Notes under the pieces: generated by a model
Told to the model about the DNA's origin: nothing
Database searches by the model: none
What the model saw: only the letters and a program-made list of their open reading frames with translations
Made by a program: the position numbers and the translations under genes
Part shown: positions 1 to 64,000 of the stretch, piece by piece
How positions within the stretch are numbered: position 1 is the first letter of the stretch
Layout: every line of letters starts with the position of its first letter
From: Marinibacterium anthonyi
GTDB lineage: Bacteria > Pseudomonadota > Alphaproteobacteria > Rhodobacterales > Rhodobacteraceae
Direction: 5' to 3'
NCBI GenBank assembly: GCA_003217735.2
Contig: CP031585.1
Coordinates: 979,501 to 1,043,500 of the forward strand
Length of the DNA: 64,000 nt

Positions 1-197
1 CCTCGGGCGTGCTGAAGTCGATCCCCGGCCTGCAAAGCATTCAGACCACCTGGTATCCACGCAAGCTGGCCGAACAGGTGTCCCACATCCCCGGCGTCAA
101 GCAGAGCGTCTATTCCGAAGGCGACAGCGAGTCGCTGAAGGAAGCGGTGGACGAGCTGAACGAAGACCTGAAAAAGCAGCGCTGGAAAAAGGGCTGA
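1..197 (+). CDS. 3' end of an unidentified protein (partial)
   Basis: The reading frame is open from the window edge and ends at TGA 195-197, so only about the last 64 codons are visible and the start lies outside. The tail is charged and lysine-rich, ending in KKQRWKKG, with an amphipathic helix-like stretch before it. I do not recognise the family from this fragment. A GTG at position 9 could act as a start but has no ribosome binding site in view, so a truncated longer gene is more likely. The next genes run convergently on the minus strand with an 11-nt gap. Confidence 0.55.
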   Translation, partial: SGVLKSIPGLQSIQTTWYPRKLAEQVSHIPGVKQSVYSEGDSESLKEAVDELNEDLKKQRWKKG

Positions 198-207
198 GGC
201 CGGGGCG

Positions 208-558
208 CTAGAACATCAGCGCCGGCAGGATCAGCGTGAGGGCGCCGGCGATGACCGCCGGCAGCACCGATTTCGTCAGGTAGCCCACGGCCAGCGTGAC
301 GCCAGCGGCGGCCAGCTTGACCGGATCGGTCTGCCCGCCGCTGGCCTTGGGCCACAGCACCAGCGGCGTCACCAGCGCCGGCAGGATCGACACCGCCGTG
401 TAGCGCAGGACGCGCAGCAGCCAGCGGGGCAGGGGCCGGTCGCCCACGAAACCCAGGAACAGGAAGCGCAGCCCGAAGCTGCCGATGGCCAGCGCCACGA
501 TCACCGTCCACAGGACGGCATCGCTGAATTCCTGCGCGCCCATGGTAGTGCCTGTCAT
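208..558 (-). CDS. azlD: AzlD family branched-chain amino acid transport protein
   Basis: Small hydrophobic protein of 116 residues with about four membrane segments, the usual size and pattern of AzlD. AzlD is the small partner of AzlC in a two-component inner-membrane exporter of branched-chain amino acids and analogues. The ATG (556-558) overlaps the azlC stop by an ATGA, so the two are translationally coupled. A second ATG five codons on (541-543) is an alternative start. The pairing with azlC makes the assignment firm; the substrate is inferred from the family only. Confidence 0.85.
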   Translation of the reverse strand: MTGTTMGAQEFSDAVLWTVIVALAIGSFGLRFLFLGFVGDRPLPRWLLRVLRYTAVSILPALVTPLVLWPKASGGQTDPVKLAAAGVTLAVGYLTKSVLPAVIAGALTLILPALMF

Positions 559-1286
559 ATCAGCCGCCCCGTGCGCCGTTCGATGATGGTTTCGACCTGG
601 GCGCCCGCTACCATGCCGCAGATCCCCGCGATGATAAGGCCCAGGTTATGCGGCACCCAGGCGGTGAGGATCGACATGGTCACCGACACCAGCGCCGCCG
701 TGATATGCGCCGGCGTGCGCAGCATCGGCGCGACGATGGCGGTGAAGGCGATGGGCACCGCGAAATCCAGCGACCAGCTTTCGGGAATCGCCGCGCCCAC
801 GATCGCCCCGGTCAGCGTCATCGCGCACCACAGCGGCGCGATGATCGCGCTGGTGCCGAAGAAATAGGCCCATTTCTCGGCCAGGGGCATGTCGGGTTTC
901 TTTTCGAATTCCACGATCGACAGCGCATAGGACTGATCGACGATGAAGAACGCCCCGATGGCGCGTTTCCACATCGGCGCCGCGCCCAGGTAAGGCGTCA
1001 GCGCGGCGGAATACATCGCGCAGCGCAGGTTCACCGCCAGGGCCGAGATCAGCACGATCACCGTGGGTGTATGTTCGCGCATCAGCTGCAGCGCGGTGAA
1101 CTGGGCGGCGCCCGCGAAGACCGAGAACGAGAACACGAAGGTTTCGATCACGTGCAGCCCGGCTTCGCCCGCGACCACGCCGAACAGCAACCCGAAAGGC
1201 CCCGCCACGAAGATGAACGGCAGGCTGTCGCGCGCACCCCGCCACAAGGCTTGGCCGGGCGCGCGATTGGTGGTGGAGGATGTCAT
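555..1286 (-). CDS. azlC: AzlC family branched-chain amino acid permease
   Basis: A 243-residue polytopic inner-membrane protein with the AzlC N-terminal pattern (ARDSLPFIFVAGPFGLLFG near residues 18-36) and several further membrane helices. Family members export branched-chain amino acids together with AzlD. The gene lies directly upstream of azlD with a 4-nt overlap and is divergent from fdhD, leaving a 55-nt promoter gap. No regulator such as an Lrp-type AzlB is adjacent, so control is unknown. Confidence 0.87.
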   Translation of the reverse strand: MTSSTTNRAPGQALWRGARDSLPFIFVAGPFGLLFGVVAGEAGLHVIETFVFSFSVFAGAAQFTALQLMREHTPTVIVLISALAVNLRCAMYSAALTPYLGAAPMWKRAIGAFFIVDQSYALSIVEFEKKPDMPLAEKWAYFFGTSAIIAPLWCAMTLTGAIVGAAIPESWSLDFAVPIAFTAIVAPMLRTPAHITAALVSVTMSILTAWVPHNLGLIIAGICGMVAGAQVETIIERRTGRLI

Positions 1287-1341
1287 GCTGAAACTCTAGA
1301 CTGCGCCAGACAGGGTTAACGGCGATCACGGGAGGACGCAA

Positions 1342-2226
1342 TTGGCCAGGCAGGACGACGTTTCGGAATTTCTGATCGCACCGGACCCGGGCGCGGCGGG
1401 TCTGACCCGCGCGGTGCGTGGGACGGACCAGGCGGGCCAGCCCGTCGACCTGTCGGTGGTCGAGGAACGGCCGCTGACCATCTACCTGAATTCACAGGAA
1501 ATCGTCACCGCGATGACCATCGGGGATTACCCCGAATACCTGGCGCTTGGGTTCCTGAAGAACCAGGGCATGTTGCGCGCTGACGACCGGATCACCGGCG
1601 TCGATTACGACGAAGAGATCGAAACCGTGGTCGTGCGCACCGAACGCCAGACCGGGTATGAAGAGAAGCTGAAGAAGAAGACGCGCACCAGCGGCTGCGC
1701 CGTGGGCACCGTCTTTGGCGACATGATGGAGGGGCTGGAGGGCGTCACGCTGCCCGCCACCCGGGTCAGGACCTCGTGGCTGTACGCGCTGGCCTCGCGC
1801 ATCAACCGGACGCCGTCGCTGTACCTGGAAGCCGGGGCGATCCACGGCACGGTGCTGTGCTGCGAGGATCGGCCGCTGGTCTACATGGAAGACGTCGGCC
1901 GCCACAACGCCGTCGACAAGATCGCCGGCTGGATGCTGAAGCATGACGTCGATCCGGGCGACAAGATCCTTTACACCACCGGGCGGCTGACCTCCGAGAT
2001 GGTGATCAAGACGGCGATGATGGGCATTCCCGTCCTTGCCTCGCGGTCCGGTTTCACCGCCTGGGGGGTGGAGATTGCCCGCGACGTCGGCCTGACCGTG
2101 ATCGGCCGGATGCGCGGACAGCGGTTCGTCTGCCTGGCCGGCGACGAACGCCTGGTGCGCGACGTCGATCCGTCCTCGGTTCCCGAAGAGGACGGCAAGC
2201 ACCGCCGCAAGAGCGCCCGCGCATGA
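1342..2226 (+). CDS. fdhD: Formate dehydrogenase accessory sulfurtransferase FdhD
   Basis: FdhD passes sulfur from IscS to the molybdenum cofactor of formate dehydrogenase in the cytoplasm. The 294-residue protein has the family core: a loop with SGCAVGT around residues 117-123 (Cys119), then MEDVGRHNAVDK and GRLTSEMV. Only one cysteine is present where E. coli FdhD has a CxxC pair. The chosen start is TTG at 1342 because a clear GGAGG (1331-1335) sits six bases before it. The gene heads an overlapping Mo-cofactor operon; no formate dehydrogenase structural genes are in the window. Confidence 0.93.
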   Translation: MARQDDVSEFLIAPDPGAAGLTRAVRGTDQAGQPVDLSVVEERPLTIYLNSQEIVTAMTIGDYPEYLALGFLKNQGMLRADDRITGVDYDEEIETVVVRTERQTGYEEKLKKKTRTSGCAVGTVFGDMMEGLEGVTLPATRVRTSWLYALASRINRTPSLYLEAGAIHGTVLCCEDRPLVYMEDVGRHNAVDKIAGWMLKHDVDPGDKILYTTGRLTSEMVIKTAMMGIPVLASRSGFTAWGVEIARDVGLTVIGRMRGQRFVCLAGDERLVRDVDPSSVPEEDGKHRRKSARA

Positions 2227-2702
2227 CCGACGGCCTGATCTTCGCGTTGCTGTTCGGCGGGGCGTTCCTGCTTTGGGTGGGCACGCTGGGGCTGTTCTGG
2301 ATGGTGTTCCGCAGCTGGCAATGGGTGATGGACGCCATGAGCCGCTGCCCCGCCGCGATCCTGCGCCGGCTGGGGTGGCCGGTGGTGTCGCCCTTTGACG
2401 AGGACGCGACCGACGACATTCCCCGCACCCGGGTCATGGCGCTGCAGGCGCGGGTGTTCGTCTTTGACCTGCCCGGGGACTGCCCCGATGACGCCAGGGC
2501 CTACGCCCGCCAGTTCCGCCGCTGCGTGCTGGCGCTGACGGCGCTGATGTGCGGGATCTGCGTGTTGGTGGTCTGGCTGGAACCGGCGTTCCTGATCGTG
2601 GGGCAGGTGTTCCTTGGCGTGCTGCTGGCCTGGGCGCTGCTGCATGTCGCGCTGCTGTGGCGCTGGCGGCTTTGGCCGGGACAGCAGGTGGCCGACGCAT
2701 GA
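2223..2702 (+). CDS. Hypothetical membrane protein in the Mo-cofactor operon
   Basis: A 159-residue protein with an N-terminal membrane segment (about residues 5-28) and two more near the C-terminus (about 103-147), separated by a cytoplasmic-type stretch rich in Asp and Arg. I recognise no domain. It overlaps fdhD by ATGA at its start and mobA by ATGA at its end, so it is translated as part of the operon. That position suggests, but does not show, a role linked to molybdoenzyme maturation. Confidence 0.75.
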   Translation: MTDGLIFALLFGGAFLLWVGTLGLFWMVFRSWQWVMDAMSRCPAAILRRLGWPVVSPFDEDATDDIPRTRVMALQARVFVFDLPGDCPDDARAYARQFRRCVLALTALMCGICVLVVWLEPAFLIVGQVFLGVLLAWALLHVALLWRWRLWPGQQVADA

Positions 2703-3319
2703 CGACACCTTTGGGCGTGATCCTTGCCGGCGGTCTGGCCCGCCGGATGGGCGGCGGCGACAAGGGCCAGCTGGACCTGGGCGGCCGCCCGATCCTGGGC
2801 CACGTGATCGACCGGCTTGCGCCGCAGGTCGATGCCCTGGCGCTGAACGCCAACGGCGATGCCGGACGGTTCGCAGGTTACGGTCTGCCGGTGATCGCCG
2901 ATACGATCGACGGCTTTGCCGGTCCGCTGGCCGGGGTCCTTGCCGGGCTCGACTGGGCGGCGGGGCAGGGGGCCGATACCATCGTGACCGCCGCCGCCGA
3001 CACGCCCTTCTTTCCGCGCGACCTCGTCGCCCGCCTGACCGCGTCCGCCTCGGGCCAGACCCACCCTTTGGTGCTGGCCGCCACACCGGATCCGCAGCGC
3101 GGCACGATCCGCCACCCGACCTTCGGCCTTTGGCCCGTCGCGCTGCGCGACGACCTGCGCACGGCGCTGGAGGGCGGTCTGCGCAAGGTCGTCCTGTGGA
3201 CCGAGGCGCATGGCGGGCGGGAAACCGTCTTTGCCGACGGCCCGCCCGATCCCTTCTTCAACGTCAATACGCCCGAGGACCTGGAACAGGCCCGGGTCCT
3301 TCTGGAGGCAGCAACATGA
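2699..3319 (+). CDS. mobA: Molybdenum cofactor guanylyltransferase MobA
   Basis: MobA joins GMP from GTP to Mo-molybdopterin, giving the MGD form needed by DMSO-reductase-family enzymes. The 206-residue protein opens with the nucleotidyltransferase signature LAGGLARRMGGGDK at residues 9-22, and ends with an NVNTPEDL stretch typical of the family. The start ATG (2699) overlaps the preceding stop by ATGA, which fixes it. A longer in-frame extension upstream lies inside the previous gene and is not used. It is followed by mobB with another ATGA overlap. Confidence 0.94.
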   Translation: MTTPLGVILAGGLARRMGGGDKGQLDLGGRPILGHVIDRLAPQVDALALNANGDAGRFAGYGLPVIADTIDGFAGPLAGVLAGLDWAAGQGADTIVTAAADTPFFPRDLVARLTASASGQTHPLVLAATPDPQRGTIRHPTFGLWPVALRDDLRTALEGGLRKVVLWTEAHGGRETVFADGPPDPFFNVNTPEDLEQARVLLEAAT

Positions 3320-3822
3320 GGGTCTTCGGGGTGACCGGCTGGAAGAACGCCGGCAAGACCGGGCTGATGGAACGGCTGGTGACCGAGATCACCGGGCGCG
3401 GCATTACCGTGTCCACCGTCAAGCACGCGCATCACACGTTCGACGTGGACCACCCGGGCAAGGACAGCCACCGCCACCGCACGGCGGGCGCGTCCGAGGT
3501 TCTGCTGTCGTCGCGCAACCGCGTCGCCATCATGCAAGAGCTGCGCGATGCGCCCGAACCGCCCCTGTCGGAGCTTCTGGCGCGGTTGAACCCGGTCGAC
3601 CTGATCCTGATCGAAGGCTACAAGCGCGACACCCACCCCAAGGTCGAAGCGCATCGGGCCGAAACCGGCAACCCGTTGATCGCACTGGACGATCCTTCGG
3701 TAAAGGCGGTGGCCAGCAACGTGGCGCTGGAGTTGGACCGGCCGGTTTTCGACCTGGACGACACCCGCGCCATCGCCGATTTCATCCTGGCCGAGGTGGG
3801 CCTGGTCAAGGTGCGGTCGTGA
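3316..3822 (+). CDS. mobB: Molybdopterin-guanine dinucleotide biosynthesis protein MobB
   Basis: MobB is a small GTP-binding P-loop protein that assists MobA. The 168 residues contain the Walker A GWKNAGKT (8-15), the MobB motif KHAHHTFDVDHPGKDS (about 36-51) and ILIEGYKRD (about 97-105). The ATG at 3316 overlaps the mobA stop; its own stop overlaps the next gene by GTGA. Length matches standalone MobB, so unlike some relatives it is not fused to MobA or MoeA. Confidence 0.93.
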   Translation: MRVFGVTGWKNAGKTGLMERLVTEITGRGITVSTVKHAHHTFDVDHPGKDSHRHRTAGASEVLLSSRNRVAIMQELRDAPEPPLSELLARLNPVDLILIEGYKRDTHPKVEAHRAETGNPLIALDDPSVKAVASNVALELDRPVFDLDDTRAIADFILAEVGLVKVRS

Positions 3823-5918
3823 CATTCGACACCTTCGCCATGCTCGACTGGTCCGGGGGCAACGATACCGGCCCGCGTCCGCGCAAGGATGCGATCTGGG
3901 CCTGCATCGCCCGGTTCGGCGTGGCGCAGGACCCTGTCTATCTGCGCAACCGGGTCGCGGCCGAGGCCTGGCTGACCGGGCTGATCGAGGCGGAGACGGA
4001 GGCCGGGCGGCGCCTGTGCCTGGGGGTCGACTTTCCCTTCGGCTACCCGGCGGGCTTTGCGCGGGCGGTGACGGGGGGCGACGATCCGCTGGGGCTATGG
4101 GCCTGGTTCGCCGCGCGGGTCGAGGACAGCCCCGAGGGCAACAACCGTTTCGATCTGGCCGGAGAGATCAACCGGCAGGTCGGCGCGGGGCGGGGGCCGT
4201 TCTGGTTCAACGGCCTGGCCCGCGAGATCGAGGGGCTGGCCAGGACCCGTGCCGGGTACGAAACACCTTTTCCCGAACGCCGCGCCGCCGAGGAGATCGC
4301 CAAGGGCGCCTTTACCTGCTGGCAGATGGGCGGCGCCGGGGCCGTCGGCGGGCAGGTGATGACAGGGCTTGCCGTGCTGGAACGCCTGCGCCGGCGGTTC
4401 GCCGGGCAGATCGCCGTCTGGCCCTTTGAACCGCTCGACCGCCCGGTGGCGTTTGTCGAGATCTGGCCGTCCTTGCTGGACCCCGTCGTGAAGGCACGCA
4501 CCGGGCCGGACGACATCCGTGACGCGGTGCAGGTTCGGGTGGTGGCCGAGGCGCTGGCGCGCCTGGCCCCTGATGCGCTGGCCACGATGCTGGACGTGGA
4601 AGCGCCCGAGGAGGGTTGGATCCTGGGTCTGGGACACGAAGAGACGTTGCGCGCCGGGGCCGATCCGCTGGCCCCGCCGCCCCTGAAGAACGATTGTTTC
4701 GCCCTGCCGCACGGGGTCGACTGGACCCCGGTCGACGACGCGCTGGCCCTGCTGCGCGACCGGCTGACCCCGGTCACCGGGGCCGAGGTGCTGCCCGGGG
4801 CATCGGCCCTTGGCCGGGTGCTGGCCGCCCCGGTGGTGGCCAACCGGTCCAATCCGCCCGAACCCAATACCGCCGTCGATGGCTACGGCTTTGCCGGACC
4901 GGCGCCGGAGGGGCCTTTTTCGCTGCCGCTGATCAAGGGACGTTCAGCCGCCGGGGCGCCGTTCGACGGCACGGTGCCGGCCGGTGGGGCGCTGCGTGTG
5001 CTGACGGGCGCGGCGCTGCCGGAAGGCGTCGATACGGTGGTGCTGGATGAAGATGTCGCGCTGGGGCGCGGGCAGGTGGCGTTCCATGGGCCGCTGAAGA
5101 AGGGCGCCAATACGCGCAAAGCCGGTGAGGACGTGATGGCCGGCGACCGGATCCTGGCCCCGGGACGGGTGCTGACCCCGGCCGACCTGGCGCTGATCGC
5201 GGCGGTGGGCGTGGCCGAGGTGACGGTGCGCGTGCCGCTGAAGGTGGGCGTTCTGTCGACCGGGGACGAGATCGTCGACCCCGGCACACCGGCTGCGCCG
5301 GGGCAGATATACGACGCCAACCGGCCGATGCTTTTGGCCATGCTGGCCCGTTTCGGGTTCGACCCGGTGGACCTGGGCAAGGTGCCCGACGACCGGGAGG
5401 TTTTGCGCGCAAGGCTCGACCGGGCGGCGGGGGATGTGCAGGCGGTGCTGACCAGCGGCGGGGCATCGGCGGGGGACGAAGACCATGTTTCGGCCCTGCT
5501 GCGCGAGACCGGGGCGCTGCAGGAATGGCGGATCGCGCTGAAACCCGGGCGGCCTCTGGCGCTGGGGATGTGGCAGGGGATGCCGGTCTTTGGCCTGCCG
5601 GGCAACCCGGTGGCGGCGATGGTCTGCACGCTGATCTTCGCGCGCCCCGCGCTGGGGCTGCTGGCCGGGCGGGGCTGGGAAGATCCCTGGGCGGTCGACG
5701 TGCCGGCGGCGTTCGAGAAGAACAAGAAGCCGGGGCGGCGGGAATACCTGCGGGCGCGGCTGAGGGACGGAAAGGCCGAGGTCTTCAAATCCGAAGGATC
5801 GGGGCGGATCAGCGGGCTCAGCTGGGCCGAAGGGCTGGTGGAACTGGAAGACGGCGCCCGGCATGTGCGGCCGGGCGACCCGGTGCGATTCCTGCCGTTC
5901 GCGGCGTTCGGACTGTAG
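3819..5918 (+). CDS. moeA: MoeA molybdotransferase with an N-terminal DUF429-like (RNase H-fold) domain
   Basis: A 699-residue two-part protein. Residues from about 302 are MoeA, which inserts molybdate into adenylylated molybdopterin: TAVDGYG (351-357), STGDEIVDPG (480-489), SGGASAGDED (546-555), GLPGNPVAA (592-600). Residues 1-300 are a separate domain with acidic motifs MLDWSGG (8-14), GVDFPFGYP (69-77), VEIWPSLL (213-220) and DDIRDAVQV (231-239), an order like the DUF429 RNase H-like family. No start codon with a ribosome site exists at the domain junction, so the fusion is real at sequence level. GTG 3819 overlaps the mobB stop. The N-domain function is unknown. Confidence 0.88.
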   Translation: MTFDTFAMLDWSGGNDTGPRPRKDAIWACIARFGVAQDPVYLRNRVAAEAWLTGLIEAETEAGRRLCLGVDFPFGYPAGFARAVTGGDDPLGLWAWFAARVEDSPEGNNRFDLAGEINRQVGAGRGPFWFNGLAREIEGLARTRAGYETPFPERRAAEEIAKGAFTCWQMGGAGAVGGQVMTGLAVLERLRRRFAGQIAVWPFEPLDRPVAFVEIWPSLLDPVVKARTGPDDIRDAVQVRVVAEALARLAPDALATMLDVEAPEEGWILGLGHEETLRAGADPLAPPPLKNDCFALPHGVDWTPVDDALALLRDRLTPVTGAEVLPGASALGRVLAAPVVANRSNPPEPNTAVDGYGFAGPAPEGPFSLPLIKGRSAAGAPFDGTVPAGGALRVLTGAALPEGVDTVVLDEDVALGRGQVAFHGPLKKGANTRKAGEDVMAGDRILAPGRVLTPADLALIAAVGVAEVTVRVPLKVGVLSTGDEIVDPGTPAAPGQIYDANRPMLLAMLARFGFDPVDLGKVPDDREVLRARLDRAAGDVQAVLTSGGASAGDEDHVSALLRETGALQEWRIALKPGRPLALGMWQGMPVFGLPGNPVAAMVCTLIFARPALGLLAGRGWEDPWAVDVPAAFEKNKKPGRREYLRARLRDGKAEVFKSEGSGRISGLSWAEGLVELEDGARHVRPGDPVRFLPFAAFGL

Positions 5919-5958
5919 GGCCCGGAAGTTTCGAATGTCCCGGGTCCGGGCGGATCCG

Positions 5959-6996
5959 TCAGTCGAAGGTCCCGGCCACGCGGCCCAGCAGCATGAAGGC
6001 CCGCGCCGTGCGTGTGTCGCCAAGCGCCGAGATCTCGGCATCCGATGCCTCGGCCTCGAATTCCGAGAACATGTGGTCGAACCGGCGCAGGAAATGGTGC
6101 GCCGCGTCGCGAAAGATCGGGTCCTGTTTCATCCGGGCCGCCGCCAGCGCCAGCGAGGACCGGTCGCGCACGCCGCCCAGCGGCGCCACCGCCCGGCCGC
6201 GCACGCCGTGGGCGAACTGGCGCCAGACGTCGGGCCGCGCCATGTCGGGGCGCAGGTCGTCCATGTAGATGCCTTCCTGGCTGAGCAGCGTCAGCACGTC
6301 CTGGCTGGCCTGGATCAGCTGCGCCGACTTGCGGTCCTTCAGCGCCCGGCGCAGGGCGGCAAATCCTTCGGTATCCTCGGCGGTTTCCGGGAAGTTCAGC
6401 GCCCGGATGAAATCCGACACCGGCGGCGGCGGTTGCAGCGCCTCGGCCGGGGTGCCCAGTTCAAGCGAGGTCTGCCCGTCATCGCCGGCTGCGATCTCGG
6501 GCGCCGCGGGGATCACCGGGCGGGGGGCGGTCTCGCGGTCGTGCATCGTGGTAAAGACCGCCAGCGCGGTTTCCGCCCGGCGCGTGGTTTCGGCGATCTC
6601 GTCCAGCTTTTTTTGCACCGAAGTGTCGCTGACCATCGCGCCGCGCTGGGTCTGGGCCATGTAGGCCGTCCGGATCGCGTCGATGGCTGTCTGCAGGCGC
6701 TGGCTTTCCTCGCGCATGACCCGGCTGGCCCGGGCCGCCGTGGCGGCGACCCAGATCATGCCCACCGGCAGGAAGATCGCCAGCATGGTCATCAGGAATC
6801 GCAGGCTGTCGACGTCGCCTTCTTCCGCGCCGGAGGAGCCCAGCAGGAAGAACGCCAGCGCGCCGCCCAGCCACAGGACGCTCAGCACCACGGCCGTGAT
6901 CTCGATCCCGGTGACCTGGGGCGGACGGGGCTTGTCGTACAGTCCCAGCGGTGTGGACCGCGCGGTTTCGGGCTCGTTCGGCCTGGGTCCGGTCAT
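5959..6996 (-). CDS. Conserved hypothetical two-helix membrane protein
   Basis: A 345-residue protein with two N-terminal membrane helices (about 29-52 and 66-87), then a long soluble region. The part after the helices (about 90-150) looks helical and coiled-coil-like, followed by a proline-rich linker near 190-195 and a helical C-terminal domain. I do not recognise a named family; the layout is common among Rhodobacterales conserved hypotheticals. It lies downstream of greA on the same strand and converges with moeA at a 40-nt gap. Confidence 0.7.
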   Translation of the reverse strand: MTGPRPNEPETARSTPLGLYDKPRPPQVTGIEITAVVLSVLWLGGALAFFLLGSSGAEEGDVDSLRFLMTMLAIFLPVGMIWVAATAARASRVMREESQRLQTAIDAIRTAYMAQTQRGAMVSDTSVQKKLDEIAETTRRAETALAVFTTMHDRETAPRPVIPAAPEIAAGDDGQTSLELGTPAEALQPPPPVSDFIRALNFPETAEDTEGFAALRRALKDRKSAQLIQASQDVLTLLSQEGIYMDDLRPDMARPDVWRQFAHGVRGRAVAPLGGVRDRSSLALAAARMKQDPIFRDAAHHFLRRFDHMFSEFEAEASDAEISALGDTRTARAFMLLGRVAGTFD

Positions 6997-7032
6997 GGAC
7001 GCTCTCCGTCACTCACTACCGTTCGTACGGGC

Positions 7033-7052
7033 CGGGCGCCCCGGGGCGCCCG
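7033..7052. repeat. 20-nt perfect GC palindrome between greA and the next gene
   Basis: CGGGCGCCCC is followed directly by its reverse complement GGGGCGCCCG. It lies in the 69-nt gap after the greA stop on the minus strand. It would fold into a strong hairpin, but no T-run follows on either strand, so it is at best a weak or Rho-assisted terminator, or an mRNA stability element. Confidence 0.5.
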
Positions 7053-7065
7053 ACTGAACGCGCGC

Positions 7066-7536
7066 TCAGACATAGGCGATGGTCAGGACCTCGTAGGTTT
7101 TCTCGCCGCCCGGCGTGCGCACTTCGACGCTGTCGCCTTCTTCCTTGCCGATCAGGGCGCGCGCGATGGGCGACTTGATGTTCAGCAGGCCCTTTTCGAT
7201 GTTGGCTTCGTGTTCGCCAACGATCTTCCAGGTCTTCTCCTCTTCGGTGTTCTCGTCCACCAGCGTGACCGTGGCGCCGAACTTGATGGCGCCCGACAAC
7301 TTGCTGGGGTTGATGACCTCGGCCAGGCTCAGCACGCCTTCGAGTTCCTTGATGCGGCCCTCGATGAAGGACTGCTTTTCGCGGGCCGAATGATATTCCG
7401 CGTTTTCGCTGAGATCGCCATGTTCGCGGGCCTCCGCGATGGCGGCAATGATCGCGGGGCGTTCGACGGCCTTCAGCTGTTTCAGTTCGGCTTCGAGCGC
7501 GGTGTGGCCCGCGGGCGTCATCGGGATCTTGTCCAT
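7066..7536 (-). CDS. greA: Transcription elongation factor GreA
   Basis: GreA rescues backtracked RNA polymerase by stimulating transcript cleavage. The 156-residue length is typical. It has the N-terminal coiled coil with the acidic tip ([14 protein letters not shown], about 45-58) and the C-terminal FKBP-like domain ending in [14 protein letters not shown]. The ATG at 7534-7536 follows a modest AGGAC ribosome site. The gene faces a long non-coding stretch upstream, so it has its own promoter. Confidence 0.95.
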
Positions 7537-8047
7537 ATTGTCTTGTCCTGGATAGCGTCGTCTTCAGCCATGGTCCCTGCCGCTGCGGGCCAATGCTGAT
7601 TAGCATTGCCACGGGATAACGGAAACGCAAGGGGCGATCAATCCACCTGTGGGAAAGCACGGTGCGGAAAACTATCGTCCGGTTCGCCAGGCGTTTCGGG
7701 CCATGCGGGCCCGTGTTCCGCAGGGTCCGGGGGGATGTTTCGCGGCCCGGCACCGGTTCGCTGCACCGGTTCGCCCGGGTCCGGGTCGGCAGATTGGCGC
7801 CACCCGGCGAAGGGCCGGGGATCGGGCGCCGTGCTGCGGGCCCGGGGCGTCGCCCCGGCGGTCCGGCGGCCACGATCCGATGACAGCCATCCTTTGCGCA
7901 CCGGTGACATAACCCCGTGAAACGCAAGGTTCGACGCCACGCGCCGTGTTGCCTTTGAGGGTAGGCCCTGCCAGAACGAGGCCTGAGAAATAATATGTCG
8001 CGGGTGCGGTCCGGCACTCGCCCAGCAGCCACGGGGGACCAGCCAGC
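7537..8047. other. 511-nt intergenic region between divergent greA and ETF-QO
   Basis: No convincing gene is present. It holds the divergent promoters of greA and the ETF-QO gene. A perfect inverted repeat CAATGCT-GATT-AGCATTG (7591-7608) lies about 55-72 nt upstream of the greA start codon and could be an operator. The rest (about 7640-7920) is GC-rich and open in several frames on both strands, with no ribosome site or family similarity that I can see. Confidence 0.5.
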
Positions 8048-9700
8048 ATGGCCGAGATTGAACGCGAAGCGATGGAAGTGGATGTCGTCATCGTAGGGGC
8101 GGGGCCCGCGGGCCTGTCCGCCGCGATCCGATTGAAACAGCTGGACGAGGATCTGGCCGTTGTCGTGCTTGAAAAAGGGTCCGAAGTCGGCGCGCATATC
8201 CTGTCGGGTGCCGTTCTGGACCCCTGCGGCCTGGACGCGCTGATCCCCGACTGGAAGGAAAAGGGCGCGCCGCTGAACGTGCCGGTGAAGGACGACAACT
8301 TCTACATGCTGGGCGAGGCGGGCGGCATCCGCATTCCCAACTGGCCGATGCCCAAGCTGATGAACAACCACGGCAATTACATCGTTTCGATGGGCAATGT
8401 CTGCCGCTGGATGGCCGAACAGGCCGAGGCCCTGGGCGTCGAGATCTTTCCCGGCATGGCCTGTTCGGAACTGGTCTATGACGAAAACGGCGGCGTGAAG
8501 GGCGTGGTCGCCGGCGAATTCGGCAAGAATCCCGACGGCACGCCGGGGCCGAATTACGAACCGGGGATGGAACTGCACGGCAAGTACGTGTTCCTGTCCG
8601 AAGGCGTGCGCGGGTCGCTGTCCAAGGAAGTGATCGCGAAATACGACCTCTCCGATGGCCACGAGCCGCAGAAATTCGGCCTTGGCATGAAGGAAATCTG
8701 GGAAATCGACCCCGCCAAGCACAAGGAAGGGTCCGTCACCCACACGATGGGCTGGCCGCTGGGGTCCAACGCGGGTGGTGGGTCGTTCATCTACCACGCT
8801 GAAAACAATCAGGTCTTCATCGGCTTCGTCGTCCACCTGAACTACAAGAACCCGTACCTGTACCCCTACATGGAATTCCAGCGGTTCAAGCATCACCCGA
8901 TGGTGGCCGAGCTGCTGAAGGGCGGCAAGCGCATCGCCTACGGCGCGCGCGCGATTTCCGAAGGCGGGTACCAGTCTATGCCCAAGATGGTCGCGCCGGG
9001 CGTGGCGCTGCTGGGCTGTTCGGTCGGCATGGTCAACGTGCCGCGCATCAAGGGCAACCACAACGCGATGCTGTCGGGCAAGGCGGCTGCCGAGGCCGCC
9101 CATGCGGCGATCCAGGCCGGCCGGTCGGGTGACGAGCTGACGGCCTATGAAACGGACGTGCGGACCGGCGCCATCGGCCAGGACCTCAAGAAGGTGCGCA
9201 ACGTCAAGCCGCTGTGGTCGCATTACGGCCTGCCGGCCTCGCTGACGCTGGGCGGGTTCGACATGTGGACGAACGAATTGTTCGGCGCGTCGATCTTCGG
9301 CACGCTGAAACATGGCGAGACGGACGCGGCGGCCACCCGCCAGGCGACCAGTTTCGAACCGATCGATTACCCGAAACCGGACGGCGTGCTCAGCTTCGAC
9401 CGGCTGACCAACGTGAGCTTCGCGATGACGAACCACGAGGAAAGCCAGCCCTGCCACCTGCAGCTGAAGGACCCGCATGTGCCGATCGTCGTGAACCTGC
9501 CGGCCTACGCGGAACCGGCGCAGCGCTACTGCCCCGCCGGCGTCTACGAGGTGGTCAAGGAAGACGGCAAGGAGCCACGCTTCGTGATCAACTTCCAGAA
9601 CTGCGTCCACTGCAAGACCTGCGACATCAAGGACCCCAGCCAGAACATCAACTGGACGGTGCCCCAGGGCGGCGACGGGCCGAATTATCCCAACATGTGA
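8048..9700 (+). CDS. Electron-transfer flavoprotein-ubiquinone oxidoreductase (ETF-QO)
   Basis: This membrane-associated flavoprotein takes electrons from ETF, reduced by acyl-CoA and related dehydrogenases, and passes them to ubiquinone. The 550-residue length is normal. The FAD-binding GAGPAGLSAA is at 17-26, and the C-terminal 4Fe-4S domain has Cys495, Cys519, Cys522 and Cys525 (NCVHCKTCDIKDP). Start ATG 8048. In an organism with the EMC pathway its donors probably include methylsuccinyl-CoA dehydrogenase as well as beta-oxidation enzymes; that link is inference. Confidence 0.95.
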   Translation: MAEIEREAMEVDVVIVGAGPAGLSAAIRLKQLDEDLAVVVLEKGSEVGAHILSGAVLDPCGLDALIPDWKEKGAPLNVPVKDDNFYMLGEAGGIRIPNWPMPKLMNNHGNYIVSMGNVCRWMAEQAEALGVEIFPGMACSELVYDENGGVKGVVAGEFGKNPDGTPGPNYEPGMELHGKYVFLSEGVRGSLSKEVIAKYDLSDGHEPQKFGLGMKEIWEIDPAKHKEGSVTHTMGWPLGSNAGGGSFIYHAENNQVFIGFVVHLNYKNPYLYPYMEFQRFKHHPMVAELLKGGKRIAYGARAISEGGYQSMPKMVAPGVALLGCSVGMVNVPRIKGNHNAMLSGKAAAEAAHAAIQAGRSGDELTAYETDVRTGAIGQDLKKVRNVKPLWSHYGLPASLTLGGFDMWTNELFGASIFGTLKHGETDAAATRQATSFEPIDYPKPDGVLSFDRLTNVSFAMTNHEESQPCHLQLKDPHVPIVVNLPAYAEPAQRYCPAGVYEVVKEDGKEPRFVINFQNCVHCKTCDIKDPSQNINWTVPQGGDGPNYPNM

Positions 9701-9706
9701 AACCGG

Positions 9707-9726
9707 GCGGGGCAGGTGTGCCCCGC
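9707..9726 (+). terminator. Hairpin after the ETF-QO gene
   Basis: Perfect 8-bp stem GCGGGGCA-GGTG-TGCCCCGC begins six bases after the ETF-QO stop codon. No T-run follows, so it may be a Rho-dependent or stability hairpin rather than a classical terminator. Confidence 0.45.
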
Positions 9727-9917
9727 GCCACCGGCCGGACGCGGGCAGCAGCGGGGTGACCCGGCCCCGCGCCGGCCGTGCGCCCGCCCTGCAAGGGGCA
9801 GAAACGCCGAAACGCGGCGGGAAAGCGCGGAAGTGATGCGCCGCGGCCACGGTGCCCATTGCGCGCACCGCGCCGATTCTTTAGCCTCACAGCCATCAAA
9901 ATAAGAGGCAGTCTATC

Positions 9918-11639
9918 GTGAGTGTGTTGACCCTGTCCCGCGCGGCGATCGCGGGCCTTATGATCGGTGCCATGGCGCCCCGGATCGCCCCCGCCGAAAC
10001 ATCCGCAGGCGCCTATCTCGCGGCCCGCGTCGCGCTGTTCAACAGCGACTTCGCCCAGGCGGCCAGCTACTACACCCAGGCCCTGGCCCGCGATCCCGGC
10101 AATGCCACGCTGATGGAACGCGTGGTCACCGCCCAGCTGGCCATGGGCCACGTCGCCGAAGCACTGCCCGTCGCCCGCCGCATGGAAGAACTTGGTCTCG
10201 TCAGCCAGATGGCCAACATGGTCATCATCGCCGACAAGATCGGCCAGGGCGATTACGAGGCCTTGCTGTCCCGCGCCACCGAAGACCAGGGCGTCAGCCC
10301 GCTGGTCGACGGCCTGATGCTGGGCTGGGCCTACATGGGCACCGGATCCGTCGCCAAGGCGCTGGAGCAATTCGACAAGCTGGCCCAGGACGACGGTCTG
10401 CGCGGCTTTGCCATGTATCACAAGGCCCTCGCGCTGGCCTCGGTCGGGGATTTCGAAGGGGCCGAGGCGATCTTTTCGGACACCTCCGGCGGCACCGCCA
10501 TCCTGTCGCGCCGCGCCGCGCTCGCCTATGCCGAGGTCCTGTCGCAGCTCGAACGCGATGGCGATGCGGCCGACATGCTGCGCGACGCCTTCGGCCCCGG
10601 CGCCGACCCGGCCGTCACCGCCCTGATCCAGCGCCTGGATGCCGGCGAAACGCTGCCCTTCACCCATGTCCGGTCCGCCCGCGACGGCATGGCCGAAATC
10701 TTCTTTTCCATCGCCGTGGTGCTGAACGGCGAAACCGCGTCGGAATACGCGCTGATCTATGCCCGCATGGCCAGCTACCTGCGCCCCGACCACATCGACG
10801 CGATGCTGCTGGGCGCCGAACTGCTGGACGAGGCCGGCCAGAACGACCTGGCCGTCGCCGCCTACAAGCAGGTCCCCAAGGACAGCCCCGATTTCCACGC
10901 CGCCGAACTGGGCCGGGCCGAGGCGCTGCGCCGCGCCGGCAAGCCCGACGCCGCGATCGAGGTGCTGGAACAGCTGGCACTCGCCTATCCCGACCAGGCG
11001 TCGGTGCAATCCGCCCTCGGCGGGCTGTTCCGCGAGCAGGAAGATTACGCCTCCGCCGCCAAGGCTTATGACCGCGCGATCGACCTGACACCGGAAACCG
11101 GCCGCAACCTGTGGTTCCTGCTGTATGCCCGGGGCATCAGCCACGAACGCCTGGGCAACTGGCCCGAGGCCGAGGCCGATTTCCGCACCGCGCTGGACCT
11201 GAACCCGGAACAGCCGCAGGTGCTGAACTATCTCGGCTATTCCATGGTCGAGAAGCAGGAAAACCTGGACGAGGCGCTGGACATGATCCGCCGCGCCGTC
11301 GCCGCGCGCCCCGACAGCGGCTATATCGTCGACAGTCTCGGCTGGGTGCTCTACCGCCTCGGCCGCTACAAGGAAGCCGTCGGCAACATGGAAACCGCCG
11401 TCGAACTGATGCCGGTCGATGCCGTCGTCAACGATCACCTGGGCGATGTCTACTGGGCAGTGGGCCGCAAGCTCGAAGCCGAATTCCAATGGCGCCGGGC
11501 ACTCTCCTTCATCGACCCCTCCGATCCCGACAGCGAAGCCGACCCCGACCGGATCCGCCGCAAGCTGGACGTCGGGCTTGACCAGGTCCTGTCCGAGGAA
11601 GGCGCCCCGCCGATCAAATTCGCGAATGACGAAGGCTGA
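9918..11639 (+). CDS. Exported TPR-repeat protein
   Basis: A 573-residue protein with an N-terminal export-type signal (hydrophobic residues about 8-22, ending near RIAPAET) and many tetratricopeptide repeats through its length, for example around residues 28-60, 345-385 and 390-480 ([20 protein letters not shown]). TPR proteins of this size in alphaproteobacteria act as periplasmic or lipoprotein-like scaffolds; the partner is unknown. Start GTG 9918. Its last 14 nt overlap ispE, so the two are probably cotranscribed. Confidence 0.85.
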
Positions 11640-12474
11640 GGTCCAGGTCTTCGCCCCGGCCAAGGTCAACCTGACGCTGCATGTGACCGGCCGTCGCGAC
11701 GACGGCTATCACCTGCTTGATTCCCTGGTGGTCTTCGCCGATGTCGGCGACACGATCACCGTGACCCCGGCCGATGCGCTCAGCCTCGCCATCGACGGCC
11801 CCGAGGCCGGTTCCCTGGCCGCCGACGTGGTGGCGCGGGACGACAACCTCGTCCTGCGCGCCGCCCGGTTCCTGGACCCCGGGCGCGGCGCGGCCATCAC
11901 CCTGACCAAGCGCCTGCCGGTGGCCTCCGGCATCGGCGGCGGCTCGGCCGATGCCGCGGCCACGCTGCGCGCCCTGTCGACCCTCTGGGATGTCCCCCTG
12001 CCTGCGCCCGAGGCCACGGCGCCCCTGGGCGCCGACGTCCCCGTCTGCCTGCGCGGCGGGCCCGTCCGCATGCAGGGCATCGGCGCGCATCTCACGCCGC
12101 TGCCCCCCTTGCCCCCGCTCGACATCCTGCTGGTCAACCCGCGCATCGCCACCTCAACCGGCGCGGTCTTTCGCGGCATGGGCTCCTGCATCAACCCGCC
12201 CATGACCGACATGCCCCCGTCCGACCTTCCGGGCCTCGCCGCCTGGCTGAAGCACCAGCGCAACGACCTGGCGCCAGCGGCCATGGCCGCCACGTTCGAA
12301 ATAGCCGATCTCCTGGCCACGCTGGAAACGCTCGCACCGCTGCACAGCGCCATGTCCGGCTCCGGCGCCACCTGCTTTGCGCTCTTCCCGCGCGACGGCT
12401 CCGCCGCCGCCGCACAGGACGCAATCCGCGCCAGCCACCCGCATTGGTGGAGCGCGCACGCCGCCGTCCTCTGA
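11626..12474 (+). CDS. ispE: 4-diphosphocytidyl-2-C-methyl-D-erythritol kinase IspE
   Basis: IspE phosphorylates CDP-methylerythritol in the MEP isoprenoid pathway. The 282-residue GHMP kinase has APAKVNL (10-16), the ATP-binding loop [15 protein letters not shown] (98-112), GADVPVCL (135-142) and the C-terminal [11 protein letters not shown]. The ATG at 11626 lies inside the end of the TPR gene. The convergent neighbour makes polyprenyl diphosphate, a later product of the same pathway. Confidence 0.95.
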
Positions 12475-12481
12475 CGACCCA

Positions 12482-12549
12482 CATCTTCTTCTTGGTGAAA
12501 ATACCTCGGGGGAGTCCTCCAGCGGAGGACGGGGGCAGCGCCCCCAAAA
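12482..12549 (-). repeat. Dispersed intergenic repeat, family A, copy 1
   Basis: Read on the minus strand the element has a GGGGGC-GCT-GCCCCC hairpin (12531-12545), a second hairpin GTCCTCC-GCT-GGAGGAC (12514-12530), then the tail CCCCCGAGGTATTTTCACC followed by AAGAAGAAGAT. It begins just after the stop of the polyprenyl synthase gene and fills the gap to ispE. The same three-part layout occurs at 34462-34535. Confidence 0.7.
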
Positions 12550-12554
12550 CCCGG

Positions 12555-13553
12555 TCAGTTCAGCCGCGACACCACGTAATCGGCCAGATCCGAAAGCATC
12601 CCGCGCAGCGGCTGATCCGGCAGCACCTCAAGCGACCGGCGCGCCCTGGCTGCCCAGTCATGGGCCGTGACCTTGGTGCTTTCCAACGTGCCGTGCGCCC
12701 GCATCAGCTCCAGTGCCGTGGCCAGGTCGCCCTCTTCCTGCTTGCCCCGCTCGATGCAGCGCACCCAGAACGCCCGTTCCTGCTCGCTTCCGGCCGCAAC
12801 GGCGCGGATCACCGGCAGGGTCAGCTTGCGCTCGCGGAAATCGTCGCCGACGTTCTTGCCGGTGGCGGAACTGTCGCCCTGGTAATCCAGCAGGTCGTCG
12901 GCGATCTGGAACGCGATCCCCAGCGCATCGCCATAGTCGCGCAGCGCATCCACCTGTTCTTCCGGCGCTCCGGCGATCACGCCGCCCACCTCGCAGGCCG
13001 CCGCGAACAGCGCCGCGGTCTTGCCGCGCACCACCTGCAGGTAGATGTCCTCGTTCGTCTTCAGATCCTGCGCCGCGGTCAGCTGCAGCACCTCGCCCTC
13101 GGAAATCGTGGCCGAGGCGTTGGACAGGATGTTCAGCACCCGCATCGACCCGGTTTCGGTCATCAGCTGAAAGGACCGCGCCAGCAGGTAATCCCCCACC
13201 AGCACCGAAGACTTGTTGTCCCACAGAAGGTTCGCCGTCGGCCGCCCGCGCCGCTGGGCGCTTTCGTCGACCACGTCGTCATGCAGCAGGGTGGCGGTAT
13301 GGATGAACTCCACCGTCGCCGCCAGCTTGACCGCGTTGTCGCCGTCATGGCCGCACAGCTTCGCCGCGGCGAGCGTCAGCATCGGCCGCAGCCGCTTGCC
13401 GCCGGCCTCGACCAGGTGCGCGGTGATCTCGGGGATACGGGGGGCGTGGTCCGACACCATCCGGGTGCGGATCAGCGCGTCCACTGCTTTCATGTCCTCG
13501 CGCAGCGTCTCGGCCAGACGATCATGCGGCTTGGAAATTGTGACCTGGTCCAT
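12555..13553 (-). CDS. Long-chain polyprenyl (octa/decaprenyl) diphosphate synthase
   Basis: Trans-prenyltransferase that builds the ubiquinone side chain from IPP. The 332 residues carry both aspartate-rich motifs: LLHDDVVDE (first DDxxD at 92-96) and IADDLLDYQGD (219-223), plus GGKRLRP at 51-57. Chain length cannot be read with certainty; relatives in Rhodobacterales make the decaprenyl chain of Q10. The start MDQVTISKP (ATG 13551-13553) fits family length; the open frame runs further upstream across the divergent DUF2007 gene and that part is not used. Confidence 0.92.
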   Translation of the reverse strand: MDQVTISKPHDRLAETLREDMKAVDALIRTRMVSDHAPRIPEITAHLVEAGGKRLRPMLTLAAAKLCGHDGDNAVKLAATVEFIHTATLLHDDVVDESAQRRGRPTANLLWDNKSSVLVGDYLLARSFQLMTETGSMRVLNILSNASATISEGEVLQLTAAQDLKTNEDIYLQVVRGKTAALFAAACEVGGVIAGAPEEQVDALRDYGDALGIAFQIADDLLDYQGDSSATGKNVGDDFRERKLTLPVIRAVAAGSEQERAFWVRCIERGKQEEGDLATALELMRAHGTLESTKVTAHDWAARARRSLEVLPDQPLRGMLSDLADYVVSRLN

Positions 13554-13607
13554 CGCGCCCTTGTACACGGCTCGACAAACCCCGATCCGTGCCCTTACAT
13601 CCATCCC

Positions 13608-13823
13608 ATGAAAGAGCTTCTGCGCAGCACCGACCCGACGATCATGGCCTTTGCAACCGCCCTTCTTGATGGGGAGGATATAGAGTGCTTTCAGATGGAC
13701 GTAAACATGAGCATCCTCGAAGGCGGTATCGGCGTATTTCCGCGCCGCCTGATGGTGCGTGAGCAAGATTACGACGCCGCCCTGACGGTGATCACCGACA
13801 ATGGAATCGACACCGGGCAGTGA
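13608..13823 (+). CDS. DUF2007 family small protein
   Basis: A 71-residue protein, MKELLRSTDPTIMAFATALL onward, with the DUF2007 layout: a short domain containing CFQMDVNMSILEG and the ending YDAALTVITDNG. The family is annotated as putative signal-transducing but no function is established. It is divergent from the polyprenyl synthase (54-nt gap) and overlaps the methyltransferase by GTGA, so the two are coupled. Confidence 0.85.
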   Translation: MKELLRSTDPTIMAFATALLDGEDIECFQMDVNMSILEGGIGVFPRRLMVREQDYDAALTVITDNGIDTGQ

Positions 13824-14587
13824 CGCAGTTCCCCGACGAGGATCTCAGCCGTGACGCCTTTCTGGGCGGCAAGCTGTTCCTTTATCAGCCAAAATCCGGA
13901 TACAGGGCCGGTGTCGACCCGGTTCTTCTGGCCGCGTCCGTCGCGGCGAAACCCGGCGACCGGGTGCTTGACCTCGGGTGCGGGGCAGGGGCGGCGGTGC
14001 TGTGTCTGGGCACGCGGGTGCCGGGTCTGCACCTGCACGGGATCGAGGTTCAGCCGGGCTATGCCGCGCTTGCCCGACGAAATGCCGCGGAAGCCGGACT
14101 GCACATCGACGTGATCGATGCCGATCTGACCGCCCCACCGCCCGAGCTTCGCAAGATGACCTTCCATCACATCCTTGCGAACCCGCCCTATTTCGACCCG
14201 ACCGCGCGCATTCCTGCCGCTGACCCGGGGCGCGAGCGGGGATTGGCCGAGGTCGCGCCGCTGTCCGCCTGGGTCGATTTCGCCGCCCGCCGGCTGCATC
14301 CGCGGGGCTGGCTGCATGTCATCCAACGCACCGCGCGGCTGCCCGATCTGCTGGTCGCGTCACAGGGAAAACTGGGCTCGATCGAGGTGCTGCCGCTGGC
14401 CGCGCGCTTGGGCCGGACGCCCGAACACGTCATATTTCGCGCGCGCAAGGACGGCCGCGCGCCGTTCCGTCTGCACGCCCCGATGATTCTTCACGAAGGC
14501 ATGAAACACCTGTCGGATGCTGAAGATTACAGCGCCGAAATCGATGGCATTTTACGTAGGGGCAACATGTTGACGTGGCCGGTCTGA
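13820..14587 (+). CDS. TrmN6-like tRNA (adenine-N6) methyltransferase
   Basis: Class I SAM-dependent methyltransferase of 255 residues related to YfiC/TrmN6, which methylates A37 of tRNA1(Val). The SAM motif DLGCGAG is at 51-57 and the catalytic NPPYF at 121-125, typical of N6-adenine methyltransferases. GTG 13820 overlaps the DUF2007 stop by GTGA. The tRNA target is inferred from family; another small-domain N-methyltransferase role is possible. Confidence 0.85.
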   Translation: MTQFPDEDLSRDAFLGGKLFLYQPKSGYRAGVDPVLLAASVAAKPGDRVLDLGCGAGAAVLCLGTRVPGLHLHGIEVQPGYAALARRNAAEAGLHIDVIDADLTAPPPELRKMTFHHILANPPYFDPTARIPAADPGRERGLAEVAPLSAWVDFAARRLHPRGWLHVIQRTARLPDLLVASQGKLGSIEVLPLAARLGRTPEHVIFRARKDGRAPFRLHAPMILHEGMKHLSDAEDYSAEIDGILRRGNMLTWPV

Positions 14588-14605
14588 AACCTGCTTTGTC
14601 TGGTG

Positions 14606-14652
14606 TCTGTCATAATTTTGTTGCGTCTGACGCGTGACAGGCGATTTTTTTT
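14606..14652 (+). terminator. Possible terminator after the methyltransferase gene
   Basis: CTGTCA (14607-14612) pairs with TGACAG (14635-14640), enclosing a small GCGTC-T-GACGC hairpin, and is followed by a run of eight T (14645-14652). The loop is long, so the call is tentative. It would separate the methyltransferase from the DUF465 gene. Confidence 0.4.
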
Positions 14653-14694
14653 ATGCTCCGATGAACCTGTCCAGGCCAGAAAAGGAGATACTGT

Positions 14695-14859
14695 ATGACT
14701 CTCAGCACGCATATTTCTGAACTGAAACGCAAGCATCAGAGCTTGAGCGACAAGGTGGAGGAAGCGCAGCGCGCGCCCGGTATTGATGCGCTTCATGTAG
14801 CCCATCTGAAGAAACAGAAGCTCCGGTTGAAGGAAGAGATAGAGCGACTGTCGAGTTAA
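14695..14859 (+). CDS. DUF465 (YdcH-like) miniprotein
   Basis: A 54-residue protein, MTLSTHISELKRKHQSLSDK onward, with an all-helical charged pattern and the DUF465 signature: an E-x-L-x-x-[KR]-H-x-x-L start and a K-K-x-K-L-x-L-K-[ED] end. The function of DUF465 is unknown. A strong AAGGAG (14682-14687) precedes the ATG. Its stop TAA shares the sequence TTAA with the stop of the convergent EamA gene. Confidence 0.85.
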   Translation: MTLSTHISELKRKHQSLSDKVEEAQRAPGIDALHVAHLKKQKLRLKEEIERLSS

Positions 14860-15731
14860 CGACGAAAGCTGGCTCGGGCTGCGGTCAACGCGCCTCCGGT
14901 GATGAGGAGGGTTGCGATGACCAGGGACCAGCCCGGGTCCGCCACGCCGGCAAGGACCAGGATCAGGGTCGACAGCAACGGCGCGGCATAGGACGACGTC
15001 CCCAGAAGCTGGATATCCCCCCGCTTCACACCGATATCCCACACGTAGAACGCCAGCCCCACGGGACCCAGCCCAAGGCCGATGGTCGCCGCCCAGGCGC
15101 CCGTCGTACCCGGCCAGACGGTGTCTTCCAGCACCAGGTGCAGCCCCGCCGACAACACGGCCGTGGCCAGGCAGAACACGGCGACCGACGCTGTCGGCGC
15201 GGTGCCGATCCGCCTCGACAGGACCGAATAGCCGGACCAGGTCAGCGCGCACAGCAACGCCAGGCCATAACCCGGCAGATAGGCGGCATCGAACCCCCTG
15301 GACCCGCCCGAGATCAGCAGCGCCGCGCCGGCAAACCCCAGCAGGCCGCCGATGATGTGCCCCTTGCGCAGCGATTCCCCCGGCAGCAGCCCGGAAAACA
15401 GGATGATCAGCAGCGGCCAAAGATAGGCGATCAGCCCCGCTTCGGCCGCGGGCGCCAGGCGCAGGGCCGAAAAGTACAGCGCGTGATATCCGAAAAGCCC
15501 AATCGTGCCAAAGATATAGACCCGCAGCGGCACCCGCGCCAATTGCTGCAACCCGCCTGTCGCCGCCGTCCAGATCAACCCCAGAACGCCCCCGATGGCA
15601 AAGCAGATCGCGTTCAGCAGCAGCGGCGGCGTCGGCGCCGACGCCACGGTCAGCACCGCCAGCAGCGCCCAAAGCAAAACGGCCACAAAGCCGATCAGGG
15701 TGGCCTGCCGGCGCGCAAGGGAGGATGTCAT
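14856..15731 (-). CDS. EamA-domain (DMT superfamily) transporter, YddG-like
   Basis: A 291-residue inner-membrane protein with about ten hydrophobic segments and the two-EamA-repeat layout of drug/metabolite transporters. The central LRLAPAAEAGLIAYLWPLLI stretch resembles the YddG subgroup, which exports aromatic amino acids. Its start codon overlaps the LysR stop by one base (TGATG), so it is coupled to that regulator. Substrate is unproven. Confidence 0.85.
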   Translation of the reverse strand: MTSSLARRQATLIGFVAVLLWALLAVLTVASAPTPPLLLNAICFAIGGVLGLIWTAATGGLQQLARVPLRVYIFGTIGLFGYHALYFSALRLAPAAEAGLIAYLWPLLIILFSGLLPGESLRKGHIIGGLLGFAGAALLISGGSRGFDAAYLPGYGLALLCALTWSGYSVLSRRIGTAPTASVAVFCLATAVLSAGLHLVLEDTVWPGTTGAWAATIGLGLGPVGLAFYVWDIGVKRGDIQLLGTSSYAAPLLSTLILVLAGVADPGWSLVIATLLITGGALTAARASFRR

Positions 15732-16675
15732 CAGGGGGCCACGTCTTCGGTCGGAATGATGGTCAGGGCGTCCGACACCTTGGCCGTCTTGTCAATCTCG
15801 GACAGCATCCAATCGCGAAAGGCGGCGATCGCCGGGCGATGCTCGGTCCCCTTGGGGCACAGGAACCGGAACTGCGCCTGCGGTTTCAGCGCCACCTTGA
15901 ACGGCGCCACCAGCCGGCCTTCGTGCAGGTCCTTGATCACCAGCGCCCGCCGCCCCAGCGCCACGCCGCCCCCCGCCAGCGCCGCATCGACCGCATGGTC
16001 GGCCTGGCTGAAATGGGTGCCGCCGGTGGGCACGTGATGCACGCCTACCGCCCGGAACCAGGCTGCCCAGTCACAGGGCGGATCCAGGAAATCCAGCGAA
16101 TCGTCCATCAGCAGCGGCGCGTGGACCAGGCTTTCGGGCGTCGGGAACCTTTCGGCCATGTCGGGCAGCATCACCGGCGTCACCCATTCGAAGGCCAGCG
16201 GCAGCGCGTACAGGTCCGGGTCCGACCCGTGGCCGAACCGGATCGCCACGTCGATCTCGTCCCGCTTGAAATCCATCACCCGTAAAGACGCCGAAAACCG
16301 CAGCTCGATCTCGGGATGGGCCTTGGCGAATTCGTAGAACCGGGGCGCCATCCACTTGGCGGTGAACCCGGGCCCGGCGGTCACGTTCAGCGTCCGGTCG
16401 TTGTGCACCCGCCGCGCCGCGCGCCAGGCCACCTGCAGCGCGCGAAACCCTTCCTCGGCCCCCGGCGCCAGGGCGCGACCTGCCTCCGTCAGTTCCACTG
16501 CCCGGTTCAGCCGGCGAAACAGCGGCTGGCCCAGGTGGTCCTCAAGCGCCTTGATCTGGAACGACAGGGCGGCGGGCGTGACCCCGATTTCTTCGGCGGC
16601 CTTGGCAAAGGACATGTGCCGCGCCGCGGCATCAAAGGCGCGCAAGGCGGTCAACGGGGGCAGGCGGTCGGGCAT
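15731..16675 (-). CDS. LysR-family regulator, GcvA-like
   Basis: A 314-residue LysR regulator: winged helix-turn-helix at about 18-62 (MSFAKAAEEIGVTPAALSFQ) and a periplasmic-binding-like effector domain. The N-terminal LPPLTALRAFDAAARHMSF is typical of the GcvA subgroup. It is cotranscribed with the EamA exporter and probably controls that operon in response to its substrate; LysR proteins usually bind upstream of their own gene, here the gap 16676-16787. Confidence 0.9.
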   Translation of the reverse strand: MPDRLPPLTALRAFDAAARHMSFAKAAEEIGVTPAALSFQIKALEDHLGQPLFRRLNRAVELTEAGRALAPGAEEGFRALQVAWRAARRVHNDRTLNVTAGPGFTAKWMAPRFYEFAKAHPEIELRFSASLRVMDFKRDEIDVAIRFGHGSDPDLYALPLAFEWVTPVMLPDMAERFPTPESLVHAPLLMDDSLDFLDPPCDWAAWFRAVGVHHVPTGGTHFSQADHAVDAALAGGGVALGRRALVIKDLHEGRLVAPFKVALKPQAQFRFLCPKGTEHRPAIAAFRDWMLSEIDKTAKVSDALTIIPTEDVAP

Positions 16676-16787
16676 GTCAGTTAAGCTCAGCTTGTCCGAA
16701 GGTTGCCGAAGTCTCGTTTGTACCCGTAAAGCGTGCGTCGCATAGTGGGCTCAGTCAAGGGAGGCTGACCCGAACAGGAGCATCGAC

Positions 16788-16949
16788 ATGCTGAACTATT
16801 CGAACGACCCGAAAGTGCGCGCCTATATCGACGCAGCCCATGCAGACCGCAGCCGCGCCATGACCGGCGCCGTCCGCAATTTCTTCCGTGCGCTCAACCC
16901 GGCCAACTGGGCACACAAAGGGCCGGCTCTGGTGAACCGGCCCTCCTGA
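16788..16949 (+). CDS. Hypothetical 53-residue miniprotein
   Basis: ATG CTG AAC TAT opens a 53-residue frame after a good AGGAG ribosome site (16775-16779). It is followed directly by a strong terminator, as expected for a monocistronic gene. The mid part, AHADRSRAMTGAVRNFFRAL, has the Arg-rich amphipathic pattern of short Rhodobacterales proteins resembling DUF1127 (YjiS-like), but I cannot assign it firmly. Function unknown. Confidence 0.6.
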   Translation: MLNYSNDPKVRAYIDAAHADRSRAMTGAVRNFFRALNPANWAHKGPALVNRPS

Positions 16950-16957
16950 GACTGGTG

Positions 16958-16977
16958 GGGCGCAACGGCGCCCTTTT
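16958..16977 (+). terminator. Rho-independent terminator
   Basis: Stem GGGCGC (16958-16963), loop AACG, GCGCCC (16968-16973), then TTTT. It lies nine bases after the miniprotein stop codon and also faces the convergent phaB 3' end. Confidence 0.75.
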
Positions 16978-17024
16978 GATATCTCGCGTACGTTCCCCGC
17001 GTACCCTCGCGACTGGCGGGTGGT

Positions 17025-17747
17025 TCAGACGAAGAACTGCCCGCCATTGGCCGTGAGGGTCGACCCGTTCACGAAGCCGGCGTCGTCCGAGGCCAGGAAC
17101 ACGACGCAGCGCGCGATTTCCTCGGGCTCGCCCAGGCGGCCGACGGGGATCTGCGCGATGATCTTCTCGCGCACCTTCTCGGGCACGGCCATGACCATGT
17201 CGGTGGCGATGTAGCCCGGGCAGATCGCGTTGGCGGTGATGCCCTTGGCCGCGCCTTCCTGCGCCAGCGACTTGATGATCCCCAGGTCACCGGCCTTGGT
17301 CGCGGCATAGTTCACCTGGCCGAACTGCCCCTTCTGACCGTTGATGGACGAAATCACCACCACCCGGCCAAAGCCACGTTCGCGCATGCCCGGCCAGACC
17401 GGGTGAACGGTGTTGAACACGCCGGTCAGGTTGGTGTCGATGACCTGCTGCCATTGCTCCGGCGTCATCTTGTGGAACGGCGCGTCGCGGGTGATGCCCG
17501 CATTGGCCACCACCACGTCGATGGGCCCCAGGTCGGCTTCGATCTGGGCGATGCCGGCTTTCGAGGCCTCGTAGCTCCCGACGTCCCACTTGTAGGTCTT
17601 GATGCCGGTCTCTTCCGTGAATTTTGCGGCGGCTTCATCGTTACCGGCATAACTGGCGGCGACCGAATAGCCTGCGTCCTTCAGGGCTTTCGAAATGGCG
17701 GCTCCGATCCCTCGGGATCCTCCGGTGACAAGCGCAATACGCGACAT
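17025..17747 (-). CDS. phaB: Acetoacetyl-CoA reductase PhaB
   Basis: NADPH-dependent reductase giving (R)-3-hydroxybutyryl-CoA for PHB synthesis and for the EMC pathway. A 240-residue short-chain dehydrogenase: TGGSRGIG (8-15), NAG at 82-84, catalytic Ser134, Tyr147 and Lys151, and the PhaB-type ending NGSTLTANGGQFFV. GGAGA precedes the ATG. It follows phaA on the same strand, separated by a 95-nt gap that contains a strong hairpin. Confidence 0.94.
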   Translation of the reverse strand: MSRIALVTGGSRGIGAAISKALKDAGYSVAASYAGNDEAAAKFTEETGIKTYKWDVGSYEASKAGIAQIEADLGPIDVVVANAGITRDAPFHKMTPEQWQQVIDTNLTGVFNTVHPVWPGMRERGFGRVVVISSINGQKGQFGQVNYAATKAGDLGIIKSLAQEGAAKGITANAICPGYIATDMVMAVPEKVREKIIAQIPVGRLGEPEEIARCVVFLASDDAGFVNGSTLTANGGQFFV

Positions 17748-17796
17748 TTATGGTCTCCCTCCACTTACTCGCGAAATCTTGTTACATGCATGAAAC

Positions 17797-17823
17797 GGGG
17801 TGCGCAATAAAGTTGCGCACCCC
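17797..17823 (-). terminator. 11-bp hairpin in the phaA-phaB gap
   Basis: Perfect stem GGGGTGCGCAA / TTGCGCACCCC with a five-base loop. On the minus strand it is followed by GTTTCATG, a weak T-tract. It lies 19 nt after the phaA stop and about 50 nt before phaB, so it could end part of the phaA transcripts, or protect or process the mRNA so that phaA and phaB are made in different amounts. Confidence 0.65.
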
Positions 17824-17842
17824 TTCCCCGATTACGTGCAGA

Positions 17843-19018
17843 TCAGGGGCGTTCCAGGCACATAGCGACACCCATGCCGCCGCCGATGCACAGCGTGGCC
17901 AGGCCCTTCTTGGCGTCGCGGCGCTTCATTTCGAACAGCAGCGTGTTGAGGATCCGGCAACCCGAAGCGCCGATCGGGTGGCCGATGGCGATGGCGCCGC
18001 CGTTCACGTTCACGATCGACGGATCCCAGCCCATGTCCTTGTTCACGGCACAGGCCTGCGCGGCAAAGGCTTCGTTGGCTTCCACCAGGTCCAGGTCGGC
18101 GACCGACCAGCCGGCCTTGTCCAGCGCCTTGCGCGAGGCAAAGATCGGCCCGACGCCCATGATCGACGGGTCCAGGCCCGCGGTCGCGTAGGAGACGATG
18201 CGCGCCAGCGGTTCGATGCCGCGCTTCTCGGCGTCCTCGGCCGACATCAGCAGGGTGGCGGCGGCGCCGTCGTTGATCCCGCTGGCGTTGGCCGCGGTGA
18301 CCGATCCGTCCTTGGTGAAGGCCGGGCGCAGCTTGGTCATGGCGTCCATCGTGGCGCCCTTGCGGATGTATTCGTCCTTGTCCATCACGATGTCGCCCTT
18401 GCGGGTCTTGATCGTGTAGGCGATGACCTCGTCATCGAACTTGCCGGCGGCCTGCGCGGCCTCGGCCTTGTTCTGGCTGGCGACGGCGAATTCGTCCTGC
18501 ATGTCGCGGCTGATCTGCCATTGCTCGGCCACGTTTTCCGCAGTCTGGCCCATGTGATAGCCGTTGAACGCGTCCCACAGGCCGTCCTTGATCATCGTGT
18601 CGATGTAGCTCATGTCGCCCATCTTGTGGCCCTGGCGCAGCGCGGCCGCGTGGGGGCTCATCGACATGTTTTCCTGGCCGCCGGCGATCACGATGGCCGC
18701 GTCACCCAGCTGGATGTGCTGCGCGGCAAGGGCCACGGCGCGCAGGCCGGACCCGCAGACCTGGTTGATGCTCCAGGCGGCGCTTTCCTTGGGAAGACCG
18801 GCATTGATATGGGCCTGCCGGGCCGGGTTCTGGCCCTGGGCGGCGGTCAGCACCTGGCCCAGGATGGTTTCCGAGACCTCTTCCTTGGCCACGCCGGCGC
18901 GTTCCACGACGGCCTCGATCACCGCGGCACCCAGATCGTGGGCCGGGGTGTTCGCGAACGTCCCAAGGAAACTGCCGACACCCGTACGTGCAGCCGATGC
19001 GATTACAACATTGGTCAT
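17843..19018 (-). CDS. phaA: Acetyl-CoA C-acetyltransferase (beta-ketothiolase) PhaA
   Basis: Condenses two acetyl-CoA to acetoacetyl-CoA, the entry step to PHB and the EMC pathway. The 391-residue thiolase has the nucleophile Cys88 in [11 protein letters not shown], the [11 protein letters not shown] motif near residue 348 and the second active-site cysteine in LCIGGGMG near residue 378. Length is exactly typical. It is transcribed ahead of phaB. Confidence 0.96.
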
Positions 19019-19290
19019 GAGTTCCGTCCTCTACCAGATCCGGCGGAGGCCGATGGTCGACCGTTCATGGTAAACAAACCCCCGCCCGTCTTAGGCGGGA
19101 TATCGAAATCCGGACACAACAGCAACTCAAAGGGTGGGTTTCGGCGCGGCTGCGGCAATCCGGCCCGGCCCTTGCGCGGATCGCATCCCGGCTTGCCTGA
19201 TGGACGTGACCCTTCCGCCGCGCCGTCAACCATTCCCCGGGGCCGACGTCGGACCGCGTACGCACACCGGGTCCCTGACGCAGCGCCCGA

Positions 19291-20151
19291 TCAGGCCCGG
19301 TCCCGCGCCCTGTCCGACGTCCTGTCCGACGCCAGCCAGGGCGGCTGCAAGGTGGGGGCACCAAAGAAATGCCCCTGCGCGCAGTCTATGCCGTTTTCGG
19401 CAAGCCAGGCCGCATCGCGGGCGTCCTCGACCTTTTCCGCGACGGTGAACATGTCGAAATGCCCCGCGATCGACGCCAGCGCGGCGGTCAGCACCTGGTT
19501 GTCGGCATTTGCATGGATGCCGCGGATGAATTCGCCGTCGATCTTGACGATATCGAAATAGAAATCGCGAAAATGACGAAACGAAGTGTACCCGGCCCCG
19601 AAATCGTCCAGCGCAAATGCGACCCCGCGCATTTGCAGTTCCTCCATGAAATCGGTGACCAGTTCGGGAATCGTAATGGCCGACCGCTCCGTTATCTCGA
19701 GAATCAGGCGTTCGGCGATTGTGGGATCCTGCGCCAGGCCGGCGTTCAGCGTGTGCATCCAGTGCCGGTAGCCGATGGACCGTGCCGACATGTTGATCGA
19801 CAATCGCAGGTTCGGCACCCGGCGCAGCGTTTCCAGCCCGTGTTCCAGGCCGATGCAGTCGATCTGCCGGCCCAGGTCGGTGGGTTCGATCGCGGCGATG
19901 AAATCCTTGCCGGGAATGACCCGGCCGGTGGCGTCGAAGACCCGGATCAGCCCCTCGTGGAAGGCGACGGCCTGGGGGGCGCGCAGGGTGACGATCGGCT
20001 GAAAGGCCAGCGCGGTTTCACGATGCGCGATCGCTTCGGACACCATGTCGAGGATCTTGTAATCCCGCGCCGACACCGCGGCGTCCAGCGGCGAAGACGG
20101 CCCTTCGGCATAGGGGGACGGATCGTGTGTGTCTGGATGTCTGGTTTTCAT
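19291..20151 (-). CDS. EAL-domain cyclic-di-GMP phosphodiesterase
   Basis: A 286-residue standalone EAL protein without GGDEF or a visible membrane segment. The EAL signature reads EGL, but the residues needed for metal binding and catalysis are present: the Glu of EGLIR, Asn in INMSAR, Glu in ITERS, DDFGAGYTSF, Lys in VKIDGEF, Glu in AEKVED and QG in CAQGHFFG. Active c-di-GMP hydrolysis is therefore likely. The gene stands alone; its 3' side is a 272-nt gap before phaA with no recognisable gene. Confidence 0.88.
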   Translation of the reverse strand: MKTRHPDTHDPSPYAEGPSSPLDAAVSARDYKILDMVSEAIAHRETALAFQPIVTLRAPQAVAFHEGLIRVFDATGRVIPGKDFIAAIEPTDLGRQIDCIGLEHGLETLRRVPNLRLSINMSARSIGYRHWMHTLNAGLAQDPTIAERLILEITERSAITIPELVTDFMEELQMRGVAFALDDFGAGYTSFRHFRDFYFDIVKIDGEFIRGIHANADNQVLTAALASIAGHFDMFTVAEKVEDARDAAWLAENGIDCAQGHFFGAPTLQPPWLASDRTSDRARDRA

Positions 20152-20287
20152 GGCAGGCTCGAAGCGGCGTCGCCCAAGCCTGCATTGAAATCGTAAAGGC
20201 CCGTTTAAAAAGACATTTCATGCCAATTTTGCAGGGTTTTCCGCGCGACGCCCCTCGCGCGGTTCCGGCGGGGCCGTCCAGTGCCTG

Positions 20288-20317
20288 GGGGCCAGTGACT
20301 GCGGGGCCAGTGACTGC
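20288..20317. repeat. Tandem 15-nt duplication
   Basis: GGGGCCAGTGACTGC occurs twice in a row in the gap between the STAS-like gene and the EAL gene. It looks like a recent slippage duplication; no function is evident. Confidence 0.6.
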
Positions 20318-20332
20318 GGCGCTGGCCCGACG

Positions 20333-20755
20333 TTACCCGGTCTGACGCGCCCGCAGCGGCTCGCCGCCCCGATCATTGTCGCTCAGAAAGGCCAGGGCCG
20401 CGTCACGGTCGGAAAAGATCTCGGCCCGGATTGCCGTCAGGCTGTCCAGCGCATCGCGCATGACCTTCGAGAATTCCAGCCCCGGCCCGCTGGTCGCCAG
20501 AAAGGCGACCCGCTTTCGATGTCCCGCTCTCAGGTACGTGCCCCGCAAAAGCTGGGCCAGGTTGTCCAGCCGCCTGGCGTCAAGCTGCAGCTCTTCGATC
20601 GCGCTGCAATCGCGGATTTCGTTGCGCCCGCCCGGGTCGTGCGGGTTGGTATCCACGGCGTCGATCGATTTCAGCACGCAGGCGCTGCTCACCAAGCCGG
20701 AGAAGGCAATTTCCAATATGTCCAATTTGCTATCGAACTCATAGCTGCACGTCAT
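20333..20755 (-). CDS. STAS/SpoIIAA-like hypothetical protein
   Basis: A 140-residue soluble protein, MTCSYEFDSKLDILEIAFSG onward. The alternating strand/helix pattern (FDSKLDILEIAFSGLVSS, NEIRDCSAIEEL, KRVAFLAT, AEIFSDRDAALAFL) resembles small SpoIIAA-like STAS proteins, but there is no signature that proves it. It sits upstream of the EAL gene on the same strand with a 181-nt gap. Function unknown. Confidence 0.6.
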   Translation of the reverse strand: MTCSYEFDSKLDILEIAFSGLVSSACVLKSIDAVDTNPHDPGGRNEIRDCSAIEELQLDARRLDNLAQLLRGTYLRAGHRKRVAFLATSGPGLEFSKVMRDALDSLTAIRAEIFSDRDAALAFLSDNDRGGEPLRARQTG

Positions 20756-20976
20756 TCGCGCATCCTCGCCACTTGATTCCGACGGTCAGTCAGAAGCGCG
20801 CCACAAGGTTATGTGGTAGCAAATAAATCTAAGGTTGTCTGTGTGTTTCTTTAACGGGAACATCACGACCTAAGGTAACCCTGCCTGTCCGCCTGCCCGC
20901 CTGCCTGCCCGTCTGATCGCCCATCCGGCCGTCAGCCTTGCGGACGCCAACGTTCCGGTCGTCACCCTTCCGGATC

Positions 20977-21549
20977 TCAGCCCTCCGGTTCGGCAAGCAG
21001 TGATTCGACAATAGCCCTGGCGCTGTCGGAATGCCAGTCCGCGTCGCCCTGCAGCCGCGCGATCTCGCGGCCCTCGGGATCCAGGATCACGGTGATCGGC
21101 AGGCCCAGAACGGCCATGTCGCGGGCGACCTGCTGCTTGGTGTCCATGTGGCGGGGCAGGTTGTCGACGCCTTCATCGGCAAAGAACTTCTTGACCCCGG
21201 CGGGCGAATTGCGCCCCGTCGCCAGGGTCACGACCTGGAAATCATCGCCGCCGAATTCCGCCTGCAGCGCCGACAGCGTCGGCATTTCCTTGCGGCAGGG
21301 CGCACACCAGGTCGCCCAGAAATTCAGCACCACCCACTGGCCCCGGTAATCCGCCAGCTGGCCTTCGCCGCCTTCCTCGCGGGTGAACGGCTTGGCCGAC
21401 ACGGGTTTCGGTTCGGAATGCACGTTCAGCTTCTTCATGTCGCCGGTGCGCAGCGCCTCCAGCGTCGCGACATCCGCCGCGATGGCGGGGGCGGTATTTG
21501 CACCAAGCGCAACGGCGGTATAGACGAGCGCGGCAAGGACCTTTTTCAT
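20977..21549 (-). CDS. tlpA: TlpA-like periplasmic thiol-disulfide oxidoreductase
   Basis: A 190-residue exported thioredoxin-fold protein. The signal peptide [20 protein letters not shown] ends near PAIAADV; the redox motif is WCAPC with Cys82 and Cys85, followed by the cis-proline loop [10 protein letters not shown]. TlpA/CcmG proteins reduce thiols in the periplasm, often for cytochrome c or cytochrome oxidase maturation. A strong CGGAGGA precedes the ATG. It is divergent from argH with only 22 nt between the start codons. Confidence 0.9.
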
Positions 21550-21571
21550 GTTTCCTCCGAAGGAAAGCGCG

Positions 21572-22963
21572 ATGACCGAGACGAAATCGAACCAGATGTG
21601 GGGCGGCCGCTTTGCTGCCGGCCCGGACGCGATCATGGAGGCGATCAATGCCTCGATCGGGTTCGACCGACGTCTTGCGGCGCAGGACATTGCCGGGTCG
21701 CGCGCCCATGCGGCGATGCTCGCGGCGACCGGCATCCTTTCTGATAAAGACGCGGACGCGATCCGGGAAGGACTGCTCACGATCTTGTCAGAAATCGAGT
21801 CGGGACAATTTGTCTTTTCCACCGCGCTCGAAGACATCCACATGAATGTCGAGGCCCGCCTGAAAGAGGTCATCGGCGAACCCGCAGGCCGCCTGCACAC
21901 GGGGCGGTCGCGCAACGACCAGGTCGCGACCGACTTCAAGCTGTGGGTGCGCGACCAGATGGACGCCGCCGCCGACGGGCTGAGCGCGCTGATCCGCGCG
22001 CTGCTGGTGCAGGCCGAGGCCGGCGCCGACTGGGTCATGCCCGGGTTCACCCACCTTCAGACCGCCCAGCCGGTGACCTGGGGCCATCACATGATGGCCT
22101 ACGTGGAAATGTTCGGCCGCGACCTGTCGCGCATCCGCGACGCGCGCGTGCGCATGAACGAAAGCCCCCTTGGCGCCGCCGCGCTGGCCGGCACGTCGTT
22201 CCCGATCAACCGGCACATGACCGCCGAGGCGCTTGGCTTCGACCGCCCGTCAGCCAATTCTCTGGACGCCGTGTCGGACCGCGACTTCGCGCTGGAATTC
22301 CTGTCGGTCGCCTCGATTTCCGCCATGCACCTGTCGCGTTTCGCCGAGGAACTGGTGATCTGGTCGTCCGCCCAGTTCCGGTTCGTGACCCTGTCGGACC
22401 GGTTCTCGACCGGCTCGTCGATCATGCCGCAAAAGAAAAACCCCGACGCGGCCGAGCTGATCCGCGCCAAGATCGGCCGCATCTTTGGCGCCAACGTGGC
22501 GCTGATGACGGTGATGAAGGGGCTGCCGCTGGCCTATTCCAAGGACATGCAGGAAGACAAGGAACAGGTCTTTGACGCCGCCGACAACTGGATGCTGGCG
22601 CTGGCGGCGATGGAAGGCATGGTCAAGGACATGTCGGCCAACCGCGACAGCCTTGCCGCCGCCGCCGGGTCGGGCTTTTCCACCGCGACGGACCTGGCCG
22701 ACTGGCTGGTCCGGGTGCTGGGCCTGCCGTTCCGCGACGCGCACCATGTGACGGGCAGCCTTGTGGCGATGGCCGAAGCCAAGGGCTGCGACCTGCCGGA
22801 CCTCACGCTGGCCGACATGACATCGGTTCACGACGGCATCACGCAGGACGTCTTTGGCGTCCTGGGAGTGGACAACTCGGTCAATTCCCGTACATCCTAT
22901 GGGGGAACCGCGCCCGAACAGGTGCGGGCGCAGGTCGCACGGTGGAAGGAGATCCTGGGATGA
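21572..22963 (+). CDS. argH: Argininosuccinate lyase ArgH
   Basis: Last step of arginine synthesis, splitting argininosuccinate into arginine and fumarate. The 463-residue length is normal and the fumarase/aspartase signature [12 protein letters not shown] lies near residue 285. The start [14 protein letters not shown] (ATG 21572) has an AAGGAAAG site; an in-frame ATG 24 nt earlier overlaps the tlpA start region and is less likely. It overlaps the next small lipoprotein gene by ATGA. Confidence 0.95.
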
Positions 22964-23157
22964 ACTGGCGGCGCCTTGTCGCGGTGGGCCTGATCGCGCC
23001 GGCCCTTGCGGGCTGCGGCGCCGATGGCGAACCCCAGACCCCGGCGCCTCCGCCGACGACGATCACCAATGTCGGCGTGAACATCAGTTCCAGCGGCAAT
23101 TCGTCCGTCGGCGTCGGCCTGACCCGGGGGCCTGTCACGGTCGGGGTCGGCTTCTGA
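22960..23157 (+). CDS. Small lipoprotein
   Basis: A 65-residue protein with a lipoprotein signal peptide: [19 protein letters not shown], lipobox LAGC with Cys19. The mature part is a short Pro-rich linker and a Gly/Ser/Val-rich end with alternating hydrophobics, possibly a beta hairpin. ATGA overlap couples it to argH. It occupies the place between argH and lysA where small LptM-like lipoproteins are often found, but it is not similar enough for me to name it so. Confidence 0.75.
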
Positions 23158-23158
23158 G

Positions 23159-23476
23159 ATGTCGCCGCTGCGCCTGATCTACCTGGGTCTTGCGATCTGG
23201 GGCGCAGTGCACCCGATGGTCTATTTCGTGCAGTGGTTCCGGGCCAACGGCTGGAACCTCGTAGGCATGATCGACGCCTGGCACGCCAACGCGGCCAGTT
23301 CCGGGCTGGTCTGGGACCTGACAATTTCCGCCATCGCGCTAAGCGTCTTCGTGACCTCCGAAGTGGCGGTGCGGCGCAACTGGGTGGCGCTGCTGGCGAT
23401 CCCGGCGACCTTCTGCATCGGGGTCAGCTGCGGTTTGCCGCTGTACCTGTTCCTGCGGTCGCGCCCCGTCAGGTAG
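23159..23476 (+). CDS. DUF2834 family membrane protein
   Basis: A 105-residue protein with three membrane segments (about 5-24, 48-66, 74-98) and the DUF2834 pattern of a YLGLAIWGAV start and a central W-D-L-x-I-S-A-I-A. Function is unknown. It starts one base after the lipoprotein stop codon, extending the argH operon. Confidence 0.75.
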   Translation: MSPLRLIYLGLAIWGAVHPMVYFVQWFRANGWNLVGMIDAWHANAASSGLVWDLTISAIALSVFVTSEVAVRRNWVALLAIPATFCIGVSCGLPLYLFLRSRPVR

Positions 23477-23512
23477 GCCCTTGCCCGGGGGCGTGTCCCT
23501 GGGCCGACGTTT

Positions 23513-23540
23513 GGCCGGGTATTTTTTGCCGGAAAGAAGG
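23513..23540 (+). repeat. Dispersed intergenic repeat, family A, copy 4 (tail only)
   Basis: GGCCGGGTATTTTTTGCCGG then AAAGAAGG, followed by GGCAGGGCAGGGCG. It matches the TATTT...AAAGAAG tail of the other copies. It lies in the 274-nt gap before lysA, 117 nt ahead of copy 5 in the same orientation. Confidence 0.55.
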
Positions 23541-23629
23541 GGCAGGGCAGGGCGTCGACCGGAGGGCGGCGCCTGTGCGGTGCGTTGGCGGGACGCCTGC
23601 CCGTGCGGCGGGATCTGTGGCCCGTGTTC

Positions 23630-23660
23630 GGCCGGGGTATTTTCGAAGAGAAAGAAGCGG
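23630..23660 (+). repeat. Dispersed intergenic repeat, family A, copy 5 (tail only)
   Basis: GGCCGGGGTATTTTCGAAG then AGAAAGAAGCGG, followed by CAGGGCGGGG. It is a direct repeat of copy 4 in the same gap. The inner GTATTT and GAGAAAGAAG match the copy at 32941-32964 read on the minus strand almost base for base. Confidence 0.6.
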
Positions 23661-23750
23661 CAGGGCGGGGTAGTCTTTGGGCTGGTCTTTGGGGGGCGGG
23701 GTGTACGTGAGCCGTTGATTTGGGGCGTGGCTTTGCGTAAGCGCCAGCGC

Positions 23751-25016
23751 ATGGATCACTTTCTCTATCGCGACGGCGCGCTTCACGCCGAGGACGTCCC
23801 CGTGGCCGAGATCGCGGCCGCGGTGGGCACGCCGTTCTACCTGTATTCCACGGCCACGCTCTTGCGCCATTACCGGCTGTTCGACGAGGCGCTGGAGGGG
23901 ATGGACCATACCGTGTGCTATGCCATGAAGGCGGCGTCGAACCAGGCGATCCTGAAGACGCTGGCCGAGGCGGGCGCGGGGATGGACGTGGTGTCGATGG
24001 GCGAATACCTGCGGGCCAAGGCGGCGGGCGTTCCGGGCGACAAGATCGTGTTTTCCGGGGTCGGCAAGACCGAGGAGGAGATCGCCTGCGCGCTGGACGG
24101 CGGGATCCGCCAGTTCAACGTGGAAAGCGAACCGGAGATGGCGGCGATTTCCAAGGTCGCCACGCAGATGGGCAAGGTTGCCCCGATCACCATCCGGGTG
24201 AACCCGGATGTGGATGCCAGGACGCATGCCAAGATCGCCACCGGCAAGTCCGAGAACAAGTTTGGCATCCCGATTGCCCGTGCGCGCGAGGTCTATGCCC
24301 TGGCCGCCAGCCTGCCGGGCCTGCAGGTGGTGGGAATCGATGTGCATATCGGGTCGCAGCTGACCGAGCTGGAGCCCTTTGCGCTTGCCTATAAAAAGGT
24401 CGCCGAGCTGACCGGGCAATTGCGCGCCGATGGCCATGACATCCGCCGGCTGGACCTGGGCGGGGGCCTGGGCATTCCCTACACCACGTCCAACACCGCG
24501 CCGCCGCTGCCCTTGGAATACGGCGCGCTGATCAAGGACGCCGTCGGCCACCTGGGTTGCGAGATCGAGATCGAGCCGGGCCGCCTGATCGCCGGCAACG
24601 CGGGCATCATGGTCAGCCGGGTGATCTACGTGAAATCCGGCGAGGGGCGCGATTTTCTTATACTGGACGGGGCGATGAACGATCTGATTCGCCCCGCCAT
24701 GTACGACGCGCATCACGATATCGTCCCCGTGACCGAACCCGAACCGGGCATCGAACAGCGCCCTTACGACATCGTCGGACCGGTGTGCGAATCCGGCGAC
24801 ACCTTTGCCCGGGGCCGCATGATGGCGCCCCTGAATGCCGGCGACCTGGTGGCGTTTCGCAGTGCCGGCGCCTATGGCGCGGCGATGTCCAGCGAATACA
24901 ATTCGCGGCTTCTGATCCCCGAGGTCCTCGTTAAGGGTGATCAATTCGCGGTTATCCGCCCAAGGCCGAGCTTTGACGAGATGATAAATCGCGATAGCAT
25001 CCCGGAATGGCTCTGA
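23751..25016 (+). CDS. lysA: Diaminopimelate decarboxylase LysA
   Basis: PLP enzyme that decarboxylates meso-diaminopimelate to lysine. The 421-residue fold-III decarboxylase has the PLP lysine K60 in CYAMKAASN, HIGSQL in the barrel, the GGGLG loop and CESGDTF near residue 345, whose Cys comes from the partner subunit's active site. The start MDHFLYRDG (ATG 23751) is chosen; the frame is open far upstream, but that region holds repeats. The argH-lysA order is common in this group. Confidence 0.95.
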   Translation: MDHFLYRDGALHAEDVPVAEIAAAVGTPFYLYSTATLLRHYRLFDEALEGMDHTVCYAMKAASNQAILKTLAEAGAGMDVVSMGEYLRAKAAGVPGDKIVFSGVGKTEEEIACALDGGIRQFNVESEPEMAAISKVATQMGKVAPITIRVNPDVDARTHAKIATGKSENKFGIPIARAREVYALAASLPGLQVVGIDVHIGSQLTELEPFALAYKKVAELTGQLRADGHDIRRLDLGGGLGIPYTTSNTAPPLPLEYGALIKDAVGHLGCEIEIEPGRLIAGNAGIMVSRVIYVKSGEGRDFLILDGAMNDLIRPAMYDAHHDIVPVTEPEPGIEQRPYDIVGPVCESGDTFARGRMMAPLNAGDLVAFRSAGAYGAAMSSEYNSRLLIPEVLVKGDQFAVIRPRPSFDEMINRDSIPEWL

Positions 25017-25049
25017 CGCGATAAGGCGGCGGAGCAGCTGGAGACATTG

Positions 25050-27635
25050 ATGCCCCCACCCGACCGCTCTGCCGATGCGCTGCGCGATCTACGCCGTCCC
25101 CTGATCCTCACCCGTCTTGGACTGGGGGCCGAACGGCTGTGGCGGGCCTTCTGGCCGGCGCTGTCGATCGTGATGGTGGTGCTGGCGGCGCTGATGCTGG
25201 GGCTGCAGGACCTGATGGCGGTGGAAATCGTCTGGGGCGCGGCCGTGCTGTCGGTGCTGGGCTTCATCCTGGCGCTGGTGCGCGGGGCGACGAAATTCCA
25301 CTGGCCCACCCGGGCGCAGGCGCTGGCGCGGCTGGATGAAACCATGCCGGGCCGCCCGATCCAGGCGCTGATCGACGAACAGGCCATCGGCGGATCCGAT
25401 CCCGCCTCCATCGCCGTGTGGGAAGCGCACAAGGCCCGCATGGCCGCCCGCGCCGCCGGCGCCCGCGCCCCACAGCCCGACCTGCGGCTGGCCGACCGCG
25501 ACCCGTTCGCGCTGCGCTATGTGGCGGCGCTGTTGCTGGCCGTGGCGGTGATCTTCGGCTCGGTCCTCAAGGTCCAGTCGGTGACCGGGATGACGCCGGG
25601 CGGCACGGCCCAGGCCGCCGCCGGCCCGTCCTGGGAAGGCTGGATCGAACCGCCGCGCTATACCGGGTTGCCGACGATCTACCTGGCCGATGTCGATGGC
25701 GACACGCTCAACATCTCCGAAGGGTCCCGCATCACCCTGCGCTTCTACGGCGAGGTTGGCGCGCTGACGCTGGCCGAAACCGTTTCGGGGCGTACCACCG
25801 ATCTGCCGTCGGCCAGCGCGCCCAGCCAGGACTTCATCGTCAACAAGCCGGGCGAGATTTCCATTCATGGTCCCGGCGGCCACACCTGGAAGGTCGCCGT
25901 CATCGACGACGCCAACCCAACCGTCGACGTCACCGGCGCGCCCGAGGCCGAGGCCACCGGCCAGATGAGCCTGCCGTTCGCCGCCGCCGACGATTACGGC
26001 GTGGTCGGCGGCACCGCGACCATCGCGCTGGACATGGATGCGATCGACCGCCGCTATGGGCTGGCCGTCGATCCCGAACCGCGCGACCCGATCACCGTGC
26101 AGCTGCCGATGCCGATCTCGGGCGACCGCCGCGCGTTTACCGAAAAGGTGATCGAGGATTTCTCGGAACATCCCTTTGCCAACCTGCCCGTGGTCTTCAC
26201 CCTGACGGTCGAGGACGAGACCGGCCAGACCGGCACATCGGCCGAATTCCACCACGTTTTGCCCGCCCGCCGGTTCTTTGACCCGATGGCCGCCGCGATC
26301 ATCGAACAGCGCCGCGACATCCTGTGGTCGCGCGCCAACGGCGAACGCGCCGCGCAGATCCTGCGCGCCGTGTCCAATCGCCCGGACGACATCTTTCGCT
26401 CGCAGACCGCGTATCTGCGGCTGCGGGTGATCCTGCGGCGGCTGGAACTGTTCAACCAGTACGGCATGACCGACGACCAGCAGGCCGAACTGGCCCAGGC
26501 CATGTGGGACCTGGCGATCCTGCTGGAAGAAGGCGATCTGTCGGACGCGCTGGAACGGCTGCGCCGGGCGCAGGAACGGCTGACCGAGGCGATGAAGAAC
26601 GGCGCTTCGAACCAGGAGATCGCCGAGCTGATGCAGGAATTGCGCGAGGCGACGGACGATTACATCCGCCAGCTGTCGCGCCAGGCCCAGCAGGATGGCC
26701 AGCAGGGCGACCAGCAGCAGATGTCGGAAAATTCCATGCAGATGTCCCAGGACGACCTGCAGCGGATGATGGACCGCATCCAGGAGCTGATGGAACAGGG
26801 CCGCATGGCCGAAGCCGAACAGGCAATGCGCGAGCTTCAGCAGATGATGGAGAACATGCGCGTCACGCAAGGGCAGGGGCAGGGCCAGCAATCCGAAGGT
26901 CAGCAGGCCATGGAAGGGCTGGCCGATACGCTGCGCGATCAACAGGGCCTGTCCGACCAGGCCTTCCGCGACCTGCAGGAACAATTCAACCCGGGCGCCA
27001 ATTCAGGGCAGAGCCAGCAGAACCAGGGCCGCGACGGCCAGGACGGGCAGGGCAAGCAGCACGGGCCCGGCGGCGGCCAGGGCGCCGAGAACGGGCAGCA
27101 GGGCCAACAGGGCCAGCCGGGCGGCGACCAGCAGCCCGATGCGGGCACATTGGCCGAACGCCAGCGGGCGCTGCGCGACGAGCTGCGCCGCCAGCAGCAG
27201 AACCTGCCCGGCGCCGGCACGGCCGAAGGCGACGCGATCCAGGATTCGCTGGACCGCGCCGGCCGCGCCATGGACGACGCCGAGGAATCGCTGCAGCAGG
27301 ACGACCTGGCCGGCGCGATCGACAACCAGGCCGAAGCGATGGATGCGCTGCGCGAGGGCATGCGCCAGCTGGGCGACCAGTTGGCCCAGCAGCAGCAACA
27401 GGGCCAGCAGGGGCAGGGCAACAGCGACGGCAACGCGCAGGCCCAGAACCGCGACCCGCTGGGCCGCAACCAGGGCAGCAACGGATCGCTGTCGACCGAC
27501 GATTCCCTGCTGCAGGGCGAAGACGTCTATCGCCGCGCCCAGGACCTGCTGGACGAGATCCGCCGCCGCTCGGGCGACGGCGACCGCCCGGACGTCGAAC
27601 TGGACTACCTGCGCCGGTTGCTGGAACGGTTCTGA
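25050..27635 (+). CDS. DUF4175 / TIGR02302 family membrane protein
   Basis: An 861-residue protein with three N-terminal membrane segments (about 30-55, 58-80, 155-175), a large presumably extracytoplasmic region, and a C-terminal third that is extremely rich in Gln and Gly with coiled-coil stretches (about 550-820). This matches the alphaproteobacterial TIGR02302 family, of unknown function. ATG 25050 follows a GGAG site; a TTG one codon earlier is possible. It begins 34 nt after lysA and may share its transcript. Confidence 0.85.
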   Translation: MPPPDRSADALRDLRRPLILTRLGLGAERLWRAFWPALSIVMVVLAALMLGLQDLMAVEIVWGAAVLSVLGFILALVRGATKFHWPTRAQALARLDETMPGRPIQALIDEQAIGGSDPASIAVWEAHKARMAARAAGARAPQPDLRLADRDPFALRYVAALLLAVAVIFGSVLKVQSVTGMTPGGTAQAAAGPSWEGWIEPPRYTGLPTIYLADVDGDTLNISEGSRITLRFYGEVGALTLAETVSGRTTDLPSASAPSQDFIVNKPGEISIHGPGGHTWKVAVIDDANPTVDVTGAPEAEATGQMSLPFAAADDYGVVGGTATIALDMDAIDRRYGLAVDPEPRDPITVQLPMPISGDRRAFTEKVIEDFSEHPFANLPVVFTLTVEDETGQTGTSAEFHHVLPARRFFDPMAAAIIEQRRDILWSRANGERAAQILRAVSNRPDDIFRSQTAYLRLRVILRRLELFNQYGMTDDQQAELAQAMWDLAILLEEGDLSDALERLRRAQERLTEAMKNGASNQEIAELMQELREATDDYIRQLSRQAQQDGQQGDQQQMSENSMQMSQDDLQRMMDRIQELMEQGRMAEAEQAMRELQQMMENMRVTQGQGQGQQSEGQQAMEGLADTLRDQQGLSDQAFRDLQEQFNPGANSGQSQQNQGRDGQDGQGKQHGPGGGQGAENGQQGQQGQPGGDQQPDAGTLAERQRALRDELRRQQQNLPGAGTAEGDAIQDSLDRAGRAMDDAEESLQQDDLAGAIDNQAEAMDALREGMRQLGDQLAQQQQQGQQGQGNSDGNAQAQNRDPLGRNQGSNGSLSTDDSLLQGEDVYRRAQDLLDEIRRRSGDGDRPDVELDYLRRLLERF

Positions 27636-27716
27636 TCCGTGAAACGGGTCCGGACCCGTCTGGCCCGGGATCGCCCGCAGGGGCAGTCTCAACGCCGAAC
27701 ACGCATGGGGCCTGCC

Positions 27717-28136
27717 ATGACAACGTCGGTTGGCCTGTTCTACCTCGGCGCGTTCAACGTACTTCTGGCGCGGTTTGCCGGGACATGCACCCACGGCGAT
27801 GCCGGTCGGCTGCTTGGCATCTGGCTCACGGCGCTGCTCTTTGCCGGGGCACTCTGGGCACTGGCCGCCAGCCCGCGCCGTCCCCTGATCCTGATGATGA
27901 TTTCCCCGGTGCTGCTGGCGCTGGTCTGGCAGACCGTGTTTTCGGCACATCTGGTCCATGCGCTTCTTTGGCAGGGTGTGTCGGCATGCGAGGCGCTGGA
28001 GGGCATTTCATACCCACCGGACGGGCGCGAGACGCTCTACGGCATCGCATGGCCCGTCATCACTGGCGCGACATGGATCGGCCTGTTCACGGTCTGGCCA
28101 CGCCGCAAACCGATCCTCTCCCCTCGTATAACCTGA
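27717..28136 (+). CDS. Hypothetical membrane protein
   Basis: About 139 residues from ATG 27717 (other in-frame starts are ATG 27705 and GTG 27639). It has four hydrophobic segments and a pair of cysteines (TCTHGDA and SACEAL) on loops. I recognise no family. No ribosome site clearly decides the start. It converges with the zinc-ribbon gene at a 38-nt gap. Confidence 0.55.
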   Translation: MTTSVGLFYLGAFNVLLARFAGTCTHGDAGRLLGIWLTALLFAGALWALAASPRRPLILMMISPVLLALVWQTVFSAHLVHALLWQGVSACEALEGISYPPDGRETLYGIAWPVITGATWIGLFTVWPRRKPILSPRIT

Positions 28137-28174
28137 GACCCGAAGTCAGCGCCGACAGTCCCGAAGGCCCCGTT

Positions 28175-28942
28175 TCAGCCGGTAAAGCCCTTCACCTGCG
28201 CGTCCAGCCAGAACCGGGCCTTGTCGACCACGGCGACCAGCCCGTTCAGGAACCCGTCCGCCGCCGGGACCTTGCCGGCCAGCGTGGGCGCATTGGCGTA
28301 CAGCAGCACGATCAGAACGGCGATCAGCATCACCACGGCGAAGCCGCGTGCGAACCCCGACCGGGCCGGCGTCCGCGTCGGTATCTCGCCCCGCTCCATC
28401 GGCCGGCGGATCGTCGGGCGACCATGATCGGCCCTGAGCGTCGAATTGATCTCTTCGATATCGGGCAGCATGTCGCGCCGCGACGGCACCGGGTCGGGCT
28501 GCGAGATCGTGGGCGCGGCGGGCTGGCGCATCCGCGCCGCCCGGTCCCGTGCAAGCGCCGCCGCCGCCGCGGTGTCCGGCGCCTCCAGCCCCAGGTCCGG
28601 CTGGCTCTCCAGCGGGTCCGGCGTGCGCCTCAGCCGCGCCTCGTGCGCCGCCTCTTCCTTCAGGATATCGGCAATCGACGGATCCAGCTCCCGGCGCACG
28701 GGGGCATGGTCCGGTTCGGATTCGGGGGCGACCTCTTCGGCCTCTGGCAAGGCCGCCTCGGGCGCCTCGGGCTCGGGTGCATCCGCCTCGGCCAGGGGCT
28801 CCGCTTCGGCCAGGGACCTGTCGGGATGGGCCTGGAACCAGGTCACGCCGCAGTTGGAACATTGCACGTCCCGCCCGTCCTGCGGGATCACCTCGGCGGG
28901 AACTTCGTATTGAGCCCCGCAATTCGGACATGTGATCCGCAT
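28175..28942 (-). CDS. MJ0042-type zinc-ribbon protein with a single membrane helix
   Basis: A 255-residue protein. The N-terminal zinc ribbon MRITCPNCGAQYEVP has Cys5, Cys8, Cys28 and Cys31, followed by a long acidic Glu/Pro/Ala-rich linker, and then one membrane helix (about 197-219: FAVVMLIAVLIVLLYANAP) and a short C-terminal tail. This layout is common next to ftsE in alphaproteobacteria. The start MRITCPNC is chosen because the ribbon conventionally begins the protein. It is divergent from ftsE. Confidence 0.85.
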   Translation of the reverse strand: MRITCPNCGAQYEVPAEVIPQDGRDVQCSNCGVTWFQAHPDRSLAEAEPLAEADAPEPEAPEAALPEAEEVAPESEPDHAPVRRELDPSIADILKEEAAHEARLRRTPDPLESQPDLGLEAPDTAAAAALARDRAARMRQPAAPTISQPDPVPSRRDMLPDIEEINSTLRADHGRPTIRRPMERGEIPTRTPARSGFARGFAVVMLIAVLIVLLYANAPTLAGKVPAADGFLNGLVAVVDKARFWLDAQVKGFTG

Positions 28943-29116
28943 CCTGCCTCCGTCGCTGTGCTGGCGGCCCCATACCGTCGCCGCCATCCTGCGTCGCGAC
29001 TAGATCATTTCGCAATCTCGGACAATTCCCTGCCGCAATTCCGCCGCGCAAAGTCGCGGCATTGCAACTGACCTGTGGCTGGGGCATGACTTCCGCCAAA
29101 GCGAAGAGAGGCAGAC

Positions 29117-29794
29117 GTGATCGAACTTGAGCAGGTGGGCTATTCCTACAGCGGGGCCGAATTGTTCGGCGACGTCTCGCTGCAACTGCCGCCGGGGTCG
29201 TTCCACTTCCTGACCGGCCCCTCGGGCGCCGGCAAGACCACCTTCCTGCGCCTGCTCTACGGGGCCCTGCATCCCACCTCGGGCCGTGTGCGCGTCTTCG
29301 ACACCGACATGGCCGCGCTCGACCGCGACGGGCTGGCGCTGATGCGCCGGCGCATCGGCGTGGTGCACCAGGATTGCCAGTTCCTCGACCACCTCTCGAT
29401 CATCGAAAACCTTGCCCTGCCGCTGACCGTTTCGGGCCGCGACGTGGCCGGTGAAACGGAAAACCTGCACGAACTCATGGCCTGGGTCGGCCTGTCGGCC
29501 CGCGCCGATGCGCTGCCGCCGGAACTGTCGGGCGGCGAACGCCAGCGCGCCGCACTGGCGCGCGCCATCATCATGTCGCCCGATGTCATCCTGGCGGACG
29601 AACCCACCGGCAACGTCGACTGGGACATGTCCCAACGGCTGCTGCAGCTGCTGGTCGAACTCAACCGCATGGGCAAGACGGTGGTCATGGCCACCCACGA
29701 CCTGGCCCTGATCCGCGCGGTCAAGACCCAGACCCAGGCCCGCGTGCTGCGCATCGCCAACCGCCGCCTCAGAACAGCGGGGGCCGACCTGTGA
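29117..29794 (+). CDS. ftsE: Cell division ATP-binding protein FtsE
   Basis: ATPase of the FtsEX complex that links the divisome to peptidoglycan hydrolases. The 225 residues have Walker A GPSGAGKT (34-41), signature LSGGERQRAAL, Walker B VILADEPTGNVD and the switch His in MATHD. Start GTG 29117 after an AGAGG site. It overlaps ftsX by GTGA. Confidence 0.95.
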   Translation: MIELEQVGYSYSGAELFGDVSLQLPPGSFHFLTGPSGAGKTTFLRLLYGALHPTSGRVRVFDTDMAALDRDGLALMRRRIGVVHQDCQFLDHLSIIENLALPLTVSGRDVAGETENLHELMAWVGLSARADALPPELSGGERQRAALARAIIMSPDVILADEPTGNVDWDMSQRLLQLLVELNRMGKTVVMATHDLALIRAVKTQTQARVLRIANRRLRTAGADL

Positions 29795-30690
29795 AACTCC
29801 CCGACCTCAAGGCGATGATCCTCGGCGACACCCAGGCCGACCGCGTCGTGCCCCCCACCGGCTTCACCGCGCGCCTGACGCTGTTCGCCTCGGGCGCCAT
29901 GGCCTTCCTGGCGGTCTTCGCTCTGGCGCTGTCGATGGCCTCGGGCCGGCTGGCCACCCGCTGGGCCGATGAACTGGCTCGCTCCGCCACCGTGCGCATC
30001 TCGGCCCCCGCCGACCAGATGGCGGCCCAGACCGACATCGCGCTGAAACTCCTGCGCCAGACCCCCGGCGTCGCCTCCGTCCGCGCGCTGACCGACGCAG
30101 AACAGCAGGCCCTGCTGCAACCCTGGTTCGGCCCCGACCTGCCGCTCGATGACCTGCCCGTCCCCCGCCTGATCGAGGTGATCGAGGACGCGCAGGGCTT
30201 CGACCCCGCCGGCCTGCGCCTGCGCCTGCAGGCCGAAGTCCCGGGCGCGGTGCTGGATGACCACACCCGCTGGCGCCGCCCGCTGGTTGTCGCGGCCGAC
30301 CGTCTGCGCCTGCTGGGCTGGATATCGATCCTGCTGATCGGCGGCGCCACGGCGGCGATGATCACGCTGGCCGCCAACGCCGCGCTGGCCGCCAACCGCC
30401 AGGTGATCGAGGTGCTGCGCCTGGTCGGCGCCCGCGACGACTACATCGCCCGCGCCTTCGTGCGCCGCTTTGCCCTGCGCGGGCTTACCGGATCCGCCGT
30501 CGGCATGGCCTGCGGCGTGCTCGGCATCTTCTTCCTGCCGTCGGTCTCCGACGAAGGCGGCTTTCTCACCGGCCTCGGCTTTTCCGGTGCCGGCTGGCTC
30601 TGGCCGCTGATCATCCCGCCGCTGGCCGCAATCGTCGCCTTTTTCGCCACGCTCTACGCCGCCCACCGCACGCTAAGGTCCCTCGCATGA
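29791..30690 (+). CDS. ftsX: Cell division protein FtsX
   Basis: Inner-membrane partner of FtsE. The 299-residue protein has a cytoplasmic start, a first membrane helix (about 28-50), an extracytoplasmic domain (about 52-165) and three further helices, the FtsX topology. GTG 29791 overlaps the ftsE stop, and its own stop overlaps the acyltransferase start by ATGA. Confidence 0.93.
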   Translation: MKLPDLKAMILGDTQADRVVPPTGFTARLTLFASGAMAFLAVFALALSMASGRLATRWADELARSATVRISAPADQMAAQTDIALKLLRQTPGVASVRALTDAEQQALLQPWFGPDLPLDDLPVPRLIEVIEDAQGFDPAGLRLRLQAEVPGAVLDDHTRWRRPLVVAADRLRLLGWISILLIGGATAAMITLAANAALAANRQVIEVLRLVGARDDYIARAFVRRFALRGLTGSAVGMACGVLGIFFLPSVSDEGGFLTGLGFSGAGWLWPLIIPPLAAIVAFFATLYAAHRTLRSLA

Positions 30691-31418
30691 TCCGCTGGCT
30701 GATCTCCGCGCTTTTCGTCGTCCAGATGTACCTGGTCATGCTGATCCTCGGCATCCTCTTCGCGCCCTGGGCGATCATCTCGCCCGAAGGCGCCCGGACG
30801 GCCTGCAACCTTTACTGCCGCTGGGTGTTCTGGACCGCCCGCTGGATGCTGGGCCTGCGCACCGAACTGCGCGGCCCCATCCCCCGGGGCGAAGTCCTGA
30901 TCGCGGCGAAACACCAGTCCTTCCTCGACATCCTCATCCTGTTCTACGCCCTCCCGCGCCCGAAATTCATCATGAAGCGCGAATTGATGTGGACCCCGAT
31001 CATCGGCGTCTATGCCAAGCGGCTGGGCTGCGTGCCGGTCGACCGGGGCAAGCGCGGCGCCGCGATTTCGCGGATGATCGAGGACGTGGAAAGCGGCCGC
31101 ACCGATCCCGGCCAACTGGTCATCTACCCCCAGGGCACCCGCGTCGCCCCCGGCGCGCATGTGCGCTACAAATCCGGCGCGGCGGCGCTCTACAAGCAGT
31201 TCGGCCATACCTGCGTGCCCACGGCCACCAACGTCGGGCTGTTCTGGCCGCGCAAGGGGATCGCCAAGAAACCGGGGCTGGCGGTGGTCCAGATCCTCGA
31301 CGCCATCCCGCCGGGCGAACCGACCGATGCCTTCATGAAGACGCTGGAAACCCGCATCGAAACCGCCAGCGACGCGCTGATGGCCGAGGCGGGCTTTCAC
31401 CCGGACCGCCCCGTCTGA
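30687..31418 (+). CDS. plsC: 1-acyl-sn-glycerol-3-phosphate acyltransferase (PlsC-like)
   Basis: Makes phosphatidic acid from lysophosphatidic acid at the inner membrane. The 243 residues include an N-terminal membrane segment (about 4-30), the catalytic HQSFLD (H76-D81, HX4D motif) and the substrate motif YPQGTR (147-152). It is translationally coupled to ftsX, tying phospholipid synthesis to division genes at the transcript level. Other acyltransferase substrates cannot be excluded. Confidence 0.88.
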   Translation: MIRWLISALFVVQMYLVMLILGILFAPWAIISPEGARTACNLYCRWVFWTARWMLGLRTELRGPIPRGEVLIAAKHQSFLDILILFYALPRPKFIMKRELMWTPIIGVYAKRLGCVPVDRGKRGAAISRMIEDVESGRTDPGQLVIYPQGTRVAPGAHVRYKSGAAALYKQFGHTCVPTATNVGLFWPRKGIAKKPGLAVVQILDAIPPGEPTDAFMKTLETRIETASDALMAEAGFHPDRPV

Positions 31419-31426
31419 GGCCCGCC

Positions 31427-32074
31427 GTGGCGCCCCCACCGCTCCTGACGGACATGGGGCAGCTGCGCGCGGCCGTGGACGTCCTGTGCGCGCAACGCGA
31501 CATCACGGTGCTTGGGGTCTGCGGCATGGCAGGCGCGGGCAAGACCACGCTTTGCCGGATGTTGCTGGCCGAACGGCCGGGGCGGGCGGCCCACCTCGAA
31601 TGCGACCTCTTCTCGACCCGCAGCCATGCGGACCGGCAGGCCCGCATCGCCCGGGCGCGGGCCACCGGGGATGCGCAGGCGATCCACGCCGAGGAAAACC
31701 CGCAGGCATGGTACGACTGGGCGGCGATCGGCCGGGCGATCCGCGGCCTCAGGCAGGACCGCGCCTGTCGCTGGCACCATGCCTGGAACCGGCAGACCGG
31801 AGAGCTGGACGCACCGCTGTCCGTCACGCTGCCGCGCACGGGGCCGGCCCTGCTGCTGTGCGATTGCATCTACCTGCTGCATGACCCGGTGCGTGGCTGG
31901 ATGGACGGTCTCCTGCTGGTTCAGGCGCCCGACGCGGTCATCGCGAACCGCCGCGCGGGGCGGGCAGGCGCCCCCGAGGCGCTGCGCCGCGCACGGGACC
32001 GGCAGGAAAGGTTTGAACGACCCTACTTCGACCGCTACACCGCCCGTGCGGACCTGCGCCTGTCGCTCCGCTAG
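31427..32074 (+). CDS. P-loop kinase of the uridine kinase type (unassigned)
   Basis: A 215-residue protein with Walker A GMAGAGKT (33-40), a following acidic ECDLFSTRSHADRQ stretch, a central HHAWNRQTGELD and a C-terminal Arg-rich region (ALRRARDRQERFERPYFDRY). The order resembles uridine kinase/phosphoribulokinase-type P-loop kinases of unknown substrate. GTG 31427 with a TGAGG site is chosen; ATG 31454 is an alternative. It starts eight bases after plsC, so it belongs to the same operon. Confidence 0.65.
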   Translation: MAPPPLLTDMGQLRAAVDVLCAQRDITVLGVCGMAGAGKTTLCRMLLAERPGRAAHLECDLFSTRSHADRQARIARARATGDAQAIHAEENPQAWYDWAAIGRAIRGLRQDRACRWHHAWNRQTGELDAPLSVTLPRTGPALLLCDCIYLLHDPVRGWMDGLLLVQAPDAVIANRRAGRAGAPEALRRARDRQERFERPYFDRYTARADLRLSLR

Positions 32075-32138
32075 CCCGCATGGCTTGCGGACCCGCCATC
32101 GGGTCGGGCTTCGCGTACAATAGCCGGGACCGGACCAC

Positions 32139-32744
32139 ATGGACTACATCGACGACATCGCCACTCTGGAAACCCTCTACGGCCAGCCGGGCCAGCCCGC
32201 CCTGCGCAAGGTGGTCACCCGCATGACGCCGCTCTACCGACGCTGGATCATGGCCTCCCGCTTCGTGGTTCTGTCCACGGTCGGCCCCGAAGGCACCGAC
32301 GGCAGCCCGCGCGGCGACGACGGCCCGGCGGTTCTGGAACTGGATGCGCACACGCTGGCCCTGCCGGACTGGCGCGGCAACAACCGGCTGGATTCCCTGC
32401 GCAACATCGTCCGTGATCCGCGCGTGTCGCTGATGTTCTTCGTGCCGGGGTCCAACAACGTGGTGCGGGTGAACGGCACGGCGCGGCTGACCGCCGATAC
32501 GGATCTGCGCGCCCGTTTCGACCGCCAGGGCAAGCAGCCCGCCACGGTCGCCGTGATCACGATTTCCGAGATCTACAGCCAATGCGCCCGCGCCCTGATC
32601 CGCGCGAAAACATGGGCCGGCGATGACGAAAGCGCCGGTCTTCCCACGGTCGGCGAAATGCTGGCCGAAGCCACCTCGGGCGAGGAAGGCGGCACCGCCT
32701 ACGACACCGAATGGCCCGAACGCGCCGCACAGACCATGTGGTAA
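32139..32744 (+). CDS. PPOX-type FMN flavoprotein (pyridoxamine 5'-phosphate oxidase family)
   Basis: A 201-residue split-barrel flavoprotein. Motifs include FVVLSTVGPEGTDGSPRGDD (about 43-62) and LPDWRGNNRLDSLRNIVRDP (about 75-94), which match the MSMEG_1061-like PPOX subgroup with a WxGNNRxDSLxNI box. The substrate is unknown; it is not pdxH itself. The C-terminus is acidic. It is followed by a 305-nt gap holding repeats and the lpd terminator. Confidence 0.82.
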   Translation: MDYIDDIATLETLYGQPGQPALRKVVTRMTPLYRRWIMASRFVVLSTVGPEGTDGSPRGDDGPAVLELDAHTLALPDWRGNNRLDSLRNIVRDPRVSLMFFVPGSNNVVRVNGTARLTADTDLRARFDRQGKQPATVAVITISEIYSQCARALIRAKTWAGDDESAGLPTVGEMLAEATSGEEGGTAYDTEWPERAAQTMW

Positions 32745-32879
32745 AGCCGGGATCGCCCACGCCAAGCTCCCACCCGCCCCGGCGTCGCGCGGGCCCCGGG
32801 CACAGCGTGGGCCCACCCCGCTTGCCGCGTGCGATCCCGCCCCGATGCAGATCTTAACAGCCGGTAAATCCGCCGCTGT

Positions 32880-32926
32880 AACCCTTTGATTTTCCTGGGT
32901 CGGAAAATGTCCCACGCGTGGGACAC
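32880..32926. repeat. Dispersed repeat, family B, copy 1, with an 18-bp palindrome
   Basis: The sequence AACCCTTTGATTTTCCTGGG leads into the perfect palindrome TGTCCCACGCGTGGGACA (32908-32925). A second copy at 41212-41259 has the same palindrome and a similar leader. This lies in the 305-nt convergent gap 32745-33049; the part 32745-32879 shows nothing recognisable. Confidence 0.65.
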
Positions 32927-32940
32927 CTCTCCCCCTGCTG

Positions 32941-32996
32941 CTTCTTTCTCTTCTCAAATACCCCGGCGCACCCTCCCCACCGGGCGCCCCCTCAAG
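32941..32996 (-). repeat. Dispersed intergenic repeat, family A, copy 3
   Basis: Read on the minus strand: GGGGGCGCCCGG, a short GC stretch, then CCGGGGTATTTGAGAAGAG followed by AAAGAAG. It lies just downstream of the lpd terminator and adjacent to family B copy 1. Confidence 0.6.
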
Positions 32997-32997
32997 G

Positions 32998-33025
32998 AAA
33001 AAGGGCCGCCCCTTCGGACAGCCCT
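32998..33025 (-). terminator. Rho-independent terminator of the sucC-lpd run
   Basis: On the minus strand AGGGCTGTCC-GAAG-GGGCGGCCCT forms a 10-bp stem with two G-U pairs, followed by a T-run (the A-run at 32998-33001 on the plus strand). It is placed 25 nt after the lpd stop codon. Confidence 0.8.
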
Positions 33026-33049
33026 TTCAAATGCCCCGAATACCCGGGA

Positions 33050-34438
<1,389 letters not shown>

Positions 34439-34461
34439 TTGGGTGTCCTTTCTGTTTCGAC

Positions 34462-34535
34462 GGGGGAGGGGGCGCTGCCCCCTCTGGGCCTGATGGCCCA
34501 TTCACCCCCGAGAGTATTTGGGCAAAGATGAAGAT
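34462..34535 (+). repeat. Dispersed intergenic repeat, family A, copy 2 (full)
   Basis: GGGGGC-GCT-GCCCCC hairpin (34468-34482), then TGGGCC-TGAT-GGCCCA hairpin (34485-34500), then the tail CACCCCCGAGAGTATTTGGG followed by CAAAGATGAAGAT. It has the same order of parts as copy 1 and lies between lpd and the HXXEE gene, in the orientation opposite to those genes. Confidence 0.7.
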
Positions 34536-34545
34536 AGAAGGCGGG

Positions 34546-35121
34546 TCATGGGGCGGTCGGTCCGGGTTTTCGGGCGCGCAGCAGGATGGCGCCGTGCAGG
34601 GCCAGCACGAGGGCAAAGCCCACGACCTGTTGCAGGGCGCTGGCCGGGACGTGCAGGATCAGCCAGACCGACAGCGGCAGGAAGACCAGCACCGCCGTGC
34701 CGAGGCCCGGATTGTAGCGCTGCAGCCCGATGCCCTGGCCCAGGTGGATCAGGCCGTTCAACCCCAGGAGCCAGGTGGCGATGCTGCCCCAGCCGGGGTC
34801 GACCCCGGCGGCCAGCCACAGCGTCACCACCAGCAAAGCCCAGACGCCGACGATGTTGATCCAGAACACGTCCGCCCGGCTCAGCCCCCGGCGTCCGGCC
34901 AGCAGGCCGTTCACGAAGCGGCGGAAACGGTCGTCGTCATGTTCCTCGTACTGGTGCAGCATGTAGACCGGCAGCGCCAGGAAGAGACCGGTCAGCACCG
35001 GGTCGAGATGCAGCACCGGAACCAGCGCCAACAGAACCGGAGCCGCCAGCGCACCGCCATAGACCCAGTGGGTGGCGAGCCGGTCGAACCGTGTTGGCGT
35101 ATGGATCCCGGCGCCGTCCAT
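34546..35121 (-). CDS. HXXEE-domain membrane protein
   Basis: A 191-residue polytopic protein with five to six hydrophobic segments and the signature HQYEEH near residue 60, plus a later His in GLIHLGQG, matching HXXEE-domain proteins, which are thought to be membrane metal-dependent enzymes of unknown reaction. The start overlaps the MAPEG stop (TGATG); a GTG one codon earlier is also possible. It lies inside the sucB-lpd interval. Confidence 0.75.
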   Translation of the reverse strand: MDGAGIHTPTRFDRLATHWVYGGALAAPVLLALVPVLHLDPVLTGLFLALPVYMLHQYEEHDDDRFRRFVNGLLAGRRGLSRADVFWINIVGVWALLVVTLWLAAGVDPGWGSIATWLLGLNGLIHLGQGIGLQRYNPGLGTAVLVFLPLSVWLILHVPASALQQVVGFALVLALHGAILLRARKPGPTAP

Positions 35122-35513
35122 CACGACACCAGCCCGGCGATCAGCATCACCATCGTGGCGAGAAAGCCGACGAACCAGATCATCGACCGGCCCGGGGCAA
35201 GGCCCATGACGTAGGCCGGCACGTAGGCGATCCGGGCCAGCAGGTAGCCCCAGGCGCAGATCGCGGTCAGGGTCGAGGAGGCGTCGCCCAGAACCACCAC
35301 CACGACGGCGATGGTAAAGAGGATCAGCCCCTCGAAATGGTTGTTGAGTGCGCGCTGCAGCCGGCCGGTCTTGCCGACCAGCGCCCGCGGTTCGTCCCGG
35401 GGGGAGGCCGCATAGGCGCTGCCGACCTGCCGTTGGGCTGCCACCGAATAGGCGGCAAACTGGACGCCCTGCAACAGGCCGGCCAACGCCAGGGCGGTGA
35501 GTTCGGAGGTCAT
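35121..35513 (-). CDS. MAPEG family membrane protein
   Basis: A 130-residue protein with four membrane helices and the MAPEG pattern, including RLQRALNNHFEGLILF (about 51-66) and the later ARIAYVPAYVMGL. MAPEG proteins relate to microsomal glutathione transferases; bacterial members of this short type have no fixed role. It overlaps the HXXEE gene and follows sucB after 100 nt. Confidence 0.82.
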   Translation of the reverse strand: MTSELTALALAGLLQGVQFAAYSVAAQRQVGSAYAASPRDEPRALVGKTGRLQRALNNHFEGLILFTIAVVVVVLGDASSTLTAICAWGYLLARIAYVPAYVMGLAPGRSMIWFVGFLATMVMLIAGLVS

Positions 35514-35613
35514 CGCCGGGGTCCTTCGTCCGGAGCGGGCCGCCGAAGGCCCGGAGTTCTGACTGAATGTCCCATCATGGGTGTAGGGCGGGGTTTCCCC
35601 CGCCGCTCCCTGT

Positions 35614-37131
35614 TTACAGGTCCATCAGCAGGCGACGGGGATCTTCCAGCGCTTCCTTGACGCGCACCAGGAAGGTCACGGCGCCCTTGCCGTCGACGAT
35701 GCGGTGATCGTAGCTCAGCGCCAGGTACATCATCGGGCGGATCTTGATCTCGCCTCCGACGACCATCGGCCGGTCCTGGATCTTGTGCATGCCCAGGATG
35801 CCCGACTGCGGGGGGTTCAGGATCGGCGAGGACATCAGCGAGCCGTAGACACCGCCGTTGGAGATGGTGAAGGTGCCGCCCTGCATTTCCGCCATCGACA
35901 GCTTGCCGTCGCGGGCGCGCTTGCCCTTCTCGGAAATCGCTTTCTCGATCTCGGCAAAGGACATCTGGTCGACGTCGCGGATCACCGGAACCACCAGGCC
36001 CTGGGGCGTGCCGGCGGCGATGCCCATGTGGACGAAGTTCTTGTAGACCACGTCGGTGCCGTCGATCTCGGCGTTGACGTCCGGGACTTCCTTCAGGGCG
36101 TGCACGCAGGCCTTGGTGAAGAAGGACATGAAGCCAAGCCGCACGCCGTGCTTCTTCTCGAACTGGTCCTTGTACTGGTTGCGCAGCGCCATGACCTCGG
36201 TCATGTCGACCTCGTTGTAGGTGGTCAGCATGGCCGCAGTGTTCTGCGCGTCCTTCAGGCGGCGGGCGATGGTCTGGCGCAGGCGGGTCATCTTGACCCG
36301 TTCCTCGCGTGCGGCGTCCTCGGCGGCCACGGGCGCGCGCGGTGCGGAGGAGGCGGCTTGCGGTGCCGGGGCGGCGGCAGCGGCGGCCACGGCCTTTGCC
36401 ACGTCGTCCTTCATGATGCGCCCGTCACGACCGGTGCCGGTGACCTTGTCGGCGGACAGGCCGGCTTCGGCCATGGCCTTCTTGGCCGAGGGCGCGTCTT
36501 CGATATCGGCCTTGCCCGAGGCGGCGGCCGGTGCGGCGGCTGCGGCGGGCTTGGCGGCAGGCGCCGCGCCCGAGGCCGAGATCACGCCCAGCTTGGCGGC
36601 GGCATCGACGGTGGTGCCTTCGGCGGCGGTGATTTCCACCAGCACGCCGGCGGCGGGTGCGGGAACCTCGACCGACACCTTGTCGGTTTCCAGCTCGCAC
36701 AGCATCTCGTCCTGGGCGACGCTGTCGCCCACGGCCTTGAACCAGGTCGACACGGTCGCCTCGGTCACGCTTTCGCCCAGGGTGGGGACCATGACGTCGA
36801 CGCTGTCGCCGCCCTTGTCGCCGCCATTGTCATCGGACGCCGGGGCCGACGCGGCCTCGGGCTCGGCCTTGGCCGGGGCGGCGGCGGCTTCGCCACCTTC
36901 CGAGATCATCGCAAGCAGGGCGTCGACGCCGACGGTTTCACCTTCGGCGGCAACGATTTCGCCAAGCGTGCCTGCCACGGGGCTGGGCACTTCGACGGTG
37001 ACCTTGTCGGTCTCCAGCTCGCACAGCATCTCGTCCACGGCGACCGCATCGCCGGGCTTCTTGAACCAGGTTGCGACCGTGGCCTCGGTGACCGATTCGC
37101 CCAGGGTGGGCACGCGCACTTCAGTGGTCAT
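35614..37131 (-). CDS. sucB: 2-oxoglutarate dehydrogenase E2, dihydrolipoyl succinyltransferase, with two lipoyl domains
   Basis: Core of the OGDH complex, transferring succinyl from E1 to CoA. The 505-residue protein has two nearly identical N-terminal lipoyl domains with lipoylated Lys43 and Lys151 (both in ELETDKV), Ala/Pro-rich linkers, an E3-binding domain (about 212-247) and the catalytic domain ending with SYDHRIVDG (His476, Asp480). E. coli SucB has one lipoyl domain; two are known in some alphaproteobacteria. It starts four bases after the sucA stop. Confidence 0.95.
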
Positions 37132-37135
37132 GTGT

Positions 37136-40102
37136 TCAGTTTCCTTTGATCGTCAGCGCGTCGTTCACGAGCGCTTCTTGCTGTGCTTTGTGCTGGCTGG
37201 CCAGACCCGTCGCGGGCGAGGCCGAGGTGGCGCGGCCGGCATAGACGGGCCGCTTGTGCGTCGCGTTCGTCCGGCCAAGCACCCATTCGATATTGGGTTC
37301 GATGAAGCTCCAGGCGCCCTGGTTCTTCGGTTCTTCCTGGCACCAGACCATTTCCGCCTGCGGGAAGCGTTCCAGTTCCTTGACCAGCGAGATCGCCGGG
37401 AAGGGATAGAACTGTTCGACCCGCAGAAGGTAGACGTCGTCGATGCCGCGTGCGTCGCGGGCTTCCAGCAGGTCGTAATAGACCTTGCCCGAACACATCA
37501 CGACCCGCTTGATCTTGTCGTCCGCCACCAGCTTGGTGTCCGACCCGCCGGTTTCCGCATCGTCCCACAACACGCGGTGGAAGCTGGATCCGGTGGTGAA
37601 GTCCGCCGCCTTGCTGACGGCCATCTTGTGGCGCAGCAGCGACTTGGGCGTCATCATGATCAGCGGCTTGCGGAAGCTGCGGTGCAGCTGCCGGCGCAGG
37701 ATGTGGAAGTAGTTGGCCGGCGTCGTGCAGTTCGCCACGATCCAGTTGTCCTGGCCGCACATCTGCAGGAACCGTTCCAGGCGTGCCGACGAATGTTCCG
37801 GCCCCTGGCCTTCGAACCCGTGCGGCAGCAGCATGACCAGCCCCGACATCCGCAGCCATTTCGATTCACCGGAACTGATGAACTGGTCGAACATGATCTG
37901 CGCGCCGTTGGCGAAATCGCCGAACTGCGCTTCCCACAGCACCAGCGCGTTGGGTTCGGCCAGCGAATAGCCGTATTCGAACCCCAGAACCGCGTATTCC
38001 GACAGCATCGAATCGATGACTTCGTACTGCGCCTGGCCCGCCCGGATGCCGTTCAGCGGATAGAACCGCTCCTCGGTTTCCTGGTTGATCAGCGCCGAAT
38101 GGCGTTGCGAGAACGTGCCGCGCGCCGAATCCTGGCCCGCCAGGCGCACCGGGTAGCCTTCGGTCAGCAGCGACCCGAACGCCAGCGCCTCGCCGGTGGC
38201 CCAGTCGAACCCTTCGCCGGTGGCGAACATTTCCTTCTTGGTCTCGATCAGGCGCGACACGGTGCGGTGCGCCGGGAACCCGTCGGGCAGGCGGGTCAAG
38301 GCGTCGCCCAGCTCCTTCAAGGTATCGGGCGACACGGCGGTCTCGCCGCGCACGTATTCCTCGCCATGCTTGTCCAGGTGCGACCACCGCCCGTCCAGCC
38401 AGTCGGCCTTGTTGGGCTTGTAGTCCTTGCCGGCCTCGAATTCCTCGTTCAGGCGCGCCTGGAAGGCGGCCTTCATGTCCTCGATCTCGCCCTCGGGGAT
38501 CAGCCCGTCCTTGACGAGCCGCTCGGTATAAAGGCTCAGCGTGGTCTTGTGAGTCTTGATCTTCTTGTACATCACCGGGTTGGTGAACATGGGCTCGTCG
38601 CCTTCGTTGTGACCGAAGCGGCGATAGCAGAAGATGTCGATGACCACGTCCTTGTGGAACTTCTGGCGGAATTCCGTGGCGACCTTGGCGGCGTGCACCA
38701 CGGCTTCCGGGTCATCCCCGTTGACGTGGAAGATCGGCGCCTCGACCATCAGGGCGATGTCCGTCGGGTAGGGCGACGTGCGCGAGAAATGCGGCGCCGT
38801 GGTGAACCCGATCTGGTTGTTGACGATGATGTGGATCGTGCCGCCGGTGCGGTGACCGCGAATGCCCGACAGCTGCAGGCATTCCGCCACCACGCCCTGT
38901 CCGGCAAAGGCCGCGTCGCCGTGCAGCAGGATCGGCAGCACCGCGATCCGCTCGGGATCGCTCAGCTGGTCCTGCTTGGCGCGGGCCTTGCCCAGGACAA
39001 CGGGGTTCACGGCTTCCAGGTGCGACGGGTTCGCCGTCAGCGACAGGTGCACGGTGTTGCCGTCGAATTCACGGTCGCTGGACGCGCCCAGGTGGTATTT
39101 CACGTCGCCCGACCCGTCGACGTCGTCGGGTTTGAACGACCCGCCCTGGAATTCGTTGAAGATCGCCTTGTAGGGCTTCTGCAGCACGTTCGCCAGAACC
39201 GAAAGCCGGCCCCGGTGGGGCATGCCGATGACGATCTCCTTCACGCCAAGGCCACCGCCCCGCTTGATGATCTGCTCCATCGCCGGGATCAGCGCTTCGC
39301 CGCCATCCAGGCCGAACCGCTTGGTGCCCATGTACTTGACGTGCAGGAACTTCTCGAAACCCTCGGCCTCGACCATCTTGTTCAGGATCGCGCGGCGTCC
39401 CTCGCGGGTGAACTGGATCTCCTTGCCCAGCCCCTCGATCCGTTCCTTCAGCCAACCGGCTTCCTCGGGGTTCGAGATGTGCATGTACTGCAGCGCGAAG
39501 GTGCCGCAATAGGTGCGCTTCACGATCTCCATGATCTGGCGCAGCGACGCGACCTGCAGGCCCAGCACGTTGTCCAGGAAGATCGGCCGGTCCATGTCGG
39601 CCTCGGTGAACCCGAAGGTCTTGGGGTCAAGTTCCGGCTGGTTGGTGACGTCGCGCATGCCCAGCGGGTCCAGGTCGGCGGCCAGGTGGCCCCGGATCCG
39701 GTAGGCGCGGATCAGCATCAGTGCGCGCACGCTGTCCAGCACGGCCCGCTTGACCTGCTCCTCGGACACCGAGGCGCCCACGGCGGCGGCCTTTTCCTTG
39801 ATCTTCTTGCCCGCGCCCTTGGCTTCGGCGGGAACGGCCAGCGGCCATTCGCCGGTCAGCGCGGCGGTGATGTCGTCATCGGGAACCGGCGGCCAGTCGG
39901 TGCGCGCCCAGGACGGCCCGGTCGCCTCCTTCTTCACGTCCATGTCCGCGTCGCCAAGCGCCTTGAAGAACTCGGCCCAGGCGGCATCGACCGCGTTCGG
40001 GTCGGCTGCGTACTTGGCGTAAAGCTGTTCGAGATACTCGGCATTGGCCCCCTGCATGAAGGAAGAGGCGTGGAAGAGGTCGTTGGGGCTCTGGTCTGTC
40101 AT
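37136..40102 (-). CDS. sucA: 2-oxoglutarate dehydrogenase E1 component
   Basis: Thiamine-diphosphate enzyme that decarboxylates 2-oxoglutarate and passes succinyl to SucB. The 988-residue length and N-terminal [18 protein letters not shown] match SucA. The ThDP region includes [14 protein letters not shown] and [15 protein letters not shown]; the C-terminus has [21 protein letters not shown]. The start [10 protein letters not shown] (ATG 40102) is supported by the family. It has its own 284-nt upstream gap, so an internal promoter is possible in addition to read-through from sucC. Confidence 0.97.
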
Positions 40103-40245
40103 GTTTTGCCTTCCTCAGCGGATCAGGGCTGCAGGGTCACAAAGTTGCGTCGCGGCCGTTTTCAGTCGGGGAGCCGCTCCCGTAAGACATGACGCCGCAG
40201 GAGTGTCTTTCACCTCCTCCGGTGCCACGAAGTTCTCATATGCGT

Positions 40246-40261
40246 GAACCCCGCGGGGTTC
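40246..40261. promoter_or_regulatory. 16-nt perfect palindrome upstream of sucA
   Basis: GAACCCCGCGGGGTTC lies 145-160 nt upstream of the sucA start codon. It may be a regulator site or a hairpin in a leader RNA; no T-run follows on either strand. Nothing else distinct was seen in the gap. Confidence 0.4.
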
Positions 40262-40386
40262 CGGATCAATGCACATGTGCCGTCAGTTCGGTTTCGGAAA
40301 GGTTACTCTCGGGGATGTGTCCGATTTGCGGGACGTCTAGCCGTGTTTCTGCGCGGGTGGAACAGATCAATGTCATCTCTGCGCCC

Positions 40387-41211
40387 TCACAGGAACTGAA
40401 CCGTGACACCGCTGCCGAAGGTACCGCAGGCGGTCCCGTCGGAAGAGGTGTAATGCACCCAGGCGCGGTTGCCGGATGTCACCGTGAAACCGTCGCACTG
40501 GCCGGTGGAACCGCTGGGCGATCCGTCCTTGATCGACCCGGGGTAAAGCCGGTTCACCAGGGTGCGGATGGCCGGATCGGAATCGGTCATGGCGGTCCAT
40601 TCGGACCGGAACGTGCAATGGCCCTCGGGCAGGATCAGCCCGCGGACGTTGTTCTTGGTAAAGACCCGCATGCCGCTGTCCATGCCCGCGTCGGCCCAAC
40701 CGGCGGCGGCCAGCAGCCGCGCCGAAGTGGTCGGGTTGGGTCCGGCCTGCAGGCAGTTCGCGGTGCCTTCGGCCATGGCGGCGGAATCGATGGTGCGGTT
40801 GTCGTTGTCCAGCGCGGCCGCTCCGGCGACGCCAAGGCCGGCGCCTACGACGGCGGGCGTCAGAACGCCCGAGCTTGCCCCCGCGGCGGTTCCGCCCGCG
40901 GCGGCCCCTGTCGCGCCTCCGACGGCGCTTCCGGCGGTCGAGGCCGCGGCGCCCGCCACGTTGGCGGTGGTCGACACGGCGGCGCCCGCGACATTGGCCG
41001 TGGTCGACACGGCCGTCCCGGCAACATTGGCCGCGCCCGACACGGCCGAGGTGGTCGCATTGGCGACCCGGCCGACGACGGACCGTCGGCCGCAGCCGGT
41101 CAGGACAAGGGACGTGCTCAAGAGAATCAGGGCAGTGACGGTCGCGCCCCGTCGCAGCGGGCTGCGCCGGCGGGTGTCCGAAACCTTAACAGAGTCTGAA
41201 ATCGTCTCCAT
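40387..41211 (-). CDS. Alanine-rich lipoprotein of unknown function
   Basis: A 274-residue protein with a lipoprotein signal (hydrophobic about 21-38, lipobox LTGC) and an Ala/Val/Thr low-complexity region made of 11-residue repeats (STTANVAGAAV, about three copies between residues 55 and 90). The C-terminal domain (about 135-274) has four cysteines that could pair. The start METISDSVK (ATG 41211) has an AAGAGG site; the upstream extension would run through a repeat palindrome. It sits between sucD and sucA on the same strand. I do not recognise the C-terminal domain. Confidence 0.7.
   Translation of the reverse strand: METISDSVKVSDTRRRSPLRRGATVTALILLSTSLVLTGCGRRSVVGRVANATTSAVSGAANVAGTAVSTTANVAGAAVSTTANVAGAAASTAGSAVGGATGAAAGGTAAGASSGVLTPAVVGAGLGVAGAAALDNDNRTIDSAAMAEGTANCLQAGPNPTTSARLLAAAGWADAGMDSGMRVFTKNNVRGLILPEGHCTFRSEWTAMTDSDPAIRTLVNRLYPGSIKDGSPSGSTGQCDGFTVTSGNRAWVHYTSSDGTACGTFGSGVTVQFL
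40943..41045 (-). repeat. 33-nt in-frame tandem repeat in the lipoprotein gene
   Basis: About three imperfect copies of a 33-nt unit with the core ACATTGGCCGTGGTCGACAC. Read on the minus strand they encode 11-residue repeats of the TTANVAGAA type. The unit is a multiple of three, so copy-number change would keep the frame. Confidence 0.65.
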
Positions 41212-41259
41212 AACCTCTTGATTCCCTTGATGTGGAGGGATGTCCCACGCGTGGGACAC
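41212..41259. repeat. Dispersed repeat, family B, copy 2, with an 18-bp palindrome
   Basis: AACCTCTTGATTCCCTTGAT leads into the perfect palindrome TGTCCCACGCGTGGGACA (41241-41258). It fills the 63-nt gap between sucD and the lipoprotein gene, and also supplies that gene's ribosome site. It matches copy 1 at 32880-32926. Confidence 0.65.
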
Positions 41260-41274
41260 CCCCCGGTGCAGTGA

Positions 41275-42156
41275 TCAGCCGATGGCCTTCAGCACGGCTT
41301 CGCCGAGCGTCGCGGGGCTGTCGGCGACGATGATCCCGGCCGCTTTCATGGCCTCGATCTTGTCTTCCGCGCCGCCCTTGCCGCCGGCGACGATGGCGCC
41401 GGCGTGGCCCATGCGGCGGCCCGGAGGCGCGGTGCGGCCCGCGATGAAACCGGCGGTCGGCTTCCAGCGGCCCTTCTTCTTCTCGTCGGCCAGGAACTGG
41501 GCCGCGTCTTCTTCGGCCGACCCACCGATTTCGCCGATCATGATGATGGCCTCGGTTTCATCGTCCGCCAGGAACCATTCCAGCACGTCCAGGTGTTCCG
41601 TTCCCTTGATCGGATCGCCGCCGATGCCGACACAGGTCGACTGGCCCAGGCCCACATCGGTGGTCTGCTTGACGGCTTCGTAGGTCAGGGTGCCCGAACG
41701 GGACACGACGCCGACCTTGCCACGCTTGTGGATGTGGCCGGGCATGATGCCGATCTTGCAGGCGTCGGGGGTGATCACGCCGGGGCAGTTGGGGCCGATC
41801 AGGATGGATTTCGAATCCACCAGCGCCCGCTTGACCTTCATCATGTCCAGCACCGGGATGCCTTCGGTGATGCAGACGATCAGTTCCATTTCCGCGTCGA
41901 TCGCTTCCATGATGGAATCGGCCGCGAACGGGGGCGGAACGTAGATGACCGAGGCATTGGCTTCGGTGACATGCTTGGCTTCGTGGACCGAATTGAAGAC
42001 CGGCAGGTCCAGGTGCGTGGTGCCGCCCTTGCCCGGGGTAACGCCGCCGACCATCTTGGTCCCGTAAGCAATGGCCTGCTCCGAGTGGAACGTGCCTTGC
42101 GAGCCGGTGATGCCCTGGCAGATCACTTTGGTGTTTTCGTCAATTAGTACGGCCAT
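41275..42156 (-). CDS. sucD: Succinyl-CoA synthetase alpha subunit
   Basis: Forms the phosphohistidine intermediate in succinyl-CoA to succinate conversion. The 293 residues include the CoA-binding [11 protein letters not shown] near the start, [10 protein letters not shown] mid-protein and the active-site His251 in [10 protein letters not shown]. The start [10 protein letters not shown] is at ATG 42156. Unusually, a membrane glycosyltransferase gene separates it from sucC. Confidence 0.96.
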
Positions 42157-42265
42157 GGTTCTGCCTTCTGAAAGTGTTGCAGTTGGTTTGGGTGGCACGG
42201 CCCGTCCGCCTGGCGGGGGGCCGTGCAAAGCCACGAAGGGTCGGGGAAGCGCGGGTCATGTCGGC

Positions 42266-43738
42266 TCATGACGGCACCTCCACCTGGAAAAGGTTGAACG
42301 TCCGGTCCTCGTGCGGCGCCGGGTAGGGCAGGGACACGGCCTTGGGCGCGTCCAGGTCCTGAACGCCGGCCCGGTCTGCCGCGAAGTCCCGCAGGTCCTG
42401 CGGCGCCGGGGCGTCCTTTGCGTCGCGCGCCCACCAGACCACCGCCGACGGCGTGTCCGCGGCGACCCGCAGCTTGGGCAGCTCGGGGGTCAGCACGGCC
42501 AGGTCGGGTCGGATGTAGCGCAGGTTGCCGGCCAGGAAGGCATCCGAAACCAGCAGCAGACCGCCGCGAAGATCCAGCGCCTGGGCGGCGGCGGCAAACG
42601 GCGCCGACTGGTAGGACGGATTGTTCTGGCCGCGCCGCAGGTTCAGCGGGTAGGCCACCGATACGCCCACGGCGACAAAAGCCGTCACGCACAGGAACCA
42701 GCGCATCCGCGACGCGGTGATCCGGCTGGCCAGCCGCAGCGACAGGACCAGCGGCAGGAAGATCATGATCGGCTGCATCCAGCGTTCCTTGACGCTGGTC
42801 GCCCCCGACAGAAGCATCACCGCCGCGACGCCGAGGATGCCGAAGATCAGCACCGCCTCGGCCGGCTGAAGGCCGGGCGCGGGGCGTTCGCCCGTGGCGG
42901 GCCCGGTGCGGAAGACCGCAAGGAACACCACCAGCGCGACCAGCGCGGTCGACGCCAGCGCCTCGCCCAGCGAAGACAGCGCCGCGCCCACGGCCTGGAA
43001 GCCGCCATGGGACTGCAGTTCCAGCTTGTGGGACGACGCTGTTGTCAGGCTCCAGTTCTGGATCGCCCAGAAGGCCGGGGCCGCGATGATGACCAGCGCA
43101 ATCGCCAGCGCGATCAGGCTTTTGCGCGTGCGCAGGGCAGGGGTCAGCAGCACGGCCGCCAGCACGCCCAGCAGCACCAGCCCGAAGGTCCACTTGCTCA
43201 TCAATCCAAGCCCGACCAGGACGCCCGCCAGGCAGAAATCGGGCAATGCCCCGGTCCGTGCGGCGCGGGTGACCGCGACCAGGGACCAGACGGCCAGGGC
43301 CGTGGCCAGAACCGAATGGGTCAGCGCGCGCTGCGCTTCCCATACGACCGAGGGCAGGAACATTGTGCCGAACATCGCCGCCGCGGCGGTCATACGGTTT
43401 GCCCCGGACTGCCGGGCCAGAACCCAGATCCCAAGGTAGATCGCCGCCAGGCAACCATGCTTGAACAGCGCCAGGCCCAGCTTGCCTTCGCCGGTGACCT
43501 GGAACACGGCCATCTGCAGCCAAGTATAAAGCGGCGGCTGCGGTCCGTAACCCAGTTCCAGGCTTTGGGTCGTGACCATCTGTTCCGCCTCGTCGAGCCC
43601 GAGCCCGCCAGGCGCGGCCAGCCGCGAACCGAGTTGGACGCCCAGGTAGACGAGCATGAGAAGCGGCGCGAAACGCGACAGGGTCACGGACCATTCGGTC
43701 CGGGACATCTGCCCAGCAATTTCGTCCGCCTGTGTCAT
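42266..43738 (-). CDS. ArnT/PMT-type (GT-C) glycosyltransferase
   Basis: A 490-residue polytopic protein with about 11 membrane helices. The N-terminal GLDEAEQ (Asp49-Glu50) after the first helix is the catalytic acidic motif of GT-C enzymes of the ArnT/PMT (GT39/GT83) kind, and PQPPLYTWLQ and EAQRALTHSVL follow as in that group. Such enzymes move sugars from polyprenyl phosphate to lipid A, proteins or glycans in the periplasm. The substrate is unknown. The gene lies between sucC and sucD on the same strand. Confidence 0.82.
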   Translation of the reverse strand: MTQADEIAGQMSRTEWSVTLSRFAPLLMLVYLGVQLGSRLAAPGGLGLDEAEQMVTTQSLELGYGPQPPLYTWLQMAVFQVTGEGKLGLALFKHGCLAAIYLGIWVLARQSGANRMTAAAAMFGTMFLPSVVWEAQRALTHSVLATALAVWSLVAVTRAARTGALPDFCLAGVLVGLGLMSKWTFGLVLLGVLAAVLLTPALRTRKSLIALAIALVIIAAPAFWAIQNWSLTTASSHKLELQSHGGFQAVGAALSSLGEALASTALVALVVFLAVFRTGPATGERPAPGLQPAEAVLIFGILGVAAVMLLSGATSVKERWMQPIMIFLPLVLSLRLASRITASRMRWFLCVTAFVAVGVSVAYPLNLRRGQNNPSYQSAPFAAAAQALDLRGGLLLVSDAFLAGNLRYIRPDLAVLTPELPKLRVAADTPSAVVWWARDAKDAPAPQDLRDFAADRAGVQDLDAPKAVSLPYPAPHEDRTFNLFQVEVPS

Positions 43739-43760
43739 CTCGTCCTCCTGGTCGTGGGAC

Positions 43761-43780
43761 CCGGCATCGCCTGATGCCGG
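43761..43780 (-). terminator. Hairpin between sucC and the glycosyltransferase gene
   Basis: Perfect stem CCGGCATC / GATGCCGG with a 4-nt loop in the 83-nt gap after sucC. No T-run follows on the minus strand. It could cause partial termination or shield the sucC mRNA from 3' decay. Confidence 0.45.
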
Positions 43781-43821
43781 ACCCCGGATGTAGTGGGCGT
43801 TTCGCCCGGATCAGCCCCGGA

Positions 43822-45015
43822 TCAGCCTTTGACCGCCTTGACGATCTTTTCGGCGCCGTCCTTGAGGTCATCGGCGGCAATCACGGCCAGGCCGGAATTG
43901 TTGATGATGTCCTTGCCAAGTTCGACGTTGGTGCCTTCGAGACGGACAACCAGCGGCACTTTCAGGCCGACTTCCTTGACCGCGGCGATCACGCCCTCGG
44001 CGATCACGTCGCAGCGCATGATGCCACCGAAGATGTTGACCAGGATGCCTTTGACGTTCGGGTCCGAGGTGATGATCTTGAACGCCTCGGTGACCTTTTC
44101 CTTGGTGGCGCCGCCACCCACGTCCAGGAAGTTGGCCGGTTCCGCCCCGTACAGCTTGATGATGTCCATCGTCGCCATGGCCAGGCCCGCGCCGTTCACC
44201 ATGCAGCCGATTTCGCCGTCGAGCGCGATGTAGTTCAGGTCGTATTTCGACGCTTCGAGTTCCTTGGAATCCTCTTCGGTCGTGTCGCGCAGTTCGGCGA
44301 TGTCGGGATGGCGATAGATCGCGTTGCCGTCAAAGCCCAGCTTGGCGTCCAGCACCTTCAGGTCGCCGCCGTCGGTCACGATCAGCGGGTTGATCTCCAG
44401 CATCTCCATGTCCTTCTCGACGAAGGCCTTGAAGAGCATGCCCATCAGCGCGACGCACTGCTTGACCTGCGCGCCCTTCAGACCCAGCGAAAAGGCGATG
44501 CGGCGTCCGTGGAACGGCTGGTAGCCGGTGGCCGGATCAACCGAGAAGCTCAGGATCTTTTCGGGGGTCGACGCGGCGACCTCTTCGATGTCCATGCCGC
44601 CTTCGGTCGAGCACACGAAGGAAATGCGCGAGGTCACGCGATCGACCAGCAGCGCGAGGTAGAGTTCGGTCTCGATGCCCGAGCCGTCCTCGATGTAGAT
44701 GCGGTTGACCTGCTTGCCGGCGGGGCCGGTCTGGTGCGTGACCAGGGTGCGGCCCAGCATTTTCTTGGCTTCTTCGGCAGCTTCTTCCACCGACTTGGCC
44801 AGGCGCACGCCGCCTTTTTCACCAGCGTCAGCTTCCTTGAACGACCCCTTGCCGCGTCCGCCCGCGTGGATCTGTGCCTTGACGACCCAGAGCGGCCCGT
44901 CCAGTTCACTTGCCGCGGTCTTGGCTTCTTCGGCCTTGAGGACGACGCGACCGTCCGACACCGGAGCGCCGTAGCTGCGCAGCAGGGCCTTTGCCTGGTA
45001 TTCGTGGATGTTCAT
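43822..45015 (-). CDS. sucC: Succinyl-CoA synthetase beta subunit
   Basis: Nucleotide-binding subunit of succinyl-CoA synthetase. The 397-residue protein begins [20 protein letters not shown] with the ATP-grasp domain following, and contains [14 protein letters not shown] and a C-terminal [13 protein letters not shown]. Length is typical. It is the first gene of a minus-strand run through sucA, sucB and lpd, and its upstream gap carries the paired TGTGATCACA sites. Confidence 0.97.
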
Positions 45016-45124
45016 GGAAATCCGTCCCGTCTTGCTTGCGTTGGGTTACCTATAAGCCTGCATGTAGCACGGGTTTAAAGGATTTATTGACGTAGGCCGC
45101 ATTTCGGCGGAAAAAATCCGAATT

Positions 45125-45155
45125 TGTGATCACACGTTTTCTGGGTGTGATCACA
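45125..45155 (-). promoter_or_regulatory. Paired TGTGATCACA palindromes upstream of sucC
   Basis: Two perfect copies of TGTGATCACA (45125-45134 and 45146-45155) are spaced 21 bp start to start, two turns of the helix. They lie 110-140 nt upstream of the sucC start codon. The same pair with identical spacing precedes sdhC. They are probably an operator for a dimeric regulator of TCA genes. The rest of the 386-nt gap 45016-45401 also serves the divergent beta-barrel gene; no gene or clear -10/-35 was identified in it. Confidence 0.75.
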
Positions 45156-45401
45156 AGTGCGGTTCTGGCGGCTTGTCGGCGAATCGCCGATCAGGCGAAT
45201 GTGTCATCGTGTAGCCTTGCCTCTGACCCCTGCACTGCCTACCAAGGGGTGTGGCCCCTCGCGACGCTTGGCCAAGGCCGCGCCGCCGACGGGTGTGAAA
45301 TCATTTGGCATCACCCCGCTGGCTGACGCTGTCCGAACGTGACACCGGTCCTTTCGGCTTTGGTTCGCGCCGAGGAGCAAACCTGTTTTAGGAGAAGCAT
45401 C

Positions 45402-46133
45402 GTGCTGGAGACAGCAATCAAGACGTCAGAACGCGCCGCCGGCAACCGGGCACCCCGTCGCGGCACCCGCGTGGCCGTGCTGCGCATCATGACGGTGGCA
45501 CTGGCCACGACGGCAGGAGCCTCGGCCGCGCGGGCCGAGATCCAGATCAGCGCCTATTCCGGGATCCAGGGCGCGCACAGCAGCGATGTGTCGGGCAACG
45601 ACCCGTCCGGTGTCGGCCCGTTCAGCTTCAACGCCAACTGGGACGGCAATTCCATGGATTCGCCGCCCTATTACGGCTTCCGTGCCACCTGGTGGCGGGA
45701 CGAGGCCTGGGGCTTCCACCTGGATTTCACCCACTCCAAGGTCTACGCGTCCGATGGCACGCTGAATGCGACCGGGTTCAAGACGCTGGAATTCACCGAC
45801 GGTCTGAACAACCTGACCGTTGGCGTGACGCGGCGGTGGCTGGATCAGTGGGGCAAGGTGACGCCCTATGTGGGCGCCGGCGTCGGCGTGGCCATCCCCC
45901 ACGTGGAAGTGCAGTCGACGGCGACCTCGGACCGGACGCTGGAATACCAGATCTCGGGCGCCAACGTCGCTCTGATGGCAGGGCTGAGCTATGCGCTGAC
46001 CGACCGCTGGGCCGTCTTCGGCGAATACAAGACCACCTATTCCTGGGTGGATGCCGACCTGAAGGGCGGCGGCGACCTGTCGACCGAGATCTGGACCAAC
46101 GCCGTCAACTTCGGCGTCAGCATGTCGTTCTGA
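45402..46133 (+). CDS. Outer-membrane beta-barrel protein
   Basis: A 243-residue protein with an N-terminal signal (VAVLRIMTVALATTAGASAA, cleaved before AEIQIS) and a barrel-like pattern: alternating strands, the pair YYGFRATWW, the glycine-rich VTPYVGAGVGVAIPHVE and a C-terminal Phe (FGVSMSF), as in OmpA/OmpW-type small porin-like barrels. GTG 45402 follows an AGGAG site. The signal is long for its kind. The specific role is unknown. It is divergent from sucC. Confidence 0.8.
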   Translation: MLETAIKTSERAAGNRAPRRGTRVAVLRIMTVALATTAGASAARAEIQISAYSGIQGAHSSDVSGNDPSGVGPFSFNANWDGNSMDSPPYYGFRATWWRDEAWGFHLDFTHSKVYASDGTLNATGFKTLEFTDGLNNLTVGVTRRWLDQWGKVTPYVGAGVGVAIPHVEVQSTATSDRTLEYQISGANVALMAGLSYALTDRWAVFGEYKTTYSWVDADLKGGGDLSTEIWTNAVNFGVSMSF

Positions 46134-46140
46134 TCCACTT

Positions 46141-46638
46141 TCAGGATCCGGTGACCTTTGCGAAACCCGTCACGAAGACGGGTTTCGTCAGCATCAGCCA
46201 GACGATGGCCAGTACCGCCGCGAAGGCGGGAAAGCCGAAGGCGAACCACCAGCGGTAAAGCCGGTGATAGGCGGCGGGCAGCGGTTCGCCCGCATCGCGG
46301 GCGGCCCGGGCAAGGTTGCGCATGCGGATCTGCATGAACACCACCGGCAGCCAGAAGACCCCCACCACCCCGTACAGAACCAGCGACGCGGCGATCCAGC
46401 CTTCGCTCAGGGGCCATCCGCTCCACCGGGCCAGCAGGTAGCCGGTGACGGGTTGCACCACGGCCGTCGTGGCGGTGAAGACCGTGTCGGCGACCACGAC
46501 GATGCCCGCCACGTGGGCGATCAGGCGCGGGTCGGCGGTCCGGTTGGACATCACCATGAAGAACGCGATGCCGGCGCCGGTTCCCAGCAGGACGGTGGCG
46601 CCAAGGACATGGACATACAGCAGGATTTCGTGAGTCAT
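46141..46638 (-). CDS. DUF2269 family membrane protein
   Basis: A 165-residue protein with four membrane helices, starting MTHEILLYVHVLGATVLLGT, the DUF2269 pattern with a His in the first helix and a long loop with NLARAARDAGEPLPAAYHR. Function unknown. ATGA overlap couples it to the SDR-DoxX gene upstream. Confidence 0.82.
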   Translation of the reverse strand: MTHEILLYVHVLGATVLLGTGAGIAFFMVMSNRTADPRLIAHVAGIVVVADTVFTATTAVVQPVTGYLLARWSGWPLSEGWIAASLVLYGVVGVFWLPVVFMQIRMRNLARAARDAGEPLPAAYHRLYRWWFAFGFPAFAAVLAIVWLMLTKPVFVTGFAKVTGS

Positions 46639-47933
46639 CTTTCGTCCGTTGTCAGCCAGACCAGCAGGGCCAGCATGATCCCCGGCAGCACCTTGACCAT
46701 CGGTCCCAGCGGATCGGCCCAAAGGTCCGGGGCAAAGACCAGACCGCCCGCCAGGTAGAGGACCGACAGGGCGGCCATGCCAAGGGCGGCGGTCCGGGTC
46801 CAGGGTTTGCAGAGGATGGCAAGGCCCAGGGCGATATCCGCCACCGCGCCGCCCGCGGCCACGAGGCCGGCAAGCCAGGATGGCACGGCGCGATCGCTCA
46901 GCACCCGGATCGCGCCGCGCAGGTCGATCAGCGCGACAATTCCCGACAGCAGCCAGAACAGCGACAGCGTCGCGATGGCCAGCGGCAGGGCCAGGTATAG
47001 CCGGGCATAAAGCCGTTCCTGCCGCGTCGCGGGCAGGCTGGCGAGCGTGTCGTCCAGCGACCGGCAAGGGCGTCCACCCGCAATCTGCCAGGGATCGGGA
47101 TCGCCATGGATGCCATCGGCCAGCGCGCGCAGCGCGGTTGTCCGCAGGGGCGACCGCCAGCCCAGATGGCCCAGCCCGTCGGCCACCCGGCCCGCGGCCG
47201 CCAGCAGCGCGCCGGGCAGGGTCGGGGTGAACCGGGGCCGGGCAAAGCCTTGCCAGCGGCGGATGCTGGCGACCAGGTCGGGAAAGCTTTGGCCCTGGGG
47301 TTCGGTCAGGTCCGCGATGGTGCCCGACGGGATGAACCCCCGGGCCGCATGGACGACAGCGTCGGCCAGGTCGTCGACATGAACCGTCTGCACCTGCGCG
47401 CCGGGCAGGACGCGCGGCTGCATACAGGGAAGTGCGGCAACGGCGCGCAGCAGGGCGGTGCCGCCGTAGGCTTCGGGTGACAGCACCAGCACCGGGCGCA
47501 GGATCACCCAGTCGCGCGCCGTGGCGACCCGCGCATCGCCCCGCGCCTTGGACCGGAAGAAGTCGGTGGAGGCGTGGTCCGATACCCCGGCGGCCGAAAT
47601 CTGGACGATGCGCAGATCCAGCGCGTCGGCCGCGCTGACCAGCGCGGTGACGGCGTCCACGTGGATCGCGTCAAGGTGATCGCCCGCACCGTCCTGCAGC
47701 GCGCCGGCGGCATTGACGACCACGTCGACGCCTTCCAGCAATTCGCGCCATTCAAAGACGGTGACGGCGGTGATGTCGCGGATGATCCAGTCGGCATCGC
47801 GGTCGCAGGCCATGGCGGCGCGGTGCGACCGGCCGATCCCGGTGACGGCAAAGCCCGCCCCTGCAAGCGCGCGCATGCAGGCCGACCCGATCAGCCCGTA
47901 GCCGCCCAGTACGACGGCCCGCCTCCGGCTCAT
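46635..47933 (-). CDS. NAD(P)-binding SDR domain fused to a DoxX-like membrane domain
   Basis: A 432-residue two-domain protein. Residues 1-280 are an extended SDR: VVLGGYGLIGSACM (7-20), NAAGAL near 74-79, and a C-terminal substrate part. Residues about 305-432 form four membrane helices of the DoxX type. Such fusions occur in alphaproteobacteria without a known reaction; they may feed electrons to a quinone. It is coupled to the DUF2269 gene and has a short gap to mdh, which carries its own terminator. Confidence 0.8.
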   Translation of the reverse strand: MSRRRAVVLGGYGLIGSACMRALAGAGFAVTGIGRSHRAAMACDRDADWIIRDITAVTVFEWRELLEGVDVVVNAAGALQDGAGDHLDAIHVDAVTALVSAADALDLRIVQISAAGVSDHASTDFFRSKARGDARVATARDWVILRPVLVLSPEAYGGTALLRAVAALPCMQPRVLPGAQVQTVHVDDLADAVVHAARGFIPSGTIADLTEPQGQSFPDLVASIRRWQGFARPRFTPTLPGALLAAAGRVADGLGHLGWRSPLRTTALRALADGIHGDPDPWQIAGGRPCRSLDDTLASLPATRQERLYARLYLALPLAIATLSLFWLLSGIVALIDLRGAIRVLSDRAVPSWLAGLVAAGGAVADIALGLAILCKPWTRTAALGMAALSVLYLAGGLVFAPDLWADPLGPMVKVLPGIMLALLVWLTTDER

Positions 47934-48035
47934 GCCCGTGTCTTTCAGGGAATTATCCTCCCGCTCCGCTCGGGGTCATGAAAAGCCCGGTTGGCCGGCA
48001 GGCTCAACCGAATAATCCGTGACCTGCGCGGGAAA

Positions 48036-48069
48036 CGAAAAACGCCCGCCGGGGGAACCCGGCAGGCGT
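48036..48069 (-). terminator. Rho-independent terminator of mdh
   Basis: On the minus strand ACGCCTGCCGGG pairs with CCCGGCGGGCGT (one G-T pair), followed by TTTTTCGTTT. It begins 23 nt after the mdh stop codon. Confidence 0.8.
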
Positions 48070-48091
48070 CTTGGTCACGTCGTCGGATGGA

Positions 48092-49968
<1,877 letters not shown>

Positions 49969-49995
49969 GAGGTCAGCCCCGTCCGTCGGTGTCGA

Positions 49996-50262
49996 TCAAC
50001 CGAAGTCTTCGACAATGGCCGACCCCTGGGGGCGGGCGGCAAGCCAAAGGTATTCGCCGGCCTTCAGCGACAGCGACCGGGATTCGCCGGGCCGCAGGAT
50101 CGTCGCCTGCAGCGGCATCGGCGCGGGGGCGGTCGCATCGGGCGTCCTGGTCCAGCGGATGTCGAAGCCGCCGGTGTTGCTCAACAGGATTTCGCCCGCT
50201 GTCACGGCTTCAAAGCGATTGGTCGCGGTCCAGTCGGGCGTCAGGTGATAGGGCGTTGCCAT
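49996..50262 (-). CDS. Hypothetical 88-residue protein
   Basis: MATPYHLTPDWTATNRFEAV onward: a soluble, beta-rich small protein with no signal peptide. The pattern suggests one immunoglobulin-like or jelly-roll sheet, such as a phage or structural surface protein, but no family is recognised. It lies 13 nt downstream of the exported hypothetical gene, probably in one operon. Confidence 0.6.
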   Translation of the reverse strand: MATPYHLTPDWTATNRFEAVTAGEILLSNTGGFDIRWTRTPDATAPAPMPLQATILRPGESRSLSLKAGEYLWLAARPQGSAIVEDFG

Positions 50263-50275
50263 CTGCGTCGTCCTC

Positions 50276-50593
50276 TCAGGCCGGGTCGCCGGTGGGCCGA
50301 ACCTCGGACACCCGTTCAAAGGCGTCGCCGGCGGCCACCAGGCAGGTGGTGCCGTCGGGCATCGTCACCGTGATCGTCCAGGACCCGGTGTTGTCCGAGG
50401 CAAAGAGTTCCACCACCCGGTTGTTGGACCCAAGCCCGATGCTCTGGCGGGATTCGCCGAATTTCTCGGACAGCCGTTCCAGGACCACGGGCCGCGGCGC
50501 GCAATTCGCGCCGGTTTGCTGAGCGGGGACCTGGTGCGCCCCCAGGGCCATCACGCCCATACCAATTGTCATTCGGATCGCCATCTTGCGCAT
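50276..50593 (-). CDS. Hypothetical exported protein
   Basis: A 105-residue protein with an N-terminal signal peptide (MAIRMTIGMGVMALGAHQVP, cleaved near AQQ). The mature part has two cysteines (NCAPR and TTCLV) and the FASDNTGSWTITVTMPDG stretch seen in a conserved group of small exported alphaproteobacterial proteins. Function unknown. It is divergent from mcl2 with a 230-nt gap. Confidence 0.7.
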   Translation of the reverse strand: MRKMAIRMTIGMGVMALGAHQVPAQQTGANCAPRPVVLERLSEKFGESRQSIGLGSNNRVVELFASDNTGSWTITVTMPDGTTCLVAAGDAFERVSEVRPTGDPA

Positions 50594-50823
50594 GTCGCAC
50601 CGCCTTTCGCTGTCTGCTCCGCGCGCACCGGGCGCGGTCCGGTCATGGCGCAAACCCTGTGCGGGCGGGGGCTTCATCGGCGTAAAGCCACCGTGCGGCC
50701 CGTGCGCAACGGCAGGCCCGATCGAGGCCATTCAACGAAGTTGCTGCGTTGCGGCGATTATCCCTTGATCTTTTCGTGCGAAAATGCGCACCTCCGCGCA
50801 ACTTTATGACCTCGGAGGAATTC

Positions 50824-51681
50824 ATGGACCCGCGAGCCCGACCCTATCGTTCCGTTCTCTACATCCCCGCCTCGAAAGAGCGGGCACTGGACAAGGCGCG
50901 GGGGCTGGCGGCCGATGCGATCATCTTCGACCTGGAGGATGCGGTTGCCCCGGCGGAAAAGGTCAATGCGCGGGGCATCCTGACGGCGCAGCTGGCGCAG
51001 GGCGGCTATGGGGCGCGCGTGCGGCTGGTGCGGATCAACGGGTTCGACACCGAATGGGGCCGCGCGGATGCCGAGGCCGCGGCGGGGATGGACTGCGACG
51101 CGGTGCTGCTGCCCAAGGTCGAAAGCCCCGAACAACTGGACGCGCTGGCCGGGATCACCGGCGATCTGCCGATCTGGGCGATGATGGAAACGCCGCTGGG
51201 CATGCTGAACGCCGCGACCATCGCCGCGCACCCCAGGCTGCAGGGCATGGTCATGGGCACCAACGACCTCGCGAAAGAGCTCAAGGCCCGCTTTCGCCCC
51301 GACCGCGAACCGATGCTGGCCGCGCTTGGCCTGTGCCTTCTGGCGGCGCGGGCCCATGGGCTGATCATCGTCGACGGGGTCTACAACGCCTTCAAGGACG
51401 ACGAGGGCCTGCTGGCCGAATGCGTGCATGGCCGCGACATGGGCTTTGACGGCAAGTCGCTGATCCATCCCGCGCAGCTTGACGTGACCAACCGTGCCTT
51501 CGCGCCGTCCGAAGAAGAAATCGACCTGGCCCGCCGCCAGATCGCCGCATTCGAAGAGATCGAGGCCTTGGGGCAGGGGGTTGCGGTGGTCGACGGGAAG
51601 ATCGTTGAAAATCTGCACGTTGCCACCGCACGTGAGACTCTGGCAAAAGCAGAGGCAATCGCAGCGATGCACGGGAGCTAG
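50824..51681 (+). CDS. mcl2: (3S)-malyl-CoA thioesterase Mcl2 (CitE-like)
   Basis: In the EMC pathway this enzyme hydrolyses (3S)-malyl-CoA to malate and CoA. The 285-residue CitE/HpcH-fold protein has VLYIPASKERALDKA, the metal-binding FDLEDAV (35-41) and METPLG. Its length and its place beside mch favour the thioesterase Mcl2 over the longer lyase Mcl1 (about 318 residues). The ATG at 50824 follows a GGAGG; longer in-frame starts upstream are rejected. A citrate-lyase-like role is the alternative. Confidence 0.85.
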   Translation: MDPRARPYRSVLYIPASKERALDKARGLAADAIIFDLEDAVAPAEKVNARGILTAQLAQGGYGARVRLVRINGFDTEWGRADAEAAAGMDCDAVLLPKVESPEQLDALAGITGDLPIWAMMETPLGMLNAATIAAHPRLQGMVMGTNDLAKELKARFRPDREPMLAALGLCLLAARAHGLIIVDGVYNAFKDDEGLLAECVHGRDMGFDGKSLIHPAQLDVTNRAFAPSEEEIDLARRQIAAFEEIEALGQGVAVVDGKIVENLHVATARETLAKAEAIAAMHGS

Positions 51682-51683
51682 CT

Positions 51684-52238
51684 ATGGGTTGGGTGATACT
51701 GGTAATCGGCGTGGGGCTCTGGTGGGCCGCGCATCTCTTCAAACGCGTGGCGCCGGATCGGCGCGCGCTGCTGGGGGACAAGGGCAAGGCCTATGTGGCG
51801 ATCGCGCTGGTCCTGTCCATCGTGCTGATGGTGATCGGCTTCCGGTCCTCGGGCTTCGTGAATGTCTGGTATCCGCCCAGCTTCCTGGTGCATCTGAATA
51901 ACCTGCTGGTGCTGATCGCCATCTTCATGATGAGCCCGGCGCCCAAGAAGGGCCGCCTGCTGAACGGCATGCGTCACCCGATGTTGACGGGCTTCGCGCT
52001 TTGGGCCTTTGCGCACCTGCTGGTGAACGGCGATCTGGCCGCGATCATCATGTTCGGCGGGCTCTTCGTCTGGGCCTTTGTCGAGATGCGCGCCATCAAC
52101 GCGGCCGAACCGGCCTGGACCGCGCCCGCCCCCGGCTCCTACGGCAAGGATGCCATGTTCTTCGTCGCCTCGATCATCCTTTTGGGGATCATCGGCTACA
52201 TCCACGGCCTTATCGGCCCGAACCCGTTTGCATCATGA
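51684..52238 (+). CDS. NnrU family membrane protein
   Basis: A 184-residue protein with five to six membrane helices and the NnrU pattern: HLFKRVAPDRR, then MRHPMLTGFALWAFAHLLVNGD, which resembles isoprenylcysteine-methyltransferase-like folds. NnrU was first linked to nitric oxide metabolism, but homologues are widespread. It begins two bases after mcl2 and overlaps the DUF1737 gene by ATGA, so it is part of the EMC operon. Confidence 0.85.
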   Translation: MGWVILVIGVGLWWAAHLFKRVAPDRRALLGDKGKAYVAIALVLSIVLMVIGFRSSGFVNVWYPPSFLVHLNNLLVLIAIFMMSPAPKKGRLLNGMRHPMLTGFALWAFAHLLVNGDLAAIIMFGGLFVWAFVEMRAINAAEPAWTAPAPGSYGKDAMFFVASIILLGIIGYIHGLIGPNPFAS

Positions 52239-52441
52239 CCACGATCTACAGATTCCTCTCCGAAGACGACACATCCGCCTTTTGCCACAAGGTGTCCGCC
52301 GCCCTGTCCAGGGGCTGGCACCTGCACGGCTCGCCCACCTATGCGTTCGACGCCGCCAATGGCGTCATGCGCTGCGGGCAGGCGGTGACGAAGGAGATCG
52401 AGGGCGATTACACCCCCGAGATGAAACTGGGAGAGCAGTGA
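52235..52441 (+). CDS. DUF1737 family small protein
   Basis: A 68-residue protein, MTTIYRFLSEDDTSAFCHKV onward, with the DUF1737 motif ALSRGWHLHGSPTYAFD (about 23-39). The family has no known function. It overlaps nnrU by ATGA and its stop abuts the mch start codon with no gap, so it is tightly built into the operon. Confidence 0.8.
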   Translation: MTTIYRFLSEDDTSAFCHKVSAALSRGWHLHGSPTYAFDAANGVMRCGQAVTKEIEGDYTPEMKLGEQ

Positions 52442-53470
52442 ATGGCCAAGACCAACCCGGGCCGCTTCTTCGAGGATTACGCCGTTGGCGATGTGCTGAC
52501 CCACGCGGTGCCCCGCACCGTGTCCGGCGGCGAACGGGCGCTGTATCATGCGCTGTATCCGGCGCGGCATGCGCTGTTTTCCTCGGACGAATTCGCCCGG
52601 GCCTGTGGTCTGCCGTCCAGCCCGCTGGATGACCTGATCACCTTTCACGTGGTGTTCGGCAAGACGGTGCCGGACGTGTCGCTGAACGCCGTTGCAAACC
52701 TGGGCTACGCTGAAGGGCGCTGGTTGAAGCCGGTCTATCCGGGCGCCACGCTGACGTCCGTGTCCGAGGTGATCGGGCTGAAGCAGAATTCCAACGGCAA
52801 GACCGGGGTGGTCTATGTGCGCACCACCGGGCGCGACCAGACCGGCGATCCGGTGATGGAATATTGCCGCTGGGTGATGGTGCGGAAGAAGAACCCTGAC
52901 GCGCCGGCGCCCGAGACGGTGGTGCCGGAACTGAAGACCGTTCTGGATCCGGCCGACCTGGTGATCCCCGGGGGGCTGGATTTCACCGGCTACGATTTCG
53001 CGCTGGCGGGCGAGCCGCATCGCTGGGGCGACTACGAGGTGGGCGAGACGATCGACCATGTCGATGGCGTGACCGTCGAAGAGGCCGAGCACATGATGGC
53101 CACGCGCCTGTGGCAGAACACGGCCAAGGTGCATTTCGACGTTACGGTGCGCCCCGAAGGGCGGCTGATCTATGGGGGTCACGTGATTTCCATGGCGCGC
53201 GCGCTGTCGTTCAACGGGCTGGCCAATGCGCAGATGATCGTGGGCCTGAACGGCGGGGCGCATGCCAACCCCTGCCTGGCGGGCGACACGATCAGGGTCT
53301 GGTCCGAAGTGCTGGACAAGGCCGAAACCGCGGCGCCCGGTGTCGGCGCGATCCGGTTGCGGCTGGTGGCCACCAAGGGCGGCGCCCCCTTTGCCCTGAA
53401 GGGTGAGGATGGGCGGTACCTGCCAGACGTCCTGCTGGACCTGGATTACTGGGCGCTGATGCCCCTCTGA
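52442..53470 (+). CDS. mch: Mesaconyl-CoA hydratase (MaoC-like)
   Basis: EMC enzyme that hydrates mesaconyl-C1-CoA to beta-methylmalyl-CoA. The 342-residue double hot-dog protein has the MaoC-like GRFFEDYAVGDVLTHAVPRT start and, in the second half, YEVGETIDHVDGVTVEEAEH and TRLWQNTAKVHFD, as in Mch/MeaC. Length matches the known enzyme. Its start follows GGGAGAG and immediately follows the DUF1737 stop. The pairing with mcl2 and ecm supports the role. Confidence 0.9.
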   Translation: MAKTNPGRFFEDYAVGDVLTHAVPRTVSGGERALYHALYPARHALFSSDEFARACGLPSSPLDDLITFHVVFGKTVPDVSLNAVANLGYAEGRWLKPVYPGATLTSVSEVIGLKQNSNGKTGVVYVRTTGRDQTGDPVMEYCRWVMVRKKNPDAPAPETVVPELKTVLDPADLVIPGGLDFTGYDFALAGEPHRWGDYEVGETIDHVDGVTVEEAEHMMATRLWQNTAKVHFDVTVRPEGRLIYGGHVISMARALSFNGLANAQMIVGLNGGAHANPCLAGDTIRVWSEVLDKAETAAPGVGAIRLRLVATKGGAPFALKGEDGRYLPDVLLDLDYWALMPL

Positions 53471-53881
53471 CACGTCGGGCGACCCGAACATGGTCGACAT
53501 GAGGCCCCAGCGCCCGACGGCGCCAAAGCACCGTCATGCGCCGGGCGCATGATGTCCCTGTCCACAAACACGGGGCGCGCGCGCGGGGGGCGTCGCAGGC
53601 GTTTCCGACATCTGTGCAGACCGCCGGAACATCGCGGCAGAACGGAGACCGATTCCCTGGCGGGGCCAGGATATTGCGTGATCATTCATCCATATCCGCC
53701 CGCCGGAGATCCGCGATAGCCCGGGTTTTCCACATGTCCGCCCGGATTCATCGTTTGTCGCCAAGGCGGGTAGACGCGCCGTGCCAAGTGCTGTGGATAA
53801 TTCTGCAGCGCAGCGTTACCCGTTGTCACGAAAATGAAAAAAAGTTAATCTGACGCCACCTGGGAAATGGGGGCACTGCGC
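53471..53881. other. 411-nt intergenic region after mch
   Basis: No convincing gene. It has a 9-bp hairpin TCATGCGCC-G-GGCGCATGA (53534-53552), probably stabilising or ending the mch mRNA. TGTGGATAA (53792-53800) is the reverse complement of the DnaA-box consensus TTATCCACA, and a near match TTTTCCACA lies about 65 nt before it. The last 50 nt are AT-rich and may be the promoter of the next small gene. Confidence 0.5.
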
Positions 53882-54091
53882 ATGTACGACTCTATCCAAG
53901 CGTCTCCGGCGGAACATATTCTTGGCATGGGGAATGAAGTCGAAGTTTTCGGGCTGATGTCCGAACTTGCCCGTTCGCGTCGTCTCAGCGGGCTGATCCA
54001 GCAGCTGAACGCTTCCGTGCTCGACGGTCCGCGGGACGAACGCGACATGGCCATCGCCGCCCTGTCGCGCATGGGGATGTGGCTCGACTGA
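53882..54091 (+). CDS. Hypothetical 69-residue protein upstream of sdhC
   Basis: MYDSIQASPAEHILGMGNEV onward: a soluble, mostly helical small protein with no cysteines or signal peptide. A start 15 nt earlier (ATG 53867) is also possible. I do not recognise it. It is on the sdh strand, but the paired TGTGATCACA operator and a 226-nt gap separate it from sdhC, so it is probably its own unit. Confidence 0.6.
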   Translation: MYDSIQASPAEHILGMGNEVEVFGLMSELARSRRLSGLIQQLNASVLDGPRDERDMAIAALSRMGMWLD

Positions 54092-54173
54092 GCCCACCCC
54101 GACCACCGGCCGGACAAACCAGACCGTGACACGACTCACCTTCGCCGGCTGATCGAGCTTTGCCCTCGAACTT

Positions 54174-54204
54174 TGTGATCACACTCTGGTTTGCTGTGAT
54201 CACA
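54174..54204 (+). promoter_or_regulatory. Paired TGTGATCACA palindromes upstream of sdhC
   Basis: Perfect TGTGATCACA at 54174-54183 and 54195-54204, 21 bp apart start to start, 114-144 nt upstream of the sdhC start codon. Read toward each gene, both this and the sucC site show TTGTGATCACAC, nine bases, then TGTGATCACA. The shared spacing and distance point to one regulator for both TCA operons. Confidence 0.78.
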
Positions 54205-54216
54205 TCCCCCGAAAAA

Positions 54217-54284
54217 GTGACAATCCGCGCCAAAAAACCGCGCTGCGAAGCAGCGAGGTGCCGTGACAGCCGCGCAAAAAACCG
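54217..54284 (+). repeat. Imperfect direct repeats around a hairpin in the sdhC leader
   Basis: GTGACAATCCGCGCCAAAAA (from 54217, ending ACCG at 54240) and GTGACAGCCGCGCAAAAAAC (from 54263, ending CG at 54284) flank the hairpin CGCTGC-GAA-GCAGCG (54241-54255). They lie between the operator and sdhC, in the promoter or 5' UTR. Confidence 0.55.
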
Positions 54285-54317
54285 TAGAACAGGTGTATCC
54301 AACGGAAAGGACATGCC

Positions 54318-54701
54318 ATGGCCGACGTGAACCGCGGCGCTCGCCCCCTGTCGCCGCACCTGCAGATTTACCGACCCCAGTGGACTTCGTTCAGCTCCAT
54401 CATGGTCCGGGCAACCGGCATCGCCTGTTACGGTTTGGCGATCCTGGTCGTGGCCTGGTTCCTCGCAGCCGCGGGATCCGAACGCGCCTTTGAAATCGTC
54501 GACGGTCTGCTGACCAGCTGGCTGGGCGATCTGATCATGTTCCTTGGAACCTGGGCGATCTGGTACCACATGCTGGGCCGTCTGCGTCACGTCATCTGGG
54601 ATCTGGGCTATCTGCTTGAGGTCGACGTGTCCGAGAAAATGGCGATCGGCATGGTGGCGGTTGCGACCGTCCTGACCATCCTGACGGCTATCGTGGTATA
54701 A
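54318..54701 (+). CDS. sdhC: Succinate dehydrogenase cytochrome b556 subunit
   Basis: Membrane anchor carrying heme b and part of the quinone site. The 127 residues have three helices, RPLSPHLQIY near the start, Ser27 and Arg31 at the positions of the E. coli quinone-site residues, and heme-ligand His84 in WYHMLGRLRH. AAAGGAC precedes ATG 54318. It is the first gene of the sdh operon. Confidence 0.94.
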   Translation: MADVNRGARPLSPHLQIYRPQWTSFSSIMVRATGIACYGLAILVVAWFLAAAGSERAFEIVDGLLTSWLGDLIMFLGTWAIWYHMLGRLRHVIWDLGYLLEVDVSEKMAIGMVAVATVLTILTAIVV

Positions 54702-54713
54702 GGAGCCCTGAAC

Positions 54714-55085
54714 ATGAGATTTCTCACGGATCGCAAACGTGCCGAAGGGCTTGGGGCCGCCGGAACCGGAACCCAGGAACACTGGCAGATGATGATCAGC
54801 TCGGCCGCCCTGGTCGTTCTGGTCCCGCTTTTCGTCTTCACCTTCGGATCCGCCCTGGGCGGCACCTACGAAGACGTTCTGGCCTATTACAGCCGTCCTT
54901 TCCCCGCCGTCGTCGCCGCGCTGACCCTGGTGGTCGGCGTGATCCACATGACGCGCGAAGTGCAGGACGCAATCGTGGACTATGTGCATGGCGTGGCCGG
55001 CAAGGCGGCCTTCGTGGCCGCCGGTGCCTTTGCCTGGGTGGTGATCGCCGCCGGGCTTTTCGCACTTGTCAAACTCGCGCTCTGA
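54714..55085 (+). CDS. sdhD: Succinate dehydrogenase membrane anchor subunit
   Basis: Second membrane anchor of complex II. The 123 residues form three helices with the signature [19 protein letters not shown]: His78 is the likely heme ligand and Tyr90, 12 residues on, the quinone-site tyrosine, the same spacing as in E. coli SdhD. An AAGGAG that overlaps the sdhC stop region serves it. Confidence 0.92.
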
Positions 55086-55098
55086 AGGACGAAGACCA

Positions 55099-56904
55099 AT
55101 GGCAGAATATGATTACGAGACGCATGAATATGACGTCGTGGTCGTGGGTGCGGGTGGCGCGGGTCTGCGCGCAACCCTCGGCATGGCCGAACAGGGGCTG
55201 CGCACGGCCTGCGTGACCAAGGTCTTCCCGACCCGGTCGCACACCGTGGCCGCGCAGGGCGGCATTGCCGCGTCGCTGTCGAACATGGGCCCAGACAACT
55301 GGCAGTGGCACATGTACGACACCGTCAAGGGGTCGGACTGGCTGGGCGATACGGACGCGATGGAATACCTCGCCCGCGAAGCGCCCAAGGCTGTCTATGA
55401 ACTGGAACATTACGGCGTGCCGTTTTCGCGTACCGAAGAGGGCAAGATCTATCAACGCCCGTTCGGCGGCCATACCACCGAATTTGGTGAAGGCCCCCCG
55501 GTGCAGCGCACCTGCGCGGCCGCCGACCGGACCGGCCACGCGATCCTGCACACGCTGTATGGCCAGTCGCTGAAGAACAACGCGGAATTCTACATCGAGT
55601 ATTTCGCCATCGACCTGATCATGTCCGACGACGGCGTGTGCCAGGGCGTGGTGTGCTGGAAGCTTGACGACGGCACGATGCATGTCTTCAACGCCAAGAT
55701 GGTCGTGCTGGCCACCGGCGGCTACGGGCGCGCCTATTTCTCGGCCACCTCGGCCCATACCTGCACCGGCGACGGTGGCGGCATGGTGGCCCGCGCGGGC
55801 CTGGCGCTGCAGGACATGGAATTCGTCCAGTTCCACCCCACCGGCATCTACGGATCCGGCTGCCTGATCACCGAAGGCGCGCGGGGCGAGGGCGGTTACC
55901 TGACCAACTCGGAAGGCGAACGGTTCATGGAGCGTTACGCGCCCCAGTACAAGGACCTGGCGCCGCGTGACTACGTCAGCCGGTCGATGACCATGGAGAT
56001 CCGCGAAGGCCGCGGCGTGGGCGAACATAAGGACCACATCTTCCTGAACCTCAACCACCTGCCGGCCGAAGCGCTGGCGGAACGCCTGCCGGGCATTTCG
56101 GAATCGGCGAAGATCTTTGCCGGCGTGGACGTGACCAAGGAACCGATCCCGGTTCTGCCGACCGTGCACTACAACATGGGCGGTATCCCCACGAACTACT
56201 GGGGCGAGGTTCTGAACCCGACAGAGGACAACCCGACCGGCGTGGTCCCTGGCCTGATGGCCGTGGGCGAAGCCGGCTGTGCGTCGGTCCACGGGGCGAA
56301 CCGCCTCGGGTCCAACTCGCTGATCGACCTGGTGGTGTTCGGCCGCGCCTCGGCCATCCGCGCCGGCAAGGTGGTGGACCCGGACGCGGCGACGCCGGCG
56401 CCGAACAAGGCGTCGATCGACAAGGCATTCGCCCGCTTCGATCACTACCGCAACGCCGATGGCGGCACGCCGACGGCCGAACTGCGGCTTGAGATGCAGC
56501 GCACCATGCAGTCCGACGCCGCCGTGTTCCGGGAATCCAAGACGTTGGAAGAAGGCGTCGTGAAGATGACCGAGATCGCCGCCAAGCTGGACGATCTGAA
56601 GGTGACCGACCGGTCGCTGGTCTGGAACTCGGACCTGATGGAAACGCTGGAACTGACCAACCTGATGCCCAACGCCCTGGCCACCATCTATGGCGCCGAG
56701 GCCCGCAAGGAGAGCCGCGGGGCGCATGCCCACGAGGATTATTCCACGCGCGACGACGAGAACTGGCGTGTCCACACCGTCAGCCGCGTCGATGGCAACA
56801 ACGTCACGCTGACCTACCGCCCGGTGATCGTCGATCCGCTGACCACCGAGGACGAAGGCGGCATCTCGCTGAAGAAGATCGCGCCCAAGGCGCGGACGTT
56901 CTGA
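55099..56904 (+). CDS. sdhA: Succinate dehydrogenase flavoprotein subunit
   Basis: Catalytic subunit oxidising succinate to fumarate. The 601 residues carry the FAD motif GAGGAGL (18-24), covalent FAD site His48 in [30 protein letters not shown] and the C-terminal DDENWRVHT. Start ATG 55099; an in-frame start 33 nt upstream lies inside sdhD and is rejected. A sulfotransferase-like gene follows before sdhB. Confidence 0.97.
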
Positions 56905-56974
56905 TGGCACGTATCGGGGGCTGCTTCGCCGCGCGGCGCGGCCCTCGGACCTGCGCGGAGTGCGGGGGCAGGGC

Positions 56975-57832
56975 ATGAACATGGCCCTGCAGTCCGACGG
57001 CCTGTCAGCTCCGGATTTCCGGCCCGGCCGGGTTCTGCGGGTCTATGGCATGCGCCGGTCCGGCAACCACGCGATCCTCGACGCCTTCCTGCGCAATGCG
57101 CCGGGCGGCAACGCGGTGTTCTTCAACAATTGCAAGAACGCGCAGGACCCGGTCGCCAGCCATCGCAGCCTGGATCTGCGCCGCGGTGGCGAAGCGGTGA
57201 AACCCCAGGGCGCGCTGGCCGCGTCGCTGGACCTGCCGGGGCCCAGGCCGCTGACCGTCGTGTCGATCGAGGACGCCATGCCCGGTAACCGCCTGCGCCC
57301 CCTCTGGGGCGGCGAGGAGAAGGTCGTGGTGATCTACCGCAGCTTTCTCAACTGGGCGGCCTCGCTTCTTCACAAGATCAAGGGCAACGCCGCGTACGGT
57401 GCCCTGGAACGGGCGCGGATCATGACCAATGCCTGCCGGACCTATGGCAAGGCACTGGACATCGCCGGGGATCCCGGCGCCATCCGTCCCGTTCTGTACG
57501 ACGACTGGATCGCATCGGCGGACTATCGCGCCGACGTGCTGACGGACCTCGGGCTTCAGGCGCATGACCTCGGCCTTGGCGAAGTCCAGCGCTATGGCGG
57601 TGGGTCGTCCTTCGAACCGCAGGTCCGCGACGCGGCCGTCCTTGGCACCGACCGGCGCGCCGACCTTCTGGCCGACGATCCCGAATTCGGGATGCTGCTG
57701 TGGCTCGTGGCTCATGATCTGGACCTGTCGCAGCGCATCGCCGCCCATTTTCCGGCCGATGCGGACCGCATCCTTGGCCTGGCCCGGTCCGCCGGGCTGA
57801 CCTTTCATCTGCCAGAAGGAGGACGCGCATGA
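56975..57832 (+). CDS. Sulfotransferase-like P-loop protein
   Basis: A 285-residue protein between sdhA and sdhB. YGMRRSGNHAILDAFL near the N-terminus resembles the PAPS-binding 5' loop of sulfotransferases, and KVVVIYRSFLNWAASLLHKI resembles the 3'-phosphate loop (R-x6-S). The rest is helical. No exported signal. ATG 56975 is chosen among GTG 56960 and ATG 56981. Real sulfotransfer is not shown; it may be a degenerate P-loop protein. Base composition matches its neighbours. Confidence 0.65.
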   Translation: MNMALQSDGLSAPDFRPGRVLRVYGMRRSGNHAILDAFLRNAPGGNAVFFNNCKNAQDPVASHRSLDLRRGGEAVKPQGALAASLDLPGPRPLTVVSIEDAMPGNRLRPLWGGEEKVVVIYRSFLNWAASLLHKIKGNAAYGALERARIMTNACRTYGKALDIAGDPGAIRPVLYDDWIASADYRADVLTDLGLQAHDLGLGEVQRYGGGSSFEPQVRDAAVLGTDRRADLLADDPEFGMLLWLVAHDLDLSQRIAAHFPADADRILGLARSAGLTFHLPEGGRA

Positions 57833-57895
57833 CCCCCTTCTTCCGACCCCAGAGATCCCGGCCAACAGCCGGAGACGCGCACCAGGAGACGAGAC

Positions 57896-58678
57896 ATGGT
57901 TGAATTCACGCTACCCAAAAACTCGCGTATCCGCACCGGCAAGACCTGGCCCAAGCCCGAAGGCGCCAAGACTGTCCGCAAGTTCCAGATCTATCGCTGG
58001 AACCCCGATGACGGGGAAAACCCCCGGGTCGATACGTATTTCATCGACATGGACAAGTGCGGCCCGATGGTCCTGGACGCGCTGATCAAGATCAAGAACG
58101 AGATCGATCCGACGCTGACGTTCCGCCGGTCCTGCCGCGAAGGCATCTGCGGATCCTGCGCCATGAACATCGGCGGCATCAACACCCTGGCCTGCATCTA
58201 CGGCCTGGACGAGGTGCATGGCGAGACGGTCAAGATCTACCCGCTGCCGCACATGCCGGTGGTCAAGGACCTGATCCCCGACCTGACGCACTTCTACGCG
58301 CAGCACGCGTCGATCATGCCCTGGCTGGAAACCAAGACGAACCGGCCCGCCAAGGAATGGAAGCAGTCCATCGAGGACCGCAAGAAGCTGGACGGCCTGT
58401 ACGAATGCGTGATGTGCGCGTCCTGCTCGACGTCCTGCCCCAGCTACTGGTGGAACGGCGATCGCTACCTCGGCCCCGCCGCGCTGCTGCACGCCTACCG
58501 CTGGATCATCGACAGCCGTGACGAAGCCACCGGCGAGCGTCTGGACGAGCTTGAGGATCCCTTCAAGCTGTACCGCTGCCACACGATCATGAACTGCGCC
58601 AAGACCTGCCCCAAGGGTCTGAACCCGGCCAAGGCGATCGCCGAGATCAAGAAGATGATGGTCGAACGGGTCGTCTGA
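57896..58678 (+). CDS. sdhB: Succinate dehydrogenase iron-sulfur subunit
   Basis: Electron wire of complex II. The 260 residues have the 2Fe-2S ligands Cys80, Cys85, Cys88 and Cys100 ([10 protein letters not shown]) and the cluster-binding [16 protein letters not shown] (Cys171, Cys174, Cys177, Cys181) with later cysteines in [14 protein letters not shown] precedes ATG 57896. It ends the sdh operon, followed by a terminator. Confidence 0.97.
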
Positions 58679-58701
58679 CCCTGTTGTGATCACGAAGACG
58701 C

Positions 58702-58731
58702 ACGCCCCTGCCGGATCGGCGGGGGCGTTTT
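58702..58731 (+). terminator. Rho-independent terminator of the sdh operon
   Basis: ACGCCCCTGCC pairs with GGCGGGGGCGT (11 bp, one G-T pair), loop GGATC, then TTTT. It begins 24 nt after the sdhB stop. A single GTGATCAC (58686-58693), matching the core of the TCA palindromes, lies between the two. Confidence 0.85.
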
Positions 58732-58785
58732 GATTCATCCGGGTCGCATCTGCACAATTTTTTGCAACTCGTACGAAATTCCCTC

Positions 58786-58814
58786 TTGATCGACTCTGCG
58801 TTTGGCCTGATATG
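58786..58814 (+). promoter_or_regulatory. Candidate sigma-70-type promoter of the decarboxylase gene
   Basis: TTGATC (58786-58791) and GATATG (58809-58814) are spaced 17 bp apart. Transcription would start near 58821, just before the structured leader. The match is moderate. Confidence 0.35.
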
Positions 58815-58819
58815 CGCGT

Positions 58820-58950
58820 TTAAGACGCCAACGCACGCGCCTCTGTCGAAAGGGCGCCGGACATCCGGCAACCCCTAGGGTTATGTAGCGACGGTAACGT
58901 CTCCCGTGGAACTGAGCGGCCATAGATGGCCGGGTCTATTGGAGATGACC
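58820..58950 (+). ncRNA. Structured leader of the ornithine/lysine decarboxylase gene, speF-motif candidate
   Basis: A chain of short hairpins fills the 5' UTR: GCGCC...GGCGC (58837-58857), GCCGGACATCCGGC (58856-58869, sharing two bases with the first), AACCC-CTA-GGGTT (58870-58882), GACG-GTAA-CGTC with a GNRA loop (58890-58901) and CGGCCAT-AG-ATGGCCG (58917-58932), directly before the GGAG ribosome site. The speF RNA motif is known upstream of such decarboxylase genes in alphaproteobacteria. Assignment rests on place and structure, not on a covariance search. Confidence 0.55.
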
Positions 58951-60123
58951 ATGACCGCCTACGTAACCGAATTCTCGGTGCGCGACATTGTGCGTGCGCG
59001 TACCCGTATCGAAGATTTCATCGCGTCGAATGAATTCGACCGCCCGACGCTGGTGCTGGACACCGACGTCGTGTCGCGGAATTTCCGCGCGCTTCAGGCC
59101 GGCCTGGGCAATGCCCGCATCCATTATGCCGTCAAGGCCAACCCCGCCATGGCCGTCATCGAGACGCTGGTGAACGAAGGCTGCCACTTTGACGCCGCCA
59201 GCCGGGGCGAGATCGAGCTGTGCCTGTCGCTGGGCGCGCACGCATCGGACATTTCCTTTGGCAACACCGTCAAGCGCGCCTCGGACATCGCCTTCGCGTA
59301 TCGCGCCGGTGTGACCCTGTTCGCCGCCGACGCCGAGGAAGAGCTGGACAAGATCGCCGCGAACGCCCCGGGCGTGCAGGTCTACATCCGCCTGATCGTC
59401 GAAGCGTCGGAAGCCGACTGGCCGCTCAGCCGCAAGTTCGGCTGCGACCGCGCCACCGCGCTGCGCCTGCTGGATTACGCCAAGTCGCTGGGCCTGGACC
59501 CGGTGGGCTTCAGCTTCCACGTGGGGTCGCAGACCCGCCGTGCGTCGATGTGGGCCCTGACCCTGGACGAAGTCGCCGTCACCTGGGCGGCGGCCCGCGC
59601 TGCTGGGCACAATCTGACCCTGCTGAACATCGGCGGTGGTTTCCCGGCTTTCTACGGCGACCCCGTCGAAGCCCCGACCCCCTACGCCGCCGCCGTCATG
59701 CGCATGGTGCGTGACCGTTTCGGCGACGCTGTCGAGGTAATGGCAGAGCCGGGCCGTGGCATGGTGGCCGACGCCGGTGCCATCGCCGCCGAAGTCCTGC
59801 TGGTCTCGCGCAAGTCGGACAGCGACCTGCACCGCTGGGTCTACCTGGACATCGGCAAGTTCTCGGGCCTGGCCGAAACCATGGACGAGGCGATCCGCTA
59901 CCAGTTCGTGACCGACCGTGATCACGAGCCCACGGGCCCCTGTGTCCTGGCCGGCCCGTCCTGCGACAGCGCCGACGTCCTGTACGAGAAGAAGCCGGTC
60001 CAGCTGCCTGTTGGCCTGGCCGCCGGTGACAAGGTGATGATCCGAAATACCGGCGCTTACACCTCCAGTTACTCGTCGGTCGGCTTCAACGGTTTCCCGC
60101 CGCTGGACGTGGTGGTCATCTGA
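58951..60123 (+). CDS. Ornithine/lysine decarboxylase, fold type III
   Basis: PLP decarboxylase making putrescine (or cadaverine). The 390-residue alanine-racemase-fold protein has PLP lysine K62 in YAVKANP, HVGSQTR, NIGGGFP, EPGRGMV and the catalytic Cys338 in GPSCDSADVL, the eukaryote-like ODC group common in alphaproteobacteria. GGAG is six bases before ATG 58951; an ATG at 58945 is too close to it. Whether ornithine or lysine is preferred cannot be read. Confidence 0.92.
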   Translation: MTAYVTEFSVRDIVRARTRIEDFIASNEFDRPTLVLDTDVVSRNFRALQAGLGNARIHYAVKANPAMAVIETLVNEGCHFDAASRGEIELCLSLGAHASDISFGNTVKRASDIAFAYRAGVTLFAADAEEELDKIAANAPGVQVYIRLIVEASEADWPLSRKFGCDRATALRLLDYAKSLGLDPVGFSFHVGSQTRRASMWALTLDEVAVTWAAARAAGHNLTLLNIGGGFPAFYGDPVEAPTPYAAAVMRMVRDRFGDAVEVMAEPGRGMVADAGAIAAEVLLVSRKSDSDLHRWVYLDIGKFSGLAETMDEAIRYQFVTDRDHEPTGPCVLAGPSCDSADVLYEKKPVQLPVGLAAGDKVMIRNTGAYTSSYSSVGFNGFPPLDVVVI

Positions 60124-60138
60124 GCACACGTATCCGTG

Positions 60139-60177
60139 ATGCTGCATTGCGGCAATTGAATGCCAGCAATGCAGCAT
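60139..60177 (+). repeat. Long perfect hairpin after the decarboxylase gene
   Basis: ATGCTGCATTGC (60139-60150) pairs with GCAATGCAGCAT (60166-60177); the inner GGCA/TGCC extends it to 16 bp around one bulged base. No T-run follows. It starts 15 nt after the stop codon and 32 nt before the next small gene. Confidence 0.65.
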
Positions 60178-60209
60178 TGTCGGGTGACCCGGGGCGTCGG
60201 AAGGCCTAG

Positions 60210-60398
60210 ATGAACGGACAGGGAGGAGCTTTTGCAGCAATGGAGCGCCTTATGGACCTGTCGAAAGAGACCCCGAAAACCGACGCCAAAGAGGCGCTGG
60301 AAATACTCGCCGAAGCCTGGGCCTATTACACGCCCGAGCCGGCGCTGAAACTGGACGACAAAGAGCCCGATCTCTTCCAGTATCACGAAGCCGCCTGA
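60210..60398 (+). CDS. Small acidic protein downstream of the decarboxylase
   Basis: A 62-residue protein, MNGQGGAFAAMERLMDLSKE onward, containing AKEALEILAEAWAYYTPEP, with no signal or cysteines. GGAAGG sits six bases before ATG 60210; internal ATGs at 60240 and 60252 are possible. I recognise no family. It is on the same strand as the decarboxylase with an 86-nt gap and has a strong hairpin on each side. Confidence 0.65.
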   Translation: MNGQGGAFAAMERLMDLSKETPKTDAKEALEILAEAWAYYTPEPALKLDDKEPDLFQYHEAA

Positions 60399-60710
60399 AT
60401 GGCTTTTCCCGCATCCGGCAGCGCTTTCGCCTGAAGGCGCGCTGCCGGATCCAGTCGGGCCAAAACGGCCCACATGCCGCGCCCCGGTTTGCCCGGATGT
60501 GTCGCGCGGCGCATCTTCCTTAAATTGTCCGCTGCAAAGCTACGTCCGTGCCGTCGCACCGGACGTCTTTCGCGTAAAGCCTGCGTGCCTGTCGATTGGG
60601 TGGGCCGGGTATCGCGCGGCACGCGCGCCACGTGGCACCGCCGCTCGCCATATCCGCCTGGGTTTGGGGGGAGGGGCCAGTGCAATCAACCGCCCCCTCC
60701 GCCCGGTTGG
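60399..60710. other. 312-nt convergent gap with two hairpins
   Basis: A perfect 12-bp inverted repeat ATCCGGCAGCGC / GCGCTGCCGGAT (60413-60450, with an inner GCC-TGAA-GGC) begins 15 nt after the small gene's stop, and GGGCC-AAAAC-GGCCC follows at 60457-60471. They probably end or protect the small-gene mRNA. The rest, up to the deoD 3' end, holds nothing I can recognise. Confidence 0.55.
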
Positions 60711-61415
60711 TCAGGCGAACGCGGCGGTCAGCGCAATCTCGACCATGTCGCCAAAGCTGCGCTCGCGGTCCTCGGAGGGCAGGGCTTCACCGGTCAGCAG
60801 GTGGTCGGACACCGTCAGCACCGCCAGCGCCCGGCAATTGTGGCGCAGGGCCAGCGTGTAAAGCTCGGCGGCCTCCATCTCGACGCCCAGGATGCCGTGG
60901 CGCACCATCTGTTCGTTCAGGTCCGGGCGCTCGTCATAGAAGACATCCGAGGAATAGATCCCGCCCACATGGGTCGGCGTTCCCTTGGCCTCGGCGGCGT
61001 CGGCGGCGGCCTTCAGCAGCGACCAATCGGCAGTCGGGGCAAAGTTCAGCTCGCGGAAGATCCCGGTCGAGGGCGTGTTCACGCTGGTCGAGCTCATCGC
61101 CAGGATCACGTCGCGCACATTCACATGTTCCTGCATGCCACCGCAGGATCCGATCCGGATCAGCGTCTTGGCCCCGTAATCGCGGATCAGCTCGTTCACG
61201 TAGATCGACAGGGAGGGCATGCCCATGCCCGATCCCTGGATTGTCACCCGATTGCCTTTCCAGGTGCCGGTATAGCCCAGCATGCCGCGAACCTCGTTCA
61301 CCAGCTTGGGGCTTTCCAGAAAGGTTTCAGCTGCCCAGCGGGCGCGATAGGGGTCGCCCGGAAGCAGGACGGTTTCGGCAATGTCTCCGGCGGCGGCGCC
61401 AATATGGATGGTCAC
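60711..61415 (-). CDS. deoD: Purine-nucleoside phosphorylase DeoD
   Basis: Cleaves purine nucleosides with phosphate for salvage. The 234-residue length and the order of motifs match Deo[21 protein letters not shown], the phosphate-site [15 protein letters not shown], and the nucleoside pocket [10 protein letters not shown] followed by SDHLLTG with the catalytic Asp. The gene stands alone on the minus strand. Confidence 0.95.
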
Positions 61416-61516
61416 GCGGGCTCTCCTTCAAGTTCAATTGATCGGCGCCAGATTTTCCATCGGGCCGTCAAGGTCAAGTGCCCTAAAGCCCAAGGCGTTT
61501 CCAGGAAGGAACCCAG

Positions 61517-61547
61517 AAAAAGAAAAACCCGGCAAGTGTGCCGGGTT
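61517..61547 (-). terminator. Rho-independent terminator of the hns-like gene
   Basis: AACCCGGCA-AGTG-TGCCGGGTT is a 9-bp perfect stem (61526-61547); on the minus strand it is followed by TTTTTCTTTTT-type sequence. It lies 73 nt after the H-NS stop. Confidence 0.85.
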
Positions 61548-61619
61548 GGGTAAGCGCAGCGGGGATCCTTGGCAATTGCGGGTCACCGATCATCCGCTAC
61601 GCTAGATTTCCGAGGTCCT

Positions 61620-61949
61620 TCAGATCTCCAGATCTTCGGGCGACGCCCCACTTGCCAGTGCTTCGTTGAACCAACCGGGTTTGCGGCCCCGGCCGGTCCA
61701 CGTCTGAGCAGGATCTTCCGGATTGCGATACTTCGGAGGCGAAACCGGCTTTTCGTCGGCTTTCCGACGCGCTGCGTCTTGCCCATTCAGGACATCGGCC
61801 AGAGAAAATCCGAATTCAGCAGCAGCCTTTTCAGCCGCTTGCCGCGCTTGCGTACGCTCGCGCGTAACCGCGTCCTTCAAAGCCGTGTCCACCTGGCTGC
61901 GAAGATCCGAGAGTTCTTTGCTCGTCATGGTCGTCAGGTCAATAGGCAT
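61620..61949 (-). CDS. H-NS/HvrA-family nucleoid protein
   Basis: A 109-residue DNA-binding protein with an N-terminal helical dimerisation part (about 8-50) and the C-terminal H-NS AT-hook-like motif TWTGRGRKPGWFNEAL (83-98). In Rhodobacter the homologue HvrA/Spb helps regulate photosynthesis and nitrogen genes. It has an AT-rich upstream gap, typical for an autoregulated H-NS gene, and a strong terminator. Confidence 0.92.
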   Translation of the reverse strand: MPIDLTTMTSKELSDLRSQVDTALKDAVTRERTQARQAAEKAAAEFGFSLADVLNGQDAARRKADEKPVSPPKYRNPEDPAQTWTGRGRKPGWFNEALASGASPEDLEI

Positions 61950-62009
61950 TTTTTTGCTCCTTTTTTATCCCCATCGCACGCTGTAATGATAGTGATTTTG
62001 CCGGGAAAG

Positions 62010-62061
62010 AAAAGAAGCGCAATTCGCTTTTTTTGTTCGATATCTGAACATAAGCGAATTG
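62010..62061 (-). terminator. Terminator-like hairpin after ecm
   Basis: On the minus strand CAATTCGCTT (from 62061) pairs with AAGCGAATTG (ending 62020), with an inner TGTTC/GAACA stem, followed by CGCTTCTTTTCTTT. It starts 37 nt after the ecm stop and lies in the gap to the H-NS start, so it could also hold the H-NS operator region. Confidence 0.6.
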
Positions 62062-62097
62062 ACGCCCTGTTGCATCAAGTACGCGGAAGTCGGAAAT

Positions 62098-64000
62098 TTA
62101 TTCTGCAGCCGCCGCCGCATGATCCGCCAGCCTGACAATGTCCTTCATGATCGCGTTCAACTCGAAATCCTTGGGCGTATAGACATGCGCCACACCGGCC
62201 GATAGAAGCGCTTCGGCGTCTTCATCGGGAATGATTCCGCCAACGATCACGGGAATGTGGCCCAGTCCTTCGTCGTTCAATCGCTGAAGAACCTCGCGCA
62301 CCAATGGCAGGTGGCTTCCCGAAAGGATCGACAGGCCCAGCACGTGGCTCTGGTTCTCTCTGGCCTTCGAAACGATCTCGGCCGGGGTCAGGCGAATGCC
62401 GTCGTACGAGATGTCCATCCCGCAATCGCGCGCCCTGAATGCGATCTGCTCAGCTCCATTGCTATGCCCGTCAAGTCCTGGTTTCCCGACCATGAAATTC
62501 AATCTACGGCCGAGTTTGTCGCTCACAATATCAACCATTGAGCGTATTTCGTCCAGCCCTTCGGTCTTGTTCGACACGCCTTTCGACACGCCGGTGGGGC
62601 CCCGATAGGTGCCGTGGACCTTGCGCATTTCCTCGGCCCATTCCCCGGTCGTCACGCCGGCCTTCGCGGCCTGGATGGAAGGGGGCATGATGTTTTCGCC
62701 CTTTAGGGCGGCTTCTCGGAGAGATTTCAACGCTTTGGCAACCGCGGCTTCGTCGCGTTCGGCGCGCCAGGTGTCAAGGCGGGAAATCTGATCCTGTTCC
62801 GCGGCGGAATCGATCACCAGAATATCGCCGCCACCGGTCATCAAAGGCGACGGTTCCGTCGCCGTGAATTTATTCACACCGATAACAACCGTTTCGCCAG
62901 CCTCGATTTTGTTGATTCGTTCAGCATTCGAATCAACCAGCCGGGCTTTCATGTACTCGATCGCGGCCACCGCGCCCCCCATGCTGTCGAGGTTTGCAAG
63001 CTCTGCGCGGGCCTCTTCCTTCAGGGCTTCGACCTTGCTCTCGACGGTCGGGTTGCCATCGAAAAGGTCTTCATATTCAAGCAGATCGGTCTCATATGCG
63101 AGAATTTGTTGCATCCGCATCGACCATTGCTGGTCCCAGGGACGCGGTAGCCCCAGTGCCTCGTTCCAGGCCGGCAATTGCACCGCCCGCGCCCGCGCTT
63201 TTTTGGAAAGAGTAACGGCCAGCATTTCTATTAAAATTCTATAAACATTATTCTCCGGCTGCTGCTCGGTTAACCCTAGGGAATTGACTTGGACGCCATA
63301 ACGGAATCTCCGGTATTTTGGGTCTTCGACGTTGTAGCGTGTCTGGCATATTTCATCCCAGAGGTCCACGAATGCGCGCATTTTACACATTTCTGTCACA
63401 AATCGAATGCCGGCATTCACAAAGAATGAAATGCGGCTGACCAGTTTTGGAAAGTCCTCGGCCGGCACACGCGGCCGCAACTCGTCCAGGACGGCCTGCC
63501 CGGTGGCCAGGGCAAAGGCCAGTTCCTGTTCGGGTGTCGCACCGGCTTCTTGCAGGTGATAGGAACAGACGTTCATGGGATTCCACTTGGGAACCTGCGA
63601 ATAGCAGTATTCCGCCACATCGGCGATCATCTGCAGCGACGGTTTCGGCGGGCAGATATACGTGCCGCGCGACAGGTATTCCTTGATCAGGTCGTTCTGC
63701 ACCGTGCCCTGAAGCGTCGAGATATCCGCGCCCTGTTCCTCGGCCACGGCTATGTACAATGACAAAAGCCAGGGTGCGGTGGCGTTGATCGTCATCGACG
63801 TATTCATCTGATCCAGCGGAATCTGATCGAACAAAAGGCGCATATCGCCCAAATGGCAGATCGGAACCCCGACTTTCCCGACTTCTCCGCGCGCCAGAAC
63901 GTGATCGCTGTCATATCCTGTCTGCGTGGGCAGATCGAACGCCACCGACAATCCTGTCTGGCCCTTTGCCAGATTACCTCGGTACAGCGCATTTGAAGCT
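62098..64000 (-). CDS. ecm: Ethylmalonyl-CoA mutase (Ecm/MeaA), 5' end cut by the window
   Basis: B12-dependent EMC enzyme converting (2R)-ethylmalonyl-CoA to (2S)-methylsuccinyl-CoA. 634 codons are visible and the frame is still open at the window edge, beginning SNALYRGNLAKGQTGLSVAF, so only some 20-30 N-terminal residues should be missing. The C-terminal cobalamin domain has the B12 motif DGHSNG in GKPGLDGHSNGAEQIA and GGIIPDEDAEALL. MeaA-type proteins are shorter than methylmalonyl-CoA mutase and this fits. A methylmalonyl-CoA mutase is the alternative; context with mch and mcl2 favours Ecm. Confidence 0.9.
   Translation of the reverse strand, partial: ASNALYRGNLAKGQTGLSVAFDLPTQTGYDSDHVLARGEVGKVGVPICHLGDMRLLFDQIPLDQMNTSMTINATAPWLLSLYIAVAEEQGADISTLQGTVQNDLIKEYLSRGTYICPPKPSLQMIADVAEYCYSQVPKWNPMNVCSYHLQEAGATPEQELAFALATGQAVLDELRPRVPAEDFPKLVSRISFFVNAGIRFVTEMCKMRAFVDLWDEICQTRYNVEDPKYRRFRYGVQVNSLGLTEQQPENNVYRILIEMLAVTLSKKARARAVQLPAWNEALGLPRPWDQQWSMRMQQILAYETDLLEYEDLFDGNPTVESKVEALKEEARAELANLDSMGGAVAAIEYMKARLVDSNAERINKIEAGETVVIGVNKFTATEPSPLMTGGGDILVIDSAAEQDQISRLDTWRAERDEAAVAKALKSLREAALKGENIMPPSIQAAKAGVTTGEWAEEMRKVHGTYRGPTGVSKGVSNKTEGLDEIRSMVDIVSDKLGRRLNFMVGKPGLDGHSNGAEQIAFRARDCGMDISYDGIRLTPAEIVSKARENQSHVLGLSILSGSHLPLVREVLQRLNDEGLGHIPVIVGGIIPDEDAEALLSAGVAHVYTPKDFELNAIMKDIVRLADHAAAAAE

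Follow-up and report, generated by a model that had tools for sequence, protein, structure and literature searches.

The window, by which we mean the whole 64,000-nucleotide stretch of Marinibacterium anthonyi DNA analysed here, carries the suc genes on its minus strand and the sdh genes on its plus strand. The genes sucC (43822-45015), sucD (41275-42147), sucA (37136-40102), sucB (35614-37131) and lpd (33050-34441) probably form, together with several interposed genes, a single transcription unit (33050-45015, minus strand); one frame between sucC and sucD (42266-43738) would encode a membrane-protein-like product of 490 residues. On the plus strand lie sdhC, sdhD, sdhA and sdhB (54318-58678), with one interposed frame of 290 residues (56960-57832) in the gap between sdhA and sdhB. 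Across the loci of relatives examined (L032-L111) this gap measures anything between about 5 nt and about 2.9 kb, and it resembles a hot spot for insertions within an operon. The SdhA of the window shares 96% identity with its counterpart in Marinibacterium profundimaris.

Upstream of each of the two gene clusters lie two perfect copies of the 10-bp palindrome TGTGATCACA, 21 bp apart from centre to centre. Before sucC, the promoter-proximal copy occupies 45125-45134 and the distal copy 45146-45155, so that the pair lies 110-140 nt ahead of the start codon at 45015 (minus strand); before sdhC, the distal copy occupies 54174-54183 and the promoter-proximal copy 54195-54204, 114-144 nt ahead of the start codon at 54318 (plus strand). 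The four sites, to which no strand is assigned, were read from the sequence and are kept in relatives. Pfam domains near the pairs are those of succinyl-CoA synthetase, the E1 and E2 components of 2-oxoglutarate dehydrogenase, a lipoamide-dehydrogenase-like protein, malate dehydrogenase and four succinate dehydrogenase subunits. An earlier, sequence-only reading of the window had reported the same coordinates, spacing and distances to both starts, and our check found them exact. It had also held that the context of the half-sites matches; this is true of the distal sites, whose coding-strand sequence is TTGTGATCACAC in both cases, but not of the 11-bp spacers or the flanks past the proximal sites, which are unlike between sucC and sdhC.

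That reading further judged a chance repetition of the arrangement unlikely, and the counts bear it out. The window contains four perfect copies and one single-mismatch copy (at 58685) versus 1.15 expected at up to one mismatch, and none of 100 shuffles of the window contained five copies or more. When all 13 contigs of the genome (6.81 Mb) were searched at up to three mismatches, the TGTGATCACA pair was found before sucC and sdhC only; by a hand calculation, about 0.001 pairs with any one given spacing are expected from the 85 perfect 10-mers of the genome if these are placed randomly. A single copy on its own lacks specificity, since 32 of the 46 inspected 10-mers lie inside predicted genes, and the full set of 85 was for this reason rejected as a regulon (a crude gene finder was used, and 39 copies were left out of the inspection). 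The 85 perfect copies in 6.8 Mb compare with 1-10 in five relatives with genomes of 2.4-3.6 Mb. The one-mismatch copy, TGTGATCACG (58685-58694), begins 6 nt past the sdhB stop codon; none of the other loci, among the 80 named ones examined, shows an octamer immediately downstream of sdhB, and we take this copy to be a chance occurrence.

We analysed the conservation of the pair in 61 genomes, comprising that of the window and 60 relatives (37 of the family and 24 outside it), by searching for two exact copies of the octamer GTGATCAC separated by a gap of N2-N32 and counting the listed matches by hand. The 37 family genomes contain 61 such pairs, of which 53 have a spacing of 21 bp, two a spacing of 20 bp and six some other spacing. 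Exact octamers 20 or 21 bp apart occur in 31/37 family genomes versus 0/24 outside genomes, in which the four pairs retrieved lie at 12, 18, 22 and 32 bp; a pair with three mismatches at 21 bp is present in one outside genome, G040. Among 31 pair loci taken from these genomes, 27 lie directly before sucC, three lie before sdhC and one is this G040 match.

A second sample consisted of 80 named loci, chosen by SdhA similarity, and the window, in which the octamer was searched up to 320 nt upstream of each gene. Usable sucC starts numbered 53, the remaining 28 loci having no sucC match, and usable sdhC starts numbered 73. Eight loci were dropped for sdhC: L044 has no sdhC, the match starts too late in the protein in L093, L099, L100, L105, L106 and L109, and in L095 the upstream sequence is too short, though a 21-bp pair is present. 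A pair of exact octamers at 21 bp precedes sucC in 46 of the 53 usable regions and sdhC in 50 of the 73. Neighbouring octamers are spaced by 20 bp in three cases at sucC and eight at sdhC, by 22 bp in none and two, by 26 bp in one and none, and by at least 55 bp in eight cases at sdhC. Within the searched 320 nt, no octamer was found upstream of sucC in L103, L109 and L110, or upstream of sdhC in L059, L078, L081, L082, L084, L098, L102, L103 and L110; four loci (L078, L082, L084 and L098) keep the sucC pair and lack that of sdhC. Longer arrays were seen at sucC in two loci, with three copies in L063 (361-412) and four in L101 (482-559), arranged in 21-bp steps with one step of 26 bp.

Downstream of the sdhC pairs we found a strong promoter-like motif composed of GTGACA, a gap of mostly 16 bp and a TA-rich -10 element. 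The window has its predicted sdhC -35 box (GTGACA, 54263-54268, plus strand) 59 nt downstream of the proximal octamer, and 16 nt after this box comes the predicted -10 box (TAGAAC, 54285-54290, plus strand); a second candidate -35 box lies 13 nt past the octamer. In total, 58 sdhC promoters have both a pair and a box, under a definition of the -35 box that was chosen after the promoter motif had been seen, and the 49 with a single candidate box were used for a test of helical phase. The nine promoters with several boxes, that of the window included, were left out; eight of them have a box at 57-60 nt, and L075 has boxes at 71 and 121 nt. No -35 box was found in L096. The box starts 57-60 nt past the proximal octamer in 35 of the 49 promoters. 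In the other 14 it starts at 46-48, 69, 78-80 or 90 nt, offsets of approximately one helical turn less, or one, two or three turns more, than the main class. The mean cosine of these 14 relative to the main class is 0.888 at a period of 10.5 bp, and periods of 8, 9, 13 and 14 bp give negative values. A value this high was reached in 0 of 100,000 random draws, taken uniformly over 40-95 nt without 56-61, and likewise in none after thinning to eight groups, which was done by hand from names and distances.

Because the distance from pair to box changes by approximately whole turns only, the pair and the polymerase would lie on about the same face of the helix, as expected of an activator that touches RNA polymerase from one side of the DNA. 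The pair centres lie at about -97 (proximal) and -118 (distal) from the predicted start, and the sdhC arrangement as a whole suggests an upstream activator in contact with RNA polymerase. Class I activators such as CRP have upstream sites that obey a whole-turn spacing rule; the pairs share this position and this rule, but the protein family is unrelated and here two sites stand two turns apart. A motif search upstream of sucC returned A-tracts and no credible promoter, and the phasing is therefore confined to sdhC. Since 21 bp separates the two centres, two bound dimers would occupy one face. The sequence-only reading had proposed such a shared operator, together with a scan of related Rhodobacterales, in most of which the pair proves to be conserved before sucC and sdhC; both the spacing kept at 20-21 bp and the phasing to the sdhC promoter support the twin pairs as a shared operator of the suc and sdh operons.

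The same upstream regions are enriched in another palindrome of LacI type, TGTTAGCGCTAACA, which we take to be CceR-like. At up to three mismatches it occurs in 17 of 73 sdhC regions versus about 0.6 expected from letter shuffles, and in 9 of 53 sucC regions versus about 0.3 (best match, L032-L111). Its distances to the pair look helically phased (R 0.75 at 10.75 bp and 0.69 at 9.5 bp) over 24 matches that are not independent.

As to the protein that reads the pairs, we take the locus tag RSP_0981 to denote AkgR and RSP_1663 to denote CceR, and we presume CceR to be a member of the LacI family with a motif other than TGTGATCACA. GTGATCAC is reported to occur among the sites bound by AkgR, which activates transcription in Rhodobacter sphaeroides (PMC6365646), and the GntR-family protein RSP_0981 is a predicted regulator of sucCD, sdh and sucAB in that organism (PMC4344238). 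The pairs carry this AkgR palindrome and sit upstream of sucCD(AB) and sdh, the predicted AkgR targets. The sequence-only reading had named AkgR and CceR and left the choice undecided; the reported presence of GTGATCAC among the AkgR sites favours AkgR, which is the likely owner of the shared operator. The system resembles the AkgR regulon of R. sphaeroides in its word, its predicted targets and the family of its regulator, and differs in that the candidate regulator gene described below lies about 420 kb from the suc and sdh operons. Regulator, word and target operons are already known from R. sphaeroides. The tandem geometry may be new: literature searches on AkgR, and on GntR together with succinate dehydrogenase, sucC or Rhodobacterales, returned no report on operator geometry as judged by titles and abstract openings, and a search with the bare 10-mer returned nothing about this regulator, judged in the same way.

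By comparing the GntR genes of five family genomes we traced a candidate regulator, an FCD-type GntR gene outside the window (G000:C1:602307-602951, minus strand). The predicted protein of 215 residues matches PF00392 (E 9.6e-14) and PF07729 (E 8.2e-16), that is, a GntR winged helix and an FCD effector domain; no NCBIfam model matched at cut-off, and the best match among solved structures is McbR (4p9f). A copy of TGTGATCACA lies just before its start in the window genome and in G018. With orthologues called at an identity of 48% or more and E up to 1e-35, the candidate is found in 30/31 genomes with the pair, 0/6 family genomes without it and 0/24 outside genomes. The exception, G021 (91% complete), has the pair and only a 38% identical paralogue. 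A hand calculation puts the probability of such co-occurrence at about 3 in a million if the 37 genomes are treated as independent, which they are not. In an SdhA tree, in which 10 of 27 inner branches are drawn open and G005 is oddly placed, the genomes that lack the pair do not group as a single clade: G031 and G023 fall inside the pair-bearing set, and G006, G010 with G019, and G016 lie nearer its base. The pairless status of G023 is weak, as this genome is 79% complete; it hardly counts, because only 2 nt upstream of the SdhA match are covered.

The candidate gene lies within 16 kb of a pair on the same contig in 11/30 genomes, and in Fertoeibacter and Gemmobacter (L086 and L080) it is found downstream of sdhB, which agrees with how close the locus tags RSP_0981 and RSP_0974-6 are in number. 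Neighbourhood alone is not decisive, since another GntR family, Family A, is also found near sdh in L038 and L111; when open frames around sdh were clustered over the 80 named loci, no common GntR gene was apparent by eye among the clusters listed. On the basis of family, targets, motif and neighbourhood, the candidate is a putative orthologue of RSP_0981. Two other GntR families were considered as owners. Family A (14 genomes) has matches in the pairless G006, G023 and G019 (41%), none in the pairless G010, G016 and G031, and none in the pair genomes G032 and G035. Family B (9 genomes) has matches in the pairless G006, G019 and G023 and a 31% match in G031, none in the pairless G010 and G016, and none in the pair genome G035. 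Both were rejected because each matches at least three of the six pairless genomes and misses one or two genomes with the pair.

The candidate gene itself presents a different arrangement. A single GTGATCAC lies close upstream of its start in 17 of the 29 orthologues with a complete 5' end and is absent from 12 (a thirtieth, in G029, was left out as a contig end cuts its 5' region). Measured from the first base of a TTGA(C/T) box, the octamer starts at a distance of exactly 18 nt in 16 of the 17 self-sites and of 20 nt in G005; at this distance, with the usual spacer assumed, the self-site would overlap the -10 region. An ATG lies within 11 nt past the octamer in 17/17 self-sites, and the message would therefore be nearly leaderless. 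The reading frame was examined in the window genome, where the first ATG after the self-site is out of frame and the start is 9 nt away. A site over the -10 region is in a repressing position, and we infer autorepression.

Overall, we consider the twin pairs to be tandem activating operators of the AkgR orthologue, an FCD-type GntR protein, with a probability of roughly 0.85. An opposite sign of regulation, in which the pair would be a cooperative repressing operator of sdh and suc and the regulator would be released by an intermediate of the TCA cycle, seems unlikely to us. Many FCD-GntR proteins act as repressors, and the lone copy at the candidate gene overlaps the presumed -10 region there; however, the pair is in an activating position, upstream of the predicted sdhC -35 box at distances of approximately whole turns. 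AkgR is, in addition, called an activator in PMC6365646. A comparably low probability attaches to a different owner, namely a paralogous FCD-GntR protein, or the AkgR orthologue together with a paralogue, the word being a code that they share. PMC6365646 also proposes GTGATCAC for PS417_07240, the GntR-like regulator of a deoxyribonate cluster in Pseudomonas simiae, which is 32% identical to AkgR; it differs from the present case in that its palindrome, upstream of its own gene, spans -47 to -40 and its target is catabolic. Paralogues of 35-42% identity (cut-off E 1e-35) are present in 17/31 pair genomes and 0/6 pairless ones, and in the window genome one copy of TGTGATCACA is located some 240 bp beyond a paralogue gene (G000:C1:5207056-5207655), inside a neighbouring predicted frame. 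Yet these 17 genomes compare with 30/31 for the candidate, whose own promoter carries a copy of the word in 17/29 orthologues examined.

Occupation of the pairs by the LacI-type regulator CceR appears very improbable. The pairs read TGTGATCACA, unlike the presumed LacI-like word, and in several promoters the latter palindrome occurs at a place separate from the pairs. CceR does share targets with the present system, since sdh and mdh of R. sphaeroides are predicted targets of RSP_1663 (PMC4344238), but the word of the pairs is assigned to AkgR in PMC6365646. Furthermore, succinate dehydrogenase reportedly lies outside the CceR regulon of Paracoccus denitrificans, and yet the Paracoccus loci L074 and L077 carry the pair. 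Least credible of all, and barely to be entertained, is that the pairs are due to chance or to a sequence bias of the genome in favour of the word; the 85 perfect copies and their frequent location inside predicted genes would fit such a bias, but in most of the relatives examined these two genes are preceded by pairs at 20-21 bp, which argues against it.

If the pairs are indeed operators of the AkgR orthologue, each 10-bp palindrome would bind one dimer, and the two dimers, separated by two helical turns, would share a face of the DNA at a position ahead of the -35 box. From there they could activate together the sdh operon and the suc operon, which encodes succinyl-CoA synthetase and probably 2-oxoglutarate dehydrogenase, by contacting RNA polymerase, most likely through the C-terminal domain of its alpha subunit. 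At its own gene, the orthologue would probably repress through the single copy over the -10 region. Binding, cooperativity, polymerase contact and a controlling effector are what we infer from the arrangement of the sites, and activation is carried over from published work in another genus. More tentatively, and at somewhat less than even odds, AkgR may read the geometry of its sites, with a phased pair meaning activation and a single -10 copy at its own nearly leaderless gene meaning repression; the pairs, the promoter and the second LacI-type (CceR-like) palindrome might then make up a single upstream assembly in helical phase, which the family has retained as the intervening sequence drifted.

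The present analysis ties a conserved motif to a named regulator of central carbon metabolism across a large bacterial family, most of whose members are marine. It should make AkgR targets easier to predict in unstudied genomes, as the pairs look specific and single copies do not. Activators seem rarer than repressors in the GntR family, and the spacing rule offers a simple, testable idea of how an activator of this type may work.
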